A stretch of DNA of 64,000 nt from NCBI GenBank assembly GCA_937139415.1, contig CAKZPS010000063.1:1-64000 (forward strand), written 5' to 3'. The notes below the pieces were generated by a model. It searched no databases, was not told the DNA's origin, and saw only the letters and a list, made by a program, of their open reading frames with translations. The position numbers were made by a program, and so were the translations under genes. Shown here piece after piece: positions 1 to 64,000 of the stretch. This DNA is from an uncultured bacterium (lineage in GTDB: Bacteria; Atribacterota; Atribacteria; Atribacterales; Caldatribacteriaceae). Each line of letters opens with the position of its first letter. Position 1 is the first letter of the stretch.

Positions 1-140
1 AATTGTATAACAAACACTGGATGGCGAGGTCTCTTCATTTCTTTATCCTGGAACCCCTACGATAAGTTTACACTAAGTTCGGTGAGTCACAAGGCGGAAG
101 GAGGCCAGTTTTACTGGATTTTAACGAAGAATGGCGATGG

Positions 141-1085
141 GTGGTGGCGGTAAAGATCGGTGTGCGCCGGGTTCATGTGGGTTTGGCCAACCTCGACGGT
201 CACATGAAAGCCAAGGAAGTGACTCCCCTTGTTTCTCATGATCCCAAAAAGGTTGTGGATCAAGTTCGCGAGCTTGTTGCTCGGCTTTTAGCACAGTGTA
301 CTCCTCAGGAAGTTATTGGCATGGGAATATGTTGTCCGGGTATCATCGACACCAAGAAAGGGGAAGTTATCAAAGCGGTCAATCTTCACTGGCACCACGT
401 TCCCTTACGGCAAATGTTCTCTTTGCATTTTCCCTGGCCGGTATTTGTAGAAAATAGTATGGATACCGGGGCTTTAGGAGAGAAGTGGTTTGGGAGTGGG
501 AAAGATGTTCAGGACCTTCTTTACATTAGTTTGGGCAATGGAATTGGAGCAGGGATTATTTCCCATGGTGAGCTCCTCGAAGGATATCAACATGCGGCAG
601 GGGAATTCGGACACACCAGTATCGATCTCGATGGACTGCTCTGTCCCTGTGGCAATCGGGGGTGCGTCGAGCTCTATGCTTCTGCTCCGGCCATTGTCCG
701 TAGAGCCTGCGCGTACCTCGAGAAAGGAGGAGAAACACGTATTCGAGAGGTGTGGGATGAGGGTAGTGAAGAGCTCACCTGCGAAGTGATCGATAAAGCG
801 GCTCGTCTCGGTGACCCGTTTGCCCTCAAGCTGTGGCAAGAAACAGGCGAGCTTTTAGGTCGAGCTATTGCTAATTTAGTCAATCTCTTGGATCCAGAAA
901 TAGTGGTTATTGGAGGAGGTCTTTCGCTCGCCCATCCTATTCTTCTTGACACTATTGCAGCGGTGATTTGGGATACCACTGCTTCGTTGCACGAACGAAA
1001 AGTGGAGGTACGGAGGGCTTTTTTTGGTCGGGATTCAGGTCTTGTTGGCGCTGCAGTACTCACCATAGAGCGGATTTTTGCCTAA
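141..1085 (+). CDS. ROK-family protein, C-terminal part of a NagC/XylR-type repressor
   Basis: Carries a ROK domain. The segment GEFGHTSIDL followed by CPCGNRGCVE is the ROK zinc-binding signature (His plus three Cys). The N-terminal IGVRRVHVGLANLDG lacks the DxGGT phosphate-binding motif of sugar kinases, which suits a regulator rather than a kinase. In the same frame, codons from 66 to 140 encode GRRPVLLDFN, the usual linker between the winged-helix and ROK domains of XylR/NagC repressors. A stop at 63-65 closes this frame, and a possible helix remnant (TPTIS) lies in another frame at about 42-60. The HTH part is therefore truncated or frameshifted, and the GTG at 141 is only the first usable start. 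It sits upstream of the amino-sugar cluster, its likely target. Domain identity is firm; whether the gene still works is doubtful. Confidence 0.75.
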   Translation: MVAVKIGVRRVHVGLANLDGHMKAKEVTPLVSHDPKKVVDQVRELVARLLAQCTPQEVIGMGICCPGIIDTKKGEVIKAVNLHWHHVPLRQMFSLHFPWPVFVENSMDTGALGEKWFGSGKDVQDLLYISLGNGIGAGIISHGELLEGYQHAAGEFGHTSIDLDGLLCPCGNRGCVELYASAPAIVRRACAYLEKGGETRIREVWDEGSEELTCEVIDKAARLGDPFALKLWQETGELLGRAIANLVNLLDPEIVVIGGGLSLAHPILLDTIAAVIWDTTASLHERKVEVRRAFFGRDSGLVGAAVLTIERIFA

Positions 1086-1119
1086 GGTGTGAATATGAGA
1101 TTGAAAGGAGGGGAGGAGA

Positions 1120-2253
1120 ATTTTATTACCCCGAGAAAGAATCTATGAGCTTCTCAAAAGACGAAAGAAGAGTCAAACGATTTCTTGGAGTTTCTTATTT
1201 GGAGCTACTCCCTCTTTTACCCCCTTGTTCTGGCAAAAATTTGTAGCGCAAACTGGGATCCGAGATGTTGCCGAGCACTTCGACTTTGAGGTTCGCATTG
1301 CCCACTCTGAGGACAGTGATCCCCTCTTCCACACTACCAGTGCGAATTACGGAATCAAGATGGTGTCAAATGGTATCGGGAGAGACTTTTTCTCGGAACC
1401 ACTCCCCCCAGAGGTAAATTTTACCCCTTGGGGGGTAGCGCTCCTCCCTTGGCCAGAAAACCCAGGTTGCGAAAAAATGTTTCACCCCTTAGCTGGAGTA
1501 AGGGCGCTTAAAGAAATAGAGGAATACCCTGTTCCTGATATTGATGAAGAGAGCATAGAAAAAGTTCGCCATAAAGCCGAGCAGATTCGTAACCGAGGTT
1601 ATCTTTCGGCTTCCTATTGTGGGAGTATATATGAATGGTGTCATTGGTTACGCGGTATGGAAGATTTTATGATTGATCTCTTGGCAAATCCTTCTTTCGC
1701 TCATCTCCTCATCGAAAAAGTTGCTACTTTTAGTGAGCGGCTTACTCGAGTTCATGCTCAGTGTGGGGTGGATTTACTCTGTTTTTATGATGACTACGGT
1801 ATGCAGGATCGATTGCAGATTCCTCCCAAAATTTGGCGAGAATTTTTGAAGCCTTGGTGGACGAGGATTATTGCTTCTCTCCGCCATGATTATCCTGAGT
1901 GTCTCTTTTTTCTCCACTCCTGTGGTAAGATCGAGGAAATCCTTCCCGATTTAGTAGAAGTAGGTTTTGACGTGGTTCATCCTTTGCAACCGGAATGTCA
2001 TAACCTTCAAAAGATAGTAGAAGACTACCGTGATAGGTTGACTTTCTGGGGTACGGTGAGCGCTCAAAATACCCTCCCCTTAGGAAGTGGCGAAGACGTC
2101 GCACGAGAAATAACCCATCGTGTCAAACTTGCCTTGGCCAATGGGAATTTGATCGTTTCTCCTTCCAATACTCTTGGGCCTGAAACCCCGGTAGAAAATG
2201 TGTTAATTTTTGCCGAGGTGTGCCAAAGAGTGAGGAGTGGTGAGAGGGGGTGA
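1120..2253 (+). CDS. Uroporphyrinogen decarboxylase (URO-D/MtaA-fold) family protein
   Basis: URO-D superfamily barrel protein of about 377 residues. The most conserved stretches are HSCGKIEEILPDLVEVGFD, then VHPLQPE and LTFWGTVSAQ. In methyl-corrinoid transferases of this fold (MtaA, CmuA) a His-x-Cys pair binds zinc, and HSC here could do the same. It is unlikely to be the haem enzyme HemE: there are no haem genes nearby and it heads a sugar operon. Start choice is odd. The reading frame with family-like residues (RERIYELLKRRKKSQ) extends upstream of any ATG, GTG or TTG, to an ATT at 1120 placed six bases after the strong ribosome site AAAGGAGGGG. The first TTG in frame is at 1225 and would cut off 35 residues. 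The substrate is unknown. Confidence 0.72.
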   Translation: MLLPRERIYELLKRRKKSQTISWSFLFGATPSFTPLFWQKFVAQTGIRDVAEHFDFEVRIAHSEDSDPLFHTTSANYGIKMVSNGIGRDFFSEPLPPEVNFTPWGVALLPWPENPGCEKMFHPLAGVRALKEIEEYPVPDIDEESIEKVRHKAEQIRNRGYLSASYCGSIYEWCHWLRGMEDFMIDLLANPSFAHLLIEKVATFSERLTRVHAQCGVDLLCFYDDYGMQDRLQIPPKIWREFLKPWWTRIIASLRHDYPECLFFLHSCGKIEEILPDLVEVGFDVVHPLQPECHNLQKIVEDYRDRLTFWGTVSAQNTLPLGSGEDVAREITHRVKLALANGNLIVSPSNTLGPETPVENVLIFAEVCQRVRSGERG

Positions 2254-2328
2254 AAGGAAAGACATTTTTCCGAGACGAGTGCAAAATGGGAAAGTGAAGA
2301 ATAAGGAGAAAACAAAGGAGGTGTGCTC

Positions 2329-3350
2329 ATGAGAAAATCATGGATATGGATAGTGGGAGTTTTATTCTTGATGACGGTGCTTTTTCCCTTAGGGAGCATG
2401 GCGGTAGAAAAAACCTATACTGTGGGCGTGGTCATTCCTTATGAGATTGGATGGTTTACAGCTTTCCACAAAGGTTTTGAACAGATAGCGAATAGAGAAA
2501 ACGTCAAACTGGTGTGGCAGTACCACAACTATAAAGCAGATGATGAAACTAAGGCCGTTCAGAATTTGATCACGATGGGAGTGGATGCGAGATCGATTTA
2601 ACCGCAGTAACCCCTTCCAGCGCCGAATATTCTTGTCGATTAGCGAGTGAGGCAAACATTCCCATTCAGATTACCGAAAGCGGCATTGCCGAAGGGAAGG
2701 GGAAACCAATAGCCGACATCGATTTTAACTGGTTCGATGTATATCGTACCGTCACTACCAGCCTTCGTCGTGATGTGCCGGGTGAGTTGAAAATCATTTG
2801 GATTCAGGGTTTCGCCGGCGCTCCACCGGTTATTCAAGGGATCCAGGGATTTATGGATACCATAAAGACCTTAGAAGGCATAAGTTTGGCTACTGACGTT
2901 CAATATGGTGATTACGCCACTGCTCCTTCCCTCAACATCATTAAGACCTTGGTTCAATCGGGATTGGAATTCAATGTGGCCATTGGAGCATGCCAAGAAA
3001 TTACTGAGGGGATTATCCAGGGTTTGCGAGAGGAGAATGTGGATCTCGATAAGGTGGTCATCGTGACGGTAAATGGTGGTCCTATGGATGTAGAAAATCT
3101 GAAAAAGGGTTACATCGATTATGTTCTCAGCCTTTCTCCTGGACTCCATGGCATGATTTGTGCTCAAAATCTCATCAATTACCTCAAGGGAAGGGAGTAT
3201 CAGAAAAAGAGCTACTCCCCAATTGTGTGGTGTAGCAGGGAAGACTGGGAGGAAAAACTCATTCCTTGGTTCCTCGATGAAAGCTGGTTCCCAGTAGTCG
3301 AAGAGTTTGTGAAAACTGGTCAGTATAAACCAGAATTGAGGGTAAAGTGA
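2329..3350 (+). pseudogene. Sugar ABC transporter substrate-binding protein (frameshifted)
   Basis: Periplasmic binding protein type 1 (ribose/galactose class). It begins at the ATG at 2329, after AAAGGAGG, with a signal peptide (MRKSWIWIVGVLFLM, cleavage near SMA-VEK). The mature part starts YTVGVVIPYEIGWFTAFHKGF. Reading breaks at 2589-2592, where GAGA stands in place of GA. Removing one GA gives VDAIDLTAVTPSS and a continuous protein of 339 residues through to 3350. Binding-domain segments AIGACQEITEGI and VIVTVNGGP follow. It is the first component of an RbsB-RbsA-RbsC-type importer with the next two genes. The two-base slip leaves only about 90 residues in frame, so the transporter should lack its receptor unless the indel is a sequence error. 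Confidence 0.8.
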
Positions 3351-3384
3351 AAAGGGGAGGAGGGGTAACCCCCTCCCTTTTCCT
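3350..3384 (+). terminator. Stem-loop after the binding-protein gene
   Basis: AAAAGGGG... pairs with ...CCCTTTT around a TAA loop, with one or two bulged bases, directly after the stop codon of the binding-protein gene and before the ATPase gene. Such intercistronic stems usually stabilise the upstream message or cause partial termination, so that the binding protein is made in excess of the membrane subunits. A short T run follows. Confidence 0.6.
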
Positions 3385-3407
3385 TATGGAAAGTGATTGA
3401 GGAGGTT

Positions 3408-4938
3408 TTGTTTCCCTTGTCTCACGAAGGATATATCTTACAGGTAAAAGCGTTAAGTAAAAGTTACCCCGGTGTTCAAGCGCTTGGTAGAGTGGACTTT
3501 GATGTTGCTTTGGGAGAAGTGCACGCACTTGTGGGGCAGAATGGTGCAGGGAAATCAACCCTCATTGAAATCATCGCCGGTACTCTTCATCCCGATTCCG
3601 GTGAGATCTTCTATGAGAACAGAATGTATCCTCATTTAGACCCCTGGCAATCTATCCAACTTGGTATTCAAACGGTGTACCAGGAAAACCAGCTGGTTGA
3701 GGAATTGAGTGTAGCTGAAAACGTGTATCTCTAATCTTCCGATACGAAGGGGAAACATTGTTGACTACGCTGGTTGTCGTCGGATGACTCAAACCCTCAT
3801 GGCTGAGTTAGGAATCGCTATTGCTCCGGAACGAAAAGTGAGTGATCTCTCGTTTGTAGAAAAAAAGTTAGTGAGCATTGCCAAGGCTTTTGCTCGTCCG
3901 GTAAAACTCCTCATTTTGGATGAACCGACCGCCTCGCTTGACAAATGCGGAAAGGATATTCTTTTCAGAATTATAGGCCATCACAAGGCAAAAGGAATGA
4001 GCGTCATTTATATTTCTCACAATTTAAAAGAAGTTTTCGAAATCTGTGATCGAGTGACCATTTTGAAAGACGGGAAAAAGGTGGCTACGCATCAGGTACG
4101 CGATGTTACTATGGATGACGTGATCCGCGAGATGATTGGGAGTTCCCAGGTTACGTTATACAAAAGGGAATTCCATCAGGCGTTGAGACGCGATGAAGAA
4201 ATTTTAGAAATCCTAAATTATAGTAAGCGAGGCGTGATACGTGATGTTTCCTTTAAAGTGAAAAAGGGGGAAATCTTTGGGCTCGCTGGTCTTGTAGGTT
4301 CCGGTCGTACCGAGCTTGTGCGTATGATCTTCGGCCTTGATCCCAAAGATTCGGGACGATTAGTTTATCGGGGCAGTGATATTACCCCTTACAATCCTTA
4401 TGACGCCATTCATAAAAGCATTGGTTATCTCACTGAGGACCGGAAATTTGACGGTCTTCTCCTCTCTCGTCCGGTGACTGAAAATATCAGTTTGGCTTCA
4501 CTTGCACGAGATAGAAAATTCTTTCTTAACCTGCAAGAGGAGATACGATTCGCAGTCAATCTGAAACAGAAACTGAACATTAAAACTCCCTCTGTTTCTC
4601 AGCTTGCCATGAATCTGAGCGGGGGTAATCAGCAAAAAGTAGTTCTCGCCAAATGGTTACTCACTGCTGCAGAGATTTTAATCTTTGATGAACCGACGGT
4701 GGGAGTGGATGTAGGGGCTAAGGCGGAGATCTATCGCATGATTGAAGATTTGACCCGCCAAGGGAAGATTATCATTCTCATTTCTTCTGATAATCCGGAA
4801 TTAGTGGCGCTCTGCGACAGGGTAGGCGTGATGCGCAATGGGAAGTTGGTGGTGATTCTCGAAGGCAACGAGCTCACCGAGGAGAATATTTTGCGTTATT
4901 CCATGGGGGTATGTGAGGGAATGGAGGTGCAACGGTAA
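3408..4938 (+). pseudogene. Sugar ABC transporter ATP-binding protein, two-domain RbsA/MglA type (frameshifted)
   Basis: Tandem ATPase of monosaccharide importers. Domain 1 has Walker A GQNGAGKST and Walker B LLILDEPTASL. Domain 2 has the degenerate GLVGSGRTEL typical of the second RbsA domain, the signature LSGGNQQKVVLAKWL and FDEPTVGVDVG. Reading is interrupted at 3729-3732: the sequence has CTCT where CTCTCT would give NVYLSNLPIRRG and an unbroken protein of 510 residues. The loss of one CT is a slippage-type deletion. TTG codons at 3408 or 3417, after GAGGAGG, are the likely start. The gene ends one base into the permease start (TAATG), so the two were translationally coupled. Confidence 0.82.
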
Positions 4939-5936
4939 TGGATGAACTTACTCTTTCTCTCCGGCAAAAAGCTCTAAGAGAACAGGCGTATGTGTTACTC
5001 ATTCTCATTTTGGTTATTTCGGTTATTACCACCATTGTCAACCCTCGCTTCGTTCACCCTCAAAATATTATTAACATTTTTCAGCAAATAGCCGTTTTGG
5101 GGATTGTGGCGAGCGGAGTAGGAATGTTGCTCGTTTCTGGGCATGTGGATATTTCGGTAGGGACGCAGGTTTCACTCCTTGGGGTTATCTTTGCCATGCT
5201 CATTCAGAGAATACTCGGTCTTCCTGAGGGGAACGTAGCGCTTTGGCGTCAGACCTTTGCTTATCCTATTGCCTTTGCTTGTACTTTGGTGGTGGGGTTT
5301 CTGGTTGGTCTTGCGACTGGAATCACGGTGGTAAAATCCCGCGCCAGTTCATTCATCATTTCTTTGGGGTTTATGTCTGCATACCATGGCTTAGCGTTGT
5401 TGGTGACCGGAGGAGCTTCGTACATGCTTTTTGGAAGATTTGAGACTTTGGGCAGAGGACGTGTGTTCCACTATCTTCCTATCTCCATCCTCTTCTTTCT
5501 CGGAGTAGTCGTTTTGTCACACGTTATTCTCAAATATTTTCGATACGGAAGGTTCCTTTATGCCATTGGGAGTAATAGGAGAGCGGCGCACGTTTCGGGA
5601 ATCAATACCGATCGAGTGGTTATCCAAGCCTATATCGTAGTGGGTATCTTGAATGCTTTAGCAGCTATTATCCTCATTTCGCGGGTAGGTTCGGCTTTAG
5701 CCACTACCGGTGATACGTATGCCTTGGATGCACTGGCTTCGGTCATCGTTGGAGGGGTATCGCTTTCGGGGGGAAAGGGTGGCGCACTCAACATATTCTT
5801 GGGGGTGGTATTAATCGGTTTAATTGGTAACGCCCTCATCATTATGAATGTTAATCCCTATGCTCGAGATCTCGTGATCGGTCTCATCATCATTGCTGCG
5901 GTAACCTTGAGTCAACTCTCAGAGACAAGAAGATAG
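4938..5936 (+). CDS. Sugar ABC transporter permease, RbsC type
   Basis: Inner-membrane permease of the ribose/xylose/galactose class (BPD_transp_2), 332 residues with about eight to ten hydrophobic helices. The family motifs SGHVDISVGTQVSLLGV (near residue 70) and AIGSNRRAAHVSGINTD (near 210) are present, as is the late glycine-rich VIVGGVSLSGGKGG. The start ATG overlaps the ATPase stop by one base. It is intact although the receptor and ATPase genes before it are frameshifted, so import through this system is probably lost or depends on other ATPases. The substrate is likely an amino sugar or related hexose, judging from the NagB/NagA homologues that follow. Confidence 0.88.
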   Translation: MDELTLSLRQKALREQAYVLLILILVISVITTIVNPRFVHPQNIINIFQQIAVLGIVASGVGMLLVSGHVDISVGTQVSLLGVIFAMLIQRILGLPEGNVALWRQTFAYPIAFACTLVVGFLVGLATGITVVKSRASSFIISLGFMSAYHGLALLVTGGASYMLFGRFETLGRGRVFHYLPISILFFLGVVVLSHVILKYFRYGRFLYAIGSNRRAAHVSGINTDRVVIQAYIVVGILNALAAIILISRVGSALATTGDTYALDALASVIVGGVSLSGGKGGALNIFLGVVLIGLIGNALIIMNVNPYARDLVIGLIIIAAVTLSQLSETRR

Positions 5937-5947
5937 GAGGGATAGAC

Positions 5948-6910
5948 ATGGAAAAGATTACTCTTCTCAACACTATTGAGGAGTCTCTTTTTGAGGATTT
6001 TTTCCCTAAAGCCTGGGATTTGAAGCGTATCGATTGGTGTTGTAGTCGAAAACCGGAAGAAGTGCATGTGAGAGAAGCATGGTGGCATAAGGACTTTGAA
6101 CCGGTGAGTTGCCCCACCTTGGGTGATTTTAATACTCTCATGGGACATGAAATTGCTTATCAGATCAGATTGGCCAAGGAAGAAGGGAGAGATTTAATTC
6201 TCGTTCTCTCGGTCGGTCCTATGGGGATGTACCGATGGACGGTAGAGTTTCTTAAACGCTGGGGGGTAGATTGTAGCCACGTTCACGGATTCAACATGGA
6301 TGAATGGTGTGACGCGGAAGGAAACACTCTTCCTGCCAACGATCCTAGAGCATTTCGTAACACCATGGAGTCGGCGCTCTATGGACCCTTGGGGAACTTA
6401 ACCGTTCCGGAGAGACAACGCCACTTCGCCACCAAAGAGGAACTCCCTACCTATGCTGAGCGCATCGGAGAACTCCGTGCTCAGGGAGCGAAGTTTGTTC
6501 TCATCTATGGCATTGGTTGGGTATTCCATATTGCCTTTTGGGAACCTCATTTCGCTTCGGACTATGCCAGTATGGAGGAGTGGCTCCAACCAACGCATCG
6601 CATCGCGGCGAAACTTCACCCCCTAACTATTATTCAAAATTCCATTACCAGCTTTAGAAGTCGTATCACTTTGGTGCCTGCAAGAGCGAATACCATTGGA
6701 CCGGGTATTTTTGTGAAAGCCGATTATACCATCGGTGGGGTAGATGGATATCTTCCCTGTCGGAATATGATGTATCAGGCACAAGCCCTGTGGGTTACTC
6801 TCAAGTATGGTCCTTGTATGTGGATTCCCTCCTCGGTGATGCCTCGGCTTCCCGGCAAACTGTTCTTCGTAGCTCCTCTGGCCGGACCCTTAGAACCAGA
6901 AGTTAATTGA
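5948..6910 (+). CDS. Glucosamine-6-phosphate deaminase/isomerase-like protein (divergent NagB)
   Basis: SIS/NagB-type sugar isomerase fold, 320 residues, longer than the 240-265 of usual NagB. GFNMDEW matches the segment with the catalytic Asp of the LDEY motif. GIGWVFHIAFWEP aligns with GVGNDGHIAFNEP of E. coli NagB. The His and Glu of the relay are kept, but the Asp just before them (D141 in E. coli) is Val here. The reaction may therefore differ from deamination of glucosamine 6-phosphate, or the enzyme may act on another aldose or ketose phosphate. It starts at an ATG 11 bases after the permease stop, with GGAGG upstream, and is followed by nagA, which supports a role in amino-sugar breakdown. 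Confidence 0.7.
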   Translation: MEKITLLNTIEESLFEDFFPKAWDLKRIDWCCSRKPEEVHVREAWWHKDFEPVSCPTLGDFNTLMGHEIAYQIRLAKEEGRDLILVLSVGPMGMYRWTVEFLKRWGVDCSHVHGFNMDEWCDAEGNTLPANDPRAFRNTMESALYGPLGNLTVPERQRHFATKEELPTYAERIGELRAQGAKFVLIYGIGWVFHIAFWEPHFASDYASMEEWLQPTHRIAAKLHPLTIIQNSITSFRSRITLVPARANTIGPGIFVKADYTIGGVDGYLPCRNMMYQAQALWVTLKYGPCMWIPSSVMPRLPGKLFFVAPLAGPLEPEVN

Positions 6911-6923
6911 GGGAAGACCCAGG

Positions 6924-8129
6924 GTGATTTGTGCTCTTTTACTCTACGGAGGCAAAGTGATCGCCGAGGCAAAAACTCTTCCTCGGGGTTATGTTGCTAT
7001 TGAGGAAGGTCGTATCGTGTCCTTGGGTGAGGACTGGACCGGTGTTGAGGCCCACCAGAAGATCGATGTTTCCCGTTACATCGTTACCCCTGGATTCATT
7101 GATATGCATACTCATGGTATTTTTGAAGTCAATTTCGTAGAGGATAACCTGGAATCGATGCTACGAGGAATCAAGCATTACTTCACCTTTGGAGTGACCC
7201 GAGTAGTAGCCTCGACCATTTCTCGACCTTTGGAGAAGACCGTAGAGCAGATCAAGCGGTTACGACGGGTGAAAGAGGAAAGTGAGTACTGTGCGCTTCT
7301 CCATGGGGTACACCTTGAGGGTCCGTGGCTCGCTCCCCGGTGTCAAGGTGGGCACTCCTTAGAGTATTTACGATTGCCAACGGAAGAAGATGTGACCTTC
7401 GTATTAGAAGAAGTCGGTGACATGATTACCAGCGTGACTTTTGCTCCTGAATTACCCAAGGCGGTTTGGCTTACCGAGGCTTTGGCCCAACGCGGCATTC
7501 TTCCCATCATCGGTCATACCGAAGCTTCTTATGAAGAGGCAGAGAGAGTCATCCTTGCTGGTGCTCGACACGTCACGCATATGTACGATGGTATCTTGGG
7601 GTACAGGGAAAATCCTGACGAAGCTTTAGTCATGCTTCCCGGTGTCGAAACCGCCGTGTTGTACTACGATACGGTGAGTGTAGAACTCATCGGTTGTCCG
7701 ATTCATGTACCAAAACCATTTTTTCAATTTATCCATAAAGTTAAACCGATGGATAAGAAAGTTTTAGTTACCGATTCTTTATCTGGAGCGGGTATGGGAG
7801 AAGGGACTGTTCTTAGGTATAAGGACGGTCGCCGGGTGAGGGTGATCGAGGGGGTAGTGCGTATGATTGATGAGGATCCCACCATTGATGGAAATCTCAC
7901 CGGGAGCGCGGTGACCATGAACATTGCCCTGCAACGACTCAGGGAGTACACCGGGATATCCTTGGAAGAAGCTTTGCGCTGGGCTACTCTCAATCCGGCA
8001 AAAGTTTTGGGTATCGACCACGAGACAGGGAGTATCGCGATCGGAAAACGTGCTGATATAGCCGTGATCGATGACTCTTTCGACGTTCAGTATACCTTTT
8101 TACCTGGTGAGATGGTATTTCGCAAGTGA
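6924..8129 (+). CDS. nagA: N-acetylglucosamine-6-phosphate deacetylase
   Basis: Amidohydrolase that removes acetate from GlcNAc-6-phosphate in the cytoplasm, 401 residues. Metal-binding and catalytic elements are visible in order: GFIDMHTHG (HxH), HLEGPWL (Glu ligand), IGHTEASYEEA and HVTHMYDG (His ligands), and VTDSLSGAG (catalytic Asp). The C-terminal segment DGNLTGSAVTMNIA is typical of NagA, and the closing GKRADIAVID is typical of amidohydrolases. It starts at GTG 6924, 14 bases after the NagB-like stop. With the NagB-like enzyme it would convert GlcNAc-6-phosphate towards fructose-6-phosphate; a related N-acyl sugar phosphate is possible. Intact. Confidence 0.88.
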   Translation: MICALLLYGGKVIAEAKTLPRGYVAIEEGRIVSLGEDWTGVEAHQKIDVSRYIVTPGFIDMHTHGIFEVNFVEDNLESMLRGIKHYFTFGVTRVVASTISRPLEKTVEQIKRLRRVKEESEYCALLHGVHLEGPWLAPRCQGGHSLEYLRLPTEEDVTFVLEEVGDMITSVTFAPELPKAVWLTEALAQRGILPIIGHTEASYEEAERVILAGARHVTHMYDGILGYRENPDEALVMLPGVETAVLYYDTVSVELIGCPIHVPKPFFQFIHKVKPMDKKVLVTDSLSGAGMGEGTVLRYKDGRRVRVIEGVVRMIDEDPTIDGNLTGSAVTMNIALQRLREYTGISLEEALRWATLNPAKVLGIDHETGSIAIGKRADIAVIDDSFDVQYTFLPGEMVFRK

Positions 8130-8145
8130 CAAGGAGGAGTGCATT

Positions 8146-10295
8146 ATGGTCTTCAAACATTTGTTCGAGCCAATCTGGATTGGGAACGTGGAGATACCGA
8201 ATCGTATTTGTCACGTTCCTACCGATATCAGTTCCGCCCATGCTGATGGTTCAGTGAGTGCGCGGGATATTCACCATCATGCTACTATTGCCAAGGGGGG
8301 TACCGGCTTCATTATTGTCGGCGCTACCTCTCCTTGGGGAAAGACCGGCCGTTCCACGGTCACTTGTATTGTGGCTGATGGTGATGAGTATATCCAGGTC
8401 TTGCTCGTTTAGCGGAGAGTATACACCGGTATGGGGCGAAATGTGCGGTGCAGCTCCAACATCCAGGTCGACAGGCAGCTCTCCCGCGGGAAGGGAAGTT
8501 TGCTTCTACCGATATGGTGGTCAATTTACCTTGGTCACAAAGCCACCCTATCATTTATGCGAGTGAAGAGGAGAGTCTCACCAGGAAATCTATGCATGTC
8601 CTGACTACCGATGAGATACCCGCTCTCATTGACCTCTTCGCCGAGGCGGCGTGGCGTGTGAAGCAGGCAGGGTTTGATGCGGTGGAACTTCACGCCGCCC
8701 ATGGGTACCTCCTTTCGGAATTTATGAGTCCCTATCTGAATCGTCGGGGCGATCGTTTTGGGGGAAGTTTTGAGAATCGTATGCGTTTTCCCTTAGCGGT
8801 TATTGAGGCTATTCAAAGGAAATGTGGCCGGGATTTTCCGATTTTGGTCCGTTACTCGGTAGATGAATGGGTGCCGGGAGGTCGAGAGTTGCAGGAATCT
8901 ATCCGAGTGGCGAAGGTATTCGAGGAGGCCGGGGTAGCTGCTTTAGACTTGAGCCAGTGTCTTCAGGAGAGTCCTGGAGCTGGCTTTGATCCCATGTATT
9001 ACCCTGAGGGATGGACGATGTATGCTTCCCAAGCGATAAAAAAGGAGGTTCGTATCCCGGTCATCAACAGTCATTCCTTACGTAACCCCGAGTACTGTGA
9101 ACAAATCTTAGCCCAAGGGAAGGTGGACATGGTTGGTCTCTCCCGCCAACTCCTCGCCGATCCCTATTGGCCGATCAAAGCCAAATACGGTCAAATCAAA
9201 AACATTCGCCGATGTATTTCCTGTCTTACCGGGTGTTGGCAGGAATCGCTGATGGCTAAAAAAGAAATCGCTTGTGCTATAAATCCTGCTTGTGGAAACC
9301 CCGAATTTGAAATTCGTCGAAAAGTCGCTCGAACCCTGCGCGTTGCCGTAGTGGGAGGAGGCCCTGCAGGAATGGAAGCAGCCCGTCATGCAGCAGAGCG
9401 GGGACATGCGGTAACGCTCTATGAGCAAACGGGAGAGTTAGGTGGAGCCGTTTTGGGGTGTTGCCTCGTTCCGGGTAAAGATAAGATGAAGTGGTATGTT
9501 GACTGGATTCGACATCAACTGCAGCAACTGGGGGTTGAGGTTCGTCTGCGGGTTGCACCTGGTGGGGAAGAACTTTCGGTATACGATGTAGTCATTAATG
9601 CTACTGGCGCTCATTCCTACTGTCCTCCGGTAAAGGGCATGCAGGAACGGGTTATTCCTTTTGAAAGGATTATGGCTTGTCCTAAGTTATCTTGCGAATT
9701 TCATCCTCATGACGGGAGGAAACCTCAGAAGCTAGAGGGTACCAAAGTGATCGTATGGGGAGACCATTATCCTGCAGCGGACACCGCCGCGTTTTTGGCC
9801 TCCATAGGGAAAGAAGTGACCATCGTTACCCCGTATCGGGAGTTTGGGTTAAGCATTGAGCCTATCCACATGTACGTTCTCCGTAAGCGTTTCCAACAAC
9901 AGGATGCCGAAGCTCTCCATTCTGAGCCCTTCCGTTTTCCGGTCAGAGTGTATTCGCGGAGCGTTCTCCTTGAGATCGGTGAACAGAGTGTAACCATCCT
10001 TCGGGAAGGAGAGTTTGTCTCTCTTCCTTATGATCACATTGTCACCTGTTTTACTCGACCTAATCCGATTCTTCCTGGAATCTTGCAGAGTGTTTCCGTT
10101 CCCTGGGTGAGTGTAGGTGATGCAGTACGACCACGGAATCTTCATGCGGCGGTAAAAGAGGGGACGTGGGTAGGACTGACGGTAGAGGAACAAATCATAT
10201 ACAATCCCAATCGAGCTCTGGTAAACGATCTTCCTCTCGATGTTCGAAGACAACTTTTTTCTCCTCTCAACGACACTTGGGAAAAGGAGGGATGA
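8146..10295 (+). pseudogene. NADH:flavin oxidoreductase, old yellow enzyme / 2,4-dienoyl-CoA reductase type (frameshifted)
   Basis: Two-part enzyme. An FMN-binding barrel (about residues 1-340) is followed by iron-sulfur cysteines (CISCLTGCW, then CAINPACGNP) and a pyridine-nucleotide/FAD domain starting RVAVVGGGPAGMEAAR. This is the FadH / trimethylamine dehydrogenase / NADH oxidase layout. It starts at ATG 8146 after AAGGAGG. The frame is lost near 8394: ATCCAGG lacks one C, and restoring ATCCCAGG gives DEYIPGLARLAES and a 716-residue protein. The barrel motif HAAHGYLLSEFMSP with NRRGDRFGGS is intact. In sugar clusters such enzymes reduce enones or oxidise sugar-derived intermediates; the substrate is unknown. 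The next gene starts 3 bases after its stop. Confidence 0.82.
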
Positions 10296-10298
10296 ACC

Positions 10299-11330
10299 GT
10301 GAAGTTTCGTGTCTTAGTGGTTGGTGTTGGAGGAATGGGGGCTTCACACACCCGGGCGTATGCTCACCTTCCCGGTTTCGAGATTGTCGGTTTAGTAGTA
10401 GCACGTAATGTCGATCGAGCGAAACAATTAGCTTCACGGTTGGGGCTCTCGGTGCCGATCTTCACCGATTACTACGAAGCGATGAGGAACACTAAGCTCG
10501 AGGTAGTATCCATTAATACTTATACTGATACTCATGCAGAGTACGCCATATACGCCATGCAACAGGGATGTCATGTTTTTTTAGAGAAACCTATTGCTCA
10601 GAATGTCTCCGATGCAGAGAGAGTAGCACAGGTCGCGCGAGATACAGGAAGAAAATTGGTGGTGGGGTATATTCTCCGACACCATCCTTCGTGGCAACGA
10701 TTCATTGAATATGCTCGACAAATGGGTAAGCCATTGGTCATGCGAATGAATCTCAATCAGCAGAGTTACGGTCATGAATGGGAGGTCCATAAGGAATTCA
10801 TTCGCCGAATGCCTCCTTTGGTGGATTGTGGCGTGCATTATGTGGATGTCATGTGTCAGATGACGCGAGCAAAGGCGAAACGTGTTCACGGTATTGCTGC
10901 CCGTTTGACCGATGAAGTACCTGTGGGAACTCACAACTATGGAGCAATGCATATCGTCTTTGACGATGGTTCGGTAGGATGGTATGAGGTAGGATGGGGT
11001 CCCATGATTAGTCGGACGACTTTTTTCGTGAAAGATGTTTTTGGGCCCAATGGCTCGGTGAGCATTGGTAAAGATGTGAGTCAGGTCGATCCTTCCGATG
11101 TTTCCCAACATACCGCCGTGAATACTTTAGTAGTTCATTGGAGTGACCGGGATAGTAACGGAAACCGATTACGTCAAGATGAATATATTGAAATTCAGGA
11201 CGAACCGAGTCATGAGGAATTGTGTCAACGGGAGCAAGAATACCTCTATCGGGCAATCGTAGAAGACATTGATTTATCGGACCACGTTGATGACGCTGTC
11301 CAGAGTCTCAAAATCTGTTATGCGCTGTAG
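10299..11330 (+). CDS. Gfo/Idh/MocA family oxidoreductase
   Basis: NAD(P)-dependent sugar or inositol dehydrogenase, 343 residues. The Rossmann fingerprint VVGVGGMGASHTRAY is at residues 6-20 and the family motif HVFLEKPIAQN (EKP lysine) near 90-100. The C-terminal half contains DCGVHYVDVM, the usual GxHxxD substrate and catalytic element. It starts at GTG 10299 with AAGGAGGG upstream, three bases after the previous gene. Located with NagA/NagB homologues and the flavin reductase, it probably oxidises a hydroxyl of an imported sugar or its derivative; the exact substrate cannot be read from the sequence. Intact. Confidence 0.85.
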   Translation: MKFRVLVVGVGGMGASHTRAYAHLPGFEIVGLVVARNVDRAKQLASRLGLSVPIFTDYYEAMRNTKLEVVSINTYTDTHAEYAIYAMQQGCHVFLEKPIAQNVSDAERVAQVARDTGRKLVVGYILRHHPSWQRFIEYARQMGKPLVMRMNLNQQSYGHEWEVHKEFIRRMPPLVDCGVHYVDVMCQMTRAKAKRVHGIAARLTDEVPVGTHNYGAMHIVFDDGSVGWYEVGWGPMISRTTFFVKDVFGPNGSVSIGKDVSQVDPSDVSQHTAVNTLVVHWSDRDSNGNRLRQDEYIEIQDEPSHEELCQREQEYLYRAIVEDIDLSDHVDDAVQSLKICYAL

Positions 11331-11381
11331 AATCTTACCTCTCAGGACGTGCTGTGGATCTCTGAGGAGGGGAGGAAGCTC

Positions 11382-12760
11382 ATGATTTTGCCTCGTATCG
11401 GGTTTATCGTTTTTGGTGTACACAGGGGAATCAATGACCCCTTGGGGAAACCCTTTATCGATGAGAATCTCGTTGCGGCTTCCAAAAATGCGTTGAGAAG
11501 AGGGGATTGACTTTGTAGAACATGAGACGGTGGTAGCTTGTAAAGAGGAAGCTAAGAAAACTTTATGGAGCGTGAAGCACCGTGAAGATGTTGATGGGGC
11601 GATCCTCTTCTCTGGTGCTTGGGTATGGGCAGCGCATCTTGTTGGGGCGATTCGGGATTACGCTCTCACCGGTAAAGGGGTTCTCGTTTGGACCCATCCC
11701 GGTTTCCAGGGCTGGCGGACCGTGGAGGACTGGTTATGCATGGTGCTCTCCTTGAGATTGGAATTCCCCACAAGTTTGTGTACGGTGGATGGGATGAGCC
11801 TTCTGCGCTTGAAGCAATCGTGAGTTACTGTAAGGCAGCCCATTTTGAAAAATATCCTCAATCCTTCCACAGTTGATACTTTTGGAGGACGGGAGATGGG
11901 GCAAACCGTAGGCATAGCAGATCCTTCGCAATGGATGCGGGTCTTTGGGGTTGATATCGACAGTCGAGATACGACTGAACTCATTCGCATCGCAGAGGGG
12001 GTGGATAGAGAAGAACTTAAAGCACTGAAACCACGATTGTTGGAGCTTTTTAAAGCTTTACCCCCCCGAGAACGTGGCTAACGAACGTTCCATACCCTTG
12101 TATTTGGCCATCAGAAAAGTCGTGGAAAGAGAAAAATGGGACTTCTATACGATTCAATCCTTTCTGGGGTTGGGTGACGATTACTGTGCTACTTGTTTTG
12201 CTCAATCGATGACGCTCGAAAATGGAATACCTACTTCTACCTTAGGCGACCTCAATACCGCTCTTACTACTTTTCTCCTCACCAAACTGAGCAAAGAGAG
12301 AGTTTACTATGGTGATCTCCAGCACGTCGATAGAGAGAGAATAGAGGTAAAAATCATCGGTGATGGTGCTATCCCCCCGTCGCTGGCCGGCAAGGTTGGA
12401 TCGGCTGGATTCACTCAACACGGGATTCCCACTGAAAGGCAGGCCGGCGGATTGGCGGTTCGTTTGATCTGTAAAGCGGGGGATGGGGTTCTCGCCCGTT
12501 TGGGAAGGAGACGTGGCCAATTTGTCATGGTCATTGCCCGAGTGTCTATCTTCGAACCTTCGGAGGAAGAGGTACCAAAAAGGCTTGCAGAATGTGGTAT
12601 TCCTTTCTGGCCGCATGGATTTGTTTCCGTACATGGTGATATCCAAAAGCTTCTCGAAGTATGGATGAACGAATACGCTTGTTTAGGTTATGGGGCAGAA
12701 CTCTATTCGCCCTTAATCGATTTTTGTGAAATGGTGGGAATAGAAACGGTGACCATTTAA
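11382..12760 (+). pseudogene. L-fucose/L-arabinose isomerase-like protein (four frameshifts)
   Basis: A protein of about 459 residues can be rebuilt by four small corrections and resembles the fucose-isomerase-like family (COG2407): IDFVEHETVVACKEEA, GAWVWAAHLVGAI, GLVMHGALLEIGIPHKFVYG, FTQHGIPTERQ. It starts at ATG 11382 after GAGGAGGGGAGGA. The breaks are at about 11495-11500 (GA lost from GAGAGA), 11719 (one C lost before CGTGGAGG), 11843 (one extra T in TTTT) and 12061-12067 (one extra C in a run of seven). All are homopolymer or dinucleotide slips. The last gene of the cluster; once likely an isomerase for the sugar handled by the preceding dehydrogenases. Now probably non-functional. 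Confidence 0.75.
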
Positions 12761-12793
12761 ATTTTAACCTCATCTTTGTCAGGAGGGGGTGTT

Positions 12794-12841
12794 ACTCTAA
12801 TTTTCAGAGTGAGAATAGAGGTATTCTGATAACAATACCTC
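12794..12841 (+). terminator. Two consecutive hairpins ending the sugar cluster
   Basis: ACTCT...AGAGT (12794-12810) is followed by a perfect 8-bp stem, GAGGTATT (12818-12825) with AATACCTC (12834-12841), and an 8-base loop. They lie 35-80 bases after the last stop codon of the cluster. There is no strong T tract, so termination is inferred rather than certain. Confidence 0.45.
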
Positions 12842-12923
12842 CCCTCTCCATTACTTTGGGGCATGAGTCCTCATCTCTTTGAGGGTAACATCCTCGCTGA
12901 GATTTACGCCCTTCCTTCTTTCT

Positions 12924-12951
12924 TTGAAAAATTACCTCCTTGCAGTATAAT
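12924..12951 (+). promoter_or_regulatory. Sigma-70-type promoter for the FIST-GGDEF gene
   Basis: TTGAAA at 12924-12929, a 16-base spacer and a consensus TATAAT at 12946-12951, 32 bases before the start codon at 12984. Good match to both boxes. Confidence 0.7.
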
Positions 12952-12983
12952 CGGTGTAGGAACTTACCGAGTATGGTGAAGCG

Positions 12984-15014
12984 ATGGAGAATATCAAGTT
13001 CGAAATCGGTTGGAGCACGCATGAGGAGGAAGAGGTGGCTCTCCAAGAGGCTCTCTCCCCCATAAAGGAGAAAAGTGGAGCTTTTTCTTTCGCCTTTCTC
13101 TTTGCCACTCCTCACTATAATCCTCACCGGTTGGTCGATTGCTTTCGGCGCATGTTCCCCGCAGTAAAACTATTGGGTTGTGCTACTGAGGGTATTATCC
13201 TTCGAGAAACTTTGCTTTCTCGGGGGTTAGCGGTTTTAGTGCTTGGTGGAGAGGTGAAATCGTTCACGTTTAATGGGCAAGAACACCATCCTTTACTCCT
13301 GGGAGAGCAAGCGGGACGAGCTATCCAAGATGCCTCCTTTCGCGAGGGAACGGTGTTCATTTTCTTCGATGTTTCTATTGAAGTACCTTGTTTTCTCCAG
13401 GGAATATACAACATTTTAGGCCCTCATTTCTCTTATCTTGGAGGAGGTACAGAAACCTCTACTTGGACGGAAGAAGGTGTATGTAAAGGTTCAGTCAGTG
13501 TTGGGGTAGTGGAGGGGATTGCCTTTTCCACTCAGGTAGGACATGGGTGGTCGCCCACTCAAGACCTCTTGGTGGTTACGAAAACAAGAGGAAGGGAAGC
13601 CATCGAAATTGATGGTATTGCTCCTTATGGGGCTTATCGGGAGAGAATAGGAACGGTTGCGCAGGAAAATTTTCTGCACGCTGCGGCTCTCCATCCCTTG
13701 GGTTTTCTCAACGTTTTTGGTGAATATCTCATCAGAGACCCGGCCTATCTCACTCCTGAGGGATCTATCGGTTTTGTGGGGAGTCGGGTTCCCTCGGGAG
13801 CGGTGGGGTATATCATGGAAGGGACGGAAGAAAAACTTCTCTCTACGGTAAAAGAAGTGACCCGAAGGGCCAGGCAGAAAATAGAAAAGCCTTGTTTTGC
13901 TCTGGTCTTCGATTGCGTGAGTCGTTCCTCCTTTTTAGGGAATCGCTATAAAGAGGAGCTTCGAGAAATTGTGCATCATCTCGGTGACATTCCCACGGTA
14001 GGTTTTCTCAGTACCGGAGAGGTTCATCCTTATGGACATGCTCCTCGTTTCCATAATAAGACTGTGGTGGTCTTGGTAGGAGGAGAAGGGGCACAAAATG
14101 CTTCTTACTCGCCGCTTCGTTCTCAGCTTACCCTTGAAGCAGAACTTGCCATCCTCCATGAAATTTCGGCGTTCTCCTTTTCCGGTTCTTACCCCGAGTT
14201 TTTCCAAGAAACCGTTGAAAGAGCGGTACGGCTTTTTGGAGTTCAAAAAGTGGCTCTTCTTACTTCGCAGGAGGAACAAGAGTTCTTTGCCTCTTTTGGT
14301 TTGTCTCTTCCTGAGTCTATGCCTACGGATCCGAAAGCTTGTTCAGAAAAGCAACTTCTTTTCCTTTTGGGGAAGAAACAAGAGTTGGGACGACTCTTTT
14401 TCGAGACCCTCAAGCCGATCACCTCTCGAGAGAGGCGACTCTATACCCTCTTTGCCCGTAAAATTGAGGATATTCTCCGTGAAGCGAGCTATCTCATGGA
14501 GAAAGAACAGGAATTGAGAAGATTAGAATATCTCTCGCACACTGATGACCTGACCGGCCTTTATAACCGTCGGGGGTTTTTCTTCCTCGCTCAGCATCAA
14601 CTCTCCCTCGCTCGGAGGGAAAGTAAACCCTCGGTCCTCTTGTACCTCGATTTGGATAACCTGAAGTGGATTAATGACCATTTTGGTCACCACATGGGCG
14701 ACAGAGCCTTGCAAGAATTCAGTAATCTTTTGCGAAGAGTCTTTCGCCAATCCGACCTCATCGCTCGCATCGGAGGAGACGAATTCGCTCTGCTTCTCTT
14801 AGGTGTGGCGGGCGAGGAACTCGACGAAATCATCCACCGCCTCAACCAAGCGGTGGAAGAATGGAATAAGGAGAACGAAGGGTCGTACCATCTCTCTTTT
14901 AGTGTCGGAGGTGCTTTGCTTGATCCCTCAGAATCGGTGAATCTCCATGAGCTCCTCCACCTCGCCGACCAGGAGATGTATCAGAAGAAGAGAACGAAAA
15001 ATTTGAGTATGTAA
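12984..15014 (+). CDS. FIST sensor domain diguanylate cyclase (GGDEF)
   Basis: 676 residues. Residues ~30-230 form a FIST_N domain (LLGCATEGIILRE, LGGGTETSTW) and ~235-380 a FIST_C domain (PYGAYRERIG, VGFLSTGEVHPYG). FIST domains are predicted to bind small ligands such as amino acids. After a linker, a GGDEF domain (about 520-676) starts HTDDLTGLYNRRGFF and has an intact active site, GGDEF, at 597-601. The inhibitory RxxD site (RQSD) is exactly five residues upstream, so product inhibition by c-di-GMP is expected. No membrane segment is evident, so it is probably a cytosolic sensor making c-di-GMP from GTP. It is a single gene with its own promoter. A c-di-GMP-I riboswitch lies at 25.1 kb. 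Confidence 0.88.
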   Translation: MENIKFEIGWSTHEEEEVALQEALSPIKEKSGAFSFAFLFATPHYNPHRLVDCFRRMFPAVKLLGCATEGIILRETLLSRGLAVLVLGGEVKSFTFNGQEHHPLLLGEQAGRAIQDASFREGTVFIFFDVSIEVPCFLQGIYNILGPHFSYLGGGTETSTWTEEGVCKGSVSVGVVEGIAFSTQVGHGWSPTQDLLVVTKTRGREAIEIDGIAPYGAYRERIGTVAQENFLHAAALHPLGFLNVFGEYLIRDPAYLTPEGSIGFVGSRVPSGAVGYIMEGTEEKLLSTVKEVTRRARQKIEKPCFALVFDCVSRSSFLGNRYKEELREIVHHLGDIPTVGFLSTGEVHPYGHAPRFHNKTVVVLVGGEGAQNASYSPLRSQLTLEAELAILHEISAFSFSGSYPEFFQETVERAVRLFGVQKVALLTSQEEQEFFASFGLSLPESMPTDPKACSEKQLLFLLGKKQELGRLFFETLKPITSRERRLYTLFARKIEDILREASYLMEKEQELRRLEYLSHTDDLTGLYNRRGFFFLAQHQLSLARRESKPSVLLYLDLDNLKWINDHFGHHMGDRALQEFSNLLRRVFRQSDLIARIGGDEFALLLLGVAGEELDEIIHRLNQAVEEWNKENEGSYHLSFSVGGALLDPSESVNLHELLHLADQEMYQKKRTKNLSM

Positions 15015-15038
15015 ACCCAATTTTTGGAAAACGAGGAT

Positions 15039-15052
15039 ACCCCTTTAGGGGT
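15039..15052 (+). terminator. Short hairpin after the GGDEF gene
   Basis: ACCCC-TTTA-GGGGT, a 5-bp GC-rich stem 25 bases after the stop codon. There is no clear T run, so it is a possible weak terminator only. Confidence 0.3.
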
Positions 15053-15114
15053 GGTCATATTCGGCTACGATGAATCTGTTTTCTCCCTCATTTGAGGTAA
15101 AAATTTTCCGCTGA

Positions 15115-15143
15115 TTTTCAATCCCCTCTGGGTTGGTTATAAT
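15115..15143 (+). promoter_or_regulatory. Putative promoter of the WYL/cas transcription unit
   Basis: A consensus TATAAT at 15138-15143 with a weak -35 (TTTTCA, 15115-15120) at 17-base spacing. It is followed by an AAAGGGAGGTG ribosome site before the GTG at 15177. Confidence 0.5.
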
Positions 15144-15176
15144 AGGTACGAAAAGCTCTAAGGAAAGGGAGGTGAG

Positions 15177-16183
15177 TGGCATTCTCTAAGGAGTATCCCT
15201 TTTTCCCGCGCGGCGTTCGCTCCTTTTTCGCTTATATCGCCTTTTTCAAGAAATACAGCGAGGCTCGTTCCCAAACGTGAATCGACTGGCCTCTCTCCTT
15301 GAGGTAAGCCGTCGTACCGTCTATCGATACCTCGACATTTTGCAGGACGATTTTGGTGCACCCCTTGCTTTTTCTCGCGAGAGAGGGGGGATATTTTTTC
15401 ACTTCCTCTTGGAATTTCCCTTTTCCCGAATTCTCGGAAGGAGAACTCCTTTCGCTTTTCATTCTGGTAAATGTCCTGAAACAGTTTGAGAATACACCTC
15501 TTGAGGAATCACTCCAGGTTCTGCGCAAGAAACTCGAAAAAATTTTCCCCTCACTCTTAGGAATCATACCGGATAATCTGCGCATGATGCTTTCACCATT
15601 TGTTTCAGTTCTCGAACCCCGGGTATCAATCAGTGAAAATTTCCGAAAAGTCTTTGGGGCTATTCGAAATTATAGAAAGATTCGCATTACCTATCGTTCT
15701 CTTTCCTCCGGTGAGAGGAGGGTCCGCGACGTTGAACCCTATCACCTCTATAACTTTGAGGGAGTGTGGTATCTTTGTGGCTTTTGTCTCGAACGTCAAG
15801 CGTTACGTGATTTTGCTCTGGATCGCATGGAGGATATCGTGATTTTGCCAGAGCGGTTCGTGATGCCTCCTGATTTCGACCCGCATGTTTACCTCTCTCG
15901 GGCTTTTCGCATGTTTCGGGGAGAGGTTTGCCGAGTGGTTGTGCGCTTCGATCCCTACCAGGCTCAGTGGATACGGGAACGCATCTGGCATCCTACCCAA
16001 AAAATTACCGAGCTTGAGGACGGAGGGCTTCTTTTTGAAGTTGAGGGCAACCAGGAAGAGATCAAAAGATGGGTCATGGGGTATGGAACGCATGCTGAGA
16101 TCATAGAGCCACCCTCACTCCGGGAGGAGGTGAAGGAGGAGATTAAAAAATTGTATATCCAGTACTTTGAGAGTGACAGGTAG
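15177..16183 (+). pseudogene. WYL-domain transcriptional regulator of the cas locus (two frameshifts)
   Basis: Rebuilt protein of about 335 residues. It starts MAFSKEY at GTG 15177 (ribosome site GGGAGGTG), then has a DeoR-type winged helix (LFQEIQRGSF, LASLLEVSRRTVYRYLDILQ) and a C-terminal WYL domain (IRITYRSLSSGERR, then VEPYHLYNFEGVWYLCGFC, ALDRM). The frame shifts once between about 15205 and 15215 (near CCCGCGCGG) and once at 15385-15390, where a run of six G stands for five (restoring ERGGYFF). WYL proteins next to cas operons usually act as repressors that respond to nucleic-acid or nucleotide ligands. With both the HTH and the middle out of frame, control of the cas genes is probably lost. 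Confidence 0.8.
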
Positions 16184-16189
16184 TGTCAC
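16173..16189 (+). promoter_or_regulatory. Inverted repeat before cas6, candidate regulator operator
   Basis: Perfect palindrome GTGACA-N5-TGTCAC spanning the stop codon of the WYL gene and lying 41 bases before cas6. The spacing suits binding by a dimeric winged-helix protein such as the adjacent WYL regulator. A weak hairpin in RNA is the alternative. Confidence 0.4.
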
Positions 16190-16229
16190 CTTCAAGAATT
16201 ACAATATGTCCTGAAAGGAGGGAAGGGTA

Positions 16230-16994
16230 ATGCGAATACAGGTGACATTCAGGGTTGAACGCCTCCCTCTTTTGTATCGCAATGCCTTCATGAGTTTTCT
16301 CAAAGAGGTTCTGCAGGCGACACCCTCGGGAGAGAGGCGCTTTCCTGTGCTTTTTTTCTATGACCAGCGGAAAAACAAGGCTCCTAAGCCCTTTGGTTTT
16401 GCCGTTCGTTTTACCCATGACAAAGAACGTTTTGCTAAGGAGCAGGAATGGTTATACTTCACTTCTCCTCTCTTTTTGTACCTCTCTGTTTTCGAGGCCG
16501 GACCTTTCATCGACTTTTACAATGGTTTTCTTCAGGAACCGATCTATCCCTTCTTGAAAGAAGAGTTCGTACTTCCTCGGCCGGTGAGCATTCTTCCCCT
16601 TCGGGAGAAAAAAATCCTCAAAGAAGGAGCCCGCTTTCGTACGCTCTCGCCGATCTTGATCGAGGACGCTTCTCAAAAGCCCATCCTTCCGGAGGAAGAC
16701 CCCCAGGCTTTCCTGCGGGAACTCAACTACTATGCCGATACCATGCTTTCGGGAGTGCGAGGGAGAGGTCTTTTACGGGAGCTTGGATTTGAGCCGTTGA
16801 GGCTTCGGAAGGAGGTTGTAAAGCATGCCATAAAGAAAGGGGAAAAGGAATCTCGGGTGTATACCTTTACTTGTTTCAGCGGGGAATTCCTCATCCGTGG
16901 AGACCCCCAGGACCTCTATGACATTCAAATTCTCGGTCTTGGTCGGCGCCGTGCCCAAGGCTTTGGAATGCTTGAGGTAGTAGGCAATGGATGA
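16230..16994 (+). CDS. cas6: CRISPR-associated endoribonuclease Cas6
   Basis: Pre-crRNA processing nuclease, 254 residues. The C-terminal glycine-rich loop LGRRRAQGFGMLE (about 237-249) is the hallmark of Cas6, and the N-terminal MRIQVTFRVERLPLLYRNAF suits the first ferredoxin-like domain. The start ATG follows AAAGGAGGGAAG. It overlaps the next gene (cas8/cst1) by 8 bases, so it is the first gene of a compact cas operon. The frame is intact. Its natural substrate would be a repeat like the single one remaining at 24432-24460; with no array in the window it may have nothing to process. Confidence 0.85.
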   Translation: MRIQVTFRVERLPLLYRNAFMSFLKEVLQATPSGERRFPVLFFYDQRKNKAPKPFGFAVRFTHDKERFAKEQEWLYFTSPLFLYLSVFEAGPFIDFYNGFLQEPIYPFLKEEFVLPRPVSILPLREKKILKEGARFRTLSPILIEDASQKPILPEEDPQAFLRELNYYADTMLSGVRGRGLLRELGFEPLRLRKEVVKHAIKKGEKESRVYTFTCFSGEFLIRGDPQDLYDIQILGLGRRRAQGFGMLEVVGNG

Positions 16995-18742
16995 GGTGGT
17001 GCTCTATCCGGGAAGTTGGTTGTACAACGCGGGAGTAGTGGGATTACTTCGCATCCTCGATTTCGGTGGGAGGTGCAATAGTTACAAGTTTACCAACGAT
17101 GGTGTTAGAATAGATCCAAAAGCCTTCTTCAACTTTGGTTTTCTTTACTTTGCTTACGCAACTAAACTCTATCTGCTAGAGAACTTTGATCGCCTTTCGG
17201 TCTTAAAGTACAGGAAAAGTGAGATTGCGAAACAACTAGGTAAGGAAGGAGAAAGGCAGGTTAGAGAGAAGCTCAGAAACATCGATCAGGAGATTAGACA
17301 AAAAATTTTTGCTCTTGAGGCAGGGGGAGATTGACAACAATTTACGAAACAAATAGAGGATATGCGAGAACTCAATGTTTCAGCAACTCAATTGGGAATA
17401 AAAGTGGAGGAGCTTTCAAAGTTCCTGGACGAATTGAAGACGACAAAAAAAGCCTCTGATTACTTAGGGCGGTTCTACTTCAACAAGGATGTTATAGCTA
17501 ATCCAAAGGGTAGGAGGCCCCAAAGAATTGAAAAGTTCACTGAAGAATATCTTTCCTTTTTGAAAGCTAACTCTTCCCAAGACGGAGAATGTACCTGCTT
17601 TCTTTGTGGTCGTAAATATCAAGATTTGGAGTCCTTCTCTGAACTCACTGAAGGAGATTTTTCCTGTTTAGGGATAAGCAAAAATGAATTTGATAACGTG
17701 TATTCGTTCTACGCCAGTGACGGTGTATCATATCCGATGAAGTGCCCACTATGTCAATTGATTCTTTTGTGTGCCTTTGCCGGGTTTAACAAGAAGCCGA
17801 GGCAGGTGCGCGAGATTGACGAAACAGAGCATATCTTCGTGAATTATTCCCATATAGAGGAAGCTTATCGAGTGAATAACCGGCTAAATAGTTTCATGCA
17901 GGAAGCGAATTTGAAAATTTTTACAACAAAACAAAAAAATCCTCAACCCTTACTTACATACCTTAGAGGTAGTTCTTGAGGTTGTGGAGAGAAAGACGCG
18001 TTGGACGTTGGAAAATATCCTTTTCGTCGAAATAAAAACCTCGTCAAGAAAAAATCAGAACAAGCCTCATTTCGTTTACTTTAACCTGGATCAAGCTTTT
18101 GCCGAGGTCGTTGAAGAATTCAGTGCTTTCAAGCAACTGATTTCCGCTTTGGCTTTTCGTTATGAAGTAAATAAGAATGTCGAGGTCTATCTCTCTACTG
18201 AAATCCTGAAAAGGCTAATCCAGAAACAACCTATTGTACCCCTTGCTCTCAAATATCTTTCTGAAAGTATTGCTAATCAAGAAACGCGTCTTGGGCCTCT
18301 TTGGTCAATGATTGTTCTTGATTTTGTGCTTCGTAAAAAAAGAAGTGGTTTTCAGGAGGTGAGTGAATTGAGCAGTGGAGAAGTTTACGGTATCCTTCGG
18401 AGGATCCAAGATTGCGGTGCTTCCAGTTTCTCCATGGAGGAGATTGACCTCGAGAAACGTTTCCACCTTGCTCAACGATTTTTATCCCTCATCCGAGGAA
18501 CAAGAAAAGAGGATTTCTGCAATGAACTCTTGAGATTATATGTAGTCCATGAAAAACCGATACCCAAAGAAGTAAGCGATCTCATTTACGAGAGTGAAAT
18601 TGTTTCCTTCCAGGAGAAGGCATTGGCGTTTATTACCGGACTCTTGAGTTTAAGAAAGGGATCAATCTTAACCCGAGGTAGAAAATCGAACAGAGGAGGT
18701 TTCATGATGTGGAGAGAAAAGATGAGGAGAGAAAAGCATTAA
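16987..18742 (+). pseudogene. cst1: Cas8a1/Cst1, large subunit of a type I-B (Tneap) Cascade (nonsense codon and frameshift)
   Basis: Starts MDEVVLYPGSWLYNAGVVGLLRI, characteristic of Cst1/Cas8a1, and has the paired zinc-finger cysteines CTCFLCGRKY and MKCPLCQLILLCAF. Reading in one frame meets TGA at 17332-17334, after LEAGGD, and continues QQFTKQIEDMREL in the same frame. A second break near 17970 (one extra base in AGAGGTAG) moves the frame to VVLEVVERKTRWTLENILF. With one sense codon and one base removed, the protein is about 584 residues and ends at 18742, overlapping cas7. Cas8 recognises the PAM and opens target DNA, so its loss would disable interference. Confidence 0.85.
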
Positions 18743-19650
18743 CCTTGACTGCTGTGGTAAAGGCCTTTCCATTAAACTACGACGAGGGGTACGGCAATGT
18801 GGCAGTGGCAAAAAAGGTACACCGAGGTAATGGTGAAACTTACCTTTTCGCTTCCAGACAGTCGATTCGCTACAGCATTACTGAATGGTGCTTCCAAAAC
18901 GCTGGTTGGAAAAGGGCTACTGTTTCATCTGGTGAGGGAAACAAAAAAGTTGTCCAGCTTGATCTCAAACAATCATCGGGATCAGAAGAGGAAAATTATT
19001 TCGAAGAGGCCGATCTCTTTGGGTACATGATCACGACTGGAGAAACCAAAACGAGAAGCGCCGTAGCTCGGCTGACACATCTTATTTCTCTCGAGGCTTA
19101 TTACGGAGATCAAGAATTTCTCAATAACAAGGGTTTTGCCGACAGAATCAAAACAACACCGAATCTGGCAAACATCGAAACAGGGTATGGTTATTATAAG
19201 TACACCTTAGCGGTAGATCTTGATAGAGTAGGTAAGGATGAAAATTTCGGTTATAAATTTGATAAAGAGAAAAGAAAGAAAAGAGTAAAAGATTTGTTGG
19301 AAGCAATAAAATTCCTCTATCGAGATATAAAAGGTCGCAGGGAGGATCTTCGTCCTCTTTTTGTCATTGGAGGTGTTTACCCTATAAAGTTGCTCTTTTT
19401 TCACAATGCGGTTAATATCTACTGGCGTGGCTCAAAACCTTTCGTCAGCAGAGAAAGCATTAAAGAAGTGCTGAGGGTGGAATTGCGCGAAAAGAACGGA
19501 ACAAAGGAAAAAGTAGTTGACTATACAAAAATAGGTATTCAACGAGGAGAATTTGGAAATGATGGAGACTGGACAAAATCGCCTTTTGAAGCTATTGACG
19601 ATATAAAGAAGGACGTAGAAGAAGCTTTTGACAAATGGCTCCAACATTGA
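18709..19650 (+). CDS. cst2: Cas7/Cst2 (DevR family), Cascade backbone subunit
   Basis: 313 residues, RAMP-fold crRNA-binding subunit of the Tneap I-B complex. Recognisable parts are LTLTAVVKAFPLNYDEG, FASRQSIRYSITEW, FGYMITTGETKTRSAVARL and HLISLEAYYGDQEF. It starts at GTG 18709, ten bases after GAGGAGG and inside the end of cas8. Its stop overlaps the cas5 start by 16 bases. Intact. Confidence 0.88.
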   Translation: MERKDEERKALTLTAVVKAFPLNYDEGYGNVAVAKKVHRGNGETYLFASRQSIRYSITEWCFQNAGWKRATVSSGEGNKKVVQLDLKQSSGSEEENYFEEADLFGYMITTGETKTRSAVARLTHLISLEAYYGDQEFLNNKGFADRIKTTPNLANIETGYGYYKYTLAVDLDRVGKDENFGYKFDKEKRKKRVKDLLEAIKFLYRDIKGRREDLRPLFVIGGVYPIKLLFFHNAVNIYWRGSKPFVSRESIKEVLRVELREKNGTKEKVVDYTKIGIQRGEFGNDGDWTKSPFEAIDDIKKDVEEAFDKWLQH

Positions 19651-20333
19651 GGATCGAGATCAAACAGGACAAGGCTGTATATAGGACACCTTACTCTATG
19701 GAGATAATCGAAACATATCCTTTGCCTCCCTACTCCACAATTATTGGCTTTCTCCACAATATGTTGGGCTTAAAAGAAGTCCTTTGGGAAATCAATGTCT
19801 CTATTCAAGGCTCCCATGAGGGGGTATTGAGAGAATATGTCAGTTTTCACAAGTACTCTAAGGGGGAACGAGAGGGGAAAATCTATCCGATAGTAGTCAC
19901 TTCTTTGGTAAAGCCTTTTCTTGTAGTACATGTGAGGATGTCGAATGCAGACTGGCACAGACGACTTTTGGCGGCATTACAAGACCCTTTATACTTCCCT
20001 TACTTAGGACGTCCGGAAGATTTGATTACTGAGCTTAAGGTAACTGAGGTAGAAGAAACTGTTTTCCGCTCTAAGAATTCCCCAAGGGGAGGATTGGAGC
20101 TATCCTTTGACACTTACGTGCCTGTGGCTCAAGCAAGAACTTACGATCTATATGGCATGCGTTATTTTCTCCCAAGCTACTATCGTAAGAAAGAAAAAGG
20201 AACTCCTTCTAAGGGACTGCGTATGCGGGTCTTTGAATTAATCCCTGTCTTTTACGTCCAGAAGGGGAGATCGATCGTGCAAGATGTCCGAGTAGATAGC
20301 AAAGGCCTTCCCATATGGTGGATGACATTATAG
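19635..20333 (+). CDS. cas5t: Cas5 (Tneap type)
   Basis: 232 residues. The N-terminus MAPTLRIEIKQDKAVYRTP followed by METYPLPPYSTIIGF-like sequence (residues ~25-40: EIIETYPLPPYSTIIGFLH) is the Cas5 signature that holds the 5' handle of crRNA. The start ATG lies in the end of cas7 and the stop overlaps cas3 by 19 bases, as expected in a translationally coupled I-B operon. Intact. Confidence 0.87.
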   Translation: MAPTLRIEIKQDKAVYRTPYSMEIIETYPLPPYSTIIGFLHNMLGLKEVLWEINVSIQGSHEGVLREYVSFHKYSKGEREGKIYPIVVTSLVKPFLVVHVRMSNADWHRRLLAALQDPLYFPYLGRPEDLITELKVTEVEETVFRSKNSPRGGLELSFDTYVPVAQARTYDLYGMRYFLPSYYRKKEKGTPSKGLRMRVFELIPVFYVQKGRSIVQDVRVDSKGLPIWWMTL

Positions 20334-22460
20334 CTAAATCGAGGCCAAAGCAGACCCTGAAGGAACACACCGAAAAACTTCTTGAGAATTACCATGTTCT
20401 CAAAGAAAGTTATCCATTTCCTTTAAATAAAGAGGATTGGGAAATACTACAAAAAGCGTGTCTCTTCCATGATTTTGGGAAAGCAAATGAGTATTTCCAA
20501 TCTCTTATAAGAGGTCAAGGGAGCCTTAACCAGCGCCTCAACTTTCCCCACAATTTTCTCTCCATCGCCTTTATTCCTGAAAATGACGAATTGCTCATGC
20601 GATTGGTAGCTTTCCATCACTGGAGAGATATTCCTCCTATCGAAATGTAGCCTTAGAGGCTATTCATCAAGATATAGAGAGATACTTACCAAAAATTAAC
20701 GAGTAACGGTTTATTATTCTCCTGGGTTTGTTGAATCGTCTGGATCACGCTTCATCTGCAGGAGTGTCTGTAGAGAAGAGAAGACTTGAAAAATTTCCGG
20801 TAACCAGAGGCAAATTATTGCAAAAGACCTCCTGTCCCTGGCAGTTAAAAGAATTTAAGGAACAATATCAACAGCAAAACGGAGTTATTGCGGCCTCTAC
20901 AGGCTTGGGAAAGACCGAGATGGGGCTCTTGTGGAGCGGTGGAGGGAAAACTTTCTATACTCTCCCCATACGGACCTCAGGTAATCCATGTTCGACCGAT
21001 TAGTCAAGTACTTTGGAAATGAAAATGTTGGTCTTCTCCACAGTGATGCGTTTGGAAGAATCTTGCTTGGTATGGGAGAAAAGGGGGAGACCGATGACGC
21101 ATTGGTACATTATGATACGGCAAAAAACCTCTCGTTTCCTCTTACCGTAGCCACGGCGGATCAAGTGTTCACCTCAGCCTTAAAATTTTTGGGGTTTGAG
21201 AAGATTTACGCTACCTTATCATATTCGAAAATCATTGTAGATGAGATTCAGGCTTATTCTCCTGCCACTGTTGCCATTATCATACAAGCTCTTCAAGAGG
21301 TTCAGAAGCTTGGGGGTAAATATCTCGTTCTCACGGCTACCCTACCTCCTATCATCAAGAGTCATCTCGAGTGCGACTTTTACATTGAGCATATCCCTAA
21401 CTTGGAGAAACACCGAGTGGAACTAGTTTCTGCAGAGATAAATTCTCAAGTCATAAGGTTTGTAGGGAAGTTTTGGGGAAAGAAGATTTTGATTGTCTGC
21501 AACACGGTTAGGAAAGCTCAGGAGGTATATCGAATTCTCAAGGACCGGTATTCTCGATTTCGGGGGTACGATATAGAAAGCTGTTGTGTCAAAAGAAATC
21601 CCCTAATTCTATTTCATGGTTGCTTCACGTCTTGGGATAAAAGGGAAAAGGAGCGTATTGTCCTCGATCAAAAATTCTTGGGTATCTTGGTGGCAACACA
21701 GGTGGTTGAGGTGTCGTTGGACATTGATTTCGATGTCCTCTTGACTGAACTTGCGCCTCTTGAAGTTTTGATTCAGCGAATGGGCAGGATTTATAGGCGA
21801 TACAAGGAAGACGGAAAATACGCTCTGCAAGAACCTAATGTTTATGTCTTCACTGAAAATCCCTCAGGAAAAGGGACTGTGTACGAATCTGAAATTGTTT
21901 CAAAAACTCTGTCTTTTCTCAAGGATGGTATCCTTTCAGAAAGAAACAAGTTAGAAATGGTAGATCAATTCTATTCAGAAGCAAATCTTAGGGATACCAG
22001 ATACCTTGCCTTGTTTCGGAATGCTTTGGATTTCCTTAATAAAAGCTATGGCGAGAATAGTAAGGACAAAGCACAGGAAATTTTCCGGGGTATGGATTCC
22101 GTTAATGTCTTACCATCATCTTTTCTGGAAAGTCCAATTCAAAACCCGTCTCTTTTACAACATTTGTGTCTTCAGCAAGGTATCTCCTTAAAGTCTGCGC
22201 TTATCGGAATTAATTATGGAAACCGAGCTCAAAGGATGCTTGGCTACGAACTCATCAAAGATTTCCTTGTGCCTATAAGGACCTGGACTTTACAAAAAAC
22301 TGAGAGCAAAAGTCTATCGGACCTCGTTAAAAATGATCTTTTTAGAGGCATCTTGGTAGTTGATGGAAGATATGATGAGGAAGGTTTTAAGATTGACGCT
22401 AGAGATTGCAAAAACAGCACTTTCTCTGAGGGGGAAACTTTTGGGGATGGCATCATATGA
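20315..22460 (+). pseudogene. cas3: Cas3 helicase-nuclease (two frameshifts and a nonsense codon)
   Basis: N-terminal HD nuclease (CLFHDFGKAN, HNFLSIAF, FHHWRD) followed by a superfamily 2 helicase: ASTGLGKTEMGLL (motif I), YSKIIVDEIQAYSP (DExH-like box), LVLTATLPP (motif III) and IQRMGRIYRRY (motif VI). Three lesions are seen. Near 20637 one T is missing, breaking IPPYRNVALEAIHQD. TAA at 20704-20706 falls within KINE-RFIILLGLLNRLDH, explained by CAA to TAA. Near 20986 one G is missing, breaking TSGNAMFDRLVKYFG. Repaired length is about 715 residues. The nuclease and ATP-binding parts are separated from the rest, so DNA destruction should be lost. Confidence 0.87.
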
Positions 22461-22969
22461 GTGATTTCTTGGGGACGTTGGAGAATCTTCACATTACTGG
22501 AGTGAGGGTAAACTACTTCTTTGTATGCCCAAGAAAGCTCTGGCTCTTTGACCGGGGTATACAAATGGAGAAGAACTCCGATCGGGTCTTTTTGGGGAGA
22601 CTCCTTGACGAAGAGAGCTTCCCCAGGAAAAGGAAGAGGATAACCATTGACGATCTCATCGCCATTGATGTTCTCGATGATACAACTGTTTACGAAGTGA
22701 AGTACAGCAGGTCTTTTGAGAAGGCGAGCAAAATGCAACTTGGATATTATCTCTATTACTTGCGAAAGTTGGGTATCGAGAGGGAGGGGCTTCTCTCCTA
22801 TCCCCGGCTTCGGAGAAGAGAGAGTATGATACTCACGGATGGGTTTATTCAAGAAATTGAGGAAGCTCTCTTGAAGATTCAGAAAGTCCTTGCTTTACCC
22901 TCTCCTCCAAAGGCGGCGCGAAGACTATACTGTCCAACGTGCTCGTATTTTGAGTTCTGTTTTGGATAA
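22457..22969 (+). CDS. cas4: Cas4 exonuclease, iron-sulfur RecB-like
   Basis: 170 residues. One cysteine lies in NYFFVCPRKLWLF and three in CPTCSYFEFC at the C-terminus, the four ligands of the Cas4 iron-sulfur cluster. The RecB nuclease core appears as VYEVKYSRSFEKASKMQLGYYLYYL. Cas4 trims prespacers and checks the PAM with Cas1-Cas2. It overlaps cas3 by four bases (ATGA) and is intact. Confidence 0.9.
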   Translation: MSDFLGTLENLHITGVRVNYFFVCPRKLWLFDRGIQMEKNSDRVFLGRLLDEESFPRKRKRITIDDLIAIDVLDDTTVYEVKYSRSFEKASKMQLGYYLYYLRKLGIEREGLLSYPRLRRRESMILTDGFIQEIEEALLKIQKVLALPSPPKAARRLYCPTCSYFEFCFG

Positions 22970-22982
22970 AGGGGGGGTAGAG

Positions 22983-23960
22983 ATGCAGCCATACTATATC
23001 CTGAGTAGCGGAGTGATGAGAAGAAACGAGAATACTCTGCTTATTGAGAAAGAGGATGGGAAAAGAAAGGTTATTCCCATCGAGAATATGGATGCCCTTC
23101 ACCTTTTCGGACAAGTCACTCTCAACACCAATCTCCTCACTTTTCTCGCTCAGCAGGAGAAGCCTCTTCACGTGTATAACTATTATGGGTTCTACAGCGG
23201 CACCTTTCTTCCCCGAGAGGGAAACATTTCGGGAGAAGTCTTGGTTCACCAAGTCGAACATTACCTTAATCCTCAAAAGCGCTTTTCTCTTGCTCTTTCT
23301 TTTGTGGAGGGAGCCATATTTCATGCTCGAAGAAATCTGCGGGAATACCAGGAAACCACATTGTTCATTCAAAAGATTGAGGAAGAGCTGGAGCAGGCAA
23401 AGTATGTGACCACCATTTCCGAGCTTATGGGTTGCGAAGGAAGAGCAAAAGAGGCGTATTATAGAGCGTGGAACATATTTCTTAAAGAAGAATTCCCTTT
23501 TGAAAAAAGAATCAAACATTCTCCCTCGGATCCGGTGAACGCACTCATTTCCTTCGGGAATTCGCTGCTTTATACTACTATTCTCTCCGAGTGTTACAAA
23601 ACCCACCTTCATCCTGCGATTAGTTACCTTTATGAGCCGCGAGAGAGGAGATTTTCTCTGTGTCTTGACCTTGCGGAGATCTTTAAACCCCTTATAGTTG
23701 ATCCAATCATTTTTCGTCTTGTCAATTCTGGTGTTATTGTAAAACGTGACTTTATTCGGGATCTTGAGGGTTGCTATCTCAACGAGGAAGGACGCAAGAA
23801 ATTTCTCCAGGCTTTCGAAGAAAAATTGTGTACCACCATTAAACATCGCCGTCTAAAGCGCAAGGTTTCTTACAGGACCGTTTTGCGCCTCGAGTGCTAC
23901 AAGCTCATCAAGCACCTTCTGGGGGATGAAGTGTATGCTCCCTTTAAGGCGTGGTGGTAA
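22983..23960 (+). CDS. cas1: Cas1 integrase (type I-B)
   Basis: Spacer-integration nuclease, 325 residues, starting MQPYYILSSGVMRRNENTLLI at ATG 22983. The upstream part of this open frame overlaps cas4 and is not family-like. Metal-binding residues are in place: Glu in ELMGCEGRAKEAYY, His in THLHPAISYLYEP, Asp in LCLDLAEIFKP. SDPVNALISFGNSLLYT is the usual central helix. It is 13 bases after cas4 and one base before cas2. The protein looks intact, but its partner Cas2 is broken. Confidence 0.92.
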   Translation: MQPYYILSSGVMRRNENTLLIEKEDGKRKVIPIENMDALHLFGQVTLNTNLLTFLAQQEKPLHVYNYYGFYSGTFLPREGNISGEVLVHQVEHYLNPQKRFSLALSFVEGAIFHARRNLREYQETTLFIQKIEEELEQAKYVTTISELMGCEGRAKEAYYRAWNIFLKEEFPFEKRIKHSPSDPVNALISFGNSLLYTTILSECYKTHLHPAISYLYEPRERRFSLCLDLAEIFKPLIVDPIIFRLVNSGVIVKRDFIRDLEGCYLNEEGRKKFLQAFEEKLCTTIKHRRLKRKVSYRTVLRLECYKLIKHLLGDEVYAPFKAWW

Positions 23961-23961
23961 C

Positions 23962-24231
23962 ATGCCGTACTGTATCGTGACTTATGATGTTGGGGAGGAG
24001 TGAATTAACCGGGTGCGGAAGATTCTTAAACGCTATTTCACTTGAGTTCAGAATTCTGTTTTTGAAGGAGAGATTCGGGAAGGCATGCTCGAAAAGTGCT
24101 TTCGGGAAATACAAAAAGCCATAAAAGAGGATAGTGACTCCGTATATGTATACCATTTTGAACTTCAAAGTTCGTGTGTAAAACGCGTCATTGGTTGCGA
24201 AAAAGAAAAGGTGCTCAATCTTATATCGTAG
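23962..24231 (+). pseudogene. cas2: Cas2 (two in-frame TGA codons)
   Basis: Reading from ATG 23962 gives MPYCIVTYDVGEE, TGA (24001-24003), INRVRKILKRYFT, TGA (24043-24045), VQNSVFEGEIREGMLEK and on to TAG at 24229-24231, 89 codons in one frame. This is clearly Cas2: a TYDV strand with its Asp, then KRYFT-W-VQNSVFEGE. The first TGA sits where relatives often have Arg (CGA to TGA) and the second exactly at the conserved Trp (TGG to TGA). Both are explained by single C-to-T or G-to-A changes. TGA ends many intact genes here and TGG encodes Trp elsewhere, so recoding is unlikely. The gene is too short on each side to be listed as an open frame. Confidence 0.88.
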
Positions 24232-24990
24232 TTTTCTGCATCGAAGGGGTGGTGTTCTTGACTACCTTAAGAGGAGCTTTATTTCTGGATAGAAGCACAT
24301 TTTTGAGGGTTGGGTGGAAAACCCTACCGGAGGTTCGCTGCAGAAAGTTTCATTTTTGGACTTTTCCTTTCCTCAAGAAAATGTTTCTTTCTCTTTTCGT
24401 ACATGCGTTTTTATTTTTATTTGGTTTTTGGGTTTGATCTGAACTATGTGGGATGTAAACACGTTTTAGGTTTTTCATCTCCGTTAGTAGTAACCCGCTT
24501 TTCCTTGTTACCGCGAGGCGCATGTTCCGTGCCGTGGCGTGGTCTCTCTTTTGAATCAAGAGAAAAAGATGTTTCGCCTTAGTGGAGGTCGTAATGGAAA
24601 ACCAGGTTCACGAGGACGAATGAGAGAAACTGAGGTTCGAAAAAACGGGGGAAACGAGATTTGTCATACTCCCAGACGTCATATTCTTGGGTTCTTATCG
24701 TGATTAGAATTTAATCAGACTATACGCATGCACAAGAACCTGCGCACATTATCCTCACGTTATGAGAGAATGAAGCGGGCTACGCCCGAGGCGTTCAGAC
24801 GCCTCTCTCACATGATTGGCTTCTTGGGGATTGTGAATATTTTTTTCGAGATCTCTCTTTAGGTTAATCGATTCCGTGTTTTTGCCTCTCTCTTGACAAA
24901 GAGGAAAATACACCCTTCTGAAAATCTGGAATCTCCTACAATAAGGGGTAGGAAAATGAGTTTTTCGAAATCGAGGGAACAGAGGAGGTG
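24232..24990. other. Gene-free region after cas2
   Basis: About 760 bases without a supported gene. It holds the single repeat at 24432-24460 and two adjacent hairpins at 24775-24804 (GCGGGC-TA-CGCCCG-like, then AGGCGT-TCAG-ACGCCT). These could mark a terminator or small structured RNA, though no T run follows. A consensus TTGACA at 24893-24898 has no good -10 at 16-18 bases. The rest is T-rich and shows no protein-like composition. It is probably the footprint of a lost CRISPR array and leader. Confidence 0.5.
24432..24460 (+). CRISPR. Solitary CRISPR-repeat-like remnant
   Basis: A 29-base segment beginning GTTTGATCTGAACTATG and ending GGGATGTAAAC, 200 bases after cas2. It has the length, the GTTT start and the ...AAAC end typical of thermophile type I-B repeats. 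No second copy is found at spacer distance (60-70 bases) on either side, nor elsewhere in the window on either strand. It is best read as the last relic of the array, perhaps a degenerate terminal repeat. It could also be a chance resemblance, but the position beside cas2 argues against that. Confidence 0.6.
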
Positions 24991-25056
24991 ATGAGCGAGA
25001 CCAAAGTGATCACTAAGGTTGGTAAGCTTATCTTGGGTAATACGAAAATTTTTTAA
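24991..25056 (+). CDS. Possible 21-residue leader peptide
   Basis: ATG at 24991 directly follows a strong GAGGAGGTG ribosome site and opens a 21-codon frame (MSETKVITKVGKLILGNTKI, then F, stop). It lies about 60 bases before the c-di-GMP riboswitch. No family is recognised. It may be a leader peptide, or the start of a gene whose remainder has decayed. Support comes only from the ribosome site and short frame. Confidence 0.3.
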   Translation: MSETKVITKVGKLILGNTKIF

Positions 25057-25114
25057 AATTCCCCCTTTTCCCCCTAAAGTTCTTTCTTCCTTTGCCGATA
25101 TACAGAGTAAGGAA

Positions 25115-25196
25115 ATGAAAGGGTAAACTCTCCGAAAGGGGAGGGCACAAAGCCACGGGCCTACGGTGGGAACACTAAGGTAGCCGGGTTGCCAAG
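25115..25196 (+). promoter_or_regulatory. Cyclic di-GMP-I (GEMM) riboswitch
   Basis: The order of conserved elements matches the GEMM-I aptamer: AAAGGGTAAACT, a hairpin CTCTCC-GAAA-GGGGAG with GNRA loop, GGGCACAAAGCC (consensus GGACGCAAAGCC), CACGGGCCTA, a second arm, then GGTAGCCGGGTTGCC closing with the first segment. This aptamer senses c-di-GMP. It lies 65 bases before the C39-like lipoprotein gene, whose ribosome site can be paired (see 25230-25253). Identification is by eye; a covariance-model search would settle it. Confidence 0.85.
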
Positions 25197-25229
25197 TTCC
25201 TTTCTTTTTAGGCTTGTTTTGTTGCCCAT

Positions 25230-25253
25230 ACTCCCTCTCGGATGCAAGGGGGT
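25230..25253 (+). promoter_or_regulatory. Hairpin covering the ribosome site of the C39-like lipoprotein gene
   Basis: ACTCCCT (25230-25236) can pair with AGGGGGT (25247-25253), a 7-bp stem with one G-T pair. AGGGGG is the Shine-Dalgarno of the ATG at 25261. It may be the output element of the upstream riboswitch, acting on translation; no T-tailed terminator is seen between aptamer and gene. Confidence 0.45.
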
Positions 25254-25260
25254 CTTCGGG

Positions 25261-25899
25261 ATGAGAAAACGGCAGGTCGTCTTCTTGGTTTTAGGTTTAT
25301 TGGTAGTGGTCTTAGCCGGGTGTTCTTCGCAGCTCACGCTTCCCCCTCAGAATCGAGAAAGTCTCTTTCTCTCCCGATGGGTAGAGAATTCCTCTTCTCG
25401 GGTACTCCTTGACGTTCCATTTTTGCCTCAGGTTCCCCCTGGTGATTGGGCCAATACCCGTAATTGTGGAGTTGCTGCGGCAGTGATGGTGAAGGCTTAC
25501 TACTATGGGAGTACTCCAACTCCCCAAGACATTGTTGAAGCCGATGAATGGCTTCACGCCCGTTTTGGACTTCCGCTCAATAATTATAATGGAGATTTTA
25601 CCAATGTTTTTCAAATCCGTAGTTGGCTTGAAGCGCAAGGGATTTCGACTCGTATCGGTATGGGAAATGGAGAGATGTTACGTTCTTTTCTGAAGGAAGG
25701 AAAACCGGTCATTGTTGCCGTTTTTGCCCACATGAATCCGAGGAGTGCTAAACACGCCATGCTCCTTGTAGGAATGACCCAGGATGCGGTGATCGTACAT
25801 GATCCTGGGAAACCTAATGGCGCGAGCAACGTGTATTCTCTCAATCAATTCTTATCAAGTTGGCAGGCGCAGAATAACTGGTATATCACCATTGAATGA
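25261..25899 (+). CDS. C39-like (papain-fold) peptidase family lipoprotein
   Basis: 212 residues. A lipoprotein signal peptide ends in the lipobox LAGC (Cys about 21). The body is a peptidase_C39-like domain with the catalytic triad visible: Cys69 in NCGVAAA, His165 in KHAMLLVG and Asp181 in VHDPGK. PVIVAVFAH is the typical strand before the His. It probably cleaves or binds peptides at the outer face of the cytoplasmic or outer membrane. It starts at ATG 25261, eight bases after AGGGGG. Frames upstream of that ATG lie in the riboswitch and are not coding. Control by c-di-GMP suggests a role in surface or biofilm change, for example processing of an adhesin; that part is inference. Confidence 0.8.
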   Translation: MRKRQVVFLVLGLLVVVLAGCSSQLTLPPQNRESLFLSRWVENSSSRVLLDVPFLPQVPPGDWANTRNCGVAAAVMVKAYYYGSTPTPQDIVEADEWLHARFGLPLNNYNGDFTNVFQIRSWLEAQGISTRIGMGNGEMLRSFLKEGKPVIVAVFAHMNPRSAKHAMLLVGMTQDAVIVHDPGKPNGASNVYSLNQFLSSWQAQNNWYITIE

Positions 25900-25984
25900 A
25901 AAATGAGTACCAGCGAGTGGTGAAAATAGGAAAATTTTCCTATAGCTTTTTCTCGCGGAAACCGCTATCCTCAAGAGGAAAAAG

Positions 25985-26554
25985 GTGGTTTCCGTGGGAC
26001 GTTTGGTTGGCTTGGTGGTTATTTTCATATTTTTCGCCGGATGTACTCCCTTTTTTGGAGCGAAGACCGTAATGTACGGATGCGTTAGGGTACCTGTGGC
26101 CCTGCCAGGGATAGATGGAGATTTAGAAGTAGGCAATGATTTCCCCTTTCCTCATGCGGTTGTAGAAATTCGAGGAGAAAATGGTGAACGATGGGAAACG
26201 GTTACGGATGGTCAAGGGAAATATCAGATTGAGGGGGTAGAGAGTCAGCCCTTCCTTCTTTATGCTCGACGTGGAAGAATGGTTGTTGCCCAGGGTGTCT
26301 CCCTTCTTTCGAGCAAAGAAACACGTGATCTTGGCGTGGCTAATTGTTATACTACTGCTCAAGTAGCTATTTTTGAGGCTGCTTCTTCACTTTACGAGGA
26401 AGCTGTTTATTTTCGAGATATCCCCCATTTTACTCCCAGTTCTGCGTTGGTTACTTTTGTACGAGAGGCGTTCCTTCGACAAGAGAACCCCTTAGAAGAC
26501 CCACGAGTAAAGGAAGAAGCACATCGCCTCATTGATGTGTGGTTTGCACAATAG
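25985..26554 (+). CDS. Lipoprotein with carboxypeptidase-regulatory-like domain
   Basis: About 189 residues. The signal peptide has lipobox FAGC (GLVVIFIFFAGCTPFF). Residues ~30-110 resemble an Ig-like carboxypeptidase-regulatory repeat: AVVEIRGENGERWETVTDG followed by QGKYQIEGV. This fold is common in secreted and surface proteins. The C-terminal half is helical (AQVAIFEAASSLYEEAV) and not recognised. GTG at 25985 or 25994 can start it. It lies 85 bases after the C39-like lipoprotein gene on the same strand and may be co-transcribed with it under the riboswitch. No enzymatic function can be assigned. Confidence 0.65.
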   Translation: MVSVGRLVGLVVIFIFFAGCTPFFGAKTVMYGCVRVPVALPGIDGDLEVGNDFPFPHAVVEIRGENGERWETVTDGQGKYQIEGVESQPFLLYARRGRMVVAQGVSLLSSKETRDLGVANCYTTAQVAIFEAASSLYEEAVYFRDIPHFTPSSALVTFVREAFLRQENPLEDPRVKEEAHRLIDVWFAQ

Positions 26555-26644
26555 TTTTTCACCTTTTCTCCATAACCTCTATTCTTCTTTTGTCACATAT
26601 CTCCTCTATAGTAGAATTCATCAAAGAATTTGGAGGCGTGAGTC

Positions 26645-27113
26645 ATGAAGAAGTACCGAGAATGGATAGTAGAGTTTTAGTCTTCTTGTTGTGGGGTGGA
26701 GTAGTCTTTGCCGTAGGAACCCCGAGAGCATGAATTGGGAGTAAACCCTCACCGGCCATACTGTGGAGTTAACCGTACCGTGGTGAGCTTTGATAACACC
26801 CCTCCCCCGACTAAGCTCCTTGTGAAAGTTGGCAAGGAAACGGTGACCGTAGAACTTGGTCCCTCATGGTTTATCGATGAATTGGATATTGAAGAGAATG
26901 AGGAAGTGAAGCTCGTTGGGGAATGGATTACCGACAACGCGATTTTCGTGGCTTATTCGCTTCTCCAGGGAGAAGAAACCATCACTCTCCGTGACGAGGG
27001 CGGAAAGCCGTTATTGGAGTGGTCCTTCTCAAGATAAAGCCCGAGGTCAAGGACCGAATCAAGGCCAAAGCGAGGCCAATCGAGAGCGGAATCGGGTAAG
27101 AGAGGAGAATTGA
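26645..27113 (+). pseudogene. Decayed secreted protein with Gln/Asn/Arg-rich tail
   Basis: ATG 26645 follows GGAGG and begins MKKYREW. The signal-peptide core VLVFLLWGGVVFAVGTPRA is in a second frame, the body (GVNPHRPYCGVNRTVVSFDN ... KLVGEWITDNAIFVAYSLL) is back in the first, and a hydrophilic tail (SQDKARGQGPNQGQSEANRE) is in a third. Shifts fall near 26660, 26730 and 27030. With three single-base corrections it would be a secreted protein of about 155 residues. Further Gln/Asn-rich reading continues past 27113 (LSANHNPKSGHRADQPGNQ). No family is recognised. Confidence 0.55.
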
Positions 27114-27247
27114 AATACACTCTCAGCGCAAACCACAATCCAAAATCAGGCCACAGGGCGGATCAACCAGGGAATCAGTCCCAAAATGGCTATGGAAAAC
27201 GCGAAAGAGGTAGGTGAAAAAATCTTCATGGCGAAAGAGAAGGAACG

Positions 27248-27276
27248 TTGACAGGGAAGGAGTTTCTCGTTATGCT
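27248..27276 (+). promoter_or_regulatory. Promoter of the pyrimidine operon
   Basis: Consensus TTGACA at 27248-27253, a 17-base spacer and TATGCT at 27271-27276. Transcription would start near 27283, about 105 bases before pyrB, leaving a leader that contains the hairpin at 27323-27362. Confidence 0.7.
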
Positions 27277-27322
27277 AATACAGGGTTTGTAATGGAGAGA
27301 AGAATCCTATTGTGGACAGGTG

Positions 27323-27362
27323 AAAAAGCCCATCTTTCCGAAGCTGGAAAGATGGGCTTTTT
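27323..27362 (+). terminator. Intrinsic terminator in the pyr leader, probable attenuator
   Basis: A perfect 17-bp stem (AAAAAGCCCATCTTTCC with its complement), a 6-base loop and a closing T run. It lies between the pyr promoter and the pyrB ribosome site (GGGGAGG, 27374-27380). The position suggests transcription attenuation of the pyrimidine operon, for example by a PyrR-like protein or by UTP-sensitive pausing. An upstream segment AGGGTT...AATCCT (27281-27307) can form a competing stem. If instead transcription also arrives from upstream, it would simply terminate that. Confidence 0.8.
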
Positions 27363-27388
27363 ATTTACGCGTTGGGGAGGTTTTCAAG

Positions 27389-28336
27389 GTGGGTGGATGG
27401 TGTAAAACGCATCTTTTGAGCATGCGGTTTTTGACAAGAGAAGATATCGTATATCTCCTCGATAAAGCCGACGAGTTCAGGGAGCTTTTGGAGGCTTCTC
27501 CCCGATATCGAGAGAGTTTGAAGGGATTGGTATTGGTTAACTTCTTCTTCGAACCGAGTACCCGAACACGTGTCTCTTTTGAAATAGCAGGGAAACTTTT
27601 AGGGATGCAGGTCGTCAATGTGGATGTGGAGGTGAGTAGCCTTCGTAAGGGGGAGAGTCTGCGAGATACGATAAGGACTCTGGCTCGGCTCAAACCCGAT
27701 GTGTTGGTTATCCGGCACAGTCAGAGTGGAGTACCAGAATATTTGGCTCGCTTCTCTCCCTTCCATATCGTGAATGCCGGTGACGGAACACATGAACATC
27801 CCACCCAAGCATTGCTCGATCTTCTGGCTATTCGACGGACTTTCCATCATTTTGAGGGATTACGCGTTGCTATTGTAGGAGACGTTCTCCACAGCCGGGT
27901 CGCCCGTTCTTTGAGTATCGGACTGAAAAGCTTGGGGAGTGAGGTCATTTTTTCGGGACCACCGACCTTAGTACCTCCCCAGGTTGAAGCCTTAGGTGCA
28001 AGAAGAGTTTTTCCGGTAGAGGAAGCGATCACAGGGGCTCAAGTCATCTACCTCCTTCGTATTCAACGAGAACGGCAGGAAGCAGGTTATTTCCCCAGTC
28101 TTCGTGAGTATGCGACCTTTTTTGGTTTGAAAGAATCGTTGTGGGAAAAGGCATTCCAAAATGCCTTTATTATGCATCCCGGACCGGTCAATCGAGGAGT
28201 AGAAATGGGGTATGGATTGGTGGAGCATGAACGATCCTTGGTGGAAGAACAGGTGACCTGTGGTTTGGCCGTGCGAATGGCGGTTTTGGAAACTTTGGTA
28301 CGTGAGGGGGAGAGGATACCGTGCGGAGAATTTTGA
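27389..28336 (+). CDS. pyrB: Aspartate carbamoyltransferase catalytic subunit
   Basis: Makes N-carbamoyl-aspartate from carbamoyl phosphate and aspartate, the first committed step of pyrimidine synthesis; 315 residues. The carbamoyl-phosphate motif FFEPSTRTRVSFE, the central DGTHEHPTQALLD and HPGPVNRG (carbamoyltransferase loop) are present. GTG 27389 is eight bases after GGGGAGG and gives MGGWCKTHLLSMRFLTRED. Earlier in-frame starts would lie inside the terminator hairpin. It overlaps pyrC by 16 bases. No regulatory chain PyrI is seen. Confidence 0.93.
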   Translation: MGGWCKTHLLSMRFLTREDIVYLLDKADEFRELLEASPRYRESLKGLVLVNFFFEPSTRTRVSFEIAGKLLGMQVVNVDVEVSSLRKGESLRDTIRTLARLKPDVLVIRHSQSGVPEYLARFSPFHIVNAGDGTHEHPTQALLDLLAIRRTFHHFEGLRVAIVGDVLHSRVARSLSIGLKSLGSEVIFSGPPTLVPPQVEALGARRVFPVEEAITGAQVIYLLRIQRERQEAGYFPSLREYATFFGLKESLWEKAFQNAFIMHPGPVNRGVEMGYGLVEHERSLVEEQVTCGLAVRMAVLETLVREGERIPCGEF

Positions 28337-29625
28337 TTAAAAAAGGAACGTTGGTTTTCCCCGACCGGGGAACCTTGGCCGATCAAGATATCCTCATCGA
28401 AGAAGGAATCATTGCCAAAATAGGGAAGGGACTGCAAGACCCTCAGGCATATTCCATCAATGCTTCGTCGCTCCTTGTGGGACCCGGTTTTATCAATCTC
28501 CATGTTCATTTTCGAGAACCGGGAGAAGAAAAAAAGGAAGACCTCTTGAGCGGGAGTCGTGCTGCAGTCAAAGGAGGTTTTACCTCAGTAGTATGCATGC
28601 CCAACACCAATCCCCCCATCGATCACCCGGTAATTGCTCAATTCATTGCTTATCGGAGTAACGAAATCGGTTTGAGCAGAGTTTTTCCGTGTGGGGCGAT
28701 TACTCTGGGATGTGCTGGAAAAACTATGTCCGATTTCGGACTCTTAAAGCAGGCTGGAGTGGTAGCGCTCAGTGATGATGGAAGGGCAGTGCAGAGTCCG
28801 CGGACCATGTATCTCGCTATGCAGTATGCGCAATATTTCCATCTCCCCTTTCTCCTTCACGAAGAAGAGGAGGGGATCGCCGCTCAAGGACACATGCACG
28901 CTGGTGAAACTGCCTTTCTTTTGGGATACAAAGGGATACCCGAGGCTGCCGAAGACGTCATGATTGCTCGTGATATGGTTTTAGCTCTCTACACCGGTGC
29001 GCAGGTCCACTTTACTCACCTTTCTACCGCCTTGAGCGTGGAACTCTTGCGTCTGTTTCGGGGACGGGCCTCGGTAAGTGCCGATGTTACCCCTCATCAT
29101 TTACTCCTTTCCGATGAAGATGTTCCTCAACTTGGAAGTTTAGCCAAGGTGAAACCTCCTCTGCGAGGGAAGAGAGATCGAGAGGCCCTCAAAGAGGGTA
29201 TCAAAGAAGGAATCATTACCATTCTCGCCTCGGATCACGCCCCCCATGCTGAGGAGGATAAGGGTGAAAACTTTGCCGAAGCTGCCTTTGGAATTTCCAA
29301 CTTGGAAATAACTGTCCCTCTCTATGTCAAGGCTTTGATTGAAGAGGGAGTTCTCGGATGGGTAGAATTATGGAGGTGTTTGAGTACTAACCCCGCGCGA
29401 CTTTTGGGCTTTTCGGAACAGGGAGTTCTCGAAGAAGGAAAGATCGCCGACATTACCATCGTCGATCCAGATACCGAGTGGGAAGTGAATGTAGGACGTT
29501 TTGTCTCTAAGGGGAAGAATTGTCCATTCGAAGGATGGTCGCTTAAGGGATGGCCGGTGTATACCATTGTTGGAGGGAAAATAGTCATGCGAGAAGGGAG
29601 CCTTGTGGATGGCGAACTTTGCTGA
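28321..29625 (+). CDS. pyrC: Dihydroorotase
   Basis: Cyclises carbamoyl-aspartate to dihydroorotate; 434 residues, class I type. The zinc-binding FINLHVHFREPG (HxH) is at about 60-71, with MPNTNPPID, HLLLSDED and the catalytic Asp in LASDHAPHA. It starts at GTG 28321, inside the end of pyrB, and its stop lies past the start of pyrF, so the genes are tightly coupled. Intact. Confidence 0.93.
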   Translation: MRRILIKKGTLVFPDRGTLADQDILIEEGIIAKIGKGLQDPQAYSINASSLLVGPGFINLHVHFREPGEEKKEDLLSGSRAAVKGGFTSVVCMPNTNPPIDHPVIAQFIAYRSNEIGLSRVFPCGAITLGCAGKTMSDFGLLKQAGVVALSDDGRAVQSPRTMYLAMQYAQYFHLPFLLHEEEEGIAAQGHMHAGETAFLLGYKGIPEAAEDVMIARDMVLALYTGAQVHFTHLSTALSVELLRLFRGRASVSADVTPHHLLLSDEDVPQLGSLAKVKPPLRGKRDREALKEGIKEGIITILASDHAPHAEEDKGENFAEAAFGISNLEITVPLYVKALIEEGVLGWVELWRCLSTNPARLLGFSEQGVLEEGKIADITIVDPDTEWEVNVGRFVSKGKNCPFEGWSLKGWPVYTIVGGKIVMREGSLVDGELC

Positions 29626-30565
29626 TCAGATGGTAGCCAAAACGAGAGAAGTCGGGCCCTTGGTAGTGGGATTCGATCCCCATTTTTCGCTTTTGCCGCC
29701 TTTTCTTTTGGAGAAGTGGCTGGGGCGAGAGAGGACTCTTGAGAATCTTGCCCTTTGTGTGCGAGATTTCAATGGAACACTCCTTGAGGCTTTGAGTGGG
29801 GTAGTTGGTTTCATCAAACTGCAGATGGCTTTCTACGAAGCCTTAGGGATAGCGGGTATGATGGTCCTCAAAGAAACGATCGACGAAGCCAAACGTCGGG
29901 GGTTTTTGGTCATTCTTGATGGGAAGCGGAACGATATTGCAAGTAGCGCCGAGGCGTATGCCTGTGGATACCTTTCGGGAATCTCGATGAGCAAGGAATG
30001 GTATTTCCCCTCTTTTTGGGATGTAGATGCCCTGACCGTGAATCCATACTTTGGGAGGGATGGGCTTTTACCATTCGCCGAAGAAGCGCAGAAGAAAGGC
30101 AAGGGCATTTTCATCCTCGCCCGGACCAGTAATCCCTCGGCCTCTTTTATCCAGGATGAGGGGGAAAAGGAAAAAGTGTTCGTGAAAGTCGTGCACTTGG
30201 CTTGGGAGCTGGGAGAAGGGTTTTTGGGGACACAGGGGTGGGGTAGTGTGGGGGTTGTAGTAGGGGCAACGTACCCTGAGGATGTGCGGCTCCTTCGTAC
30301 CATGTTTCCCCGCTTACCGTTTCTCCTTCCTGGGATAGGAACCCAACAGGGTTCGCTTAAAGCCGTCACCTTCGGTTTAGGAGAAGGAGGTCTTGGGGTT
30401 TTAGTGAACGTTTCGCGGGATATTCTCTTTGCCTATCGAGAGACGGAAGACCGGGAAGGGTATGCCTTTGCCGAGAAGGCCAAAGAAAAAGCCTTGTTCT
30501 ATAGAGAGCAATTGAAGGAGTGCACCGAAGAATGGAAGCGATCATTTGCCGAAAGCAATGGTTAG
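29609..30565 (+). CDS. pyrF: Orotidine-5'-phosphate decarboxylase, type 2
   Basis: Last step to UMP; 318 residues, the longer group-2 form. The catalytic segment DGKRNDIASSAEAYACGYL (Asp-x-Lys-x-x-Asp) is at about 106-124. VGFDPHF near the N-terminus and the late LLPGIGTQQG phosphate-binding loop are present. ATG 29609 overlaps pyrC by 17 bases. The stop lies beyond the pyrK start. Confidence 0.92.
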   Translation: MANFADQMVAKTREVGPLVVGFDPHFSLLPPFLLEKWLGRERTLENLALCVRDFNGTLLEALSGVVGFIKLQMAFYEALGIAGMMVLKETIDEAKRRGFLVILDGKRNDIASSAEAYACGYLSGISMSKEWYFPSFWDVDALTVNPYFGRDGLLPFAEEAQKKGKGIFILARTSNPSASFIQDEGEKEKVFVKVVHLAWELGEGFLGTQGWGSVGVVVGATYPEDVRLLRTMFPRLPFLLPGIGTQQGSLKAVTFGLGEGGLGVLVNVSRDILFAYRETEDREGYAFAEKAKEKALFYREQLKECTEEWKRSFAESNG

Positions 30566-31296
30566 GGGAGTCGTTGGTACTTTTTGAACTCGAGGAACCT
30601 CATATCGCCTCTTTAGCTCGACCGGGACAGTTTGTGATGGTGAAGGTAGAGAGAGGATGGGATCCCTTTTTGCGTCGTCCCCTGGGAATCATGCAAGCCC
30701 AAGGAGACCGATTCACTCTGTGTTTTGAGGTGGTTGGTCGGGGAACGCAATTTCTTGCACACAAAGAAGTAGGGGAACGCCTCGATGTGCTGGGACCCTT
30801 GGGTAACGGATTTTCACTCACTCCTTTCTTTGGAGTGTTGGTAGCAGGGGGAAGAGGTTTTGTTCCCCTCTTTTTCCTTGCTTCAACTTTTGTGAAGGAG
30901 GGAGTCCCATTCGTTTTTTTCTGGGGGGTCCGGAACCGAAAGGAGCTTCCTCTCTTCCACCTCGGTCGCGAATTTCCCTCCGTCTTTTATAGTTGTGAAG
31001 AAGGCATGGAAGGAGGATTTTGCGGAGATGTCCTCACCCTGTGTCGGGACCGTTTTACCCATCTCCCTCTTTCTCCGCAAGCTCGGGGGTATGCATGTGG
31101 TCCGGCGGGGATGCTTGCTGAACTGGCTAAGGAGCCTTGTTTTCGGGTTCTTCCCTTTGAAGTATCTCTTGAAGCTCTCATGGGCTGTGGGTTTGGGGTA
31201 TGTTTGAGTTGTGCAGTGAAAGCGAAGAGAACCCCGGGCTATCTCCATGTATGCCATGACGGTCCAGTATTTTCCTTAGATGAGGTAGAACTATGA
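30532..31296 (+). CDS. pyrK: Dihydroorotate dehydrogenase electron-transfer subunit
   Basis: Partner of PyrD (class 1B) that passes electrons to NAD+; 254 residues. It has a ferredoxin-reductase-like FAD domain (FLRRPLGIM, RPL motif) and GRGFVPLFFLA for the nucleotide. At the C-terminus is a [2Fe-2S] cluster: Cys in MGCGFGVCLSCAVK and HVCHDGPVF. The starting ATG 30532 lies in the end of pyrF. It overlaps pyrD by four bases. Confidence 0.92.
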   Translation: MEAIICRKQWLGESLVLFELEEPHIASLARPGQFVMVKVERGWDPFLRRPLGIMQAQGDRFTLCFEVVGRGTQFLAHKEVGERLDVLGPLGNGFSLTPFFGVLVAGGRGFVPLFFLASTFVKEGVPFVFFWGVRNRKELPLFHLGREFPSVFYSCEEGMEGGFCGDVLTLCRDRFTHLPLSPQARGYACGPAGMLAELAKEPCFRVLPFEVSLEALMGCGFGVCLSCAVKAKRTPGYLHVCHDGPVFSLDEVEL

Positions 31297-32213
31297 ATTG
31301 GCAGGTTCGTTTAGGAAGGGTGAACTTGGAGAATCCCTTGGTTCTCGCTTCGGGAACCTGCGGATACGGGCGGGAACTTGCCGCGTACCTTGATTTGAAT
31401 CGAGTGGGTGCTCTGACTACGAAAAGCCTGAGCTATGAGCCTTGTGTGGGCAATGCTCCTCCACGTATGAAGGAGGTTTACGGAGGAATATTGAACTCCA
31501 TCGGCTTAGAGAATAAGGGAGTGCATCGGTTCTTGGAGGACGACCTCCCTTTTTTAGAGGGCTTGACAACGAAGATTTTTGTGGGAGTATGGGGGAAAAC
31601 AGTGAATGGGTATGTGGTGGTTGTTCGGGAGCTCGAAAGGGTAAAACGTATTGATGCCATCGAGCTCAACGTGTCGTGCCCAAATGTGGAAAAGGGAGGA
31701 GCTACTTTTCTTGAAGATGGAGAGGTCTTGCGGACTTTGGTCGCTCAGGTGCGCAGCGCGACGCAAAAACCGCTCATCGTCAAGCTCGGCCCTCAAGTGA
31801 ATGATTGGCCAAGGGTGATCTCCATGTTAGAGGAAGAAGGGGTCGATATTCTCAGTCTTACTAATTCCTTCCCGGCTTTGGCCTTAGATGTGGAAAGGAT
31901 GGATTTTTTCTTTGCTCGCAAATTTGCTGGGTTATCTGGTCCCGCGGTGAAACCTTTGGCCCTGCGCATGGTATACGAGGTAGTAGGATTGACTAAACTC
32001 CCAGTGATTGGCATGGGGGGGATAGCGAGCGCCGAAGATGCAGTAGAATTTCTCTTGGTGGGAGCGAAAGCGGTAGGGGTAGGGAGTGCGACCTTGGTCG
32101 ATCCGCAAGCTCCTTTAAAGATTTTGGAAGGTCTTCAAAAGTATTTGTTACGAAAAGGCATTCCTGATATTCAAGATGTAATTGGGAAGGTGAGGAGAAA
32201 CGATGGATCGTGA
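31293..32213 (+). CDS. pyrD: Dihydroorotate dehydrogenase, class 1B catalytic subunit
   Basis: FMN barrel enzyme, 306 residues. Starts with LENPLVLASGTCGYG; the central ELNVSCPNVEKGG is the substrate and FMN segment of class 1 enzymes; the late IGMGGIASAEDAVEF is the phosphate-binding loop. With PyrK it forms the NAD-linked heterotetramer, fitting an anaerobe. ATG 31293 overlaps the pyrK stop (ATGA), and its end overlaps pyrE by 11 bases. Confidence 0.93.
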   Translation: MNWQVRLGRVNLENPLVLASGTCGYGRELAAYLDLNRVGALTTKSLSYEPCVGNAPPRMKEVYGGILNSIGLENKGVHRFLEDDLPFLEGLTTKIFVGVWGKTVNGYVVVVRELERVKRIDAIELNVSCPNVEKGGATFLEDGEVLRTLVAQVRSATQKPLIVKLGPQVNDWPRVISMLEEEGVDILSLTNSFPALALDVERMDFFFARKFAGLSGPAVKPLALRMVYEVVGLTKLPVIGMGGIASAEDAVEFLLVGAKAVGVGSATLVDPQAPLKILEGLQKYLLRKGIPDIQDVIGKVRRNDGS

Positions 32214-32778
32214 AGCCATAATCGAATTGTTTCGCAAAGCAGGTGCTTTTATGGAAGGACACTTTCTCTTAACCTCTGGTCTCCATAGCCCGTATTATGT
32301 GGAGAAATTTAAGTTGCTCCAATTTCCTGAATATGTAGAGCTTTTGGCTCGTCAAATTGTAGCCCATTTTGGCAGTACTACCATTGATTTAGTGGTCGGT
32401 CCGGCGGTGGGTGGTATCGTGCTCGCCTATGAAGTGGCTCGTCAGCTTGGAGCACGCATGGCTTTTACCGAGCGAGAAGAGGGAAAGATGATCTTTCGGC
32501 GGGATTTCGCCATTAAAGAGGGGGAACGGGTGCTCGTAGTAGAGGATGTCGTGACCACGGGTGCATCGGTACACGAGGTGATTAAAGCGGTAGAGGAAAC
32601 TAAAGCAGTCATCGTGGGCATCGGGGTTCTCGTGGATCGGAGTGGGGGTAAGGTCCAGTTTGCCTATCCTTTTTATTCTCTCCTCGAACTCGAAATTGCC
32701 ACTTATACCCCCGAGGAATGCCCGCTTTGCCGAGAAAAAATCGCTCTCCAAAAGCGAGGGAGTCGATACTTGAGGTAG
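32203..32778 (+). CDS. pyrE: Orotate phosphoribosyltransferase
   Basis: Joins orotate to PRPP; 191 residues. The PRPP-binding motif RVLVVEDVVTTGASVHEV is at about 108-125, and GPAVGGIVLAYEVAR and FTEREEG precede it. The last 25 residues contain a Cys pair (ECPLCREK), seen in some thermophile PyrE. It completes the de novo pyrimidine set apart from carAB, which is not in the window. Confidence 0.93.
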   Translation: MDREAIIELFRKAGAFMEGHFLLTSGLHSPYYVEKFKLLQFPEYVELLARQIVAHFGSTTIDLVVGPAVGGIVLAYEVARQLGARMAFTEREEGKMIFRRDFAIKEGERVLVVEDVVTTGASVHEVIKAVEETKAVIVGIGVLVDRSGGKVQFAYPFYSLLELEIATYTPEECPLCREKIALQKRGSRYLR

Positions 32779-32782
32779 GAAA

Positions 32783-33982
32783 GTGTCAGAATGGAAAACC
32801 CTCTTGGATAACGAGTTTGATCTTTTTGAGCCGATTAACTTGGCACAGAGTTTAGTGCGTATTGAAAGTGTCTCGGGAGGTTCAGGCGAAAACGCCATTG
32901 CTCGGTTTATTGCTAATTATTTCATTGACTATGGTATTGCAGTGGAATGGCAGGAAGTGGAATCCAATCGGGCTAATCTCGTCGCCGAAGTCCAGGGAGG
33001 CTTAGGAGAGGGTCCGTGTATCCTTTTCAATGGACACCTCGATACCGTGCCAGTGGGGAGTGGGTGGAAGTACCCCCCCTTGGGGGGAGAAATCGTCAAT
33101 AATCGCCTGTATGGGCGAGGAGCCTGTGACATGAAAGGAGCTCTTGCCGCTATGATATATGCGGCGAAGATGATTTCCCTCTTTGCCCCCTATCTCTATG
33201 GGAGGCTCAAGCTCCTCTTCGTGGTCGATGAAGAGCAGGACAATTTAGGGATTAAAAAGTGGCTCGAGGTTTACAAGAAAACCCAAGAGGTCGTTGACTA
33301 TGCAGTGGTCGGCGAGCCTACCGGTTTAAACATTAGCTTAGGCCATCGAGGAGTAGCGGCGTATCGGGTGGAGATTCGCGGGAAATCCTGTCATGCTGCG
33401 GTGGCAGAACGAGGAATCAATGCCATCTACTTGGCTTTACAAGTTATTGAAGCGATTCAAAGGAAGAATGCCCTTTTGCGGGCATTTGAAGATCCCGACT
33501 TGGGGAGTCCTGCCTTGAGTGTTGGTGTCATTCACGGAGGCCTTGCGCCGAACGTCGTTCCCGAGAGCTGTGTTTTTGAAGTCGATGTGCGAACCGTGCC
33601 AGAATTTCCGCTGGGGGAAGTCAATAAACTCCTCAAGGAGCTCATCGAAGAGGTCCGCGAGACTTCTCAGATTCCCTTTGAATACCACCTCGTTCAATCG
33701 ATTCCTCACCTCCCCCCAGCAAAAATCCCCCGTAGTTTGCCCATTGTTGATTTACTCTCTCGTTCCATCGCCGAGGTGCCCGGCGAAATTCCTACTTTTT
33801 CTCCTTTCCCCGCTTCTTGCGAAGCCTCTTTCTTTGTGGAGGCGAATATTCCCACCTTGATCTTTGGACCGGGAAAGATCGAGGAAGCACATTCGGCCAA
33901 CGAGTTTGTTTCCGTAACCGAAATAGTCGCAGCGAGTCGTATTTGCTCTCTTTTGGCTCTCCGGGTTTTAGGTGGAGAATAG
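32783..33982 (+). CDS. M20-family peptidase/deacylase (ArgE/DapE class)
   Basis: Zinc-dependent amidohydrolase, 399 residues. Metal-site segments appear in order: LFNGHLDTVPVG (His), GRGACDMKGALAAM (bridging Asp), VVDEEQDNLG (catalytic Glu-Glu) and the final AHSANEFVSV (His). A dimerisation domain lies at about 185-300 (HRGVAAYRVEIRGKSCHAA). It could be acetylornithine deacetylase, succinyl-diaminopimelate desuccinylase or a dipeptidase; motif reading does not decide. It starts at GTG 32783, four bases after pyrE, so it is co-transcribed with the pyr genes although its reaction belongs elsewhere. Confidence 0.85.
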   Translation: MSEWKTLLDNEFDLFEPINLAQSLVRIESVSGGSGENAIARFIANYFIDYGIAVEWQEVESNRANLVAEVQGGLGEGPCILFNGHLDTVPVGSGWKYPPLGGEIVNNRLYGRGACDMKGALAAMIYAAKMISLFAPYLYGRLKLLFVVDEEQDNLGIKKWLEVYKKTQEVVDYAVVGEPTGLNISLGHRGVAAYRVEIRGKSCHAAVAERGINAIYLALQVIEAIQRKNALLRAFEDPDLGSPALSVGVIHGGLAPNVVPESCVFEVDVRTVPEFPLGEVNKLLKELIEEVRETSQIPFEYHLVQSIPHLPPAKIPRSLPIVDLLSRSIAEVPGEIPTFSPFPASCEASFFVEANIPTLIFGPGKIEEAHSANEFVSVTEIVAASRICSLLALRVLGGE

Positions 33983-34067
33983 GAAATAACTGTGATAAGA
34001 TACGTATAGAATTGACTATTCGTGAACGATAGTTGTTACCAAGATGGGTAAGGAGCTTGGGGAGGGC

Positions 34068-35402
34068 ATGGAATATTTAGGTATTTTTCTTCTCATTCTG
34101 CTCTTGGTTGTTGTGAACGCTTTTTTCGCTGCTTCTGAAATTGCCATCGTTTCTATGCGGCGGAGTCACTTAAAAGCAGAAAGAGCCAAAGATACGCAGC
34201 GAGAGAGAGCGTTGCGGTACCTTTTAGAGAATCCGAGTGAGTTTTTGGCGACTATTCAAATTGGTGTGACCATGGCCGGGTTCTTTGCCAGTGCTGCCGG
34301 GGCAATATCCTTTTCCCAAGAATTAGGGAGAAGGTGGGAAATGTCGCAGATACCCATTTTGCGAAGCTTGGGGCAAGAAATTGCCGTTATCCTCGTCACC
34401 GTGGTCATTTCTTTTTTGAGCTTGGTTTTAGGAGAATTGGTGCCCAAGAGATTGGCCATGGCTCATCCGGAACGCTTCTCGGTATTGGTTGCCCGGACTA
34501 TTTTTTTTCTCTCTCGAGTGCTGAGGCCGGCGGTACGAGTTCTCTCCGTGACTACCGATTTTCTGTCGCGGCTTTTGGGGATTTCTACCGAAGTTCCTCC
34601 CTCGGTTACCGATGAGGAGATTCGCCTCCTCATCAGTGAAGAGAAGATTTTGCCCCAAGAAGAGCGGCGCCTGATCAATGAAGTGTTTGAATTTGGTGAC
34701 ACTTTGACCTATGAGGTGATGACTCCTCGTACCGATATCGTGTGTCTCGAAGAAACTGCTACCATTGAAGAAGCATTGTCTCTCTCGATCAAAAGCCATT
34801 TCTCACGTCTTCCCGTGTATCGAGAGGATATCGATAATATCATCGGTTTTGTGCATATTAAGGACCTTTTACCCCATCTTCAGGAGGGGAGGTTGGACCG
34901 GCCGGTTCTTGGGGTGGTGCGCCCCATCCATTTCGTTCCTACCACAAAGAGGGTGATTGAACTTCTGCGCGAACTCCAACAGAAGAGGATCCATATGGCG
35001 ATTGTTCTCGATGAGTATGGAGGAACTGCCGGACTGGTGACGATTGAAGATCTCTTGGAGGAATTGGTAGGAGAAATCCGGGATGAACACGATCGAGAGA
35101 TGGTTCCCTATCGTCGTATTGGAGAAGACGAGTACTTAGTCGATGCTTCAGTCCCTATTGAGAGCCTCAACGAGTGGTTGGGTTTAGGGATCCCCGAGAG
35201 CGAGGAATTCGAGACCGTTGGGGGTCTGGTGATGGAAATTTTGGGGAAAGTTCCCGAAGAAGGAGAAACGGTAGTTTTAGAAGATTATGAACTGCGGGTT
35301 GAACGTATGCACCGGAAACGAGTAGCTACGGTTCGGCTCATGGTGAAAAGACGAAAGAAAGAGGAGGAAGGAGACGATGGGGAAATTTATCCTCGCTCAT
35401 GA
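34068..35402 (+). CDS. HlyC/CorC family membrane protein (DUF21, two CBS domains, CorC domain)
   Basis: Integral membrane protein, about 444 residues. Residues 1-190 are a DUF21/CNNM domain with about four hydrophobic helices ([20 protein letters not shown] at the start). Two CBS domains follow ([38 protein letters not shown]), then a CorC_HlyC C-terminus ([19 protein letters not shown]). Homologues are linked to magnesium or cobalt efflux. ATG 34068 fits the family start; ATG 34044 is also possible but has no ribosome site. Its end overlaps the next gene by 26 bases. Confidence 0.88.
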
Positions 35403-36897
35403 TCTCGGCACTACTGGCAACAAAGCAACCCTCTTTGACGAAACTGGAGAGTGCGTTGCGAGTAGTTTCTCCGGCTACGAAACCTTTTTCCCCGATGCAC
35501 TGTCTGTGGAACAAGAACCTCGCCATTACTGGGAGGCAGTGGTCCACTCGACGCGAGAGCTTATAGCGAAAAGCGGTGCCAAAAAAGAAGACATCGTGGC
35601 TTTGGCCTTTTCTGGACAGATGATGGGAGCGCTCCCCGTGGACCGTAAGGGGAACCCGTTGTCTCGCATCCTCATTTGGGCGGATCGTCGGGGAGTGGAG
35701 GAAGTAGAATGGGTACGAGAAAGAATTGACGAGGAACGGATTTATGAAATTACCGGGCATCGTTTGAGTGCCAACTACTCCTTAGCCAAAATACTCTGGT
35801 TTCGCAATCACCATCGCGAAATCTATGAAGAGGCGTATAAGTTTCTCTTAGCCAAAGATTTTGTGATTTTACGTTTGACGGGGGAGTGGGTAACCGATTT
35901 TTCGGATGCCTCTGGAACCAACCTCTTCGATCTCTCTTCTGAAAAGTGGTCAGAAGAAATTCTCCGCGCGGTAGGAATCTCCGAGGAAAAACTTCCCGCG
36001 GTGTGTCCTTCGACGACAGTGGTGGGGACCCTTCGCCCTGAAGCAGCCGAGGAGTTAGGGCTTTCTCCTCACACTCAGGTAGTCATCGGTGGGGGTGACG
36101 GAGCCTGTGCAGCATGTGGGGCAGGAGTGGTCCGCGAAGGTCAAGCCTATCACTACCTTGGTTCTTCTTCGTGGATTGCTTTGGCTTCTTTCAGTCCTTT
36201 CTATGATGAGAAAAAGCGTACCTTTACCTTCCACCACTTAGAGCGTGGTCTCTTTATGCCTACCGGTACTATGCAGTCGGCAGGCGGGTCTTACCAATGG
36301 TGTCGTGATGCTTTATGTGAGAAAGAAGTGGAATGTGCTCGAGAACTCGGGGTGAGTACCTACGCACTCATGGATTTACAGGCCAGCCTTGTCCCTCCAG
36401 GATGTGAAAATCTCCTCTTCTTACCCTACCTTCTGGGAGAGAGGGCACCTTGGTGGAATCCGCACGCTCGGGGCGTATTCTTGGGGCTTACTCCGCGCCA
36501 TCGGAAACCCCATTTCATTCGTGCGGTTTTGGAGGGGGTAGCGCTCAATTTACGGATCATTTTCGATGTTTTTCGGGAGAAAAACTTAGAAGTAGAGAAC
36601 ATTCGCCTGATTGGGGGAGGAGCACGCGGGAGTTTTTGGCCTCAGATTTTGGCGAGCGTGCTCAATGTAGTGGTGGTTCGTCCCCAGTATTTGGAAGAAG
36701 CCACCTCCTTAGGAGCCGCCGTTTGCGGGGGAGTGGGTGTGGGGTGGTATGAGAGCATAGAAGTAGCACAAGAGCTCGTGAAAATCAAAGATTCTTTCCT
36801 TCCTCGCCCGGAGGAAGTGAGAGTTTACGACACCTTATACCCGATTTTCTCTGATGCATATCGGGCCCTTCAGCCTATTTTCGATCGATTGGCTTGA
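35377..36897 (+). CDS. FGGY-family carbohydrate kinase (xylulokinase-like)
   Basis: ATP-dependent sugar kinase, 506 residues. Phosphate-binding [15 protein letters not shown] at the N-terminus, AFSGQMMGALPVD for the substrate loop, GGGDGACAACGAGVV and the FGGY C-terminal IRLIGGGARGSFWPQILASV. Closest in motif pattern to xylulokinase/gluconokinase types; the sugar cannot be fixed. The start ATG follows GGAGGAAGGAG inside the end of the CorC-like gene. It ends 23 bases into the opposite-strand gene, so the two transcripts converge and overlap. Confidence 0.88.
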   Translation: MGKFILAHDLGTTGNKATLFDETGECVASSFSGYETFFPDALSVEQEPRHYWEAVVHSTRELIAKSGAKKEDIVALAFSGQMMGALPVDRKGNPLSRILIWADRRGVEEVEWVRERIDEERIYEITGHRLSANYSLAKILWFRNHHREIYEEAYKFLLAKDFVILRLTGEWVTDFSDASGTNLFDLSSEKWSEEILRAVGISEEKLPAVCPSTTVVGTLRPEAAEELGLSPHTQVVIGGGDGACAACGAGVVREGQAYHYLGSSSWIALASFSPFYDEKKRTFTFHHLERGLFMPTGTMQSAGGSYQWCRDALCEKEVECARELGVSTYALMDLQASLVPPGCENLLFLPYLLGERAPWWNPHARGVFLGLTPRHRKPHFIRAVLEGVALNLRIIFDVFREKNLEVENIRLIGGGARGSFWPQILASVLNVVVVRPQYLEEATSLGAAVCGGVGVGWYESIEVAQELVKIKDSFLPRPEEVRVYDTLYPIFSDAYRALQPIFDRLA

Positions 36898-37681
36898 TCC
36901 CGATGGGTGTCCCACAAGGAATGCGGAGTGTTTCTTGTGCATTCCCTTGGGTTATGGAAATCTCCAGAAACCCTGAGCTATCAGGGTGAACGGTGAGGAT
37001 GCCCTTCTTGAGCCCGTAGGTAGAGGTAGAGGAGAGGGGGTATTCTTTCTCTCCGCAGAGGAGGACGAGTTTGTGCTCGTGGAAGCGTGCCTCTTCGAAG
37101 AGACGGGCAGGGATGTTCGTTTCGATATTTCCAAAAGAATCGAAAAACACCACTTCTCCCCATAGGATTCCCTGCTCGATCTTGGCTGAGGAAACGGGAA
37201 GGGTAGTGTAGTGGGTGAGTGGAGTGCCGAGTTTTTCCAAGGGAATACCCTGGAGGAAATACGCCGCCGCCGGAGCAAAAATATCCCGACCGTGAAAGGT
37301 GGAAGAGGGCGGAGAGAGGTAGAAGTAACGAGGATTGTTGAGTTCCACGATTTTCACCGGAGGATCGTGGAGGACGATGGCACTCACAAAACCGTTATCG
37401 GGTCCAAAGAGCGTGTAGCCACTCTCAAGCTCCCATGCTAAGGCTTTCCTCTCTGTACCTACGCCATAGTCTACGACGCACACGAAAGCCGTACCGAGGG
37501 AGAAATCCCGATAGGCACGTGCCAGAATGTGCATAGCTTCACGAACCTCATAGGGTTGGACAGCGTGGGTGAGGTCAATGACTCGAATAGAAGGGGTGAT
37601 TTTTCGGATGACCCCTTTGACTACCCCGACGTAGTAGCTCTTTTCGCCCCAATCGGTGAGTAAGACGATGGTTTTACCCAT
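36875..37681 (-). CDS. S-adenosyl-L-methionine hydroxide adenosyltransferase (DUF62/SAM_adeno_trans)
   Basis: 268 residues. Family motifs: LLTDWGEKSYYVGVVKGV at the N-terminus, DLTHAVQPYEVREA, VVDYGVGTERKAL (usual form VDPGVGT), LFGPDNGFVSAI, FHGRDIFAPAAAY and FFDSFGNIETN. These proteins hydrolyse SAM to adenosine and methionine, and relatives include SAM fluorinases and chlorinases. The start is at 37681, MGKTIVLL, with GAGGAGGGTG upstream. Ten bases downstream of an MFS transporter gene on the same strand, so the two form an operon. Confidence 0.88.
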   Translation of the reverse strand: MGKTIVLLTDWGEKSYYVGVVKGVIRKITPSIRVIDLTHAVQPYEVREAMHILARAYRDFSLGTAFVCVVDYGVGTERKALAWELESGYTLFGPDNGFVSAIVLHDPPVKIVELNNPRYFYLSPPSSTFHGRDIFAPAAAYFLQGIPLEKLGTPLTHYTTLPVSSAKIEQGILWGEVVFFDSFGNIETNIPARLFEEARFHEHKLVLLCGEKEYPLSSTSTYGLKKGILTVHPDSSGFLEISITQGNAQETLRIPCGTPIGIKPIDRK

Positions 37682-37691
37682 TTCACCCTCC

Positions 37692-38876
37692 TCACAGGGC
37701 AAAGATTAAAAGGAAGCTTGCACTGAGGCTTAAGGTGCCACCAAATAAAAAGGGACTCGCCGGTCCCCACGTTTTCCACAACCATCCAGCCATAACCGAG
37801 GCGGGAAGAAGACCGATACCGAGGAGCATGGCGTGGAGTCCAAGGATGGTGGCTTTCTTATGTGCCGGAGCGAGATCGGAAATGAGTGCTTTAGAGATGC
37901 CCTCCGTGATGCCCATGTGGAGACCATAGGGAATCATGGTGAAGAGAATTCCTTGTGGCCACCATCCGATGAGGTAATAGGAGAGTGAATAGAGGGAAAA
38001 TCCTCCGATGAGGAGCCATTTCCTCCCCGCACGGTCGGAGAGCTTTCCTGCCGGATAGGAAACGAGAGCATAGACTACGTTATAGAAGAAATAGAGGAGG
38101 ACCACCTGGTGGGGGAGGAAGCCTACGTCTTTTTCCGCAGCTCGGAGGAAGATGAACTGGTTCGAAGAATTTCCCAAGGTGAAAAGGAGGGTAGCCAAGA
38201 GAAAGAGTTTGAGCTGGGGAGAAAGCTCTTTAAAGGTTTGGAAATGAAGGGGGAAGGAAGGCGCTCTCTTCCCTTGTCCGGTCTCTACAGTGAGAAAGAG
38301 GATGAGGACACCAAAAATAGCGGGAAGGATGCTCGCGAGAATGATGAGGCGAAAGGTGGGAAGATAAGCGGCGAGTGTGCCACGATCCTCTCCATGGGCG
38401 AAACGGGCGAGGAGAAAGTAGGTGATGAGTACTCCGATGACTGCCCCCAAGGTGTCAAAGGTGCGATGGAGGCCGAAGGCTTTCCCCTGGGAGTGAGAAG
38501 AAGCTGATTCAGCGATGATCGCATCTCGGGGAGCGGTACGAATCCCTTTCCCGAAGCGGTCTATGAATCGTCCCAAAAGGACCATTGGCCATCCTAAGGC
38601 AAAGAAGAAGAGGATTTTCCCCACCGCGGACAAGCTATACCCAAAGATGGTGAGAGGCTTTCGTTTCCCCGTCCAGTCGGCAAATGTTCCGGAAAATATT
38701 TTCAAAAGGGAAGCGGTTGATTCGGCGACGCCCTCAATCGCCCCTAAGGTTACCATTCCCGTTCCCAGCGCTTGGAGATACAGGGCGATGATAGGGTAAA
38801 CCATTTCTGAACTCACATCGGTGAAGAGCGAAGTCAAACCGGTGATGACAATATTTTTCCCTTTGTCTTGGGACAT
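37692..38876 (-). CDS. MFS transporter
   Basis: 394 residues, about 12 hydrophobic helices. The N-terminal half begins MSQDKGKNIVITGLTSLFTD and contains GTFADWTGKRKPL and RFIDRFGKGIRTAPRDAII, typical of the major facilitator group annotated as tetracycline-like or sugar exporters. The start at 38876 has GGAGG seven bases upstream. It is paired with the SAM hydroxide adenosyltransferase gene; export of adenosine, methionine or a SAM-derived compound is one possible link, but this is inference. Confidence 0.85.
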   Translation of the reverse strand: MSQDKGKNIVITGLTSLFTDVSSEMVYPIIALYLQALGTGMVTLGAIEGVAESTASLLKIFSGTFADWTGKRKPLTIFGYSLSAVGKILFFFALGWPMVLLGRFIDRFGKGIRTAPRDAIIAESASSHSQGKAFGLHRTFDTLGAVIGVLITYFLLARFAHGEDRGTLAAYLPTFRLIILASILPAIFGVLILFLTVETGQGKRAPSFPLHFQTFKELSPQLKLFLLATLLFTLGNSSNQFIFLRAAEKDVGFLPHQVVLLYFFYNVVYALVSYPAGKLSDRAGRKWLLIGGFSLYSLSYYLIGWWPQGILFTMIPYGLHMGITEGISKALISDLAPAHKKATILGLHAMLLGIGLLPASVMAGWLWKTWGPASPFLFGGTLSLSASFLLIFAL

Positions 38877-38887
38877 GGTTAGCCTCC

Positions 38888-38916
38888 TTGGTTTTCTCAA
38901 TCGAGCATTATATACT
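38888..38916 (+). promoter_or_regulatory. Promoter of the Gx transporter gene
   Basis: TTGGTT at 38888-38893, a 17-base spacer and TATACT at 38911-38916, 11 bases before the ATG at 38927. Transcription would start at or near the start codon, implying a leaderless or very short-leader message. It lies in the divergent gap with the MFS gene. Confidence 0.5.
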
Positions 38917-38926
38917 AATACTCATC

Positions 38927-39454
38927 ATGGCGCATGTCAAACTTTCTCCGGCGTCTCGAATAACCGAGCTCGGATTTCTCCTCTCCTTGGGCACCTTACT
39001 CCATTGGGTAGAAACGCTCTTCCCTCCTCTCGTACCGCTTCCCGGCGCTAAGTTGGGTTTGGCAAATGTGGTGACCTTGTTATTAATCCTTGAAGGACGA
39101 ACCAAAGAATCAATCATCATTGGGATGATGCGGGTCTTCCTCGGAAGTCTCTTGGGAGGAAATTTTTTGGGAATTACTTTTTTCTTGAGCTTGGGAGGGG
39201 GAATGAGTAGCATTCTGGGCATGTTCTTTGTCCAAAAGAGGGGAACTCATCCTCTTTGGGTCAGTGTGGGTGGAGCGCTCTTCCACAATCTCGGTCAGTG
39301 GACGGTAGCGTGGTTGTGGGTCCGGAGTAGGGGGATAGCTCTCTATCTCCCTTGGTTACTGATTCTTGCTCTTCCTTCGGGAATACTCATTGGATACTTA
39401 GCCACCCTTTTCTTGCGCCATGATGTGCGGGAGTATTGGAAGCGTTTCTCGTAG
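38927..39454 (+). CDS. Gx transporter family protein (heptaprenyl diphosphate synthase component I family)
   Basis: 175 residues with about five hydrophobic helices. Key segments: GLANVVTLLLILEGRTKES, MMRVFLGSLLGGNFLG, FLSLGGGMSS and VGGALFHNLGQW. These match the Hpre_diP_synt_I/Gx transporter family, an ECF-S-like membrane protein often found with NusG-like or FMN-transfer genes. The ATG at 38927 has a poor ribosome site. No partner is adjacent; the next genes are a sugar transporter. Confidence 0.75.
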   Translation: MAHVKLSPASRITELGFLLSLGTLLHWVETLFPPLVPLPGAKLGLANVVTLLLILEGRTKESIIIGMMRVFLGSLLGGNFLGITFFLSLGGGMSSILGMFFVQKRGTHPLWVSVGGALFHNLGQWTVAWLWVRSRGIALYLPWLLILALPSGILIGYLATLFLRHDVREYWKRFS

Positions 39455-39645
39455 GTTTGACTTGCGGGAATCGAAAAAGCTTGTCTCCTTGTCGAGGCTT
39501 GGTGCTCTTGGTAGAATGTTTCCAAGTTGACATGCCAGGAAAAGGCACTCATATGACCATGGAGGTGATAAGAAGCGACTTCAAGGGAGGAAAATTGCTT
39601 TGTCCTACGATTGTGTCTTGTATTTATAAATGAGGAGGTTGGATA

Positions 39646-40575
39646 ATGATTCGAATGTTCAAAAAGTACGCTTTGCTCGGATGTATAGGTATGATGGTGT
39701 TGGGTATGGTTTGGGGAGCAGGAGCTGAGGAGAAGACTATCGCTATGCTCACCCCTTACTTAGCTTCGGTAACCACCAATCAGATGATTCAAGCTTTCGG
39801 GAAAGAAGCACAACAAAAGGGATGGAATGTGATTACCATCGACACCAAGGGTGATTTTGCCAGTTTGGCAAGCCGTATGGAGGATATGATTGCTCGTAAG
39901 GTGGATGCCATTGTTTTAGGAATGGCTGATCCGATCCAGCTCAAAGACCAAATTAAAAAAGCGAATGAAGCCAATATCCCGGTTCTCGGCGGTGACGCAG
40001 GGTGGATTCCCGGAGTGGCGTGCAATGTTACTTCCAATAACTACGTCATGTCGGCCATGATGACTACCTACCTTTTCAACGCCATCAACTTGGAAGGGAA
40101 CATTGTCGTCTTCACCCACCGTCCTCACCACGGTGTCCGCAAGAGAACCTTGGTTTTGGATGCGGTTTTAGCGGAAAATCCCAACATAAAAGTTCTCACC
40201 GAGCACCATGTTCAGGTCCCCGGACCCATTGAGGATGCCCGTAAAGCGATGGAGAGTATCTTGATCGCCAATTCTGCACCGGGTTCTATCAAAGCGGTAT
40301 GGGCAGCTTGGGATGAACCCGCCATTGGTGCTACTCAAGCCATCATCGCCGCCGGGAGGGAGAAAGAAATTGTGGTAGCGGGCATTGATGGGACGAGTCA
40401 AGCTGTCGAGCTCATCAAGAAAGGATCACCACTCATTGCTACTGTTTCCCAGGATTTCGGGGGCATGGCCAAAATTTTGGTAGAGCAGTTAGAGCGTATT
40501 TTCGCAGGTCAGGGGCCGAGTTCCATCGAGATTTATGCTCCTTCGACGCTGATTACCCGAGAGACCCTCCCGTAA
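39646..40575 (+). CDS. Sugar ABC transporter substrate-binding protein (RbsB type)
   Basis: 309 residues. Signal peptide (YALLGCIGMMVLGMVWGAGA, cleaved before EEKTIAML), then a type 1 periplasmic binding domain: VDAIVLGMADPIQLKDQI, KANEANIPVLGGDAG, GIDGTSQAVELIKKGSPLIATV. The ATG follows GAGGAGGTTG. First gene of an intact RbsB-RbsA-RbsC importer followed by an FGGY kinase, so a pentose or polyol is a likely substrate. Confidence 0.9.
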   Translation: MIRMFKKYALLGCIGMMVLGMVWGAGAEEKTIAMLTPYLASVTTNQMIQAFGKEAQQKGWNVITIDTKGDFASLASRMEDMIARKVDAIVLGMADPIQLKDQIKKANEANIPVLGGDAGWIPGVACNVTSNNYVMSAMMTTYLFNAINLEGNIVVFTHRPHHGVRKRTLVLDAVLAENPNIKVLTEHHVQVPGPIEDARKAMESILIANSAPGSIKAVWAAWDEPAIGATQAIIAAGREKEIVVAGIDGTSQAVELIKKGSPLIATVSQDFGGMAKILVEQLERIFAGQGPSSIEIYAPSTLITRETLP

Positions 40576-40598
40576 GGTAGTTCGACGAAGGTTGGAGA

Positions 40599-40645
40599 GT
40601 GGAGAGATAGAGAGTGGTTTTCGCTAAGCTTTTCTGTCTCTCCAC
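40599..40645 (+). terminator. Stem-loop after the binding-protein gene
   Basis: GTGGAGAGATAGA (40599-40611) pairs with TCTGTCTCTCCAC (40633-40645), 13 bp with one G-U pair, 23 bases after the binding-protein stop and before the ATPase gene. A likely mRNA-stabilising or partial-termination element. Confidence 0.65.
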
Positions 40646-40670
40646 GGAAGTTGAATCTTGAGGAGAAGAA

Positions 40671-42212
40671 GTGGTGGATAACCTCTTAGAATTACGGGAG
40701 ATCACAAAACTTTTTCCGGGAGTTATTGCCTTAGACAAGGTAACTCTTACCATAAGACGGGGAGAGATCCATGCTTTAGTCGGAGAAAACGGTGCTGGAA
40801 AAACGACCCTGGTGAAGGTCATTAGTGGTGCTTACCTTCCCGACCGGGGAACGATGCTCTGGCAGGGAAAACCAACCGTTATTCACTCCCCTATTCAATC
40901 TCAGGCGTTGGGAATTTTTGCCATTCATCAACATCGGAATCTTGTCCCCTTTTTCTCCGGATATGAAAATCTCTTCTTGGGTCGTCCCTATCCGCAAAAG
41001 GTGCGCGGTGTTTTAGATTGGAGGAAGCTACGGGAGAAAGGAGAACAAGCGAAACGTGAACTCGGTATCGAGGTGGACTTGGCTCTTCCCGCGCAAGAAT
41101 TAACCCCTGCGCAGATGACTCTCATAGAAATCATGAGGGCACTCCTTGTCCGTGCCCAACTCATTATCCTTGATGAGCCTACCGCTTCTCTCTCGGAGAA
41201 CGAAGTCCAGGCACTCTTTACCCTCATTCGGGTCCTCAGGGAGAAAGATACCTCCTTCCTCTATGTTTCCCATCGCTTGGAAGAGATCTTTCTTCTTGCC
41301 GATCGGGTAACGGTTCTCCGTAATGGACGTCTCGTGGAGACGCGAGAAACCACTCAAACGAGTAAAACTGAACTCATCGCTCTCATGGCCGGGGAGAAAG
41401 CCGGCCATGATTTTCCTCCTCCCCCTCCTCTCGGTGATGCTCCAGTCATTTTATCGGTTCACGACCTTGCCACCATGGATGGGAAGGTAAAAGGGGTAAA
41501 CTTCGATCTCCGTCGGGGAGAGATTTTGGGTCTCTTTGGTTTGGTAGGAGCAGGAAGGACGGAGCTCCTCGAGGCCTTGTACGGAATACGACCGGTGAAG
41601 AAAGGAAGTGTGATCCTCGAAGGGAAACCGGTGACCCTGCGCAATTCTTTACAGGCAATCGAAACCGGCTTGGCCCTTGTTCCCGAAGATCGGGTAAGAA
41701 GCGGTGTGATTCCCTCACTTTCGGTAAGGGCGAATATCGCCTTACCTATTTTGGAACGTTTCCGCATGGTTCCTTGGTTTCCGGTGCCTCATCGGGGGAG
41801 AGAGAAGCAGGTGGTATGGGATATGGTCGGTCGTCTCCGCATTAAGACTGCCGGTCCAGAACAACGGGTAGCTTCTTTGAGTGGTGGTAATCAACAGAAA
41901 TTGGTTTTAGCGAAATGGATGGCAAGGGGAGCCAAGGTCTTCTTATGTGACGAACCGACCCATGGTGTCGATGTGCATGCCCGTCGGGAAATATATGAGC
42001 TCCTCTATCAGTTGGTGCGACAAGGTGCAGCAATGATCCTCGTTTCTTCGGATCTCTCCGAGATTTTGACCGTGAGCCATCGTATCGGCGTTATGGTGGG
42101 AGGGCGTTTAGTGAAGATATTCGAACATCGTGAGGTATTAGCCCAAGAGGTATTGTCTCTCTGTTACGGTGAGGAGAGTGGTTGCGTTGCCGGCTCAATG
42201 GAGAATTCTTAA
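40671..42212 (+). CDS. Sugar ABC transporter ATP-binding protein (RbsA/MglA type)
   Basis: 513 residues, two ATPase domains. Domain 1: Walker A GENGAGKTT, LIILDEPTASLSENE. Domain 2: degenerate GLVGAGRTELLEALYG, signature SLSGGNQQKLVLAKWM, LCDEPTHGVDVHARRE. It starts at GTG 40671 after GAGGAGAAG. It overlaps the permease gene by 44 bases if the permease uses GTG 42169. All motifs are intact, unlike the homologue at 3.4 kb. Confidence 0.92.
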   Translation: MVDNLLELREITKLFPGVIALDKVTLTIRRGEIHALVGENGAGKTTLVKVISGAYLPDRGTMLWQGKPTVIHSPIQSQALGIFAIHQHRNLVPFFSGYENLFLGRPYPQKVRGVLDWRKLREKGEQAKRELGIEVDLALPAQELTPAQMTLIEIMRALLVRAQLIILDEPTASLSENEVQALFTLIRVLREKDTSFLYVSHRLEEIFLLADRVTVLRNGRLVETRETTQTSKTELIALMAGEKAGHDFPPPPPLGDAPVILSVHDLATMDGKVKGVNFDLRRGEILGLFGLVGAGRTELLEALYGIRPVKKGSVILEGKPVTLRNSLQAIETGLALVPEDRVRSGVIPSLSVRANIALPILERFRMVPWFPVPHRGREKQVVWDMVGRLRIKTAGPEQRVASLSGGNQQKLVLAKWMARGAKVFLCDEPTHGVDVHARREIYELLYQLVRQGAAMILVSSDLSEILTVSHRIGVMVGGRLVKIFEHREVLAQEVLSLCYGEESGCVAGSMENS

Positions 42213-43128
42213 GCACTATGGAACCCTCATTGCTCTATTAGCTATTCTCGCCGGATTTTCTCTCTTGAGTCCCCGAGTTTTTCCTACCCCGGCGAACGTT
42301 ATTAATATTACCCGGCAGATTTCCTTATTGACCATTATTGCGATTGGAGCGACCTTGGTAATGACCGTGGGGGAATTCGATCTCTCTATCGGTTCAATGG
42401 CCAGTTTTGGAGGAGTCTTGGCTACCGGGTTAGTAGTTCGACACGTGCCCATTGCCCTTTCTTTGCTTGTGAGTTTGGGTATTGCCTTTCTCTTCGGCCT
42501 TTTCAATGGATGCTTAGTAACGCGTTTTCGGATTTTCTCCTTTATCACCACTCTTTCTACCGGAACTATTTTGAGCGGTTTTACCTTCTGGTACACCGGA
42601 GGTGCCACCATTTTTGGTGGGATACCGGACGATTTCCTTTGGTTCGGACAGGGAATTATTGGTTCTGTGCCGGTTCCTACCGTACTCATGTTCTTGGTGG
42701 TGGGACTGTTTTGGTTCATCCTCACCTACACCGAGTTTGGACGGAGGCTTTACGCCATCGGAGGGAACCCCTTAGCTGCCCAGCTTTCAGGAGTGAATGT
42801 AGCTCGTGATAAGACTTTTGCCTTTGGGTATACCGCTTTGCTTGCAGCCGCAACCGGTATCATCCTCGCCTCTCGCTTAGGTTCGGCGCATCCTACTGCA
42901 GGAGGTAGCTTATTTTTGCCCTCTTACGCTGCAGTGTTCTTAGGCATGACCACGGTAAAAGGAGGGTATCCCAATGCTTGGGGGACCTTCGTGGGGAGTT
43001 TGATGATCGGAGTTATTGCCAATGGCCTCACCATTCTCAACGTACCTTTTTACCTCCAAGACATCGTTACCGGGATGATCGTGGTCTTGGCAGTTATCGT
43101 GCAGAGCCTGGGAGAAGGACGAGGCTGA
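42169..43128 (+). CDS. Sugar ABC transporter permease (RbsC type)
   Basis: 319 residues, eight to ten hydrophobic helices. Family motifs: TVGEFDLSIGSMASFGGVL, AIGGNPLAAQLSGVNV, GMTTVKGGYPNAWGTFVG. GTG codons at 42169 and 42178 are both usable; homology begins near HYGTLIALLAILAGF. Third component of the intact importer. Confidence 0.9.
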   Translation: MRRVVALPAQWRILKHYGTLIALLAILAGFSLLSPRVFPTPANVINITRQISLLTIIAIGATLVMTVGEFDLSIGSMASFGGVLATGLVVRHVPIALSLLVSLGIAFLFGLFNGCLVTRFRIFSFITTLSTGTILSGFTFWYTGGATIFGGIPDDFLWFGQGIIGSVPVPTVLMFLVVGLFWFILTYTEFGRRLYAIGGNPLAAQLSGVNVARDKTFAFGYTALLAAATGIILASRLGSAHPTAGGSLFLPSYAAVFLGMTTVKGGYPNAWGTFVGSLMIGVIANGLTILNVPFYLQDIVTGMIVVLAVIVQSLGEGRG

Positions 43129-43211
43129 AGCATCTCGTCAAGATGGAGGGAGATCGCTGCGCTTTCGGGTGAGCATCTTCCAAAAAGCCTTTCAAGTATG
43201 GGTGAAAGAGA

Positions 43212-44729
43212 ATGGAAGAACTCCTTCTTGCCATCGATGTAGGCACAAGTAGTGTGAAAGTAGTGGTGTTTGATAGGGAGGGAGGCGTCGTTCAGGCAGC
43301 GATGCGAGGATACCCGACCCTGCACCCTGTTTCTCATTGGGTGGAGCAGAACCCCGATAGTTGGTGGGAGGCGGTGGTGCAGTGCTTACACCTTCTGTGG
43401 CAGAGAGGTGTAGAGCCAAGACGTATCATGGGGATTGGGTTGAGTGGTCAAATGGAAATCTGCCTCCCCCTCGACCGAGATGGGCGGGTATTGTATCCTG
43501 CCATTCTCTATTCAGATATGCGTACGGGTGAGGAGGTTTCCTTTATTCGGGAAAGGATAGGTGAGAAGGCTTTTTGGGAAATGACCGGAAATGCCCTTGC
43601 TCCTTCCATGACCCTCACCAAGCTCCTGTGGCTCAAGAAAGAGAAACCAGAACTCTACCAAGTGATGCACATGGTCGTTACCGGGGCCAAGGATTATATC
43701 CTCTATCGCTTGACTGGTGTCCACGCTACCGATCCAACCAATGCCTCAACCACTGGGATGTTGGAGATGAAAAAGCGCTCTTGGTCGCTCTCTCTCCTCC
43801 AAGAATTGGGGCTCTCTCCTTCCTATCTCCCTTTGATTCTTCTTCCCCATGAAAAGGTGGGAGTTATTAGTGACCATGTTGCCCGCAGGACTGGCCTTCT
43901 TGCCGGGTGTCCGGTATTCTGTGGTGCCGGCGATGCCGGTACTTCCAGCTTAGGCGCAGGGGTGATTCACGAGGACCGAGCCCATGTATACCTCGGTACC
44001 ACCGGATGGGTGGCGACGGTAGGTGAAGTTCCTCCCGCAGAGCACCAAGAGGGACTTTTCCTGCTCTGTGACGTTGACCCCCGGTACTATCTCTTTATCG
44101 CGCCCCTCCTCAATGCCGGTCGAGCCTACCATTGGGTGATGGAACTTTTTGGTTACGAGGAGGAAAATGGTTATTTGCAGGTAGAGAGAGAAATGGAAAA
44201 AGTTCCCCCGGGAAGCCGGGGGGTGATCTTCCTCCCTTATTTGCGAGGGGAACGAAGTCCTTTTCACGACCCTCGTGCGCGGGGAGTTTTCTTTGGCTTA
44301 TCAGAAGAAACGAGCCGAGGAGATCTCCTCCGGGCTACCCTTGAAGGGGTATCCTTCGGAATTCGCCAGGCTTTGGATCTTCTCAAGAGACAAAGGGGGG
44401 AGAAAAAGGTCAATCGGTTAACCCTTATCGGAGGGGGAAGTCGAAGTAGTGTTTGGGGAGAGATTTTAGCTCATGTGTGTCGGTGTGAAATTGTGGTACC
44501 TAAGAATAGTGCGTATGCCTCCTCTTGGGGTGCGACTCTTTTGACCATGAGGGGGCTTGGATTTTTGCAGGATTATTCCGAGGGAGGTCGTTTCTTAAAG
44601 GAGGGACGAGTGTACGAGGTCAACCTCGAAGTAGCGTCTCTGTACGAAAGGGTTTTTGCTCTGTATGAGAAACTCTATCCCCTTCTTAGGCCCCTCTTTG
44701 AGGAGAGAGAGGAACTTCATTCTTTGTAG
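43212..44729 (+). CDS. FGGY-family carbohydrate kinase (xylulokinase-like)
   Basis: 505 residues. ATP site LLAIDVGTSSVKVVVFD; substrate loop GLSGQMEICLPLD; GAGDAGTSSLGAGV; C-terminal LTLIGGGSRSSVWGEILAHV. The pattern is typical of XylB-like kinases for xylulose or related ketoses and polyols. It follows the permease by 83 bases, with AGAGA as a weak ribosome site, and is likely co-transcribed with the importer, phosphorylating the imported sugar. It differs clearly from the kinase at 35.4 kb, so the two probably serve different sugars. Confidence 0.88.
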   Translation: MEELLLAIDVGTSSVKVVVFDREGGVVQAAMRGYPTLHPVSHWVEQNPDSWWEAVVQCLHLLWQRGVEPRRIMGIGLSGQMEICLPLDRDGRVLYPAILYSDMRTGEEVSFIRERIGEKAFWEMTGNALAPSMTLTKLLWLKKEKPELYQVMHMVVTGAKDYILYRLTGVHATDPTNASTTGMLEMKKRSWSLSLLQELGLSPSYLPLILLPHEKVGVISDHVARRTGLLAGCPVFCGAGDAGTSSLGAGVIHEDRAHVYLGTTGWVATVGEVPPAEHQEGLFLLCDVDPRYYLFIAPLLNAGRAYHWVMELFGYEEENGYLQVEREMEKVPPGSRGVIFLPYLRGERSPFHDPRARGVFFGLSEETSRGDLLRATLEGVSFGIRQALDLLKRQRGEKKVNRLTLIGGGSRSSVWGEILAHVCRCEIVVPKNSAYASSWGATLLTMRGLGFLQDYSEGGRFLKEGRVYEVNLEVASLYERVFALYEKLYPLLRPLFEEREELHSL

Positions 44730-45515
44730 TTTCCCTTCTTGCGGTTTCGTGGTGAGGAAAACACCCTCCCTTTGGGCGCAGGGTATTAAGTGATGAACGA
44801 ATAAACGGCGTTGAGAAGCGCGGTATTCCTCTTGCGGAGGGGAATAGAGTCAGTAGCAATCGGCTTCGATGCACGATATGCGATGGTGGTGATAGGCCAG
44901 GTAAGAAACCCTTCGCGATGAACCAGTTTCCGCTTTGCTCTCTTTTTCTGTTGGTATTCTCAGGATAACCTCCGTGGGATGTGCTGGGAGTGTTTTCGCG
45001 AACCAATCCTCTGGTGGTAGTAATGGTTCATTGGAGAGTGGATCGTAAATTTGGAAGAAGGTTTCCTCGATGTCCTTCTTTTCTTTTCCTTGTCCCGTCG
45101 TTTTTTCTACCCGTTACCCGAGGACCCATTTTCGTCTTTTGAGGCAGTATTGTTTTTGCTAGCGGCAAGCGTAGGCATCACAGTAAAATGAGGAATTCGC
45201 TTTGTTCTAGACCGGTTTATAGAGTTCGACTATCCATAGAGGCGATGTTCAATTTGGTCGTCGGGTTAGAGGGACCATCGTATTTCTCAAAAGAGTATAT
45301 TTCCTCAACTTGGATAGCTGTTCGGAGGGTTTTCCAGGTATGGTCGAAATTGGAAGGAGAAGTTCTTCAAAATTGGAAGGACAGAGACGAAATGGACTAA
45401 CTCCAAGGACAGAAGGGAGAACCAGGGAGGAAGGGGAAAAGGCTTCAAAAACTTGTTGCCAAGGGAGACAGAGAAACGTTCCATGGATGAATGTTGCGAT
45501 TTACTTGAGGTAACC
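44730..45515. other. Gene-free region between the kinase and LacI regulator
   Basis: About 790 bases with no supported gene on either strand. Small hairpins occur just after the kinase stop (GGCGTTGAGAAGCGC-like). A 70-codon frame at 45188-45400 (containing FSKEYISSTWIAVRRVF) has no recognisable family and no ribosome site. It could be a remnant of a lost gene; I see no tRNA, riboswitch or mobile-element signature. Confidence 0.45.
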
Positions 45516-45545
45516 TTGACAGATACTCTTTTTTTTGTGTTATAC
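45516..45545 (+). promoter_or_regulatory. Promoter of the LacI regulator/sugar operon
   Basis: TTGACA at 45516-45521, an 18-base spacer and TTATAC at 45540-45545. Two operator palindromes follow immediately, so a bound repressor would cover the start site. Confidence 0.6.
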
Positions 45546-45555
45546 GTTTTCTATC

Positions 45556-45577
45556 TAAACGTTTAGCTAAACGTTTA
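45556..45577 (+). promoter_or_regulatory. Tandem LacI-family operators
   Basis: Two copies of the palindrome TAAACGTTTA at 45556-45565 and 45568-45577, centre to centre 12 bases. A partial third copy (TATACGTTTT) lies at 45541-45550, overlapping the -10. The central CG with A/T arms is the hallmark of LacI/GalR operators. Adjacent to and upstream of a LacI gene, this indicates autoregulation. Confidence 0.75.
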
Positions 45578-45591
45578 CAAAAAGAGAGAGC

Positions 45592-46635
45592 ATGCCAGAG
45601 GCGAGAAAGCAAACTTCGACCATTAAAGATGTGGCTCGCCGGGCCAACGTCTCTGTGGCGACGGTATCGGCAGTGATTAATCACAACAGATTCGTGAGCA
45701 ATGAGTTAGTCGAACGAGTGATAAAAGCCATTCAAGAGTTGGGTTACCGCCCTAACCGGATTGCGCAAGGTCTCAAGAAGAGGAAGAGTTTCAGTCTCGT
45801 CTACATTATTCCTGACATCACCAATCCTATTTTTGCCGGTGTGACGAGAGGCATCCAAGATGTGATGGAAAGGCTTTGCTATAACGTGTCGATTTACAAC
45901 ACCGATTTTTCGGATAAGAAGTTGTTCCATCATTTGACAACCACCTTGGAGAACCGTCCCGATGGAATTGTGCTGAGCGCTTGGCACAGTTCGGAAATTA
46001 AAAGAGCGGTATCCTTGATTCAGGAACTCGGTATTCCTCTGGTCATTGTGCACGCCCCTCGGAATATCGAGGCAGTCGATGCTGTCCTTGTGGATGAAGA
46101 AAAAGGGGGATTTGAAGCAGCTTCGTACCTCCTCGAGTTAGGTCATCGGAATATCGTATCCTTGGGGGTTATGAACAGTACTACAAGTTTCTTACGTGAA
46201 CAGGGTTACCGTAGAGCGCTCAAGCAAGCTAACATTCCCATATCCGAGGAATTCATTATTAAAAGTGCAAGTTTCTCTTCGCGAGATGGCTGCGACAGTA
46301 TATATCAAGCGGTCAACTCGGGAATCAAGTTCGCCGCGATCTTTGCCCACAGTGACTCGATAGCTGTCGGAGCTATCGAGGCCTTAAACCGCATGGGACT
46401 CCGGGTTCCCGAAGTTGTGTCGGTGGTTGGGTTTGATGGAACTTACGCTTTTTCTACCTTCCCCAAGCTCACGACTATGTTGATTCCTAATCGGGAAATG
46501 GGGAAAAGAGCGGCGGAGATTTTATCGAAGAGAATGGCGGTGGTTTCGGAAAAAGGAGGCAATGTGGTGGAGATGATGAAACCTCAGCTTTTGGTCCAAG
46601 ATTCAACTCAAAGGTTGATAAATGAATCACTATGA
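45592..46635 (+). CDS. LacI-family transcriptional regulator
   Basis: 347 residues. The N-terminal HTH is STIKDVARRANVSVATVSAV, with hinge helix NRIAQGLKKRKS, then a periplasmic-binding-like sensor domain (VYIIPDITNPIFAGVTRGIQ, VPEVVSVVGFDG, TTMLIPNREMGKRAAEIL). It binds DNA as a dimer and probably releases it on binding a sugar. It most likely controls itself and the downstream UroD-like gene, maltose-type transporter and GH1 glycosidase, all on the same strand, through the operators just upstream. The start ATG lies 15 bases after the second operator, with AGAGAGA upstream. Confidence 0.9.
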   Translation: MPEARKQTSTIKDVARRANVSVATVSAVINHNRFVSNELVERVIKAIQELGYRPNRIAQGLKKRKSFSLVYIIPDITNPIFAGVTRGIQDVMERLCYNVSIYNTDFSDKKLFHHLTTTLENRPDGIVLSAWHSSEIKRAVSLIQELGIPLVIVHAPRNIEAVDAVLVDEEKGGFEAASYLLELGHRNIVSLGVMNSTTSFLREQGYRRALKQANIPISEEFIIKSASFSSRDGCDSIYQAVNSGIKFAAIFAHSDSIAVGAIEALNRMGLRVPEVVSVVGFDGTYAFSTFPKLTTMLIPNREMGKRAAEILSKRMAVVSEKGGNVVEMMKPQLLVQDSTQRLINESL

Positions 46636-46653
46636 GAAAGGGAGATTCCTAAG

Positions 46654-47736
46654 ATGACCCCTACAATGACTCCTCGGGAAAGATTTTATGCCTGTCTGCG
46701 GAGGGAGAAACTTGACCGAATACCTCTTTTAGCCTATCAATTTCTCCTGCCTCGGGGAACGATAGAACGGAGAATCCAAGAGGCAGGATGTGCCATCGTC
46801 GTAGGTGTTCCGATATACGAAATTGTATTTCCAGGAGAGATTGAAATCCGCGAGCGGCAATTTTGGGAAAATGGAGAAAAGATCACGGTGAGACGCTATA
46901 CCACACCGATTGGCAGCGTAGAAGAAAAGATCAAAATTGATCCATACGGGAGTGAATGGAAAAAAGAGCATCTCATCAAAGATTCCAGAGACTATGAAAC
47001 CATGACCTATCTTTTGGAGAAGGTGAAGTTTCGAGAACAAATCGAATACTTTACAGAAGTTGACCGAGATTTGGGAGAAGACGGTATTCCCGTACCGATG
47101 TTACCCTTTTTCGAGCGCTCTCCTTTCCAGAAATTTTTGATTGATTTAGCGGGCCCGGAGAGGGCTTTGCTCGACCTCTACGATCAACCCCAAAGGGTGG
47201 AGGATTTTTTGGCTTGTCTCCATGCGAAGTTAGAGGAAGCCATGAAAATTTACGAGCTGCTTCCAGAAAAGCGTCTCTTTTGGTGGGTAGACAACGTGAC
47301 TTCAGATTTTACCACTCCGTCCTTATTTCAACGTTTTTGTCTCCCTGTATATCGTCGCTATTTTCCTCGTTTCCAACAACAGGGGATTTTCTGCATGGTA
47401 CATCTCGATGGAAAACTTAACGCTCTCAAAGAGTTCATTCGGGAGGCGCCGATTGATATGATTGAATCTTTTACTCTTCCTGAACAAGGGGGTGATATCT
47501 CGTTCGAAGAAGCACAGAAGGTGTGGCCAAAAAAGGTGATCGGAGCCAATATGCCTGCTAACTTGGCGTATCACACCGCAGAAGAGGTGGAGAAATTTTT
47601 GGGTGATTTGATTTCCAGTGGATTTGCTCGGGGCAATTTCATTCTGGAACTCAGCGAAGACTTGCCCCGAAAGAACTTAGGTGAAATTCTCTCGATACTT
47701 TTGAAAGTTTTAATGAAAGGAGAGAATGGTTCATGA
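46654..47736 (+). CDS. Uroporphyrinogen decarboxylase (URO-D/MtaA-fold) family protein
   Basis: 360 residues. The N-terminus MTPRERFYACLRREKLDRIP is the usual URO-D superfamily start. Core segments include YDQPQRVEDFLACLHAKLEE and MVHLDGKLNALKEFIREAP (family HSCG position, but with His-Leu-Asp instead of His-x-Cys, so the zinc pair is not conserved) and GANMPANLAYHTAEEVEKFL. Second such gene placed at the head of a sugar-transport operon in this window. Its stop overlaps the binding-protein start (ATGA). Function unknown; HemE activity is unlikely. Confidence 0.75.
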   Translation: MTPTMTPRERFYACLRREKLDRIPLLAYQFLLPRGTIERRIQEAGCAIVVGVPIYEIVFPGEIEIRERQFWENGEKITVRRYTTPIGSVEEKIKIDPYGSEWKKEHLIKDSRDYETMTYLLEKVKFREQIEYFTEVDRDLGEDGIPVPMLPFFERSPFQKFLIDLAGPERALLDLYDQPQRVEDFLACLHAKLEEAMKIYELLPEKRLFWWVDNVTSDFTTPSLFQRFCLPVYRRYFPRFQQQGIFCMVHLDGKLNALKEFIREAPIDMIESFTLPEQGGDISFEEAQKVWPKKVIGANMPANLAYHTAEEVEKFLGDLISSGFARGNFILELSEDLPRKNLGEILSILLKVLMKGENGS

Positions 47737-49006
47737 GAAAAGTTCTGTCGATGGTTCTTGTATTGATTGTGGTTTTGTTGGTGGGAGCATAATTGGAGCA
47801 CAGGAAGAGATTACCATTTCCATGTGGACTCACGACAATCTCTACGTGGAATTTTTCACCCGTCGAGGTGAAGAGTGGGCGGCAATGCATCCGGAGTACA
47901 AAATCAAATTCGATTTTACCCAAATTCCCTACAATCAGCTTTGGCCGAAAATTCTTACTACCTTAGCAGCCGGCAGTGGAGCACCAGATTTAATCGGTAT
48001 AGAAATTAACGCTTTTTCTCGTTTCATGAAGGGAGACATTGCTGAAAAAACCTTGGTGGACCTCACTCCCCTTATTGGAGAGGAAAGAAGCCAATTCCTT
48101 CGCTGGGAGCCCTATATGTACAAAGGCAAAATTTACGGCGTAGAAAGCGCTCTGTGTCCGGTAGTGTTCTATTATCGCAAGAGTGTTTTTGATGAGGCTG
48201 GTATCGCCACGCCTCTTGAAACCCGGGATGCACTGATCGAAGCAGGTCGGAAACTGAAAGAAAAAGGGTATTATGTCACCGCTATCGAGAGTAGTGGTGA
48301 TGCACCGCATCATTTCCTCACTCTTTACTACCAACAAGATGGTATGTTATTCGATAGCGAGGGAAAGCTGATGGAAGAAAACGATCCTCGCGCAATTCGA
48401 GCCCTTCGTTTTCTCCAAGAGGGGGTAAAGGAGGGGGTTTTGTGGCCTACCTCTTCTTACTATGATGCGCCTCATTTTGCTGCTTTAAAGGAAGGAAAAG
48501 TAGTAGGAAACTATATGCCGGATTGGTGGTCGGTATACTTCCAAAAGCCTCAGGTTGCCGAACAAGCCGGAGAGTGGCGAATTCAACTACTGCCAGCTTG
48601 GGAGAAGGGTGGACGTCGCAGTAGTACCGCAGGAGGGACCGGTTTTGCAATTACCCAATACTCTAAAAATCCCGAATTGGTTTTCGATTTCCTCCACTAT
48701 ACCTATATGACCAAGGAGAACCAAATTAAGCGCTTCCAAGAAATCCAATATTTCCCGACCATGATCGAAGCTATTACCGATCCCCGTATTACTGAGCTCC
48801 CCGATCCTTACTATGGAGACCAAAAAATCGGAGCGGTGTTCTCCGAAGCTGCTCTGCAGGTGCCCATACAATGGCAGAGTCCCTACTGGTCAGAAGCGAT
48901 ACAGGCTCTCTATAAGGAAGCTGTGACCCCGGTGGTCAATGGTCAGAAGACCCCGGAACAGGCTCTCAAGGATGCCGTGGCGAAGATTCGAGCCCTGATG
49001 AAGTAA
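47733..49006 (+). pseudogene. ABC transporter sugar-binding protein, family 1 (frameshift in the signal peptide)
   Basis: ATG 47733 (ribosome site AAAGGAGAG) begins MRKVLSMVLVLIVVLLVGA and then meets TAA. One missing A near 47789 (GCATAATT for GCAATAATT) restores IIGAQEEITISMW and an open protein of 424 residues. The mature part is a maltose-type (SBP_bac_1) binding protein: YNQLWPKILTTLAAGSGAPD, LVDLTPLIGEE, STAGGTGFAITQYSKNPE. The gene is fully open otherwise, so only secretion would be destroyed. Either a very recent mutation or a sequence error. Confidence 0.8.
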
Positions 49007-49020
49007 GGTAAACCAACCAC

Positions 49021-49057
49021 TCCCTCCCCGCGTTGATCGTACTGACACGGGGAGGGA
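49021..49057 (+). terminator. Stem-loop after the binding-protein gene
   Basis: A perfect 10-bp GC-rich stem, TCCCTCCCCG (49021-49030) with CGGGGAGGGA (49048-49057), 15 bases after the stop. As in the other two sugar operons of the window, it separates the receptor gene from the permease genes. Confidence 0.65.
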
Positions 49058-49076
49058 TGTTAAGGGAGATGAAAAG

Positions 49077-49978
49077 ATGATCGAGGCTATAACCCGGTGG
49101 TGGTGTAAGAAACAACATAAGATTGTTCCGTATCTTTTCATATCGCCTTTTTACGTTTTGTTTATCGTATTCATGGTTTATCCCATCGTCTTTGGTCTTT
49201 TCCTGAGTCTCCACAACTGGTCGGGAATTGGGGGGATGGAGTATGTGGCTTTGCGCAATTATCTCTCTCTATTTCAAGACCGCGACTTTCATCTCGCCTT
49301 TTCCAATACACTGTGGTATATGGGGGCGAGTTTATTCATTAACTTGGTCTTGTCTCTCCTCTTAGCTACTTTATTGAATTCGGGGCTTATAAAATTGAAA
49401 GGTTTTTTTCGGACGATCTATTTTATCCCCATTGTTACCTCTGTGGTGGCAGCCGCCATAGTTTTTACCCCTTTCTATGACCGAGATTACGGGTTATTCA
49501 ATCTTTTAATGGTAGCGTTGCAGGGGAACCCTTAGATTGGCTCGGCAGCACTTCGCTCTCAAAATTTGCCGTGATAGGCCTCATTGCCTGGAGATGGGTA
49601 GGGTTCAACATGGTGTACTTTCTGGCAGGGTTACAATCGATACCCACTTCTCTTTATGAAGCTGCTCTAGTAGATGGAGCCACCCCCTTACGGTGTTTTC
49701 TGAACATTACTCTCCCCCTCCTCAAACCGATTATTCTCTTCGTTACGGTGACTACCTTGATCGGGTCGATTCAAGTATTTGACGAACCGTACATTCTTAC
49801 CGGCGGAGGTCCGGCAGACTCCAGCATGAGTGTGGTGATTTATCTCTTCCGGATTGGTATGGAGTATTTGAACCTTGGGTATGCTGCAGCCATCGGTTTT
49901 GTGATTTTTGCCATGACTTTCGTTTTTTCCTGGTTGCAAATGAATCTTATGGGTGCTTTCGAAGGGGGGCGTTCGTAA
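49077..49978 (+). pseudogene. ABC transporter permease, MalF/UgpA type (frameshifted)
   Basis: Reads IVPYLFISPFYVLFIVFMVYP at the start, a typical MalF/UgpA first helix, then breaks at 49529-49531 where CCC stands for CCCC. The repaired sequence ALQGNPLDWLGSTSLSKFAV continues to the EAA loop LYEAALVDGATPLRCFLNITLP. Repaired length is about 300 residues with six helices. The lesion separates the first three helices from the coupling loop, so the transporter should not assemble. Confidence 0.82.
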
Positions 49979-50030
49979 TGGTCATCAGAGAAGACCACAT
50001 TTTTAACTTTGCGTTATGGAGGGTAGAACC

Positions 50031-50864
50031 TTGAAGGGGAATACTCTCTTTTTACAGGTAATCTTGTACCTCCTCTTAATCGGGGGAGCAATATTTATGC
50101 TTCTCCCTCTCTTTTGGTGTGTATCTTCTTCTTTTAAACCCTCGGGAGAGATATTTGATTATCCTCCCACCCTGTTACCCAAACATCCGATAAGTGATAA
50201 CTACGTACAACTCTTTTCTCGATTTCCTTACCATAAGTGGTATGTGAACAGTGTTTTCATTACTGTGTCCCTAACTGCTCTTTCGGTTTTTTTCTGTTCT
50301 TTAGCGGGATTTGCTTTTGCAAAGTACCGTTTTGCATTTCAGAAAGCCCTCTTCGCCGTTGTTATGGCTGCGCTTATGATTCCCTTTCAGGTGATTCTCA
50401 TTCCACTTTATGTGGTGATTATGAAGTTGGGTTGGATGAATACCTACTATGCTTTAGTGGTTCCTTTTATGGCCTCTCCTTTCGGTATTTTTCTCATGCG
50501 GCAATTTATGATCAGTGCTATTCCTAACGAACTCATGGAAAGTGCACGCTTGGATGGATGTAGTGAATTTAAGATTTTTTGGCATTTTGCTTTACCCTTA
50601 AGTCGACCCGCCTTGGGTGCTTTTGCTATTTATCAATTTGTTTTTTCTTGGAATAGTTTTCTCTGGCCTCTCATCGTGCTCAGTGAAACTCAAAAATATA
50701 CTCTTCCAGTCGGTTTACAGAGTCTGTTTGGAATTTTCTATTTGAAGGAGTTTGGCGTCATTATGGCTGGATCGGCTCTCATGGTTATTCCAGTGGTACT
50801 CTTGTTTGTGGCAATGCAAAAACATTTTGTATCTGGACTTACCGTTGGTGCCATTAAAGAGTGA
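50031..50864 (+). CDS. ABC transporter permease, MalG/UgpE type
   Basis: 277 residues with six hydrophobic helices. The EAA loop NELMESARLDGCSEFKIFWHF is intact, and the N-terminal FMLLPLFWCVSSSFKPSGEIF is characteristic of MalG-like subunits. TTG 50031 follows GGAGGG by eight bases and gives MKGNTLFLQVILYLLL; ATG 50016 contains that ribosome site and is less likely. No ATPase gene is in this operon, so a shared MsmX-type ATPase encoded elsewhere would be needed. Confidence 0.85.
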   Translation: MKGNTLFLQVILYLLLIGGAIFMLLPLFWCVSSSFKPSGEIFDYPPTLLPKHPISDNYVQLFSRFPYHKWYVNSVFITVSLTALSVFFCSLAGFAFAKYRFAFQKALFAVVMAALMIPFQVILIPLYVVIMKLGWMNTYYALVVPFMASPFGIFLMRQFMISAIPNELMESARLDGCSEFKIFWHFALPLSRPALGAFAIYQFVFSWNSFLWPLIVLSETQKYTLPVGLQSLFGIFYLKEFGVIMAGSALMVIPVVLLFVAMQKHFVSGLTVGAIKE

Positions 50865-50913
50865 ATTATAGAGCTTGGAAGGCAAGAAAAGACTTAAAGG
50901 AAGGTGTTGAATA

Positions 50914-52254
50914 ATGGTAGAGTTTGGTCCAGAATTCCTTTTCGGCGTTGCTACTGCCTCTTATCAAATTGAGGGTGCATGGAATGAGGATGGCAAAGGT
51001 GAGAGTATTTGGGACCGTTTTAGCCATACACCCGGAAAGATTGTGGATGATTCAACGGGAGATATTGCTTGTGACCACTATCACCGTTATGAGGAGGACA
51101 TAAAACTCCTCAAAAGGTTAGGTGTGGATGCCTATCGCTTCTCCATTTCCTGGCCACGCATTTTCCCCGAGGGTAGGGGGAGAGTAAACGAGAAAGGGCT
51201 TGATTTTTATCGTCGGTTGATCGAGTCTCTCAGGGAGAACGCTATTCGTCCCGTGGTTACGCTCTATCATTGGGATTTGCCGCAAACCTTGGAGGAACGG
51301 GGAGGATGGGGGAGCGAAGAAACGGTAGAAGCTTTTAAGGAGTATGCTCATTTTCTCTTTAGGATTTTTCGTGAGGAAGTAGAGTTATGGATTACCCATA
51401 ATGAGCCATGGGTTACCGCTTTTTTGGGCCATTCTGAAGGACGGATGGCACCTGGGAAGCAAGATTTCGCCTTAGCCCTACGGGTCTCTAAGAATCTCCT
51501 CCTCTCTCATGCTCATGCGGTTTCTATTTTCCGAGAAGAAGGAATTCGCAAGCCGATCGGTATTGCCCTCAATCTTGCCCCTATCTATCCGAAGACCGAG
51601 AATGATGCGGATCGACAGGCTGCCCTCCGTTTCGATGGATGCCTCAATCGCTGGTTCCTTGATCCCCTCTTTCGGGGAGAGTTCCCTGAAGATATGGTGA
51701 TGTGGTATCGAAGAAAGGGATTCCCCATACCCCCTTTTAGCGACTCTGAGTCGAGGCTTTTAACGAAGTCACTCGATTTTTTAGGGATTAATTACTGTAC
51801 CCGTTACGTACTCGAGCATGGTGAAGATCCGGCACTGGAGGCTCGTGTGGCGCGAGTGCCGGGGGGCGAGTATAGCAGTATGGATTGGGAGGTTTACCCC
51901 TCGGGTATGAGCGAAATTGTGTGCCGAGTCAGTGTGGATTATTCACCTCGGGCGATTTACATCACCGAGAATGGATATCCTTATCCCGATATTCTTCTGC
52001 CCAATGGTTCAGTTGTGGACGAAGAGAGGATTGCGTACCTTGCCAGACACTTGGCCTCTCTCCATAAAGCTATGGTCTTAGGCTGCCCGGTGAAGGGTTA
52101 CTTTGTATGGAGTATCATGGACAATTTTGAATGGTCTTACGGTTTCTCTAAGCGTTTTGGTTTAGTATATGTGGATTATGAAACACTCCAGCGAATTCCA
52201 AAACAAAGCTTTTTCTGGTACCAGAATGTTATTAGACGCAGGGGATTCGAATGA
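50914..52254 (+). CDS. Beta-glucosidase, glycoside hydrolase family 1
   Basis: 446 residues, the usual GH1 length. N-terminal FLFGVATASYQIEGAWNEDG; acid/base Glu164 in THNEPW; nucleophile Glu352 in YITENGYP; substrate subsite KGYFVWSIMDNFEWSYGFSKR near the C-terminus. It has no signal peptide, so it acts in the cytoplasm on imported disaccharides such as cellobiose or other beta-glycosides. Last gene of the LacI-controlled cluster, 49 bases after the permease. All catalytic residues are intact although the transporter before it is broken. Confidence 0.93.
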   Translation: MVEFGPEFLFGVATASYQIEGAWNEDGKGESIWDRFSHTPGKIVDDSTGDIACDHYHRYEEDIKLLKRLGVDAYRFSISWPRIFPEGRGRVNEKGLDFYRRLIESLRENAIRPVVTLYHWDLPQTLEERGGWGSEETVEAFKEYAHFLFRIFREEVELWITHNEPWVTAFLGHSEGRMAPGKQDFALALRVSKNLLLSHAHAVSIFREEGIRKPIGIALNLAPIYPKTENDADRQAALRFDGCLNRWFLDPLFRGEFPEDMVMWYRRKGFPIPPFSDSESRLLTKSLDFLGINYCTRYVLEHGEDPALEARVARVPGGEYSSMDWEVYPSGMSEIVCRVSVDYSPRAIYITENGYPYPDILLPNGSVVDEERIAYLARHLASLHKAMVLGCPVKGYFVWSIMDNFEWSYGFSKRFGLVYVDYETLQRIPKQSFFWYQNVIRRRGFE

Positions 52255-52460
52255 CTCTTTTCCAAAGGAATACTCAATTTCCCTTTGATAGTCTGTAAAG
52301 AGATTTACCTCGAACACCAAAAGAGAGAACACAAAGCGTGAGAGACGAACAAAGGTAGAGGCTCTTTCTTTCTCCTTCGAAGACCATCGTCGGTATTATT
52401 GGAGTGCTTACTGTGAAAGGTTCCTGTATATTTGTGATGGTAATGAACTAAAGGTTTGTC

Positions 52461-52489
52461 TTGACACCGAGAGGGGTTTTGAGTATGGT
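52461..52489 (+). promoter_or_regulatory. Promoter of greA-lysS
   Basis: Consensus TTGACA at 52461-52466, a 17-base spacer and TATGGT at 52484-52489, about 50 bases before the greA start. Confidence 0.65.
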
Positions 52490-52540
52490 ATTATGTTAAT
52501 TTGATAGGTATAAAGCATTGGCTCGATGGAGGCGGAGTTT

Positions 52541-53041
52541 ATGGAGAAAAAGAAAGAGGATGGCCGGATTAAATTGACGTTGGAAGGGTATCGGAAGTTA
52601 GAGGAAGAATTGCGGTATTTAAAGACGGTACGGCGAAAGGAGGTAGCAGATAAAATCAATCATGCACTTTCTTTCGGTGATTTGAGTGAAAATGCGGAAT
52701 ACGAAGAGGCGAAAAACGAGCAAGCCTTTGTAGAAGGACGGATTCTGGCTATTGAGGACAAGCTTCGCAAGGCGGAAATTGTGGAGGAAGATGAAGTAGA
52801 AGATTTGGAGAAGGTACGTTTAGGTGTGAAGGTGGTTTTAGAGAATTTAGTGCAAGGGAAAGAAGTAGAATACATTATTGTAGATTCGGTAGAAGCTGAT
52901 CCTTCGAGTCGGAAAATCTCTTTTGAGTCACCTTTAGCCCAAGCAATTCTTGGGAAACGTCGGGGTGACGAGGTTGAAATTAAAGTTCCGGCAGGAATAG
53001 TGAAGTATCGTGTGGTGGACATTCGGAATCGGGAGGAATAA
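52541..53041 (+). CDS. greA: Transcription elongation factor GreA
   Basis: About 166 residues. An N-terminal coiled coil starts KLTLEGYRKLEEELRYLK, with the acidic tip GDLSENAEYEEAKNEQAF (Asp and Glu that coordinate catalytic magnesium in RNA polymerase). The C-terminal FKBP-like domain ends SPLAQAILGKRRGDEVEI. It rescues backtracked polymerase. ATG 52541 follows GGAGGCGGAG; ATG 52526 overlaps that ribosome site. lysS starts seven bases after its stop. Confidence 0.92.
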   Translation: MEKKKEDGRIKLTLEGYRKLEEELRYLKTVRRKEVADKINHALSFGDLSENAEYEEAKNEQAFVEGRILAIEDKLRKAEIVEEDEVEDLEKVRLGVKVVLENLVQGKEVEYIIVDSVEADPSSRKISFESPLAQAILGKRRGDEVEIKVPAGIVKYRVVDIRNREE

Positions 53042-53047
53042 GTCATA

Positions 53048-54520
53048 ATGGATGGAGACTTGGAAAATACAGAATGGCAAGAAAAATTGCAGAAATTGCA
53101 AGCACTCCGTGAATTGGGAATTGATCCATATGGTAATCACTTTCACAAAACTCATTCTATAGGAGAAATTAGGGCTTGTGCAGAAAAGTTTATCGATGAA
53201 AAAGTTCAAGTAAGCATTGCAGGAAGAGTTATGGCGTTGCGGAAACACGGGAAAGTTATTTTTGCCGACCTGCGTGATCGGGAAGGGAAGTTGCAGGTAT
53301 ACTTCAAAAAGGATATTTTGGGAGAGGATTTTACCGTTGTTTCTAAGGCTGTTGATGTGGGAGATTGGGTTGGAGTAGAAGGGACTGTTTTTCGTACCCA
53401 CAGTGGAGAACTTACCGTTTTGGCAGAAAAGTCCATCTTTTTGAGTAAATGTCTCAATCCACTTCCTGAAAAGTGGCATGGATTGAAAGAAGTGGAGGTC
53501 AGATATCGGAGAAGGCATCTTGATCTCCTCATGAATGAAGAGGTGCGGAAGGTCTTTTTTCTCCGTGCTCGTGTTTTAAGAGAGTTGCGAAATTTTCTGA
53601 ACGAGAGGGGATTTTTAGAAGTGGAAACACCCATGATGCAGACCATTCCTGGAGGAGCTTTGGCTCGCCCTTTTCGTACCTTTCATAATGCTCTGGGTAT
53701 GGAACTCTACTTGCGCGTTGCTCCGGAGTTGTTTCTCAAGCGATTGATCGTGGGGGGATTGGAAAAGGTTTATGAAATCAATCGCAATTTTCGGAATGAA
53801 GGCATTTCTACACGGCATAATCCCGAATTTACCATGTTGGAGCTCTACGAAGCCTATGGGAATTATGAAACCATGATGGCGATCTGTGAGGAAATGATTT
53901 CCCATGTTGTTTTCGCCGTTTTGGGAAAGTACCAAGTAGAGTATCAGTCGATGACCATTGACTTTATTCCTCCCTGGAAGCGTGTTTCTCTTCGCGAGGC
54001 TCTGCGGGAACTTGCCGGAGTGGATATTTTAGAAGATTCGATGGAAAAACTTCGCGAGATTGCCAAGAGAAGTGGAATTCCTTGCGAAGAAAATTGGGAT
54101 AGGGGAAAATTGACCAACGAGTTTTTGGAACAATTTTTACAGCCTCAACTAGTTCATCCGACCTTTGTGCTTGACTATCCTACGGAGATTTCTCCTCTTG
54201 CTAAAACCAAAAGAGATGATCCTCGGCTTGCCGAGCGTTTTGAGCTTTTTATCGGCAGAGAAGAAGTAGGCAATGCGTATAGTGAGTTGAATGATCCTTT
54301 TGAGCAGAGGAAACGTTTTGAGGAACAGGTTCGTAAACGCGAAAAAGGTGATGTTGAGGCGCATCTCATCGATGATGACTACATTGAAGCCCTCGAATAC
54401 GGTATGCCTCCTACCGGGGGATTGGGGATTGGCATTGACCGTTTAGTCATGCTGCTTACTGATTCCCCCTCTATTCGGGAGGTCATTCTCTTCCCGATTC
54501 TTCGTCCTCGCGGTGATTGA
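53048..54520 (+). CDS. lysS: Lysyl-tRNA synthetase, class II
   Basis: 490 residues. The N-terminal OB fold binds the anticodon (VSIAGRVMALRKHGKVIFAD). The class II core follows: motif 1 region RARVLRELRNFLNERGFLEVETP, motif 2 NRNFRNEGISTRHNPEFT, motif 3 GGLGIGIDRLVMLL. Cytoplasmic, charges tRNA-Lys. The greA-lysS pairing is common in Firmicutes-like genomes. Its stop lies inside the -35 box of the ctsR promoter. Confidence 0.95.
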   Translation: MDGDLENTEWQEKLQKLQALRELGIDPYGNHFHKTHSIGEIRACAEKFIDEKVQVSIAGRVMALRKHGKVIFADLRDREGKLQVYFKKDILGEDFTVVSKAVDVGDWVGVEGTVFRTHSGELTVLAEKSIFLSKCLNPLPEKWHGLKEVEVRYRRRHLDLLMNEEVRKVFFLRARVLRELRNFLNERGFLEVETPMMQTIPGGALARPFRTFHNALGMELYLRVAPELFLKRLIVGGLEKVYEINRNFRNEGISTRHNPEFTMLELYEAYGNYETMMAICEEMISHVVFAVLGKYQVEYQSMTIDFIPPWKRVSLREALRELAGVDILEDSMEKLREIAKRSGIPCEENWDRGKLTNEFLEQFLQPQLVHPTFVLDYPTEISPLAKTKRDDPRLAERFELFIGREEVGNAYSELNDPFEQRKRFEEQVRKREKGDVEAHLIDDDYIEALEYGMPPTGGLGIGIDRLVMLLTDSPSIREVILFPILRPRGD

Positions 54521-54544
54521 CAAAGATTTCTTTTTCGGTATAAT
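54517..54544 (+). promoter_or_regulatory. Promoter of the ctsR-clpC operon
   Basis: TTGACA at 54517-54522, a 16-base spacer and TATAAT at 54539-54544, both consensus. The -35 overlaps the lysS stop. Confidence 0.8.
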
Positions 54545-54550
54545 GATGAA

Positions 54551-54567
54551 TGTCAATGATAGTCAAA
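54551..54567 (+). promoter_or_regulatory. CtsR operator
   Basis: TGTCAAT-GAT-AGTCAAA is a direct repeat of heptads spaced by three bases, close to the CtsR consensus RGTCAAA-NAN-RGTCAAA (second half exact, first half 5 of 7). It lies just after the -10 box and before ctsR, indicating heat-stress autoregulation of the operon. Confidence 0.75.
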
Positions 54568-54581
54568 AAGGGGGTTAAGAG

Positions 54582-55064
54582 ATGTACTCCCTCTGTGACA
54601 CCATAGAAAAATATATCATTCGTATGATCGAAAATTCACCTAACCAAATGATTGTTATTCAGCGGGGCAAGTTGGCTGACGAATTCGATTGTGCTCCTTC
54701 GCAGATTAATTATGTGTTGGCGACTCGTTTCAGTGTCTTTCGCGGTTTTATTGTAGAAAGCCGCAGAGGAGGCAGTGGATACGTTCGCATCAAGAAAGTT
54801 CCCATTGATCGCTTGGAACCTATCGTTTCTTATTTAGGAGACTACTCAAGATATTTGAAAGAGAGTGACGTTCAGTCGCTGGTGAGTTGGTTGGAACGGG
54901 AAGGTTTTATTACCATCCGAGAGGGTCTCCTTATGAAGGCGGCTATGATTCAGGCCTTGGATAAGCTTGAAGACCTGGGACTGTCCGGAGGGGTAGAGCG
55001 AAACAAGCTCCGTTCTCGAATTCTTCGAGAAATGCTTTTACAGATTTTGGATTGGGTGAAGTGA
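54582..55064 (+). CDS. ctsR: Transcriptional repressor CtsR
   Basis: 160 residues. The winged-helix part is LADEFDCAPSQINYVLATRF, with the glycine-rich wing ESRRGGSGYVRI that senses heat in Firmicutes CtsR. The C-terminal domain has EREGFITIREGLLMKAA. It represses clp genes at normal temperature. ATG 54582 is preceded by GGGGGTTAAG. It is followed without a gap by mcsA; the operator is just upstream. Confidence 0.93.
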   Translation: MYSLCDTIEKYIIRMIENSPNQMIVIQRGKLADEFDCAPSQINYVLATRFSVFRGFIVESRRGGSGYVRIKKVPIDRLEPIVSYLGDYSRYLKESDVQSLVSWLEREGFITIREGLLMKAAMIQALDKLEDLGLSGGVERNKLRSRILREMLLQILDWVK

Positions 55065-55544
55065 ATGCGTTGTGATTTTTGCAATACAAAAGAAGCTACT
55101 TTGGTCATCTGTTTTGCGAATGCTCGTGGCCATTCGCAGAAGAGATTGTTCGTTTGCCAAACGTGTGCGGAACAACTCTCTCTGTCTCATTTGGTGGACA
55201 AAAAAGGTGTTATGCATACTCTCTCTCAAGAGGTCAAAACCGAAAAAGAGCATGTTTGTTCATGGTGTGGATTATCGATTGAAGAAGCACGAAGAACGAA
55301 TAGTGTTGGATGTCCTTCCTGCTATCGGAACTTTATTCGTGAGTTTGAAGAGTGGATCGGACAATATCAGCTGGGGAACGTTCATCGCGGAAAGGTTCCT
55401 CTCCGTTGGGCGAGGGTACGAAAAATCCGTGAGAGGGTGGAAAAAATGGTCCGGGAACTCAAGAAATGTATCGCCGAGGAAAATTATGAGCGTGCTGAAC
55501 AAATAAAAAATTTCATTCTCCGATTGCAGGCCCGTTTACCATGA
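55065..55544 (+). CDS. mcsA: McsA, zinc-finger/UVR protein of the CtsR regulon
   Basis: 159 residues. Two zinc-binding blocks: CDFCN with CQTCAEQL, and CSWCG with GCPSCYRNF. A C-terminal UVR motif (CIAEENYERAEQIKNFILRL) is followed by the stop. McsA normally activates the arginine kinase McsB and helps remove CtsR under stress. It begins directly at the end of ctsR (GTGAATG) and overlaps mcsB by four bases. The cysteine pairs are intact. Confidence 0.9.
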   Translation: MRCDFCNTKEATLVICFANARGHSQKRLFVCQTCAEQLSLSHLVDKKGVMHTLSQEVKTEKEHVCSWCGLSIEEARRTNSVGCPSCYRNFIREFEEWIGQYQLGNVHRGKVPLRWARVRKIRERVEKMVRELKKCIAEENYERAEQIKNFILRLQARLP

Positions 55545-56530
55545 GATGCTCTTTGTTGCAGGAAATGAGGGTGAAGAAGGGTTTACCTGCCTCTCGCGGG
55601 GCGGTAGTTGTCCACCGAAATTTGCACGGTGTACCTTTCCCTTCTTCACGTTTTTTTGCTCCCATTTGGCAAAGGGAGGTCAAGGAGCAATTGGAGAAGG
55701 TATGTCGGGAGCGAAAAAGAGGAATTCATGACCTTTCCTCTCTTCTTGTGGCCCTTACCGGAATTGTCCAGGGAGAAATTTTCTTTCTCAAGAAAACGCA
55801 AAAGGTATGGCAAGGAATAACCGTGAACGGTTGCGACCACTTACAAATATTTGCCGAGAGGAGAGGAGAAATCCTTGAATCACTTCTGCGAGTGGTTGAT
55901 TTCTGGGATAATCGGGTAGAAGAAAAGGTAACTTATGCTTACCATCCCCGGTGGGGATATTTGGCTTCTTCATTTACTCGAGTGGGGACCGGATGTAATG
56001 CTTATCTTTGGGTACATCTTCCGGCACTTTCATTTCTCTATGGAGAAAAGCGTCTTTTACAGTGGTTTCAGGAAAATGGGACGATTGTAGTGCGAGGATG
56101 GGGTGATAAGGGAGAAATTTGGGCCCATCTCTTCGAGATTACGAACCGCTTCACCTTGGGTCTTTCGGAGAGAGATATTGTGAGCACAGTGGAAGGAATA
56201 GGTGGGAAGGTGTTACATTGGGAGGAGGAGGTGCGTCGTGATTTCCTTCGTTCTCCAGCCCGTTTGCGCGCCTTTTGGGAATACTTAGAACAAGGTTATA
56301 AAGAAATGGCTCGGAAAGACGATAATATGGGGAAAGCACTCTTCGATTTCGTTTCTCTGTGGTGGTTTGGCGAAGAAATGGGAATAATCCCGGATGGGAA
56401 AGGTTTAGAGTGTATAGGAATCAATCATTGTATCGGTGAATGGTTGGCCGATATCCGAGTAAGACAGTGGAGGGTGGAGGCCCTGAGAGTTTTGGGAGTT
56501 TGGCCGAGGAGGATTTTAAGCAATGTTTGA
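55541..56530 (+). CDS. McsB-like protein, probably an inactive arginine kinase
   Basis: 329 residues, clearly the McsB/guanido-kinase fold from position, length and segments such as [40 protein letters not shown] and HLPALSF. Known active residues are replaced. The ATP-binding SSRIRLARN segment reads [10 protein letters not shown]. The catalytic NEEDH reads NGCDH. The conserved Cys of SCPTNVGTG is Ser in SSFTRVGTG. GSEAxGN reads KGEIWAH. The frame is open and codon use is normal, so this is a diverged, likely non-catalytic adaptor rather than a broken gene. Its stop overlaps the clpC start by eight bases. Confidence 0.75.
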
Positions 56531-58988
56531 AAGGTACACGGAACGAGCACGAAAGGTGATCATTTTGGCGCAGGATGAAGCCATTCGGTTGAAGCATAAC
56601 CATATCGGTACGGAGCATCTCCTTTTGGGGCTGCTTCGGGAACGAGAAGGGATTGCCGCACGAATCTTAGAAAGTTTTGATATAAGCTTAGATTTGGTAC
56701 GGAGTGAATTAGAGAGTTTGGTCGATAAGGCAGAGTATCAAGGATCGAAAGAGGTGGCTTTTACTCCTCGTGCCAAGAGAGTATTAGAACTCGCCTTAGA
56801 TGAAACACGACGTCTGGGTCATAATTATGTCGGGACGGAACATATCCTTTTGGGAATTTTGCGTGAAGGGGAAGGGGTTGGAGCACAAATTTTGCGTAAT
56901 CTTGGCCTTGATATCGAAGCAGTGAGGAATAAACTCTACGAAATTTTGAATGAGAATGTACCTCGTTCAGAGTCCTCTCCAGAATATTCTTCCTATCGAG
57001 AACGAGAGAGTAAGACCCCCATTCTCGATGAATTTAGCCGGGATTTGACTCGTTTGGCGGTGGAACGAAAGCTCGATCCGGTGATCGGTCGAGAGCGAGA
57101 GATCGAACGGGTTATTCAGATTTTGAGTCGACGAACGAAAAATAACCCTGTGCTCATTGGAGAGCCAGGGGTTGGAAAGACGGCCATTGTTGAAGGATTG
57201 GCGCAGAGAATCGTGAAAGGGGAAGTTCCAGAAATTTTGAAAGGGAAACGAGTGGTCAGCTTAGACCTGGCGGCAATCGTGGCCGGTACTAAATATCGCG
57301 GAGAATTTGAGAAACGTCTCAAGAAAATTATTTCTGAAATTGTACAGACCAAAGAAGTAGTGCTTTTCATCGACGAGGTGCATACCTTAGTCGGTGCAGG
57401 CGCGGCAGAGGGAGCCATCGATGCGGCAAATATCTTGAAACCGGCTCTGGCTCGAGGAGAGCTCCAGGCCATTGGTGCGACCACCATTACCGAATATCGG
57501 AAATACATCGAGAAAGATTCAGCCTTAGAGCGTCGTTTCCAGCCGGTGTATGTGGATGAACCATCGGTAGAGGTTACGGTAGAGATTTTACGAGGTATTA
57601 AAGAGCGATATGAGGAACATCATAGAGTGACGATTACCGGCGAAGCTGTAGAAGCGGCAGTGCGACTATCACAACGGTACATTTCCGATCGTTACCTTCC
57701 CGATAAAGCCATTGACGTCATGGATGAGGCGGCGAGCCGAGTTCGTTTGCGAGCAACAGTTTTGCCTGAGGAATTGAAGTCCTTAGAGGTGATCATCGAG
57801 GAGATCCGTAAGAAGAAAGAAAAAGCGGTGAAGAATCAGGATTTCGAAGGTGCAGCGTGTTACCGAGACGAAGAGGAAACTCTGAAGAAAAAGTATCGCG
57901 AACAGAAGGAGTCTTGGCTCAAAGAAATTGATTCCACACGTCCGGTGGTGACTGAAGAAGATATTGCCGCAGTGGTCTCGAGCTGGACGGGCATCCCCGT
58001 TTTCCGTTTGGCTATGGAGGAGCAAGAGCGATTAGTGCACATGGAAGAAGAAATCCATCGGCGCATTGTGGGGCAGGAAGAAGCGGTCAAGGCGGTGTGT
58101 AAGGCCATTAAACGTTCTCGAGCAGGACTCAAAGACCCACGTCGCCCCATCGGATCTTTCATCTTTTTAGGTCCATCGGGGGTGGGGAAGACCGAACTCG
58201 CCAAAGCTTTGGCGGAGTTTCTCTTTGGGAAAGAGGACGCTTTGATTATCCTCGACATGTCTGAATATATGGAGAAATTTACGGTTTCACGTCTCGTTGG
58301 TTCGCCTCCTGGGTATGTGGGATATGAAGAAGGAGGGCAGCTCACCGAAAAAGTCCGTCGTCGGCCGTATTCGGTAGTGCTTTTTGATGAGATTGAAAAG
58401 GCCAACCCCGATATTTTCAATATCCTCTTGCAGATTATGGAAGAAGGGCGTTTAACCGATGCCCAAGGGCGGGTGATTGATTTTAAGAACACCATTATCA
58501 TCATGACTTCCAACTTAGGGGCACGGATGATCTCTAACCAAGCGGGTATCGGTTTCGGTGACAAGCAGAACGACACGCTTTCTTACCAGGACATCAAACA
58601 GAAGGTCATGGAAGAAGTGAAGAAGACTTTTACACCGGAGTTTTTAAACCGGGTGGATGAAATTATCGTCTTCCGTCCGCTCAAGCAGCAAGAAGTAGAG
58701 AAAATCGTGGATCTCTTAATGAAAGAAACCCGCAATCGCCTCAAAGAAAAGAACATGGATATCGAGATTACTCCGGAAGTGCGCTCTTTCATCGCCCAAG
58801 AGGGGTATGACCCCAATTTCGGCGCTCGTCCTTTGCGCAGAGCGATCCAAAGGATTTTGGAGGATCCCCTCTCTGACCTCATGTTGAAGGGAGTTTTTAA
58901 AGAAGGAGATAAAGTCCTCGCTACCCTTGAGGCAGGAAAGGTATCCTTCACCAAAGTTCTACCCTTAGAGCTTTCGCTTCGCGTATAA
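56523..58988 (+). CDS. clpC: ATP-dependent Clp protease ATP-binding subunit ClpC
   Basis: 821 residues, full-length. N domain with two repeats ([40 protein letters not shown]). AAA1 has Walker [10 protein letters not shown] near residue 212 and [13 protein letters not shown]. The middle domain carries a UVR-like segment ([19 protein letters not shown]). AAA2 has GPSGVGKTE near 549 and [12 protein letters not shown]. It unfolds proteins for ClpP. The end of the protein is normal. Starts at ATG 56523 inside the McsB-like gene. Confidence 0.95.
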
Positions 58989-58995
58989 GAACTCT

Positions 58996-60381
58996 ATGGC
59001 TTATCTTTGCCAAGGTTGTGGGTATTTCACTCCCAATTGGCTAGGTCGATGCCCCCAATGTGGGGAGTGGAATACCCTGGTAGAGGTACCGAAGGAAAAA
59101 GCGAAAAAGGTAACCCGGTCCTCTTCTTTTCTCGCCACTTCTTCTCCTATATCCTTAGAGGCAATGCAAAAGAATCAGTTTTTTCGGGGGAAACGCTTAT
59201 CTACCGGTCTCCGCGAGGTGGATCGAGTTTTAGGCGGAGGTGTGGTAGAAGGGTCACTCATCCTTTTGAGTGGTGATCCGGGAATTGGGAAATCCACTTT
59301 GCTTTTGAAAATTGCTGAAGGTATTGCCGCTCAGAATCAAAGAGTACTCTATACGAGTAGTGAAGAATCTCTGGCACAATTATCTCTGCGGGTAGAGAGA
59401 TTGAAGATCCAAAAAAGCCCTCATTTTTTCCTCTTTTCTGCCGATTGTTTTGATGACCTTGTCGAACAGCTTTTCACCCTCAAGCCTCAGGTGGTGGTTG
59501 TTGATTCTATCCAGAATTTAGGTAAAAGAGAGAGTGAGTGTCTCCCCGGAAGTGTGGGAATGTTGCGGGAGTTGAGTGCTGCTTTTCTCGAAATGGCGAA
59601 GAAAGAAAACGTGGCCTTTTTTTTGGTAGGACACGTGACCAAAGAGGGTTTCGTGGCCGGTCCGAAAACTCTGGAACATTTCGTAGACGTGGTATTGTAT
59701 CTCGAAGGGGACCCACAGCGTCCGTTGCGCATGATACGGGGGATGAAGAATCGTTTTGGTTCTACTCAAGAAGTAGGCATTTTAGAGATGCAAGAGGAGG
59801 GGTTGGTGGAGATTCTTGATCCTTCTCAGTACTTTGCCGGTGATCACGACACATCGGCTGTTGGAACGGCCCGAACAGTGGTAGCCGAAGGCAAGAGGAT
59901 CATGATGATCGAGGTGCAGTCCTTGGTGAGTTCGAGTTCTTTTGATTTCCCCCGCAGAGTGAGTTTGGGAATGGATTTGAATCGTCTCCATCTTTTGCTT
60001 GCCGTCTTAGAACAGACAACTCGTCTCCGTTTTGTCCGTCATGATGTTTATGTGAGTATCGGGGGAGGGGTACGGGTTACAGAAACCGCTTTGGATCTTG
60101 CCGTGTGCATGAGTGTTCTCTCTTCGCGACTCAATCAATCGGTTAATCGAAAAACGGTATATTTGGGGGAGATCAGCTTAAACGGAGCTATTCGACCGGT
60201 TTCGCTTCTTGAACAACGGGTGCAAGAAGCACTTCGCATGGGAGCAAAACGGCTTGTGCTTTCGGCACGTAACCAAGATCATTCTGCTAAATACCCTGGA
60301 ATTGAGTGGCTTCAATACCATCATCTTCAGGAAACCCTAAAAAGAGAGGGTTTCTTCTCTTCCTCTCCTCCTCTTGGGTGA
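58996..60381 (+). CDS. radA: DNA repair protein RadA
   Basis: 461 residues. Zinc finger CQGCGYFTPNWLGRCPQC at 5-22; RecA-like core with Walker A GDPGIGKST near 93; the RadA-specific KNRFG motif near 250; C-terminal Lon-like domain (VYVSIGGGVRVTETALDLAV, LGEISLNGAIRPV). It promotes branch migration in recombination. It starts seven bases after clpC. In Firmicutes disA usually follows radA; here it is absent and the PIN-TRAM gene comes next. Confidence 0.94.
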   Translation: MAYLCQGCGYFTPNWLGRCPQCGEWNTLVEVPKEKAKKVTRSSSFLATSSPISLEAMQKNQFFRGKRLSTGLREVDRVLGGGVVEGSLILLSGDPGIGKSTLLLKIAEGIAAQNQRVLYTSSEESLAQLSLRVERLKIQKSPHFFLFSADCFDDLVEQLFTLKPQVVVVDSIQNLGKRESECLPGSVGMLRELSAAFLEMAKKENVAFFLVGHVTKEGFVAGPKTLEHFVDVVLYLEGDPQRPLRMIRGMKNRFGSTQEVGILEMQEEGLVEILDPSQYFAGDHDTSAVGTARTVVAEGKRIMMIEVQSLVSSSSFDFPRRVSLGMDLNRLHLLLAVLEQTTRLRFVRHDVYVSIGGGVRVTETALDLAVCMSVLSSRLNQSVNRKTVYLGEISLNGAIRPVSLLEQRVQEALRMGAKRLVLSARNQDHSAKYPGIEWLQYHHLQETLKREGFFSSSPPLG

Positions 60382-60397
60382 ATAACCGTACAAGAAT

Positions 60398-60406
60398 TGG
60401 TATAAT
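60398..60406 (+). promoter_or_regulatory. Extended -10 promoter before the PIN-TRAM gene
   Basis: TGGTATAAT (TGn plus consensus -10) with no good -35, 150 bases before the gene at 60559. The leader between them has no recognised structure. Confidence 0.5.
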
Positions 60407-60558
60407 GAGAAAACGTAGAGTAAAAAGGGAGGTGAGAATCTAATCACTCTTTATATGCAATGGATAGGGAACGGATGTGCTTTTGGGGGTGGAGAGATGT
60501 GAAGGAGAAGTGTTTTTCTTTGGGCTTACTATCCTTTTTATGATTGGATGGGTGAGTT

Positions 60559-61461
60559 ATGCAAGTGAAGAAGAGAATAGGCGTGTCCTTATTACGGTTT
60601 TTCCCCTGGATGGTCGGATTTTTCTCGCGAACGTCAGCAGTGGATATTTTAGTGGGATTAGGTGGCCTCATCCTGGGGTTGGTCATCGGGGTCCTCTTAA
60701 CTTATCCGATTTCTTTCTTGCCCTTTCGCCTGACTTCTTTACCTCTTTTTGTAACCGTGGTTTGTGGAGCTTTGGGCATGTCCATTTTTTTGGTGCGCAA
60801 AGAGGATATCATTTCCATTTTTACTGGAATTCCTCGGATGAAATTGCTCCGTGGTCAGAGCGGTGGTGGAAAGATTCTCGATACCAGCGTCATTGTGGAT
60901 GGGAGGATTGCCGATATTTGTAAGACCGGTTTTATCGAGGGGGAAGTCCTCATCCCTCGGTTCGTTTTGAAAGAGTTGCAACAAGTTGCCGATTCTCAAG
61001 ACCCCTTGAAACGAAATAGAGGAAGACGCGGTCTTGACATTTTAAACAAGATTCGCAAAGAGAAAAGAGTCAACGTACGGATTATTGACCGCGACTTTCC
61101 CGAAATCAAAGACGTTGATGCCAAGTTGATTAAACTGGCGAAAGCTATTGGTGCACGGGTCATTACCAACGATTTTAACCTCAATAAGATTGCGGAACTC
61201 GAAGGAGTAGAAGTGCTCAACATTAATGAACTCTCCAACGCTCTGAAGCCTTATGTCCTTCCCGGCGAAGAATTACGAGTCCAGATTATCCGTGAAGGTA
61301 AAGAAGTGGATCAAGGAGTTGGCTATCTTGACGATGGCACCATGGTGGTGGTGGAGGAAGGGAAAAAATACATCAATACCGTGGTCGATACAGTAGTAAC
61401 GAGCGTCTTGCAAACTCCTGCAGGACGGATGATTTTTGCCCGTCTCAAGAGTCGAATGTGA
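60559..61461 (+). CDS. yacL: PIN and TRAM domain membrane protein (YacL/PilT N-terminus type)
   Basis: 300 residues. Two or three hydrophobic helices at the N-terminus (VGLGGLILGLVIGVLL; LPLFVTVVCGALGMSIFLV). A PIN nuclease domain starts LDTSVIVDGRIADIC (acidic residues), with VDAKLIKLAKAIGARVITND, and a C-terminal TRAM domain ends the protein (VGYLDDGTMVVVEEGKKYI). Probably a membrane-anchored RNase. B. subtilis YacL is longer, with four helices. The start ATG has a weak ribosome site. Confidence 0.88.
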   Translation: MQVKKRIGVSLLRFFPWMVGFFSRTSAVDILVGLGGLILGLVIGVLLTYPISFLPFRLTSLPLFVTVVCGALGMSIFLVRKEDIISIFTGIPRMKLLRGQSGGGKILDTSVIVDGRIADICKTGFIEGEVLIPRFVLKELQQVADSQDPLKRNRGRRGLDILNKIRKEKRVNVRIIDRDFPEIKDVDAKLIKLAKAIGARVITNDFNLNKIAELEGVEVLNINELSNALKPYVLPGEELRVQIIREGKEVDQGVGYLDDGTMVVVEEGKKYINTVVDTVVTSVLQTPAGRMIFARLKSRM

Positions 61462-61470
61462 GGAGAAGGC

Positions 61471-62175
61471 ATGTCATATCGGTTTTACGCTCTCGTTGTA
61501 GCAGGGGGAACAGGAGAACGGATGAATTCGACTATTCCTAAGCAATATCTTCCCCTTTTGGGGAAGCCGGTGCTTGCCTATACCTTGGATGTTTTCGAAG
61601 CGTGTTCGGAAATTGAAGAAATCATCGTGGTTATCCATCCTCACCATGAGGACCTTTTTCTGCGACAAGTTTTCAAGCGCTACCACTATGAGAAGGTGCG
61701 AAAGTATGTATTCGGAGGTAAAAGAAGACAGGATTCGGTATATCGTGGACTCCTTGAACTTCGAGGACGCGAGGAGGATTTTGTGTTGGTCCATGACGGG
61801 GTGCGACCACTCTTAGATCAGAGAACCCTGAAGCGGTGTATCGAAGAGCTGAAAGAACACGAAGCGGTGTGTTGCGCCATTCCTTGCGTTGATACCTTAA
61901 AGATGACGGAAAACGGAAAAAGTATCCAAGGAACATTAGACCGTCACAAGGTTTGGAGAGCTCAAACACCCCAAGGATTTCGAGTAAAACTCCTTTGGGA
62001 GGCTCTTGAGCGAGCTTTTCAGGACGATTTTTGTGGTACCGATGATTCCGTGTTGGTGGAGCGATTGGGGCAACCGGTTTACTTGGTACTTGGTTCCGAG
62101 GACAATCTCAAGATCACCACTCCTCAGGATGTCATATTTGCCGAAGAGCGCTTACGATGGAGAGGGAGACCATGA
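61471..62175 (+). CDS. ispD: 2-C-methyl-D-erythritol 4-phosphate cytidylyltransferase
   Basis: 234 residues. CTP-binding VVAGGTGERMNSTIPKQYLP at the N-terminus, GGKRRQDSVYRGL, VHDGVRPL and the late GTDDSVLVERLG. Third step of the MEP isoprenoid pathway. The ATG follows GAGGAGAAGGC; the stop overlaps ispF by four bases. Confidence 0.94.
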   Translation: MSYRFYALVVAGGTGERMNSTIPKQYLPLLGKPVLAYTLDVFEACSEIEEIIVVIHPHHEDLFLRQVFKRYHYEKVRKYVFGGKRRQDSVYRGLLELRGREEDFVLVHDGVRPLLDQRTLKRCIEELKEHEAVCCAIPCVDTLKMTENGKSIQGTLDRHKVWRAQTPQGFRVKLLWEALERAFQDDFCGTDDSVLVERLGQPVYLVLGSEDNLKITTPQDVIFAEERLRWRGRP

Positions 62176-62657
62176 GAGATATGCGTGTTGGAATGGGGTA
62201 TGACATTCATCCCTTGGTGGAGGGTAAAGTCCTCGTCCTGGGGGGAGTGGTTGTGCCTTACAGTCGGGGTCTTGAGGGACATTCTGATGGAGATGTTTTG
62301 TGTCATGCGATCATGGATAGCTTACTCGGGGCGTGTGGTTTTCCTGATATTGGGCATTTTTTCCCTTCTTGCGATCCTCACTACCGTGGGATTCAAAGTA
62401 CCATTCTTCTCTGCGAGGTGTGCGAAAGAATACGGAAAGAAGGATGGGAAATCGGGAACATAGATAGCACCGTTATCGCTGAACAACCCAAAATTGCTCC
62501 TTTTATCCCGGAAATGAAAGAGAAGTTATCCCAAGTGATGCTCATTGATCCGAGGAGAATCGGCATCAAAGCTACTACTCAAGAGGGTTTAGGGAGCATT
62601 GGAAGGGGGGAAGGGATAAGTTGTATTGCCGTAAGTCTTGTGTGGCGCGATGGATGA
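62172..62657 (+). CDS. ispF: 2-C-methyl-D-erythritol 2,4-cyclodiphosphate synthase
   Basis: 161 residues. Zinc ligands in GYDIHPL (Asp, His) and [12 protein letters not shown] (His); [17 protein letters not shown] and the C-terminal [20 protein letters not shown]. Converts the IspE product to the cyclic diphosphate in the MEP pathway. ATG 62172 forms an ATGA overlap with ispD; ATG 62157 and 62181 are also in frame. All active residues are intact. Confidence 0.94.
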
Positions 62658-63370
62658 GTGGAATAGTATTGGTGGTATTGGGAGGTTTGCTTTGGGCAGA
62701 GGGGGCTTTTACCAAGCCGGTGGTGCAAGTAGAGCCTTGGCATAACGACTCTTTTGCAGTCGTAGTAGATGGAAAGCCGCTCATTGCCGTCAGGTATCCT
62801 AAGAAACGGGAGTTGCGCAGAGAGAGAGCCGAAGAAATCGCTCGGCGCTTGACAAGGCTCTTCTATGCTTCCTTTCAGGAACCACCTACCTTTCGGGTAA
62901 GCGTGAGGAAGGATCGAGTAGAAGCGTATTGTGATGAAACCCTCCTCTTTTCGGTTTTTCGTGATGATGCGATACCCAATCGCTCTCAACCCCTCGATTT
63001 AGCGCTCTTGTGGCTCAATACGGTGCAAATGGAATTCTATAAACTGCGCTCAAGAGAAGCTACCGTCCTCTCCCAAGCGACGGGATTGGCTTCTTGGTGT
63101 CACGTGCGATTTCATGGTAAGTTAACTGCCCAGGGAGAGACATACGATTCTTATGCTTTCACCGCGGCCCATCGAGAACTTCCCTTTGGGAGTATTGTGC
63201 TCATCACCAACCTTCGCAATGGTAAGCAGGTGGTGGTAAAAGTGAATGACCGTGGTCCATGGAGGAAGAATCGTTTGGTAGATTTGTCTTTGGTAGCAGC
63301 AAAAGTATTGGGGATGCAAGAGGCTGGAGTAGAGAAGGTAAAGATGGAGGTTATTGCATGGAAACAGTGA
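62654..63370 (+). CDS. RlpA-like septal ring/double-psi beta-barrel protein
   Basis: 238 residues. Signal peptide ([14 protein letters not shown]), a middle domain with no recognised family, then an RlpA-like double-psi barrel at about 145-238: [42 protein letters not shown] with the catalytic Asp, [13 protein letters not shown]. RlpA proteins cleave naked glycan strands of peptidoglycan and occur mostly in bacteria with two membranes. ATG 62654 lies in the ispF stop region (ATGGATGA). It overlaps gltX by 13 bases. Confidence 0.85.
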
Positions 63371-64000
63371 AAACCCGTTTTGCTCCCAGTCCAACTGGTT
63401 TTCTCCACATCGGAGGGGCGAGAACGGCGGTATTTAACTGGGCGTTTGCCCGAAAGGAAAAGGGTATTTTTCTCTTGCGTATCGAAGATACCGATCGAGA
63501 ACGTTCCCGACCCCTTTTTGAAGAGGCTGTACTTGAAGATTTGCGGTGGTTGGGAATTGATTGGAACGAAGGTCCTTATCGCCAGAGCGAGCGGTTCGGT
63601 TTGTATCAATCCTTTTTCGCCGATCTACAGAACCGAAATCTCGTGTATCCTTGTTATTGCACCCCCCAGGAACTCGAAGCGGAAAGAGAGAAAGCCTTAG
63701 CGCAAGGGAAACCTCCTCGTTACTCGGGGAAATGTTTTTTTGCTACCTCCGAGGATCGGGCTCGATGGGAGAAGGAAGGACGCCTCCCTTCATGGCGTTT
63801 CCGGATTCCGGCGGGTGGCGTAGTTCGCTTCCATGATCTTATCCGCGGAGAGATGCATTTTAGTTGTGCCTCTTTGGGAGATTTCATCATTATCAAGTCT
63901 GATGGAGTGCCCACCTATAATTTTGCCTGTGTTATTGACGATGCCCTCATGGGAATTTCCCACGTACTCCGAGGAGAGGAGCACCTTTCCAATACTCCTT
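63358..64000 (+). CDS. gltX: Glutamyl-tRNA synthetase, N-terminal part (runs off the window)
   Basis: 214 codons are visible from ATG 63358. [20 protein letters not shown] carries the HIGH-like HIGG motif; [21 protein letters not shown] and [17 protein letters not shown] are standard for bacterial GluRS. The KMSKS motif and anticodon-binding domain lie beyond 64000. Directly overlaps the end of the RlpA-like gene. Class I synthetase charging tRNA-Glu; whether it is the discriminating or non-discriminating form cannot be told from this part. Confidence 0.95.

What the first reader, a model, noticed from the sequence alone, without database searches (positions are those of the whole stretch)
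15177..24460. A type I-B CRISPR-Cas locus caught in the act of decay
WYL regulator, cas8/cst1, cas3 and cas2 each carry at least one frameshift or stop, while cas6, cas7, cas5, cas4 and cas1 are fully open. Only one repeat-like copy remains. Interference (Cas8, Cas3) and adaptation (Cas2) should both be dead. Broken and intact genes are interleaved, which suggests recent loss, perhaps after the array disappeared.
Basis: partly seen in the sequence, partly recalled or inferred. Interest (0 to 1): 0.7.

Follow-up and report, generated by a model that had tools for sequence, protein, structure and literature searches.

The report
Dying CRISPR locus in collapsing genome
This stretch holds a bacterial immune system (a type I-B CRISPR-Cas locus) that is turning into pseudogenes after losing its memory array, and the other CRISPR systems of the same genome are broken too while neighbouring genes are intact, so this lineage appears to have given up CRISPR immunity altogether.

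Summary
Window 15177-24460 is a type I-B (Cas8b1/Cst1, Cst2, Cas5t) operon: WYL-cas6-cas8-cas7-cas5-cas3-cas4-cas1-cas2-leader-one repeat. A relative in the same family (G002) carries the same genes open and in the same order from WYL to cas4; its contig ends inside cas1. Against it and G010, WYL, cas8, cas3 and cas2 are pseudogenes: about five frameshifts, four clear nonsense codons, a 12-codon and a 38-codon deletion. First, cas1, read as intact, has lost its active-site histidine: His217, present in 89 of 89 relatives, is Tyr here. Second, this is not a local event. The second I-B locus (Csh type), the III-A locus and two solitary cas6 genes of the genome are also frameshifted, and the four other CRISPR repeats found in the assembly sit at three leader sites with a single spacer among them. 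A syntenic 12-kb control of 11 ordinary genes shows no internal lesion. The single repeat matches the first repeat of relatives' arrays (27/29) at the same place. Nonsense counts suggest roughly 1-3% neutral divergence since inactivation. CRISPR decay is a known process; parallel loss of every system found in one genome is the more interesting part.

The parts
15181..16183 (+). WYL-WCX transcriptional regulator, pseudogene: no usable start at the ancestral N-terminus (in-frame TAA 15187) and a +1 frameshift in a G run near 15385
   Evidence: Alignment to the open 347-codon frame of G002; Pfam WYL and WCX
16230..16994 (+). cas6, open, conserved positions kept
   Evidence: TIGR01877 79.6 bits against cut-off 58.65; 82% identical to G002 without lesion; no departure from conserved columns
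16987..18704 (+). cas8b1/cst1 pseudogene: TGA 17332, 12-codon in-frame deletion near 17374, +1 frameshift near 17941, +1 frameshift near 18653
   Evidence: Alignment to the 584-residue G002 protein and to G010; PF09706 and TIGR01908 on the fragments
18724..19650 (+). cas7/cst2, open (an upstream GTG start at 18709 is also possible)
   Evidence: TIGR02585 157.5 bits; no frame lesion against G002; a frameshift is flagged only near the truncated end of the G010 copy
19635..20333 (+). cas5t, open
   Evidence: TIGR01895 113.3 bits; no lesion
20315..22460 (+). cas3 pseudogene: -1 frameshift near 20633, 38-codon deletion with TAA 20704 removing part of the HD-domain region, -1 frameshift near 20986
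   Evidence: Alignment to the 752-residue G002 protein; homologues elsewhere have residues in the deleted stretch
22457..22969 (+). cas4, open; four cysteines and D71, E80, K82 kept
   Evidence: PF01930 169 bits
22983..23960 (+). cas1, open but with active-site His217 replaced by Tyr (TAT 23631-23633) and conserved Pro180 replaced by Ser
   Evidence: PF01867 301 bits; His in 89 of 89 relatives; G010 copy has His at the same place
23962..24231 (+). cas2 pseudogene: TGA at 24001 and 24043, frame otherwise readable
   Evidence: Alignment to G010 Cas2, 66% identical
24232..24431 (.). former leader region between cas2 and the first repeat
   Evidence: Alignment to G010 and G016
24432..24460 (+). 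single remaining CRISPR repeat GTTTGATCTGAACTATGTGGGATGTAAAC, 27/29 identical to the repeat of relatives; rest of the array gone
   Evidence: one copy in the assembly

Best explanation
The locus is a once working type I-B (Cst-type) CRISPR-Cas system that lost its spacer array and is now eroding under little or no selection. Shown: the operon, the lesions, the missing array, the loss of an invariant active-site His in the open cas1, and parallel lesions in the second I-B locus (Csh), the III-A locus and two solitary cas6 genes of the same genome, with ordinary genes intact. Inferred: interference is dead (no full Cas8, no full Cas3), adaptation is dead (no full Cas2, Cas1 without its active-site His), and the common cause is that CRISPR immunity as a whole stopped being maintained, or was selected against, in this lineage. 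The loss is fairly recent: broken genes still show dN/dS of about 0.1-0.2 against the open relative, and nonsense counts correspond to roughly 1-3% neutral divergence. The open cas6, cas7, cas5 and cas4 are most simply genes not yet hit.
For: Open orthologous operon in G002 and open parts with a short array in G010. Lesion list. Cas1 His217 invariant in 89 of 89 relatives. First-repeat relic in register with relatives' arrays, with no other copy in the assembly. Second I-B locus C60:36341-44195: cas8b, cas3, cas4, cas1 frameshifted, no cas2 found. III-A locus C72:469-8490: two CARF genes, cas10, csm3, csm4, csm5 broken. Solitary cas6 at C62:95225-95804 and C33:298-797 in split frames. Three leader sites hold four repeats and one spacer. 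Control: 11 syntenic ordinary genes, 3716 codons, no internal lesion.
Against: No reads were available, so individual frameshifts near homopolymers (15385, 17941) could be assembly errors. The genome is a 76-contig assembly (96% complete), so an array or a further CRISPR locus could be missing from it. Two of the three leader sites lie at contig ends. No second genome of this genus was held, so fixation in the population is unknown. No formal test shows that the open genes are free of selection.
Confidence: 0.88

Rival explanations
1. Sequencing or assembly error: the genes are intact in the organism and the lesions are indel errors of the assembly.
For: Some frameshifts lie at or near homopolymer runs (15385 in G6, 17941 near A7). 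No reads to check.
Against: In-frame deletions of 12 and 38 codons, two TGA in cas2 and one in cas8, and a His-to-Tyr change at an invariant site are not indel errors. The same contig has 11 control genes and 3716 codons without an internal lesion; with equal exposure the chance that all 9-11 lesions fall in the CRISPR genes is about 2e-4 to 8e-4. Lesions recur in CRISPR loci on other contigs.
Confidence: 0.05
2. Partial repurposing: the open cas6-cas7-cas5 (with cas7 and cas5 also open in the second I-B locus) are kept as a small RNA-processing or RNA-binding complex outside immunity, while the nuclease and adaptation genes are discarded.
For: cas7 and cas5 are open in both I-B loci; open genes keep most conserved residues and low dN/dS (cas6 0.08, cas5 0.09). 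Cst2 belongs to the DevR family, known by name for a developmental role (general knowledge).
Against: Sparing of these genes is within chance for length-weighted hits (p 0.05-0.18). Broken cas3 and cas8 show similarly low dN/dS (0.11, 0.19), so the low values reflect the time before loss. No array is left to supply crRNA with this repeat.
Confidence: 0.06
3. A strain mixture in the metagenome: the consensus shows a decayed allele while other cells of the population still carry a working locus, so the loss is polymorphic and not fixed.
For: Two leader-repeat sites lie exactly at contig ends with different flanks, which could come from strain variants as well as from a three-copy leader.
Against: The window locus assembles through without a break and with many independent lesions in one contig.
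Confidence: 0.12

Closest known systems
Degraded CRISPR/cas loci of Shigella and Salmonella (Touchon and Rocha 2010, PMC2886076)
   Same: Frameshifts and truncations in most cas genes, cas3 and the large-subunit gene (cse1) pseudogenes beside intact genes, leader sequences outlasting the system.
   Different: There one system family in enterics, in Shigella within genome-wide decay with IS elements; here two I-B systems, a III-A system and solitary cas6 genes decay together while ordinary genes stay intact, and the window lesions are point changes and small deletions, not insertions.
Loss of CRISPR after a host shift in Mycoplasma gallisepticum (PMC3276549)
   Same: Array stops growing, spacers are lost and cas genes disappear over a short time.
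   Different: There a host-restricted pathogen with complete loss of the four cas genes; here small lesions in several loci of a genome related to Candidatus Caldatribacterium.
Type I-B (Cas8b1/Cst1) CRISPR-Cas of relatives in the same family (G002, G010)
   Same: Same gene order, 61-83% protein identity to G002, same repeat in G010.
   Different: Where contigs reach, relatives have open genes; G010 also has a short array. The window copy has neither a full set of open genes nor an array.

Membership tests
Type I-B CRISPR-Cas (Cst variant) | Cas8b1/Cst1 large subunit with Cst2-type Cas7 and Cas5t | tested here: met
   TIGR01908 (19.5 bits, just over its 19.4 cut-off, on a fragment) and PF09706 for Cas8; TIGR02585 and TIGR01895 for Cas7 and Cas5; 76% identity to the open G002 Cas8
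Type I-B CRISPR-Cas (Cst variant) | Complete Cas3 helicase-nuclease | tested here: not met
   Two frameshifts, a stop and a 38-codon deletion
Type I-B CRISPR-Cas (Cst variant) | Complete adaptation module Cas1-Cas2-Cas4 | tested here: not met
   cas2 has two nonsense codons; Cas1 lacks its invariant active-site His; cas4 open
Type I-B CRISPR-Cas (Cst variant) | CRISPR array with spacers | tested here: not met
   One repeat, no spacer, no other copy in the assembly
Degraded (pseudogene) CRISPR-Cas locus | Open orthologous locus in relatives and inactivating lesions here | tested here: met
Degraded (pseudogene) CRISPR-Cas locus | Lesions confirmed in raw reads | not testable with these tools
   No reads available
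Degraded (pseudogene) CRISPR-Cas locus | Lesion rate above that of ordinary genes of the same genome | tested here: met
   9-11 lesions in 3050 CRISPR codons against none internal in 3716 control codons

The most novel reading that the evidence does not exclude
The open cas6-cas7-cas5 set (cas7 and cas5 open at both I-B loci while nuclease and adaptation genes die) is a retained minimal RNA-handling complex with a role outside immunity, kept as all CRISPR defence in the genome is dismantled.
Probability: 0.06. Interest if true: 0.65.

Novelty: new member of a known kind. Interest (0 to 1): 0.42.

Why it matters
CRISPR decay has been described mostly for host-associated bacteria and single loci. 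Here two I-B systems, a III-A system and solitary cas6 genes erode together in one genome of a lineage (family of Candidatus Caldatribacterium) in which relatives keep CRISPR genes and arrays, while ordinary genes are intact. This points to a switch in the value of CRISPR immunity itself and offers a lineage in which its cause (other defences, low phage load, gene uptake) could be sought. It also shows that an open cas1 frame is no proof of adaptation: the active site must be read.

Tried and rejected
A 22-codon cas7 deletion against G002 was rejected because G010 shows no such gap. Interleaving of broken and open genes as evidence of selection was rejected. TGA read as Trp was considered because two of the TGA codons stand where relatives have Trp (cas8 W116, cas2 W28); rejected because a third stands for Arg and cas6 of the same operon ends at TGA. 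The last spacer of the second locus has no second match in the genome, and 23 bases of it have no exact match in viral contigs. No paper on CRISPR decay in this lineage was found. Three-taxon substitution counts did not separate open from broken genes clearly. No structure was predicted: the sequence evidence settled the question.

Full report
What is there. The window lies in contig C63 of a 2.32-Mb, 76-contig genome (completeness 96.36, contamination 0.58). The nearest named relatives in the Cas1 search are Candidatus Caldatribacterium californiense OP9-cSCG and a Candidatus Atribacteria MAG (75% Cas1 identity). G007 of the same GTDB family has a contig of the same length with the match in the corresponding place as the Caldatribacterium record, so it is very probably that genome. 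Between 15.2 and 24.5 kb the plus strand carries WYL regulator, cas6, cas8b1/cst1, cas7/cst2, cas5t, cas3, cas4, cas1 and cas2, followed by a leader-like stretch and one repeat. This is the Cst variant of type I-B.

Reference locus. G002, same family but another genus, has the operon open in the same order from WYL to cas4: stop-to-stop frames of WYL 347, cas6 270, cas8 585, cas7 341, cas5 242, cas3 756 and cas4 179 codons; cas1 is cut by the contig end. G010 supplies open WYL, cas6, cas8, cas4, cas1 and cas2 and a short array. G014 and G016 supply further arrays or array starts with the same repeat.

Lesions. A frameshift-aware protein-to-DNA alignment gives: WYL, in-frame TAA 15187 in the N-terminal region and +1 near 15385; cas8, TGA 17332, loss of 12 codons near 17374, +1 near 17941, +1 near 18653; cas3, -1 near 20633, loss of 38 codons with TAA 20704, -1 near 20986; cas2, TGA 24001 and TGA 24043. 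Homologues of Cas3 elsewhere have residues in the 38-codon stretch, one of them (L100) without any gap, so it is a deletion here. cas6, cas7, cas5 and cas4 have no frame lesion. They keep the strongly conserved residues apart from a few columns in cas7, cas5 and cas4, most of which also vary in some relatives.

Hidden lesion. Cas1 is open, but His217 is Tyr (TAT 23631). It is His in 89 of 89 aligned relatives, in the G010 copy and in the solved structures 2yzs and 7ei1 aligned to it. From general knowledge of Cas1 this is the metal-binding His of the active site. Conserved Pro180 is also changed to Ser. Adaptation is therefore very likely dead even without the cas2 stops.

Array. The copy at 24432-24460 differs at two positions from the 29-nt repeat of G010, G014 and G016 and falls at the first repeat behind cas2 and leader in the alignment with G010 and G016. 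A search with up to 3 mismatches finds no other copy in the assembly.

Beyond the window. A second I-B locus of the Csh type lies at C60:36341-44195: cas8b with several frame lesions, cas3, cas4 and cas1 frameshifted, no cas2 found, cas7 and cas5 open. It ends in a two-repeat, one-spacer remnant at C60:44690-44785. The same leader plus one repeat occurs at the end of C60 and at the start of C72, each passing straight into other sequence without a second repeat; the shared leader may be why those contigs end there. C72:469-8490 holds a III-A locus with two CARF genes, cas10, csm3, csm4 and csm5 broken and csm2 open. Solitary cas6 genes at C62:95225-95804 and C33:298-797 are split as well. The Cas1 search shows only the two I-B loci.

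Control. A syntenic block in the same contig (window 27.2-39.5 kb against G001 and G002) gives 11 genes and 3716 codons. The few events flagged lie close to the ends of over-extended reference frames; none is internal. Coding-frame maps of the held stretches show long uninterrupted frames outside the CRISPR loci. With 3050 CRISPR codons in the window, the probability that 9-11 lesions all fall there by chance is about 8e-4 to 2e-4.

Age and selection. dN/dS against G002 is 0.08 (cas6), 0.19 (cas8), 0.14 (cas7), 0.09 (cas5) and 0.11 (cas3); broken and open genes do not separate, so the loss is short compared with the divergence. About 4.4% of random substitutions in these genes would create a stop; three to six nonsense codons in 5325 bases then correspond to about 1.3-2.5% neutral divergence since inactivation. 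This is a rough figure. Sparing of five genes by 9-11 lesions is not clearly significant under length-weighted chance (p 0.05-0.18).

Function. Interference needs Cas8 for the complex and Cas3 for cutting; both are broken. Adaptation needs Cas1-Cas2; one is broken and the other has lost an active-site residue. Cas6 could still process repeats, but no array with this repeat was found. The simplest reading is a dead system with some genes not yet hit.

Comparison with what is known. CRISPR decay is documented: Shigella and Salmonella (PMC2886076) and Mycoplasma gallisepticum (PMC3276549). The cost of CRISPR immunity when beneficial plasmids are to be acquired is the subject of PMC3784566 (seen as title and abstract only). 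The mechanism is thus ordinary. The parallel erosion of all systems found in one genome with ordinary genes intact is the more notable feature; no report on this lineage was found.

Limits. No reads, no second genome of the genus, a draft assembly, and pattern-based array searches only.

Noticed in passing
G000:C60:36341-44195 (L005:6341-14195): Second type I-B (Csh) locus of the same genome with frameshifts in cas8b, cas3, cas4 and cas1, no cas2 found, and a remnant array of two repeats and one spacer.
   Followed up: yes
G000:C72:469-8490 (L026): Type III-A locus with two CARF genes, cas10, csm3, csm4 and csm5 broken; csm2 open.
   Followed up: yes
G000:C60:44690-44840, C60:54065-54144, C72:1-80: Three copies of one leader (about 50 bp shared to the contig ends) each with a repeat but almost no array; two lie exactly at contig ends.
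   Followed up: partly
G000:C62:95225-95804 and G000:C33:298-797: Two solitary cas6 genes, both in split frames.
   Followed up: partly
window 16230-22460 compared with L024: cas6-cas3 are unusually close to G002 (dS 0.67-1.4, 75-83% protein identity) while syntenic ordinary genes are saturated at synonymous sites and cas4/cas1 are 61-66% identical: the effector block was probably exchanged horizontally.
   Followed up: partly
window 25112-25196: c-di-GMP-I riboswitch (RF01051, 78.8 bits) directly upstream of a C39-like peptidase gene at 25189-25899.
   Followed up: partly
window 12984-15014: Gene for a FIST-N, FIST-C and GGDEF domain protein next to the CRISPR locus, intact.
   Followed up: partly

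Follow-up and report, generated by a model that had tools for sequence, protein, structure and literature searches.

A single type I-B CRISPR repeat behind its leader, beside decayed cas genes, in an Atribacterota genome

The 64,000-nucleotide stretch analyzed here (the window) carries one type I-B CRISPR repeat directly behind a leader and next to an operon in which several cas genes are broken, and we consider it very likely that this lone repeat is the survivor of a decayed type I-B (Cst/Tneap-like) array that contracted after the system was inactivated. CRISPR remnants consisting of one repeat and its leader are already known, as is this end state; the window adds a new example and no new mechanism, and it leaves the current understanding of CRISPR function unchanged. 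Its value is as a clear example of a CRISPR-Cas locus in mid-decay in a thermophile-associated phylum, in a genome whose second system is also eroded. The features of the locus, all on the plus strand, are the following, with L010 and L079 denoting related loci in a Candidatus Atribacteria MAG and in Candidatus Kryptonium thompsonii, respectively.

15196..16183, plus strand: WYL-type regulator gene adjoining the cas operon, with a frameshift near 15400 (the 407-aa L010 homologue aligns by tblastn in two frames)
16230..16994, plus strand: cas6, intact open frame (PADLOC Cas6b, E 3.7e-45; 60% identity to L010)
16987..18742, plus strand: cas8b (Cst1-like) pseudogene, with an in-frame TGA at 17332 and a frameshift at about 17931-17942 (seen by tblastn with the intact L079 Cas8b, 588 aa)
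18709..19650, plus strand: cas7 (Cst2/DevR type), open
19635..20333, plus strand: cas5 (I-B/Tneap type), open
20315..22460, plus strand: cas3 pseudogene, with frameshifts near 20645 and 20980 and an in-frame TAA at 20704
22457..22969, plus strand: cas4, intact open frame (PADLOC Cas4b, E 7.6e-55)
22974..23960, plus strand: cas1, intact open frame of 328 aa (start at 22890 in the ORF tool; PF01867, E 5e-90)
23962..24231, plus strand: cas2 pseudogene, with in-frame TGA at 24001 and 24043 (68% amino acid identity to L010 Cas2)
24232..24431, plus strand: CRISPR leader remnant, with motif GAGGTTCGCTGCAGAAA at 24330-24346 and the junction TGG/GTTT kept (aligned with the leaders of relatives)
24432..24460, plus strand: single CRISPR repeat, type I-B, in leader-proximal position

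The repeat, GTTTGATCTGAACTATGTGGGATGTAAAC, is 29 nt long, lies exactly at 24432-24460 on the plus strand, and starts 200 nt past the stop codon (TAG, 24229-24231) of the cas2 remnant. It is present once in the window, where shuffles of the window predict none, and a search of the 2.32-Mb genome that tolerated three mismatches likewise gave one copy; the preliminary description had reported a single 29-base unit 200 bases after cas2, and both its coordinates and its single copy were confirmed. The next-best match to the 29-mer in the window, with both strands scanned, reached 19 of 29 positions, and no second or degenerate repeat above 16 of 29 was found on either strand in the adjoining kilobase. 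Tandem Repeats Finder reported no array at 24432-24460, a search of viral contigs with the exact 29-mer gave no match, and the site does not hold a CRISPR array in the sense of at least two repeats with spacers between them.

By comparison with related loci, the 29-mer is identified as a genuine and undamaged type I-B CRISPR repeat. Public genomes scanned with the window's Cas1 yielded 80 loci, 75 of them with enough flank, and the best Cas1 identities among the 80 were those of L010 and of Candidatus Caldatribacterium californiense (L011), both Atribacterota. The preliminary description had proposed a repeat of an I-B/Cst-type system, an assignment to be dropped if related I-B arrays held nothing similar. 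Similar repeats proved abundant: a unit matching the 29-mer at 20-27 of 29 positions occurred within 900 nt beyond cas1 in 53 of the 75 related I-B loci, visibly in tandem in 44 of these 53, while shuffled 29-mers used as control queries gave best matches of mostly 15-17 positions and reached 20-21 in 3 of 1500 trials. Repeats of relatives differ from the window repeat by one to four mismatches. Among 40 relatives scanned, five genomes (G001, G007, G010, G016 and G014) had a repeat within two mismatches of the search pattern, with 94 repeat matches in G014.

Repeats of the same order at the matching place, after cas1, cas2 and the leader, differ from the window repeat at 2 of 29 positions, as in L010, where two copies of GTTTTATCTGAACTATGTGGGATTTAAAC follow directly; the repeat of the same-family genome G001, GTTTGATCTGAACTATGTGGGATATAAAC, is identical at 28 of 29. 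Each differing base is found in another Atribacterota repeat (the G at position 5 also in G001, the G at position 24 also in G007), so that no base is private to the window repeat in this comparison and it has not decayed. Agreement at 27-28 positions with repeats of the same phylum, at the correct distance from cas1 and with an expectation of zero in the window shuffles, makes it vanishingly improbable that the 29-mer, single copy though it is, resembles a repeat by chance, and we regard that explanation as already refuted. The I-B/Cst-type assignment is thus borne out, as is the suggested use of the 29-mer as a search key: GTTTGATCTGAACTATGTGGGATGTAAAC is the correct repeat for seeking old spacers or sister strains.

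The segment between cas2 and the repeat aligns with the leaders of relatives and keeps both the motif and the junction, which places the window repeat in leader-proximal position. Its identity to the leaders of G014, G016 (the genome of L010), G010 and L011 is about 48-58%, the same level as the 45-52% found among those leaders themselves; the L011 leader has the motif, and the L011 contig stops before the repeat. By position, this alignment identifies the window repeat as the first repeat, directly after the leader and downstream of cas1-cas2, and the earlier statement that it stands where an array would begin therefore holds. Of the accompanying proposal, a fossil terminal repeat, the fossil part stands and the terminal part is not established: the unit adjoins the leader and its 3′ end (TAAAC) is intact. 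Terminal repeats are degenerate at the 3′ end in G010 (...TTAACC), in G014 (...TTAACG) and on contig C72 of this genome (...TTGACAT). After recombination between first and last repeats, the remaining unit would carry the 3′ part of the latter; because a last repeat can be intact, as it is in G001 where the assembled array ends, the intact 3′ end neither proves nor excludes this route. A survivor of recombinational collapse would be first and last repeat simultaneously. Recombinational collapse and other routes of deletion cannot be told apart from sequence alone.

The reading frames upstream indicate that the I-B cas locus is dead. PADLOC assigned cas6, cas8b, cas7 (Cst2), cas5 (I-B/Tneap), cas3, cas4 and cas1 in the window, and the matches to Cst2 (E 1.1e-46) and Cas5 I-B/TNEAP (E 3.1e-33) mark it as a remnant of the Cst/Tneap variety; the Cst1 match was weak (1.4e-4) and lay on a fragment. 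Of the proteins expected intact in a functional I-B system (Cas1, Cas2, Cas3, Cas5, Cas6, Cas7 and Cas8b), three have broken genes: seven lesions are spread across cas2, cas3 and cas8b, with one more in the WYL gene. The match of the intact 739-aa L079 Cas3 (tblastn) splits over three frames, and the cas2 codons TGA at 24001 and 24043 correspond to CGG (Arg) and TGG (Trp) in L010; the cas2 changes are substitutions and not homopolymer indels, which bears on whether sequence quality could have produced the lesions. By comparison, cas1 has no internal stops and 75% identity to relatives. Recoding of TGA was considered and ruled out, because more open frames in the window end normally in TGA than in any other stop (26 of the 43 with at least 250 codons), and because the remaining lesions consist of TAA or frameshifts. 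The cas region could not be distinguished from the rest by counting open frames of at least 200 codons.

The locus cannot direct immunity now: it lacks a spacer, and neither Cas8b, which Cascade needs, nor Cas3 is intact. It could in principle still serve as a naive pre-array or retained acquisition site, for which a leader and one repeat suffice if Cas1-Cas2 is supplied; naive integration in E. coli requires no more than Cas1-Cas2 and one repeat (PMC10011333), and the window retains an intact leader and repeat as well as open cas1 and cas4 frames. We nevertheless consider this quite unlikely: the window cas2, with its two stops, is the sole Cas2 match in the assembly (96% complete), the interference genes are broken, and the arrays of relatives are filled, so an empty ancestral state is unlikely. 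Highly improbable is exaptation of the solo repeat to yield a crRNA-like RNA with a regulatory role, as CreA, the antitoxin RNA of CreTA modules, has. Single or paired repeats outside arrays do make such RNAs in type I-B systems (PMC9458426), but CreA repeats are diverged whereas the window repeat is not, and the latter occupies the array position after cas2, has no second repeat within 1 kb and lies beside a broken gene for Cas8b, which Cascade requires. A CreA locus would combine a spacer-like stretch and one or two diverged repeats with a functional Cascade, a combination absent here.

For the contraction of a former array, we infer an order of events that includes a recombination step. With no intact cas2 anywhere in the assembly, spacer acquisition would have ended; recombination between identical repeats would then have shrunk the array, each event removing spacer-repeat units, to an end point of one repeat between leader and trailer. 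A single repeat has no recombination partner, and the stump would persist. Besides the lesions in cas2, cas3, cas8b and the WYL gene and the similar units at 53 of 75 related loci, three points support this course. Arrays with GTTTTATCTGAACTATGTGGGATTTAAAC occupy the same place in G010, G014 and G016: they share 27 of 29 repeat positions with the window, follow cas1-cas2 behind a homologous leader, and have the same motif and junction, but they hold several to 94 repeats and an open cas2 where the window has one repeat and broken cas2, cas3 and cas8b (the count of two in L010 is set by a contig end that cuts the array). Likewise, two or more repeats stand at the end of a G001 contig, against one in the window. 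Secondly, decay of cas genes in Escherichia and Salmonella is accompanied by a fall in repeat number to a few copies (PMC2886076); the degraded loci of Escherichia, Shigella and Salmonella in that study resemble the window in combining cas pseudogenes with arrays of few repeats or one, although they are of types I-E and I-F in enterobacteria and the window is I-B in Atribacterota. Thirdly, a second I-B repeat family in this genome, described below, has reached the same end state and has a frameshifted cas1.

Counting against contraction, cas1, cas4, cas5, cas6 and cas7 are still open, and the repeat lacks the 3′ degeneration of some collapse products, although the last assembled G001 repeat is likewise intact. 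No sister genome was found that combines the same trailer with an intact array, and the deletion itself is unseen; a comparison of the downstream sequence (24461-25045) with 40 relatives gave no orthologous trailer, only weak stretches or short dispersed-repeat matches. The undecayed repeat beside broken cas genes is relevant to a different reading, in which selection maintains leader and repeat as a site of integration or regulation for factors from elsewhere, so that they are not a passive stump; we judge this very unlikely.

Assembly could mimic contraction if a real array had been dropped and leader and trailer joined through a collapsed repeat. The genome is a 76-contig draft, and an exact 77-nt overlap between two contigs at another leader-repeat indicates that repeats do confuse its assembly. 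This is made less likely by the length of the repeat, since at 29 nt it falls far below the apparent k-mer of 77 nt and should not collapse, and by the independent inactivating changes in the cas genes; in addition, the repeat lies inside an 82-kb contig and no other contig carries it at up to three mismatches. An assembly artefact is therefore unlikely, and contraction of a real array is the reading we retain.

The overlap just mentioned belongs to the second repeat family. Contig C60 holds a second I-B locus, with cas1 split by a frameshift. Four copies of its repeat, GTTTGTAGCGTACCTATGAGGGATTGAAAC, are present in the genome, at three places:

C60:44690-44785: leader, repeat, one spacer and a degenerate repeat
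C60:54065-54094: leader and single repeat
C72:51-80 (locus L149): leader and single repeat

The leader end is identical at all three, and the ends of C60 and C72 share exactly 77 nt, including this leader end and repeat, a length that is probably the assembler's k-mer. Across both repeat families, no copy in this genome thus belongs to an array of more than two repeats, with contig ends limiting this conclusion for two of them. In the same-family genome G004, cas1 at C49:937-1948 (L142, L147) is also split in two frames, and decay of I-B systems may have been repeated within the family.

The closest complete match to the Cas8b, Cas7 and Cas5 of the window is L079 (3833-9453), which belongs to a different phylum and has its effector genes beside a different repeat; this distribution suggests exchange of the effector module. 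Downstream of the lone repeat, at 24505-24546, lies a palindromic REP-like element of dispersed type, GTCACCGCGAGGCGC...GCCGTGGCGGTCT; six or more similar copies occur elsewhere in the genome (C38:1412, C35:1301, C39:10232, C38:7623, C50:18304 and C50:35407). Further on lie a c-di-GMP-I riboswitch at 25112-25196 (Rfam RF01051, 78.8 bits) and, shortly downstream of it, an open reading frame (25189-25899) for a putative secreted protein of cysteine-peptidase type, assigned by eye; stretches similar to those of this region recur in this genome and in many relatives.
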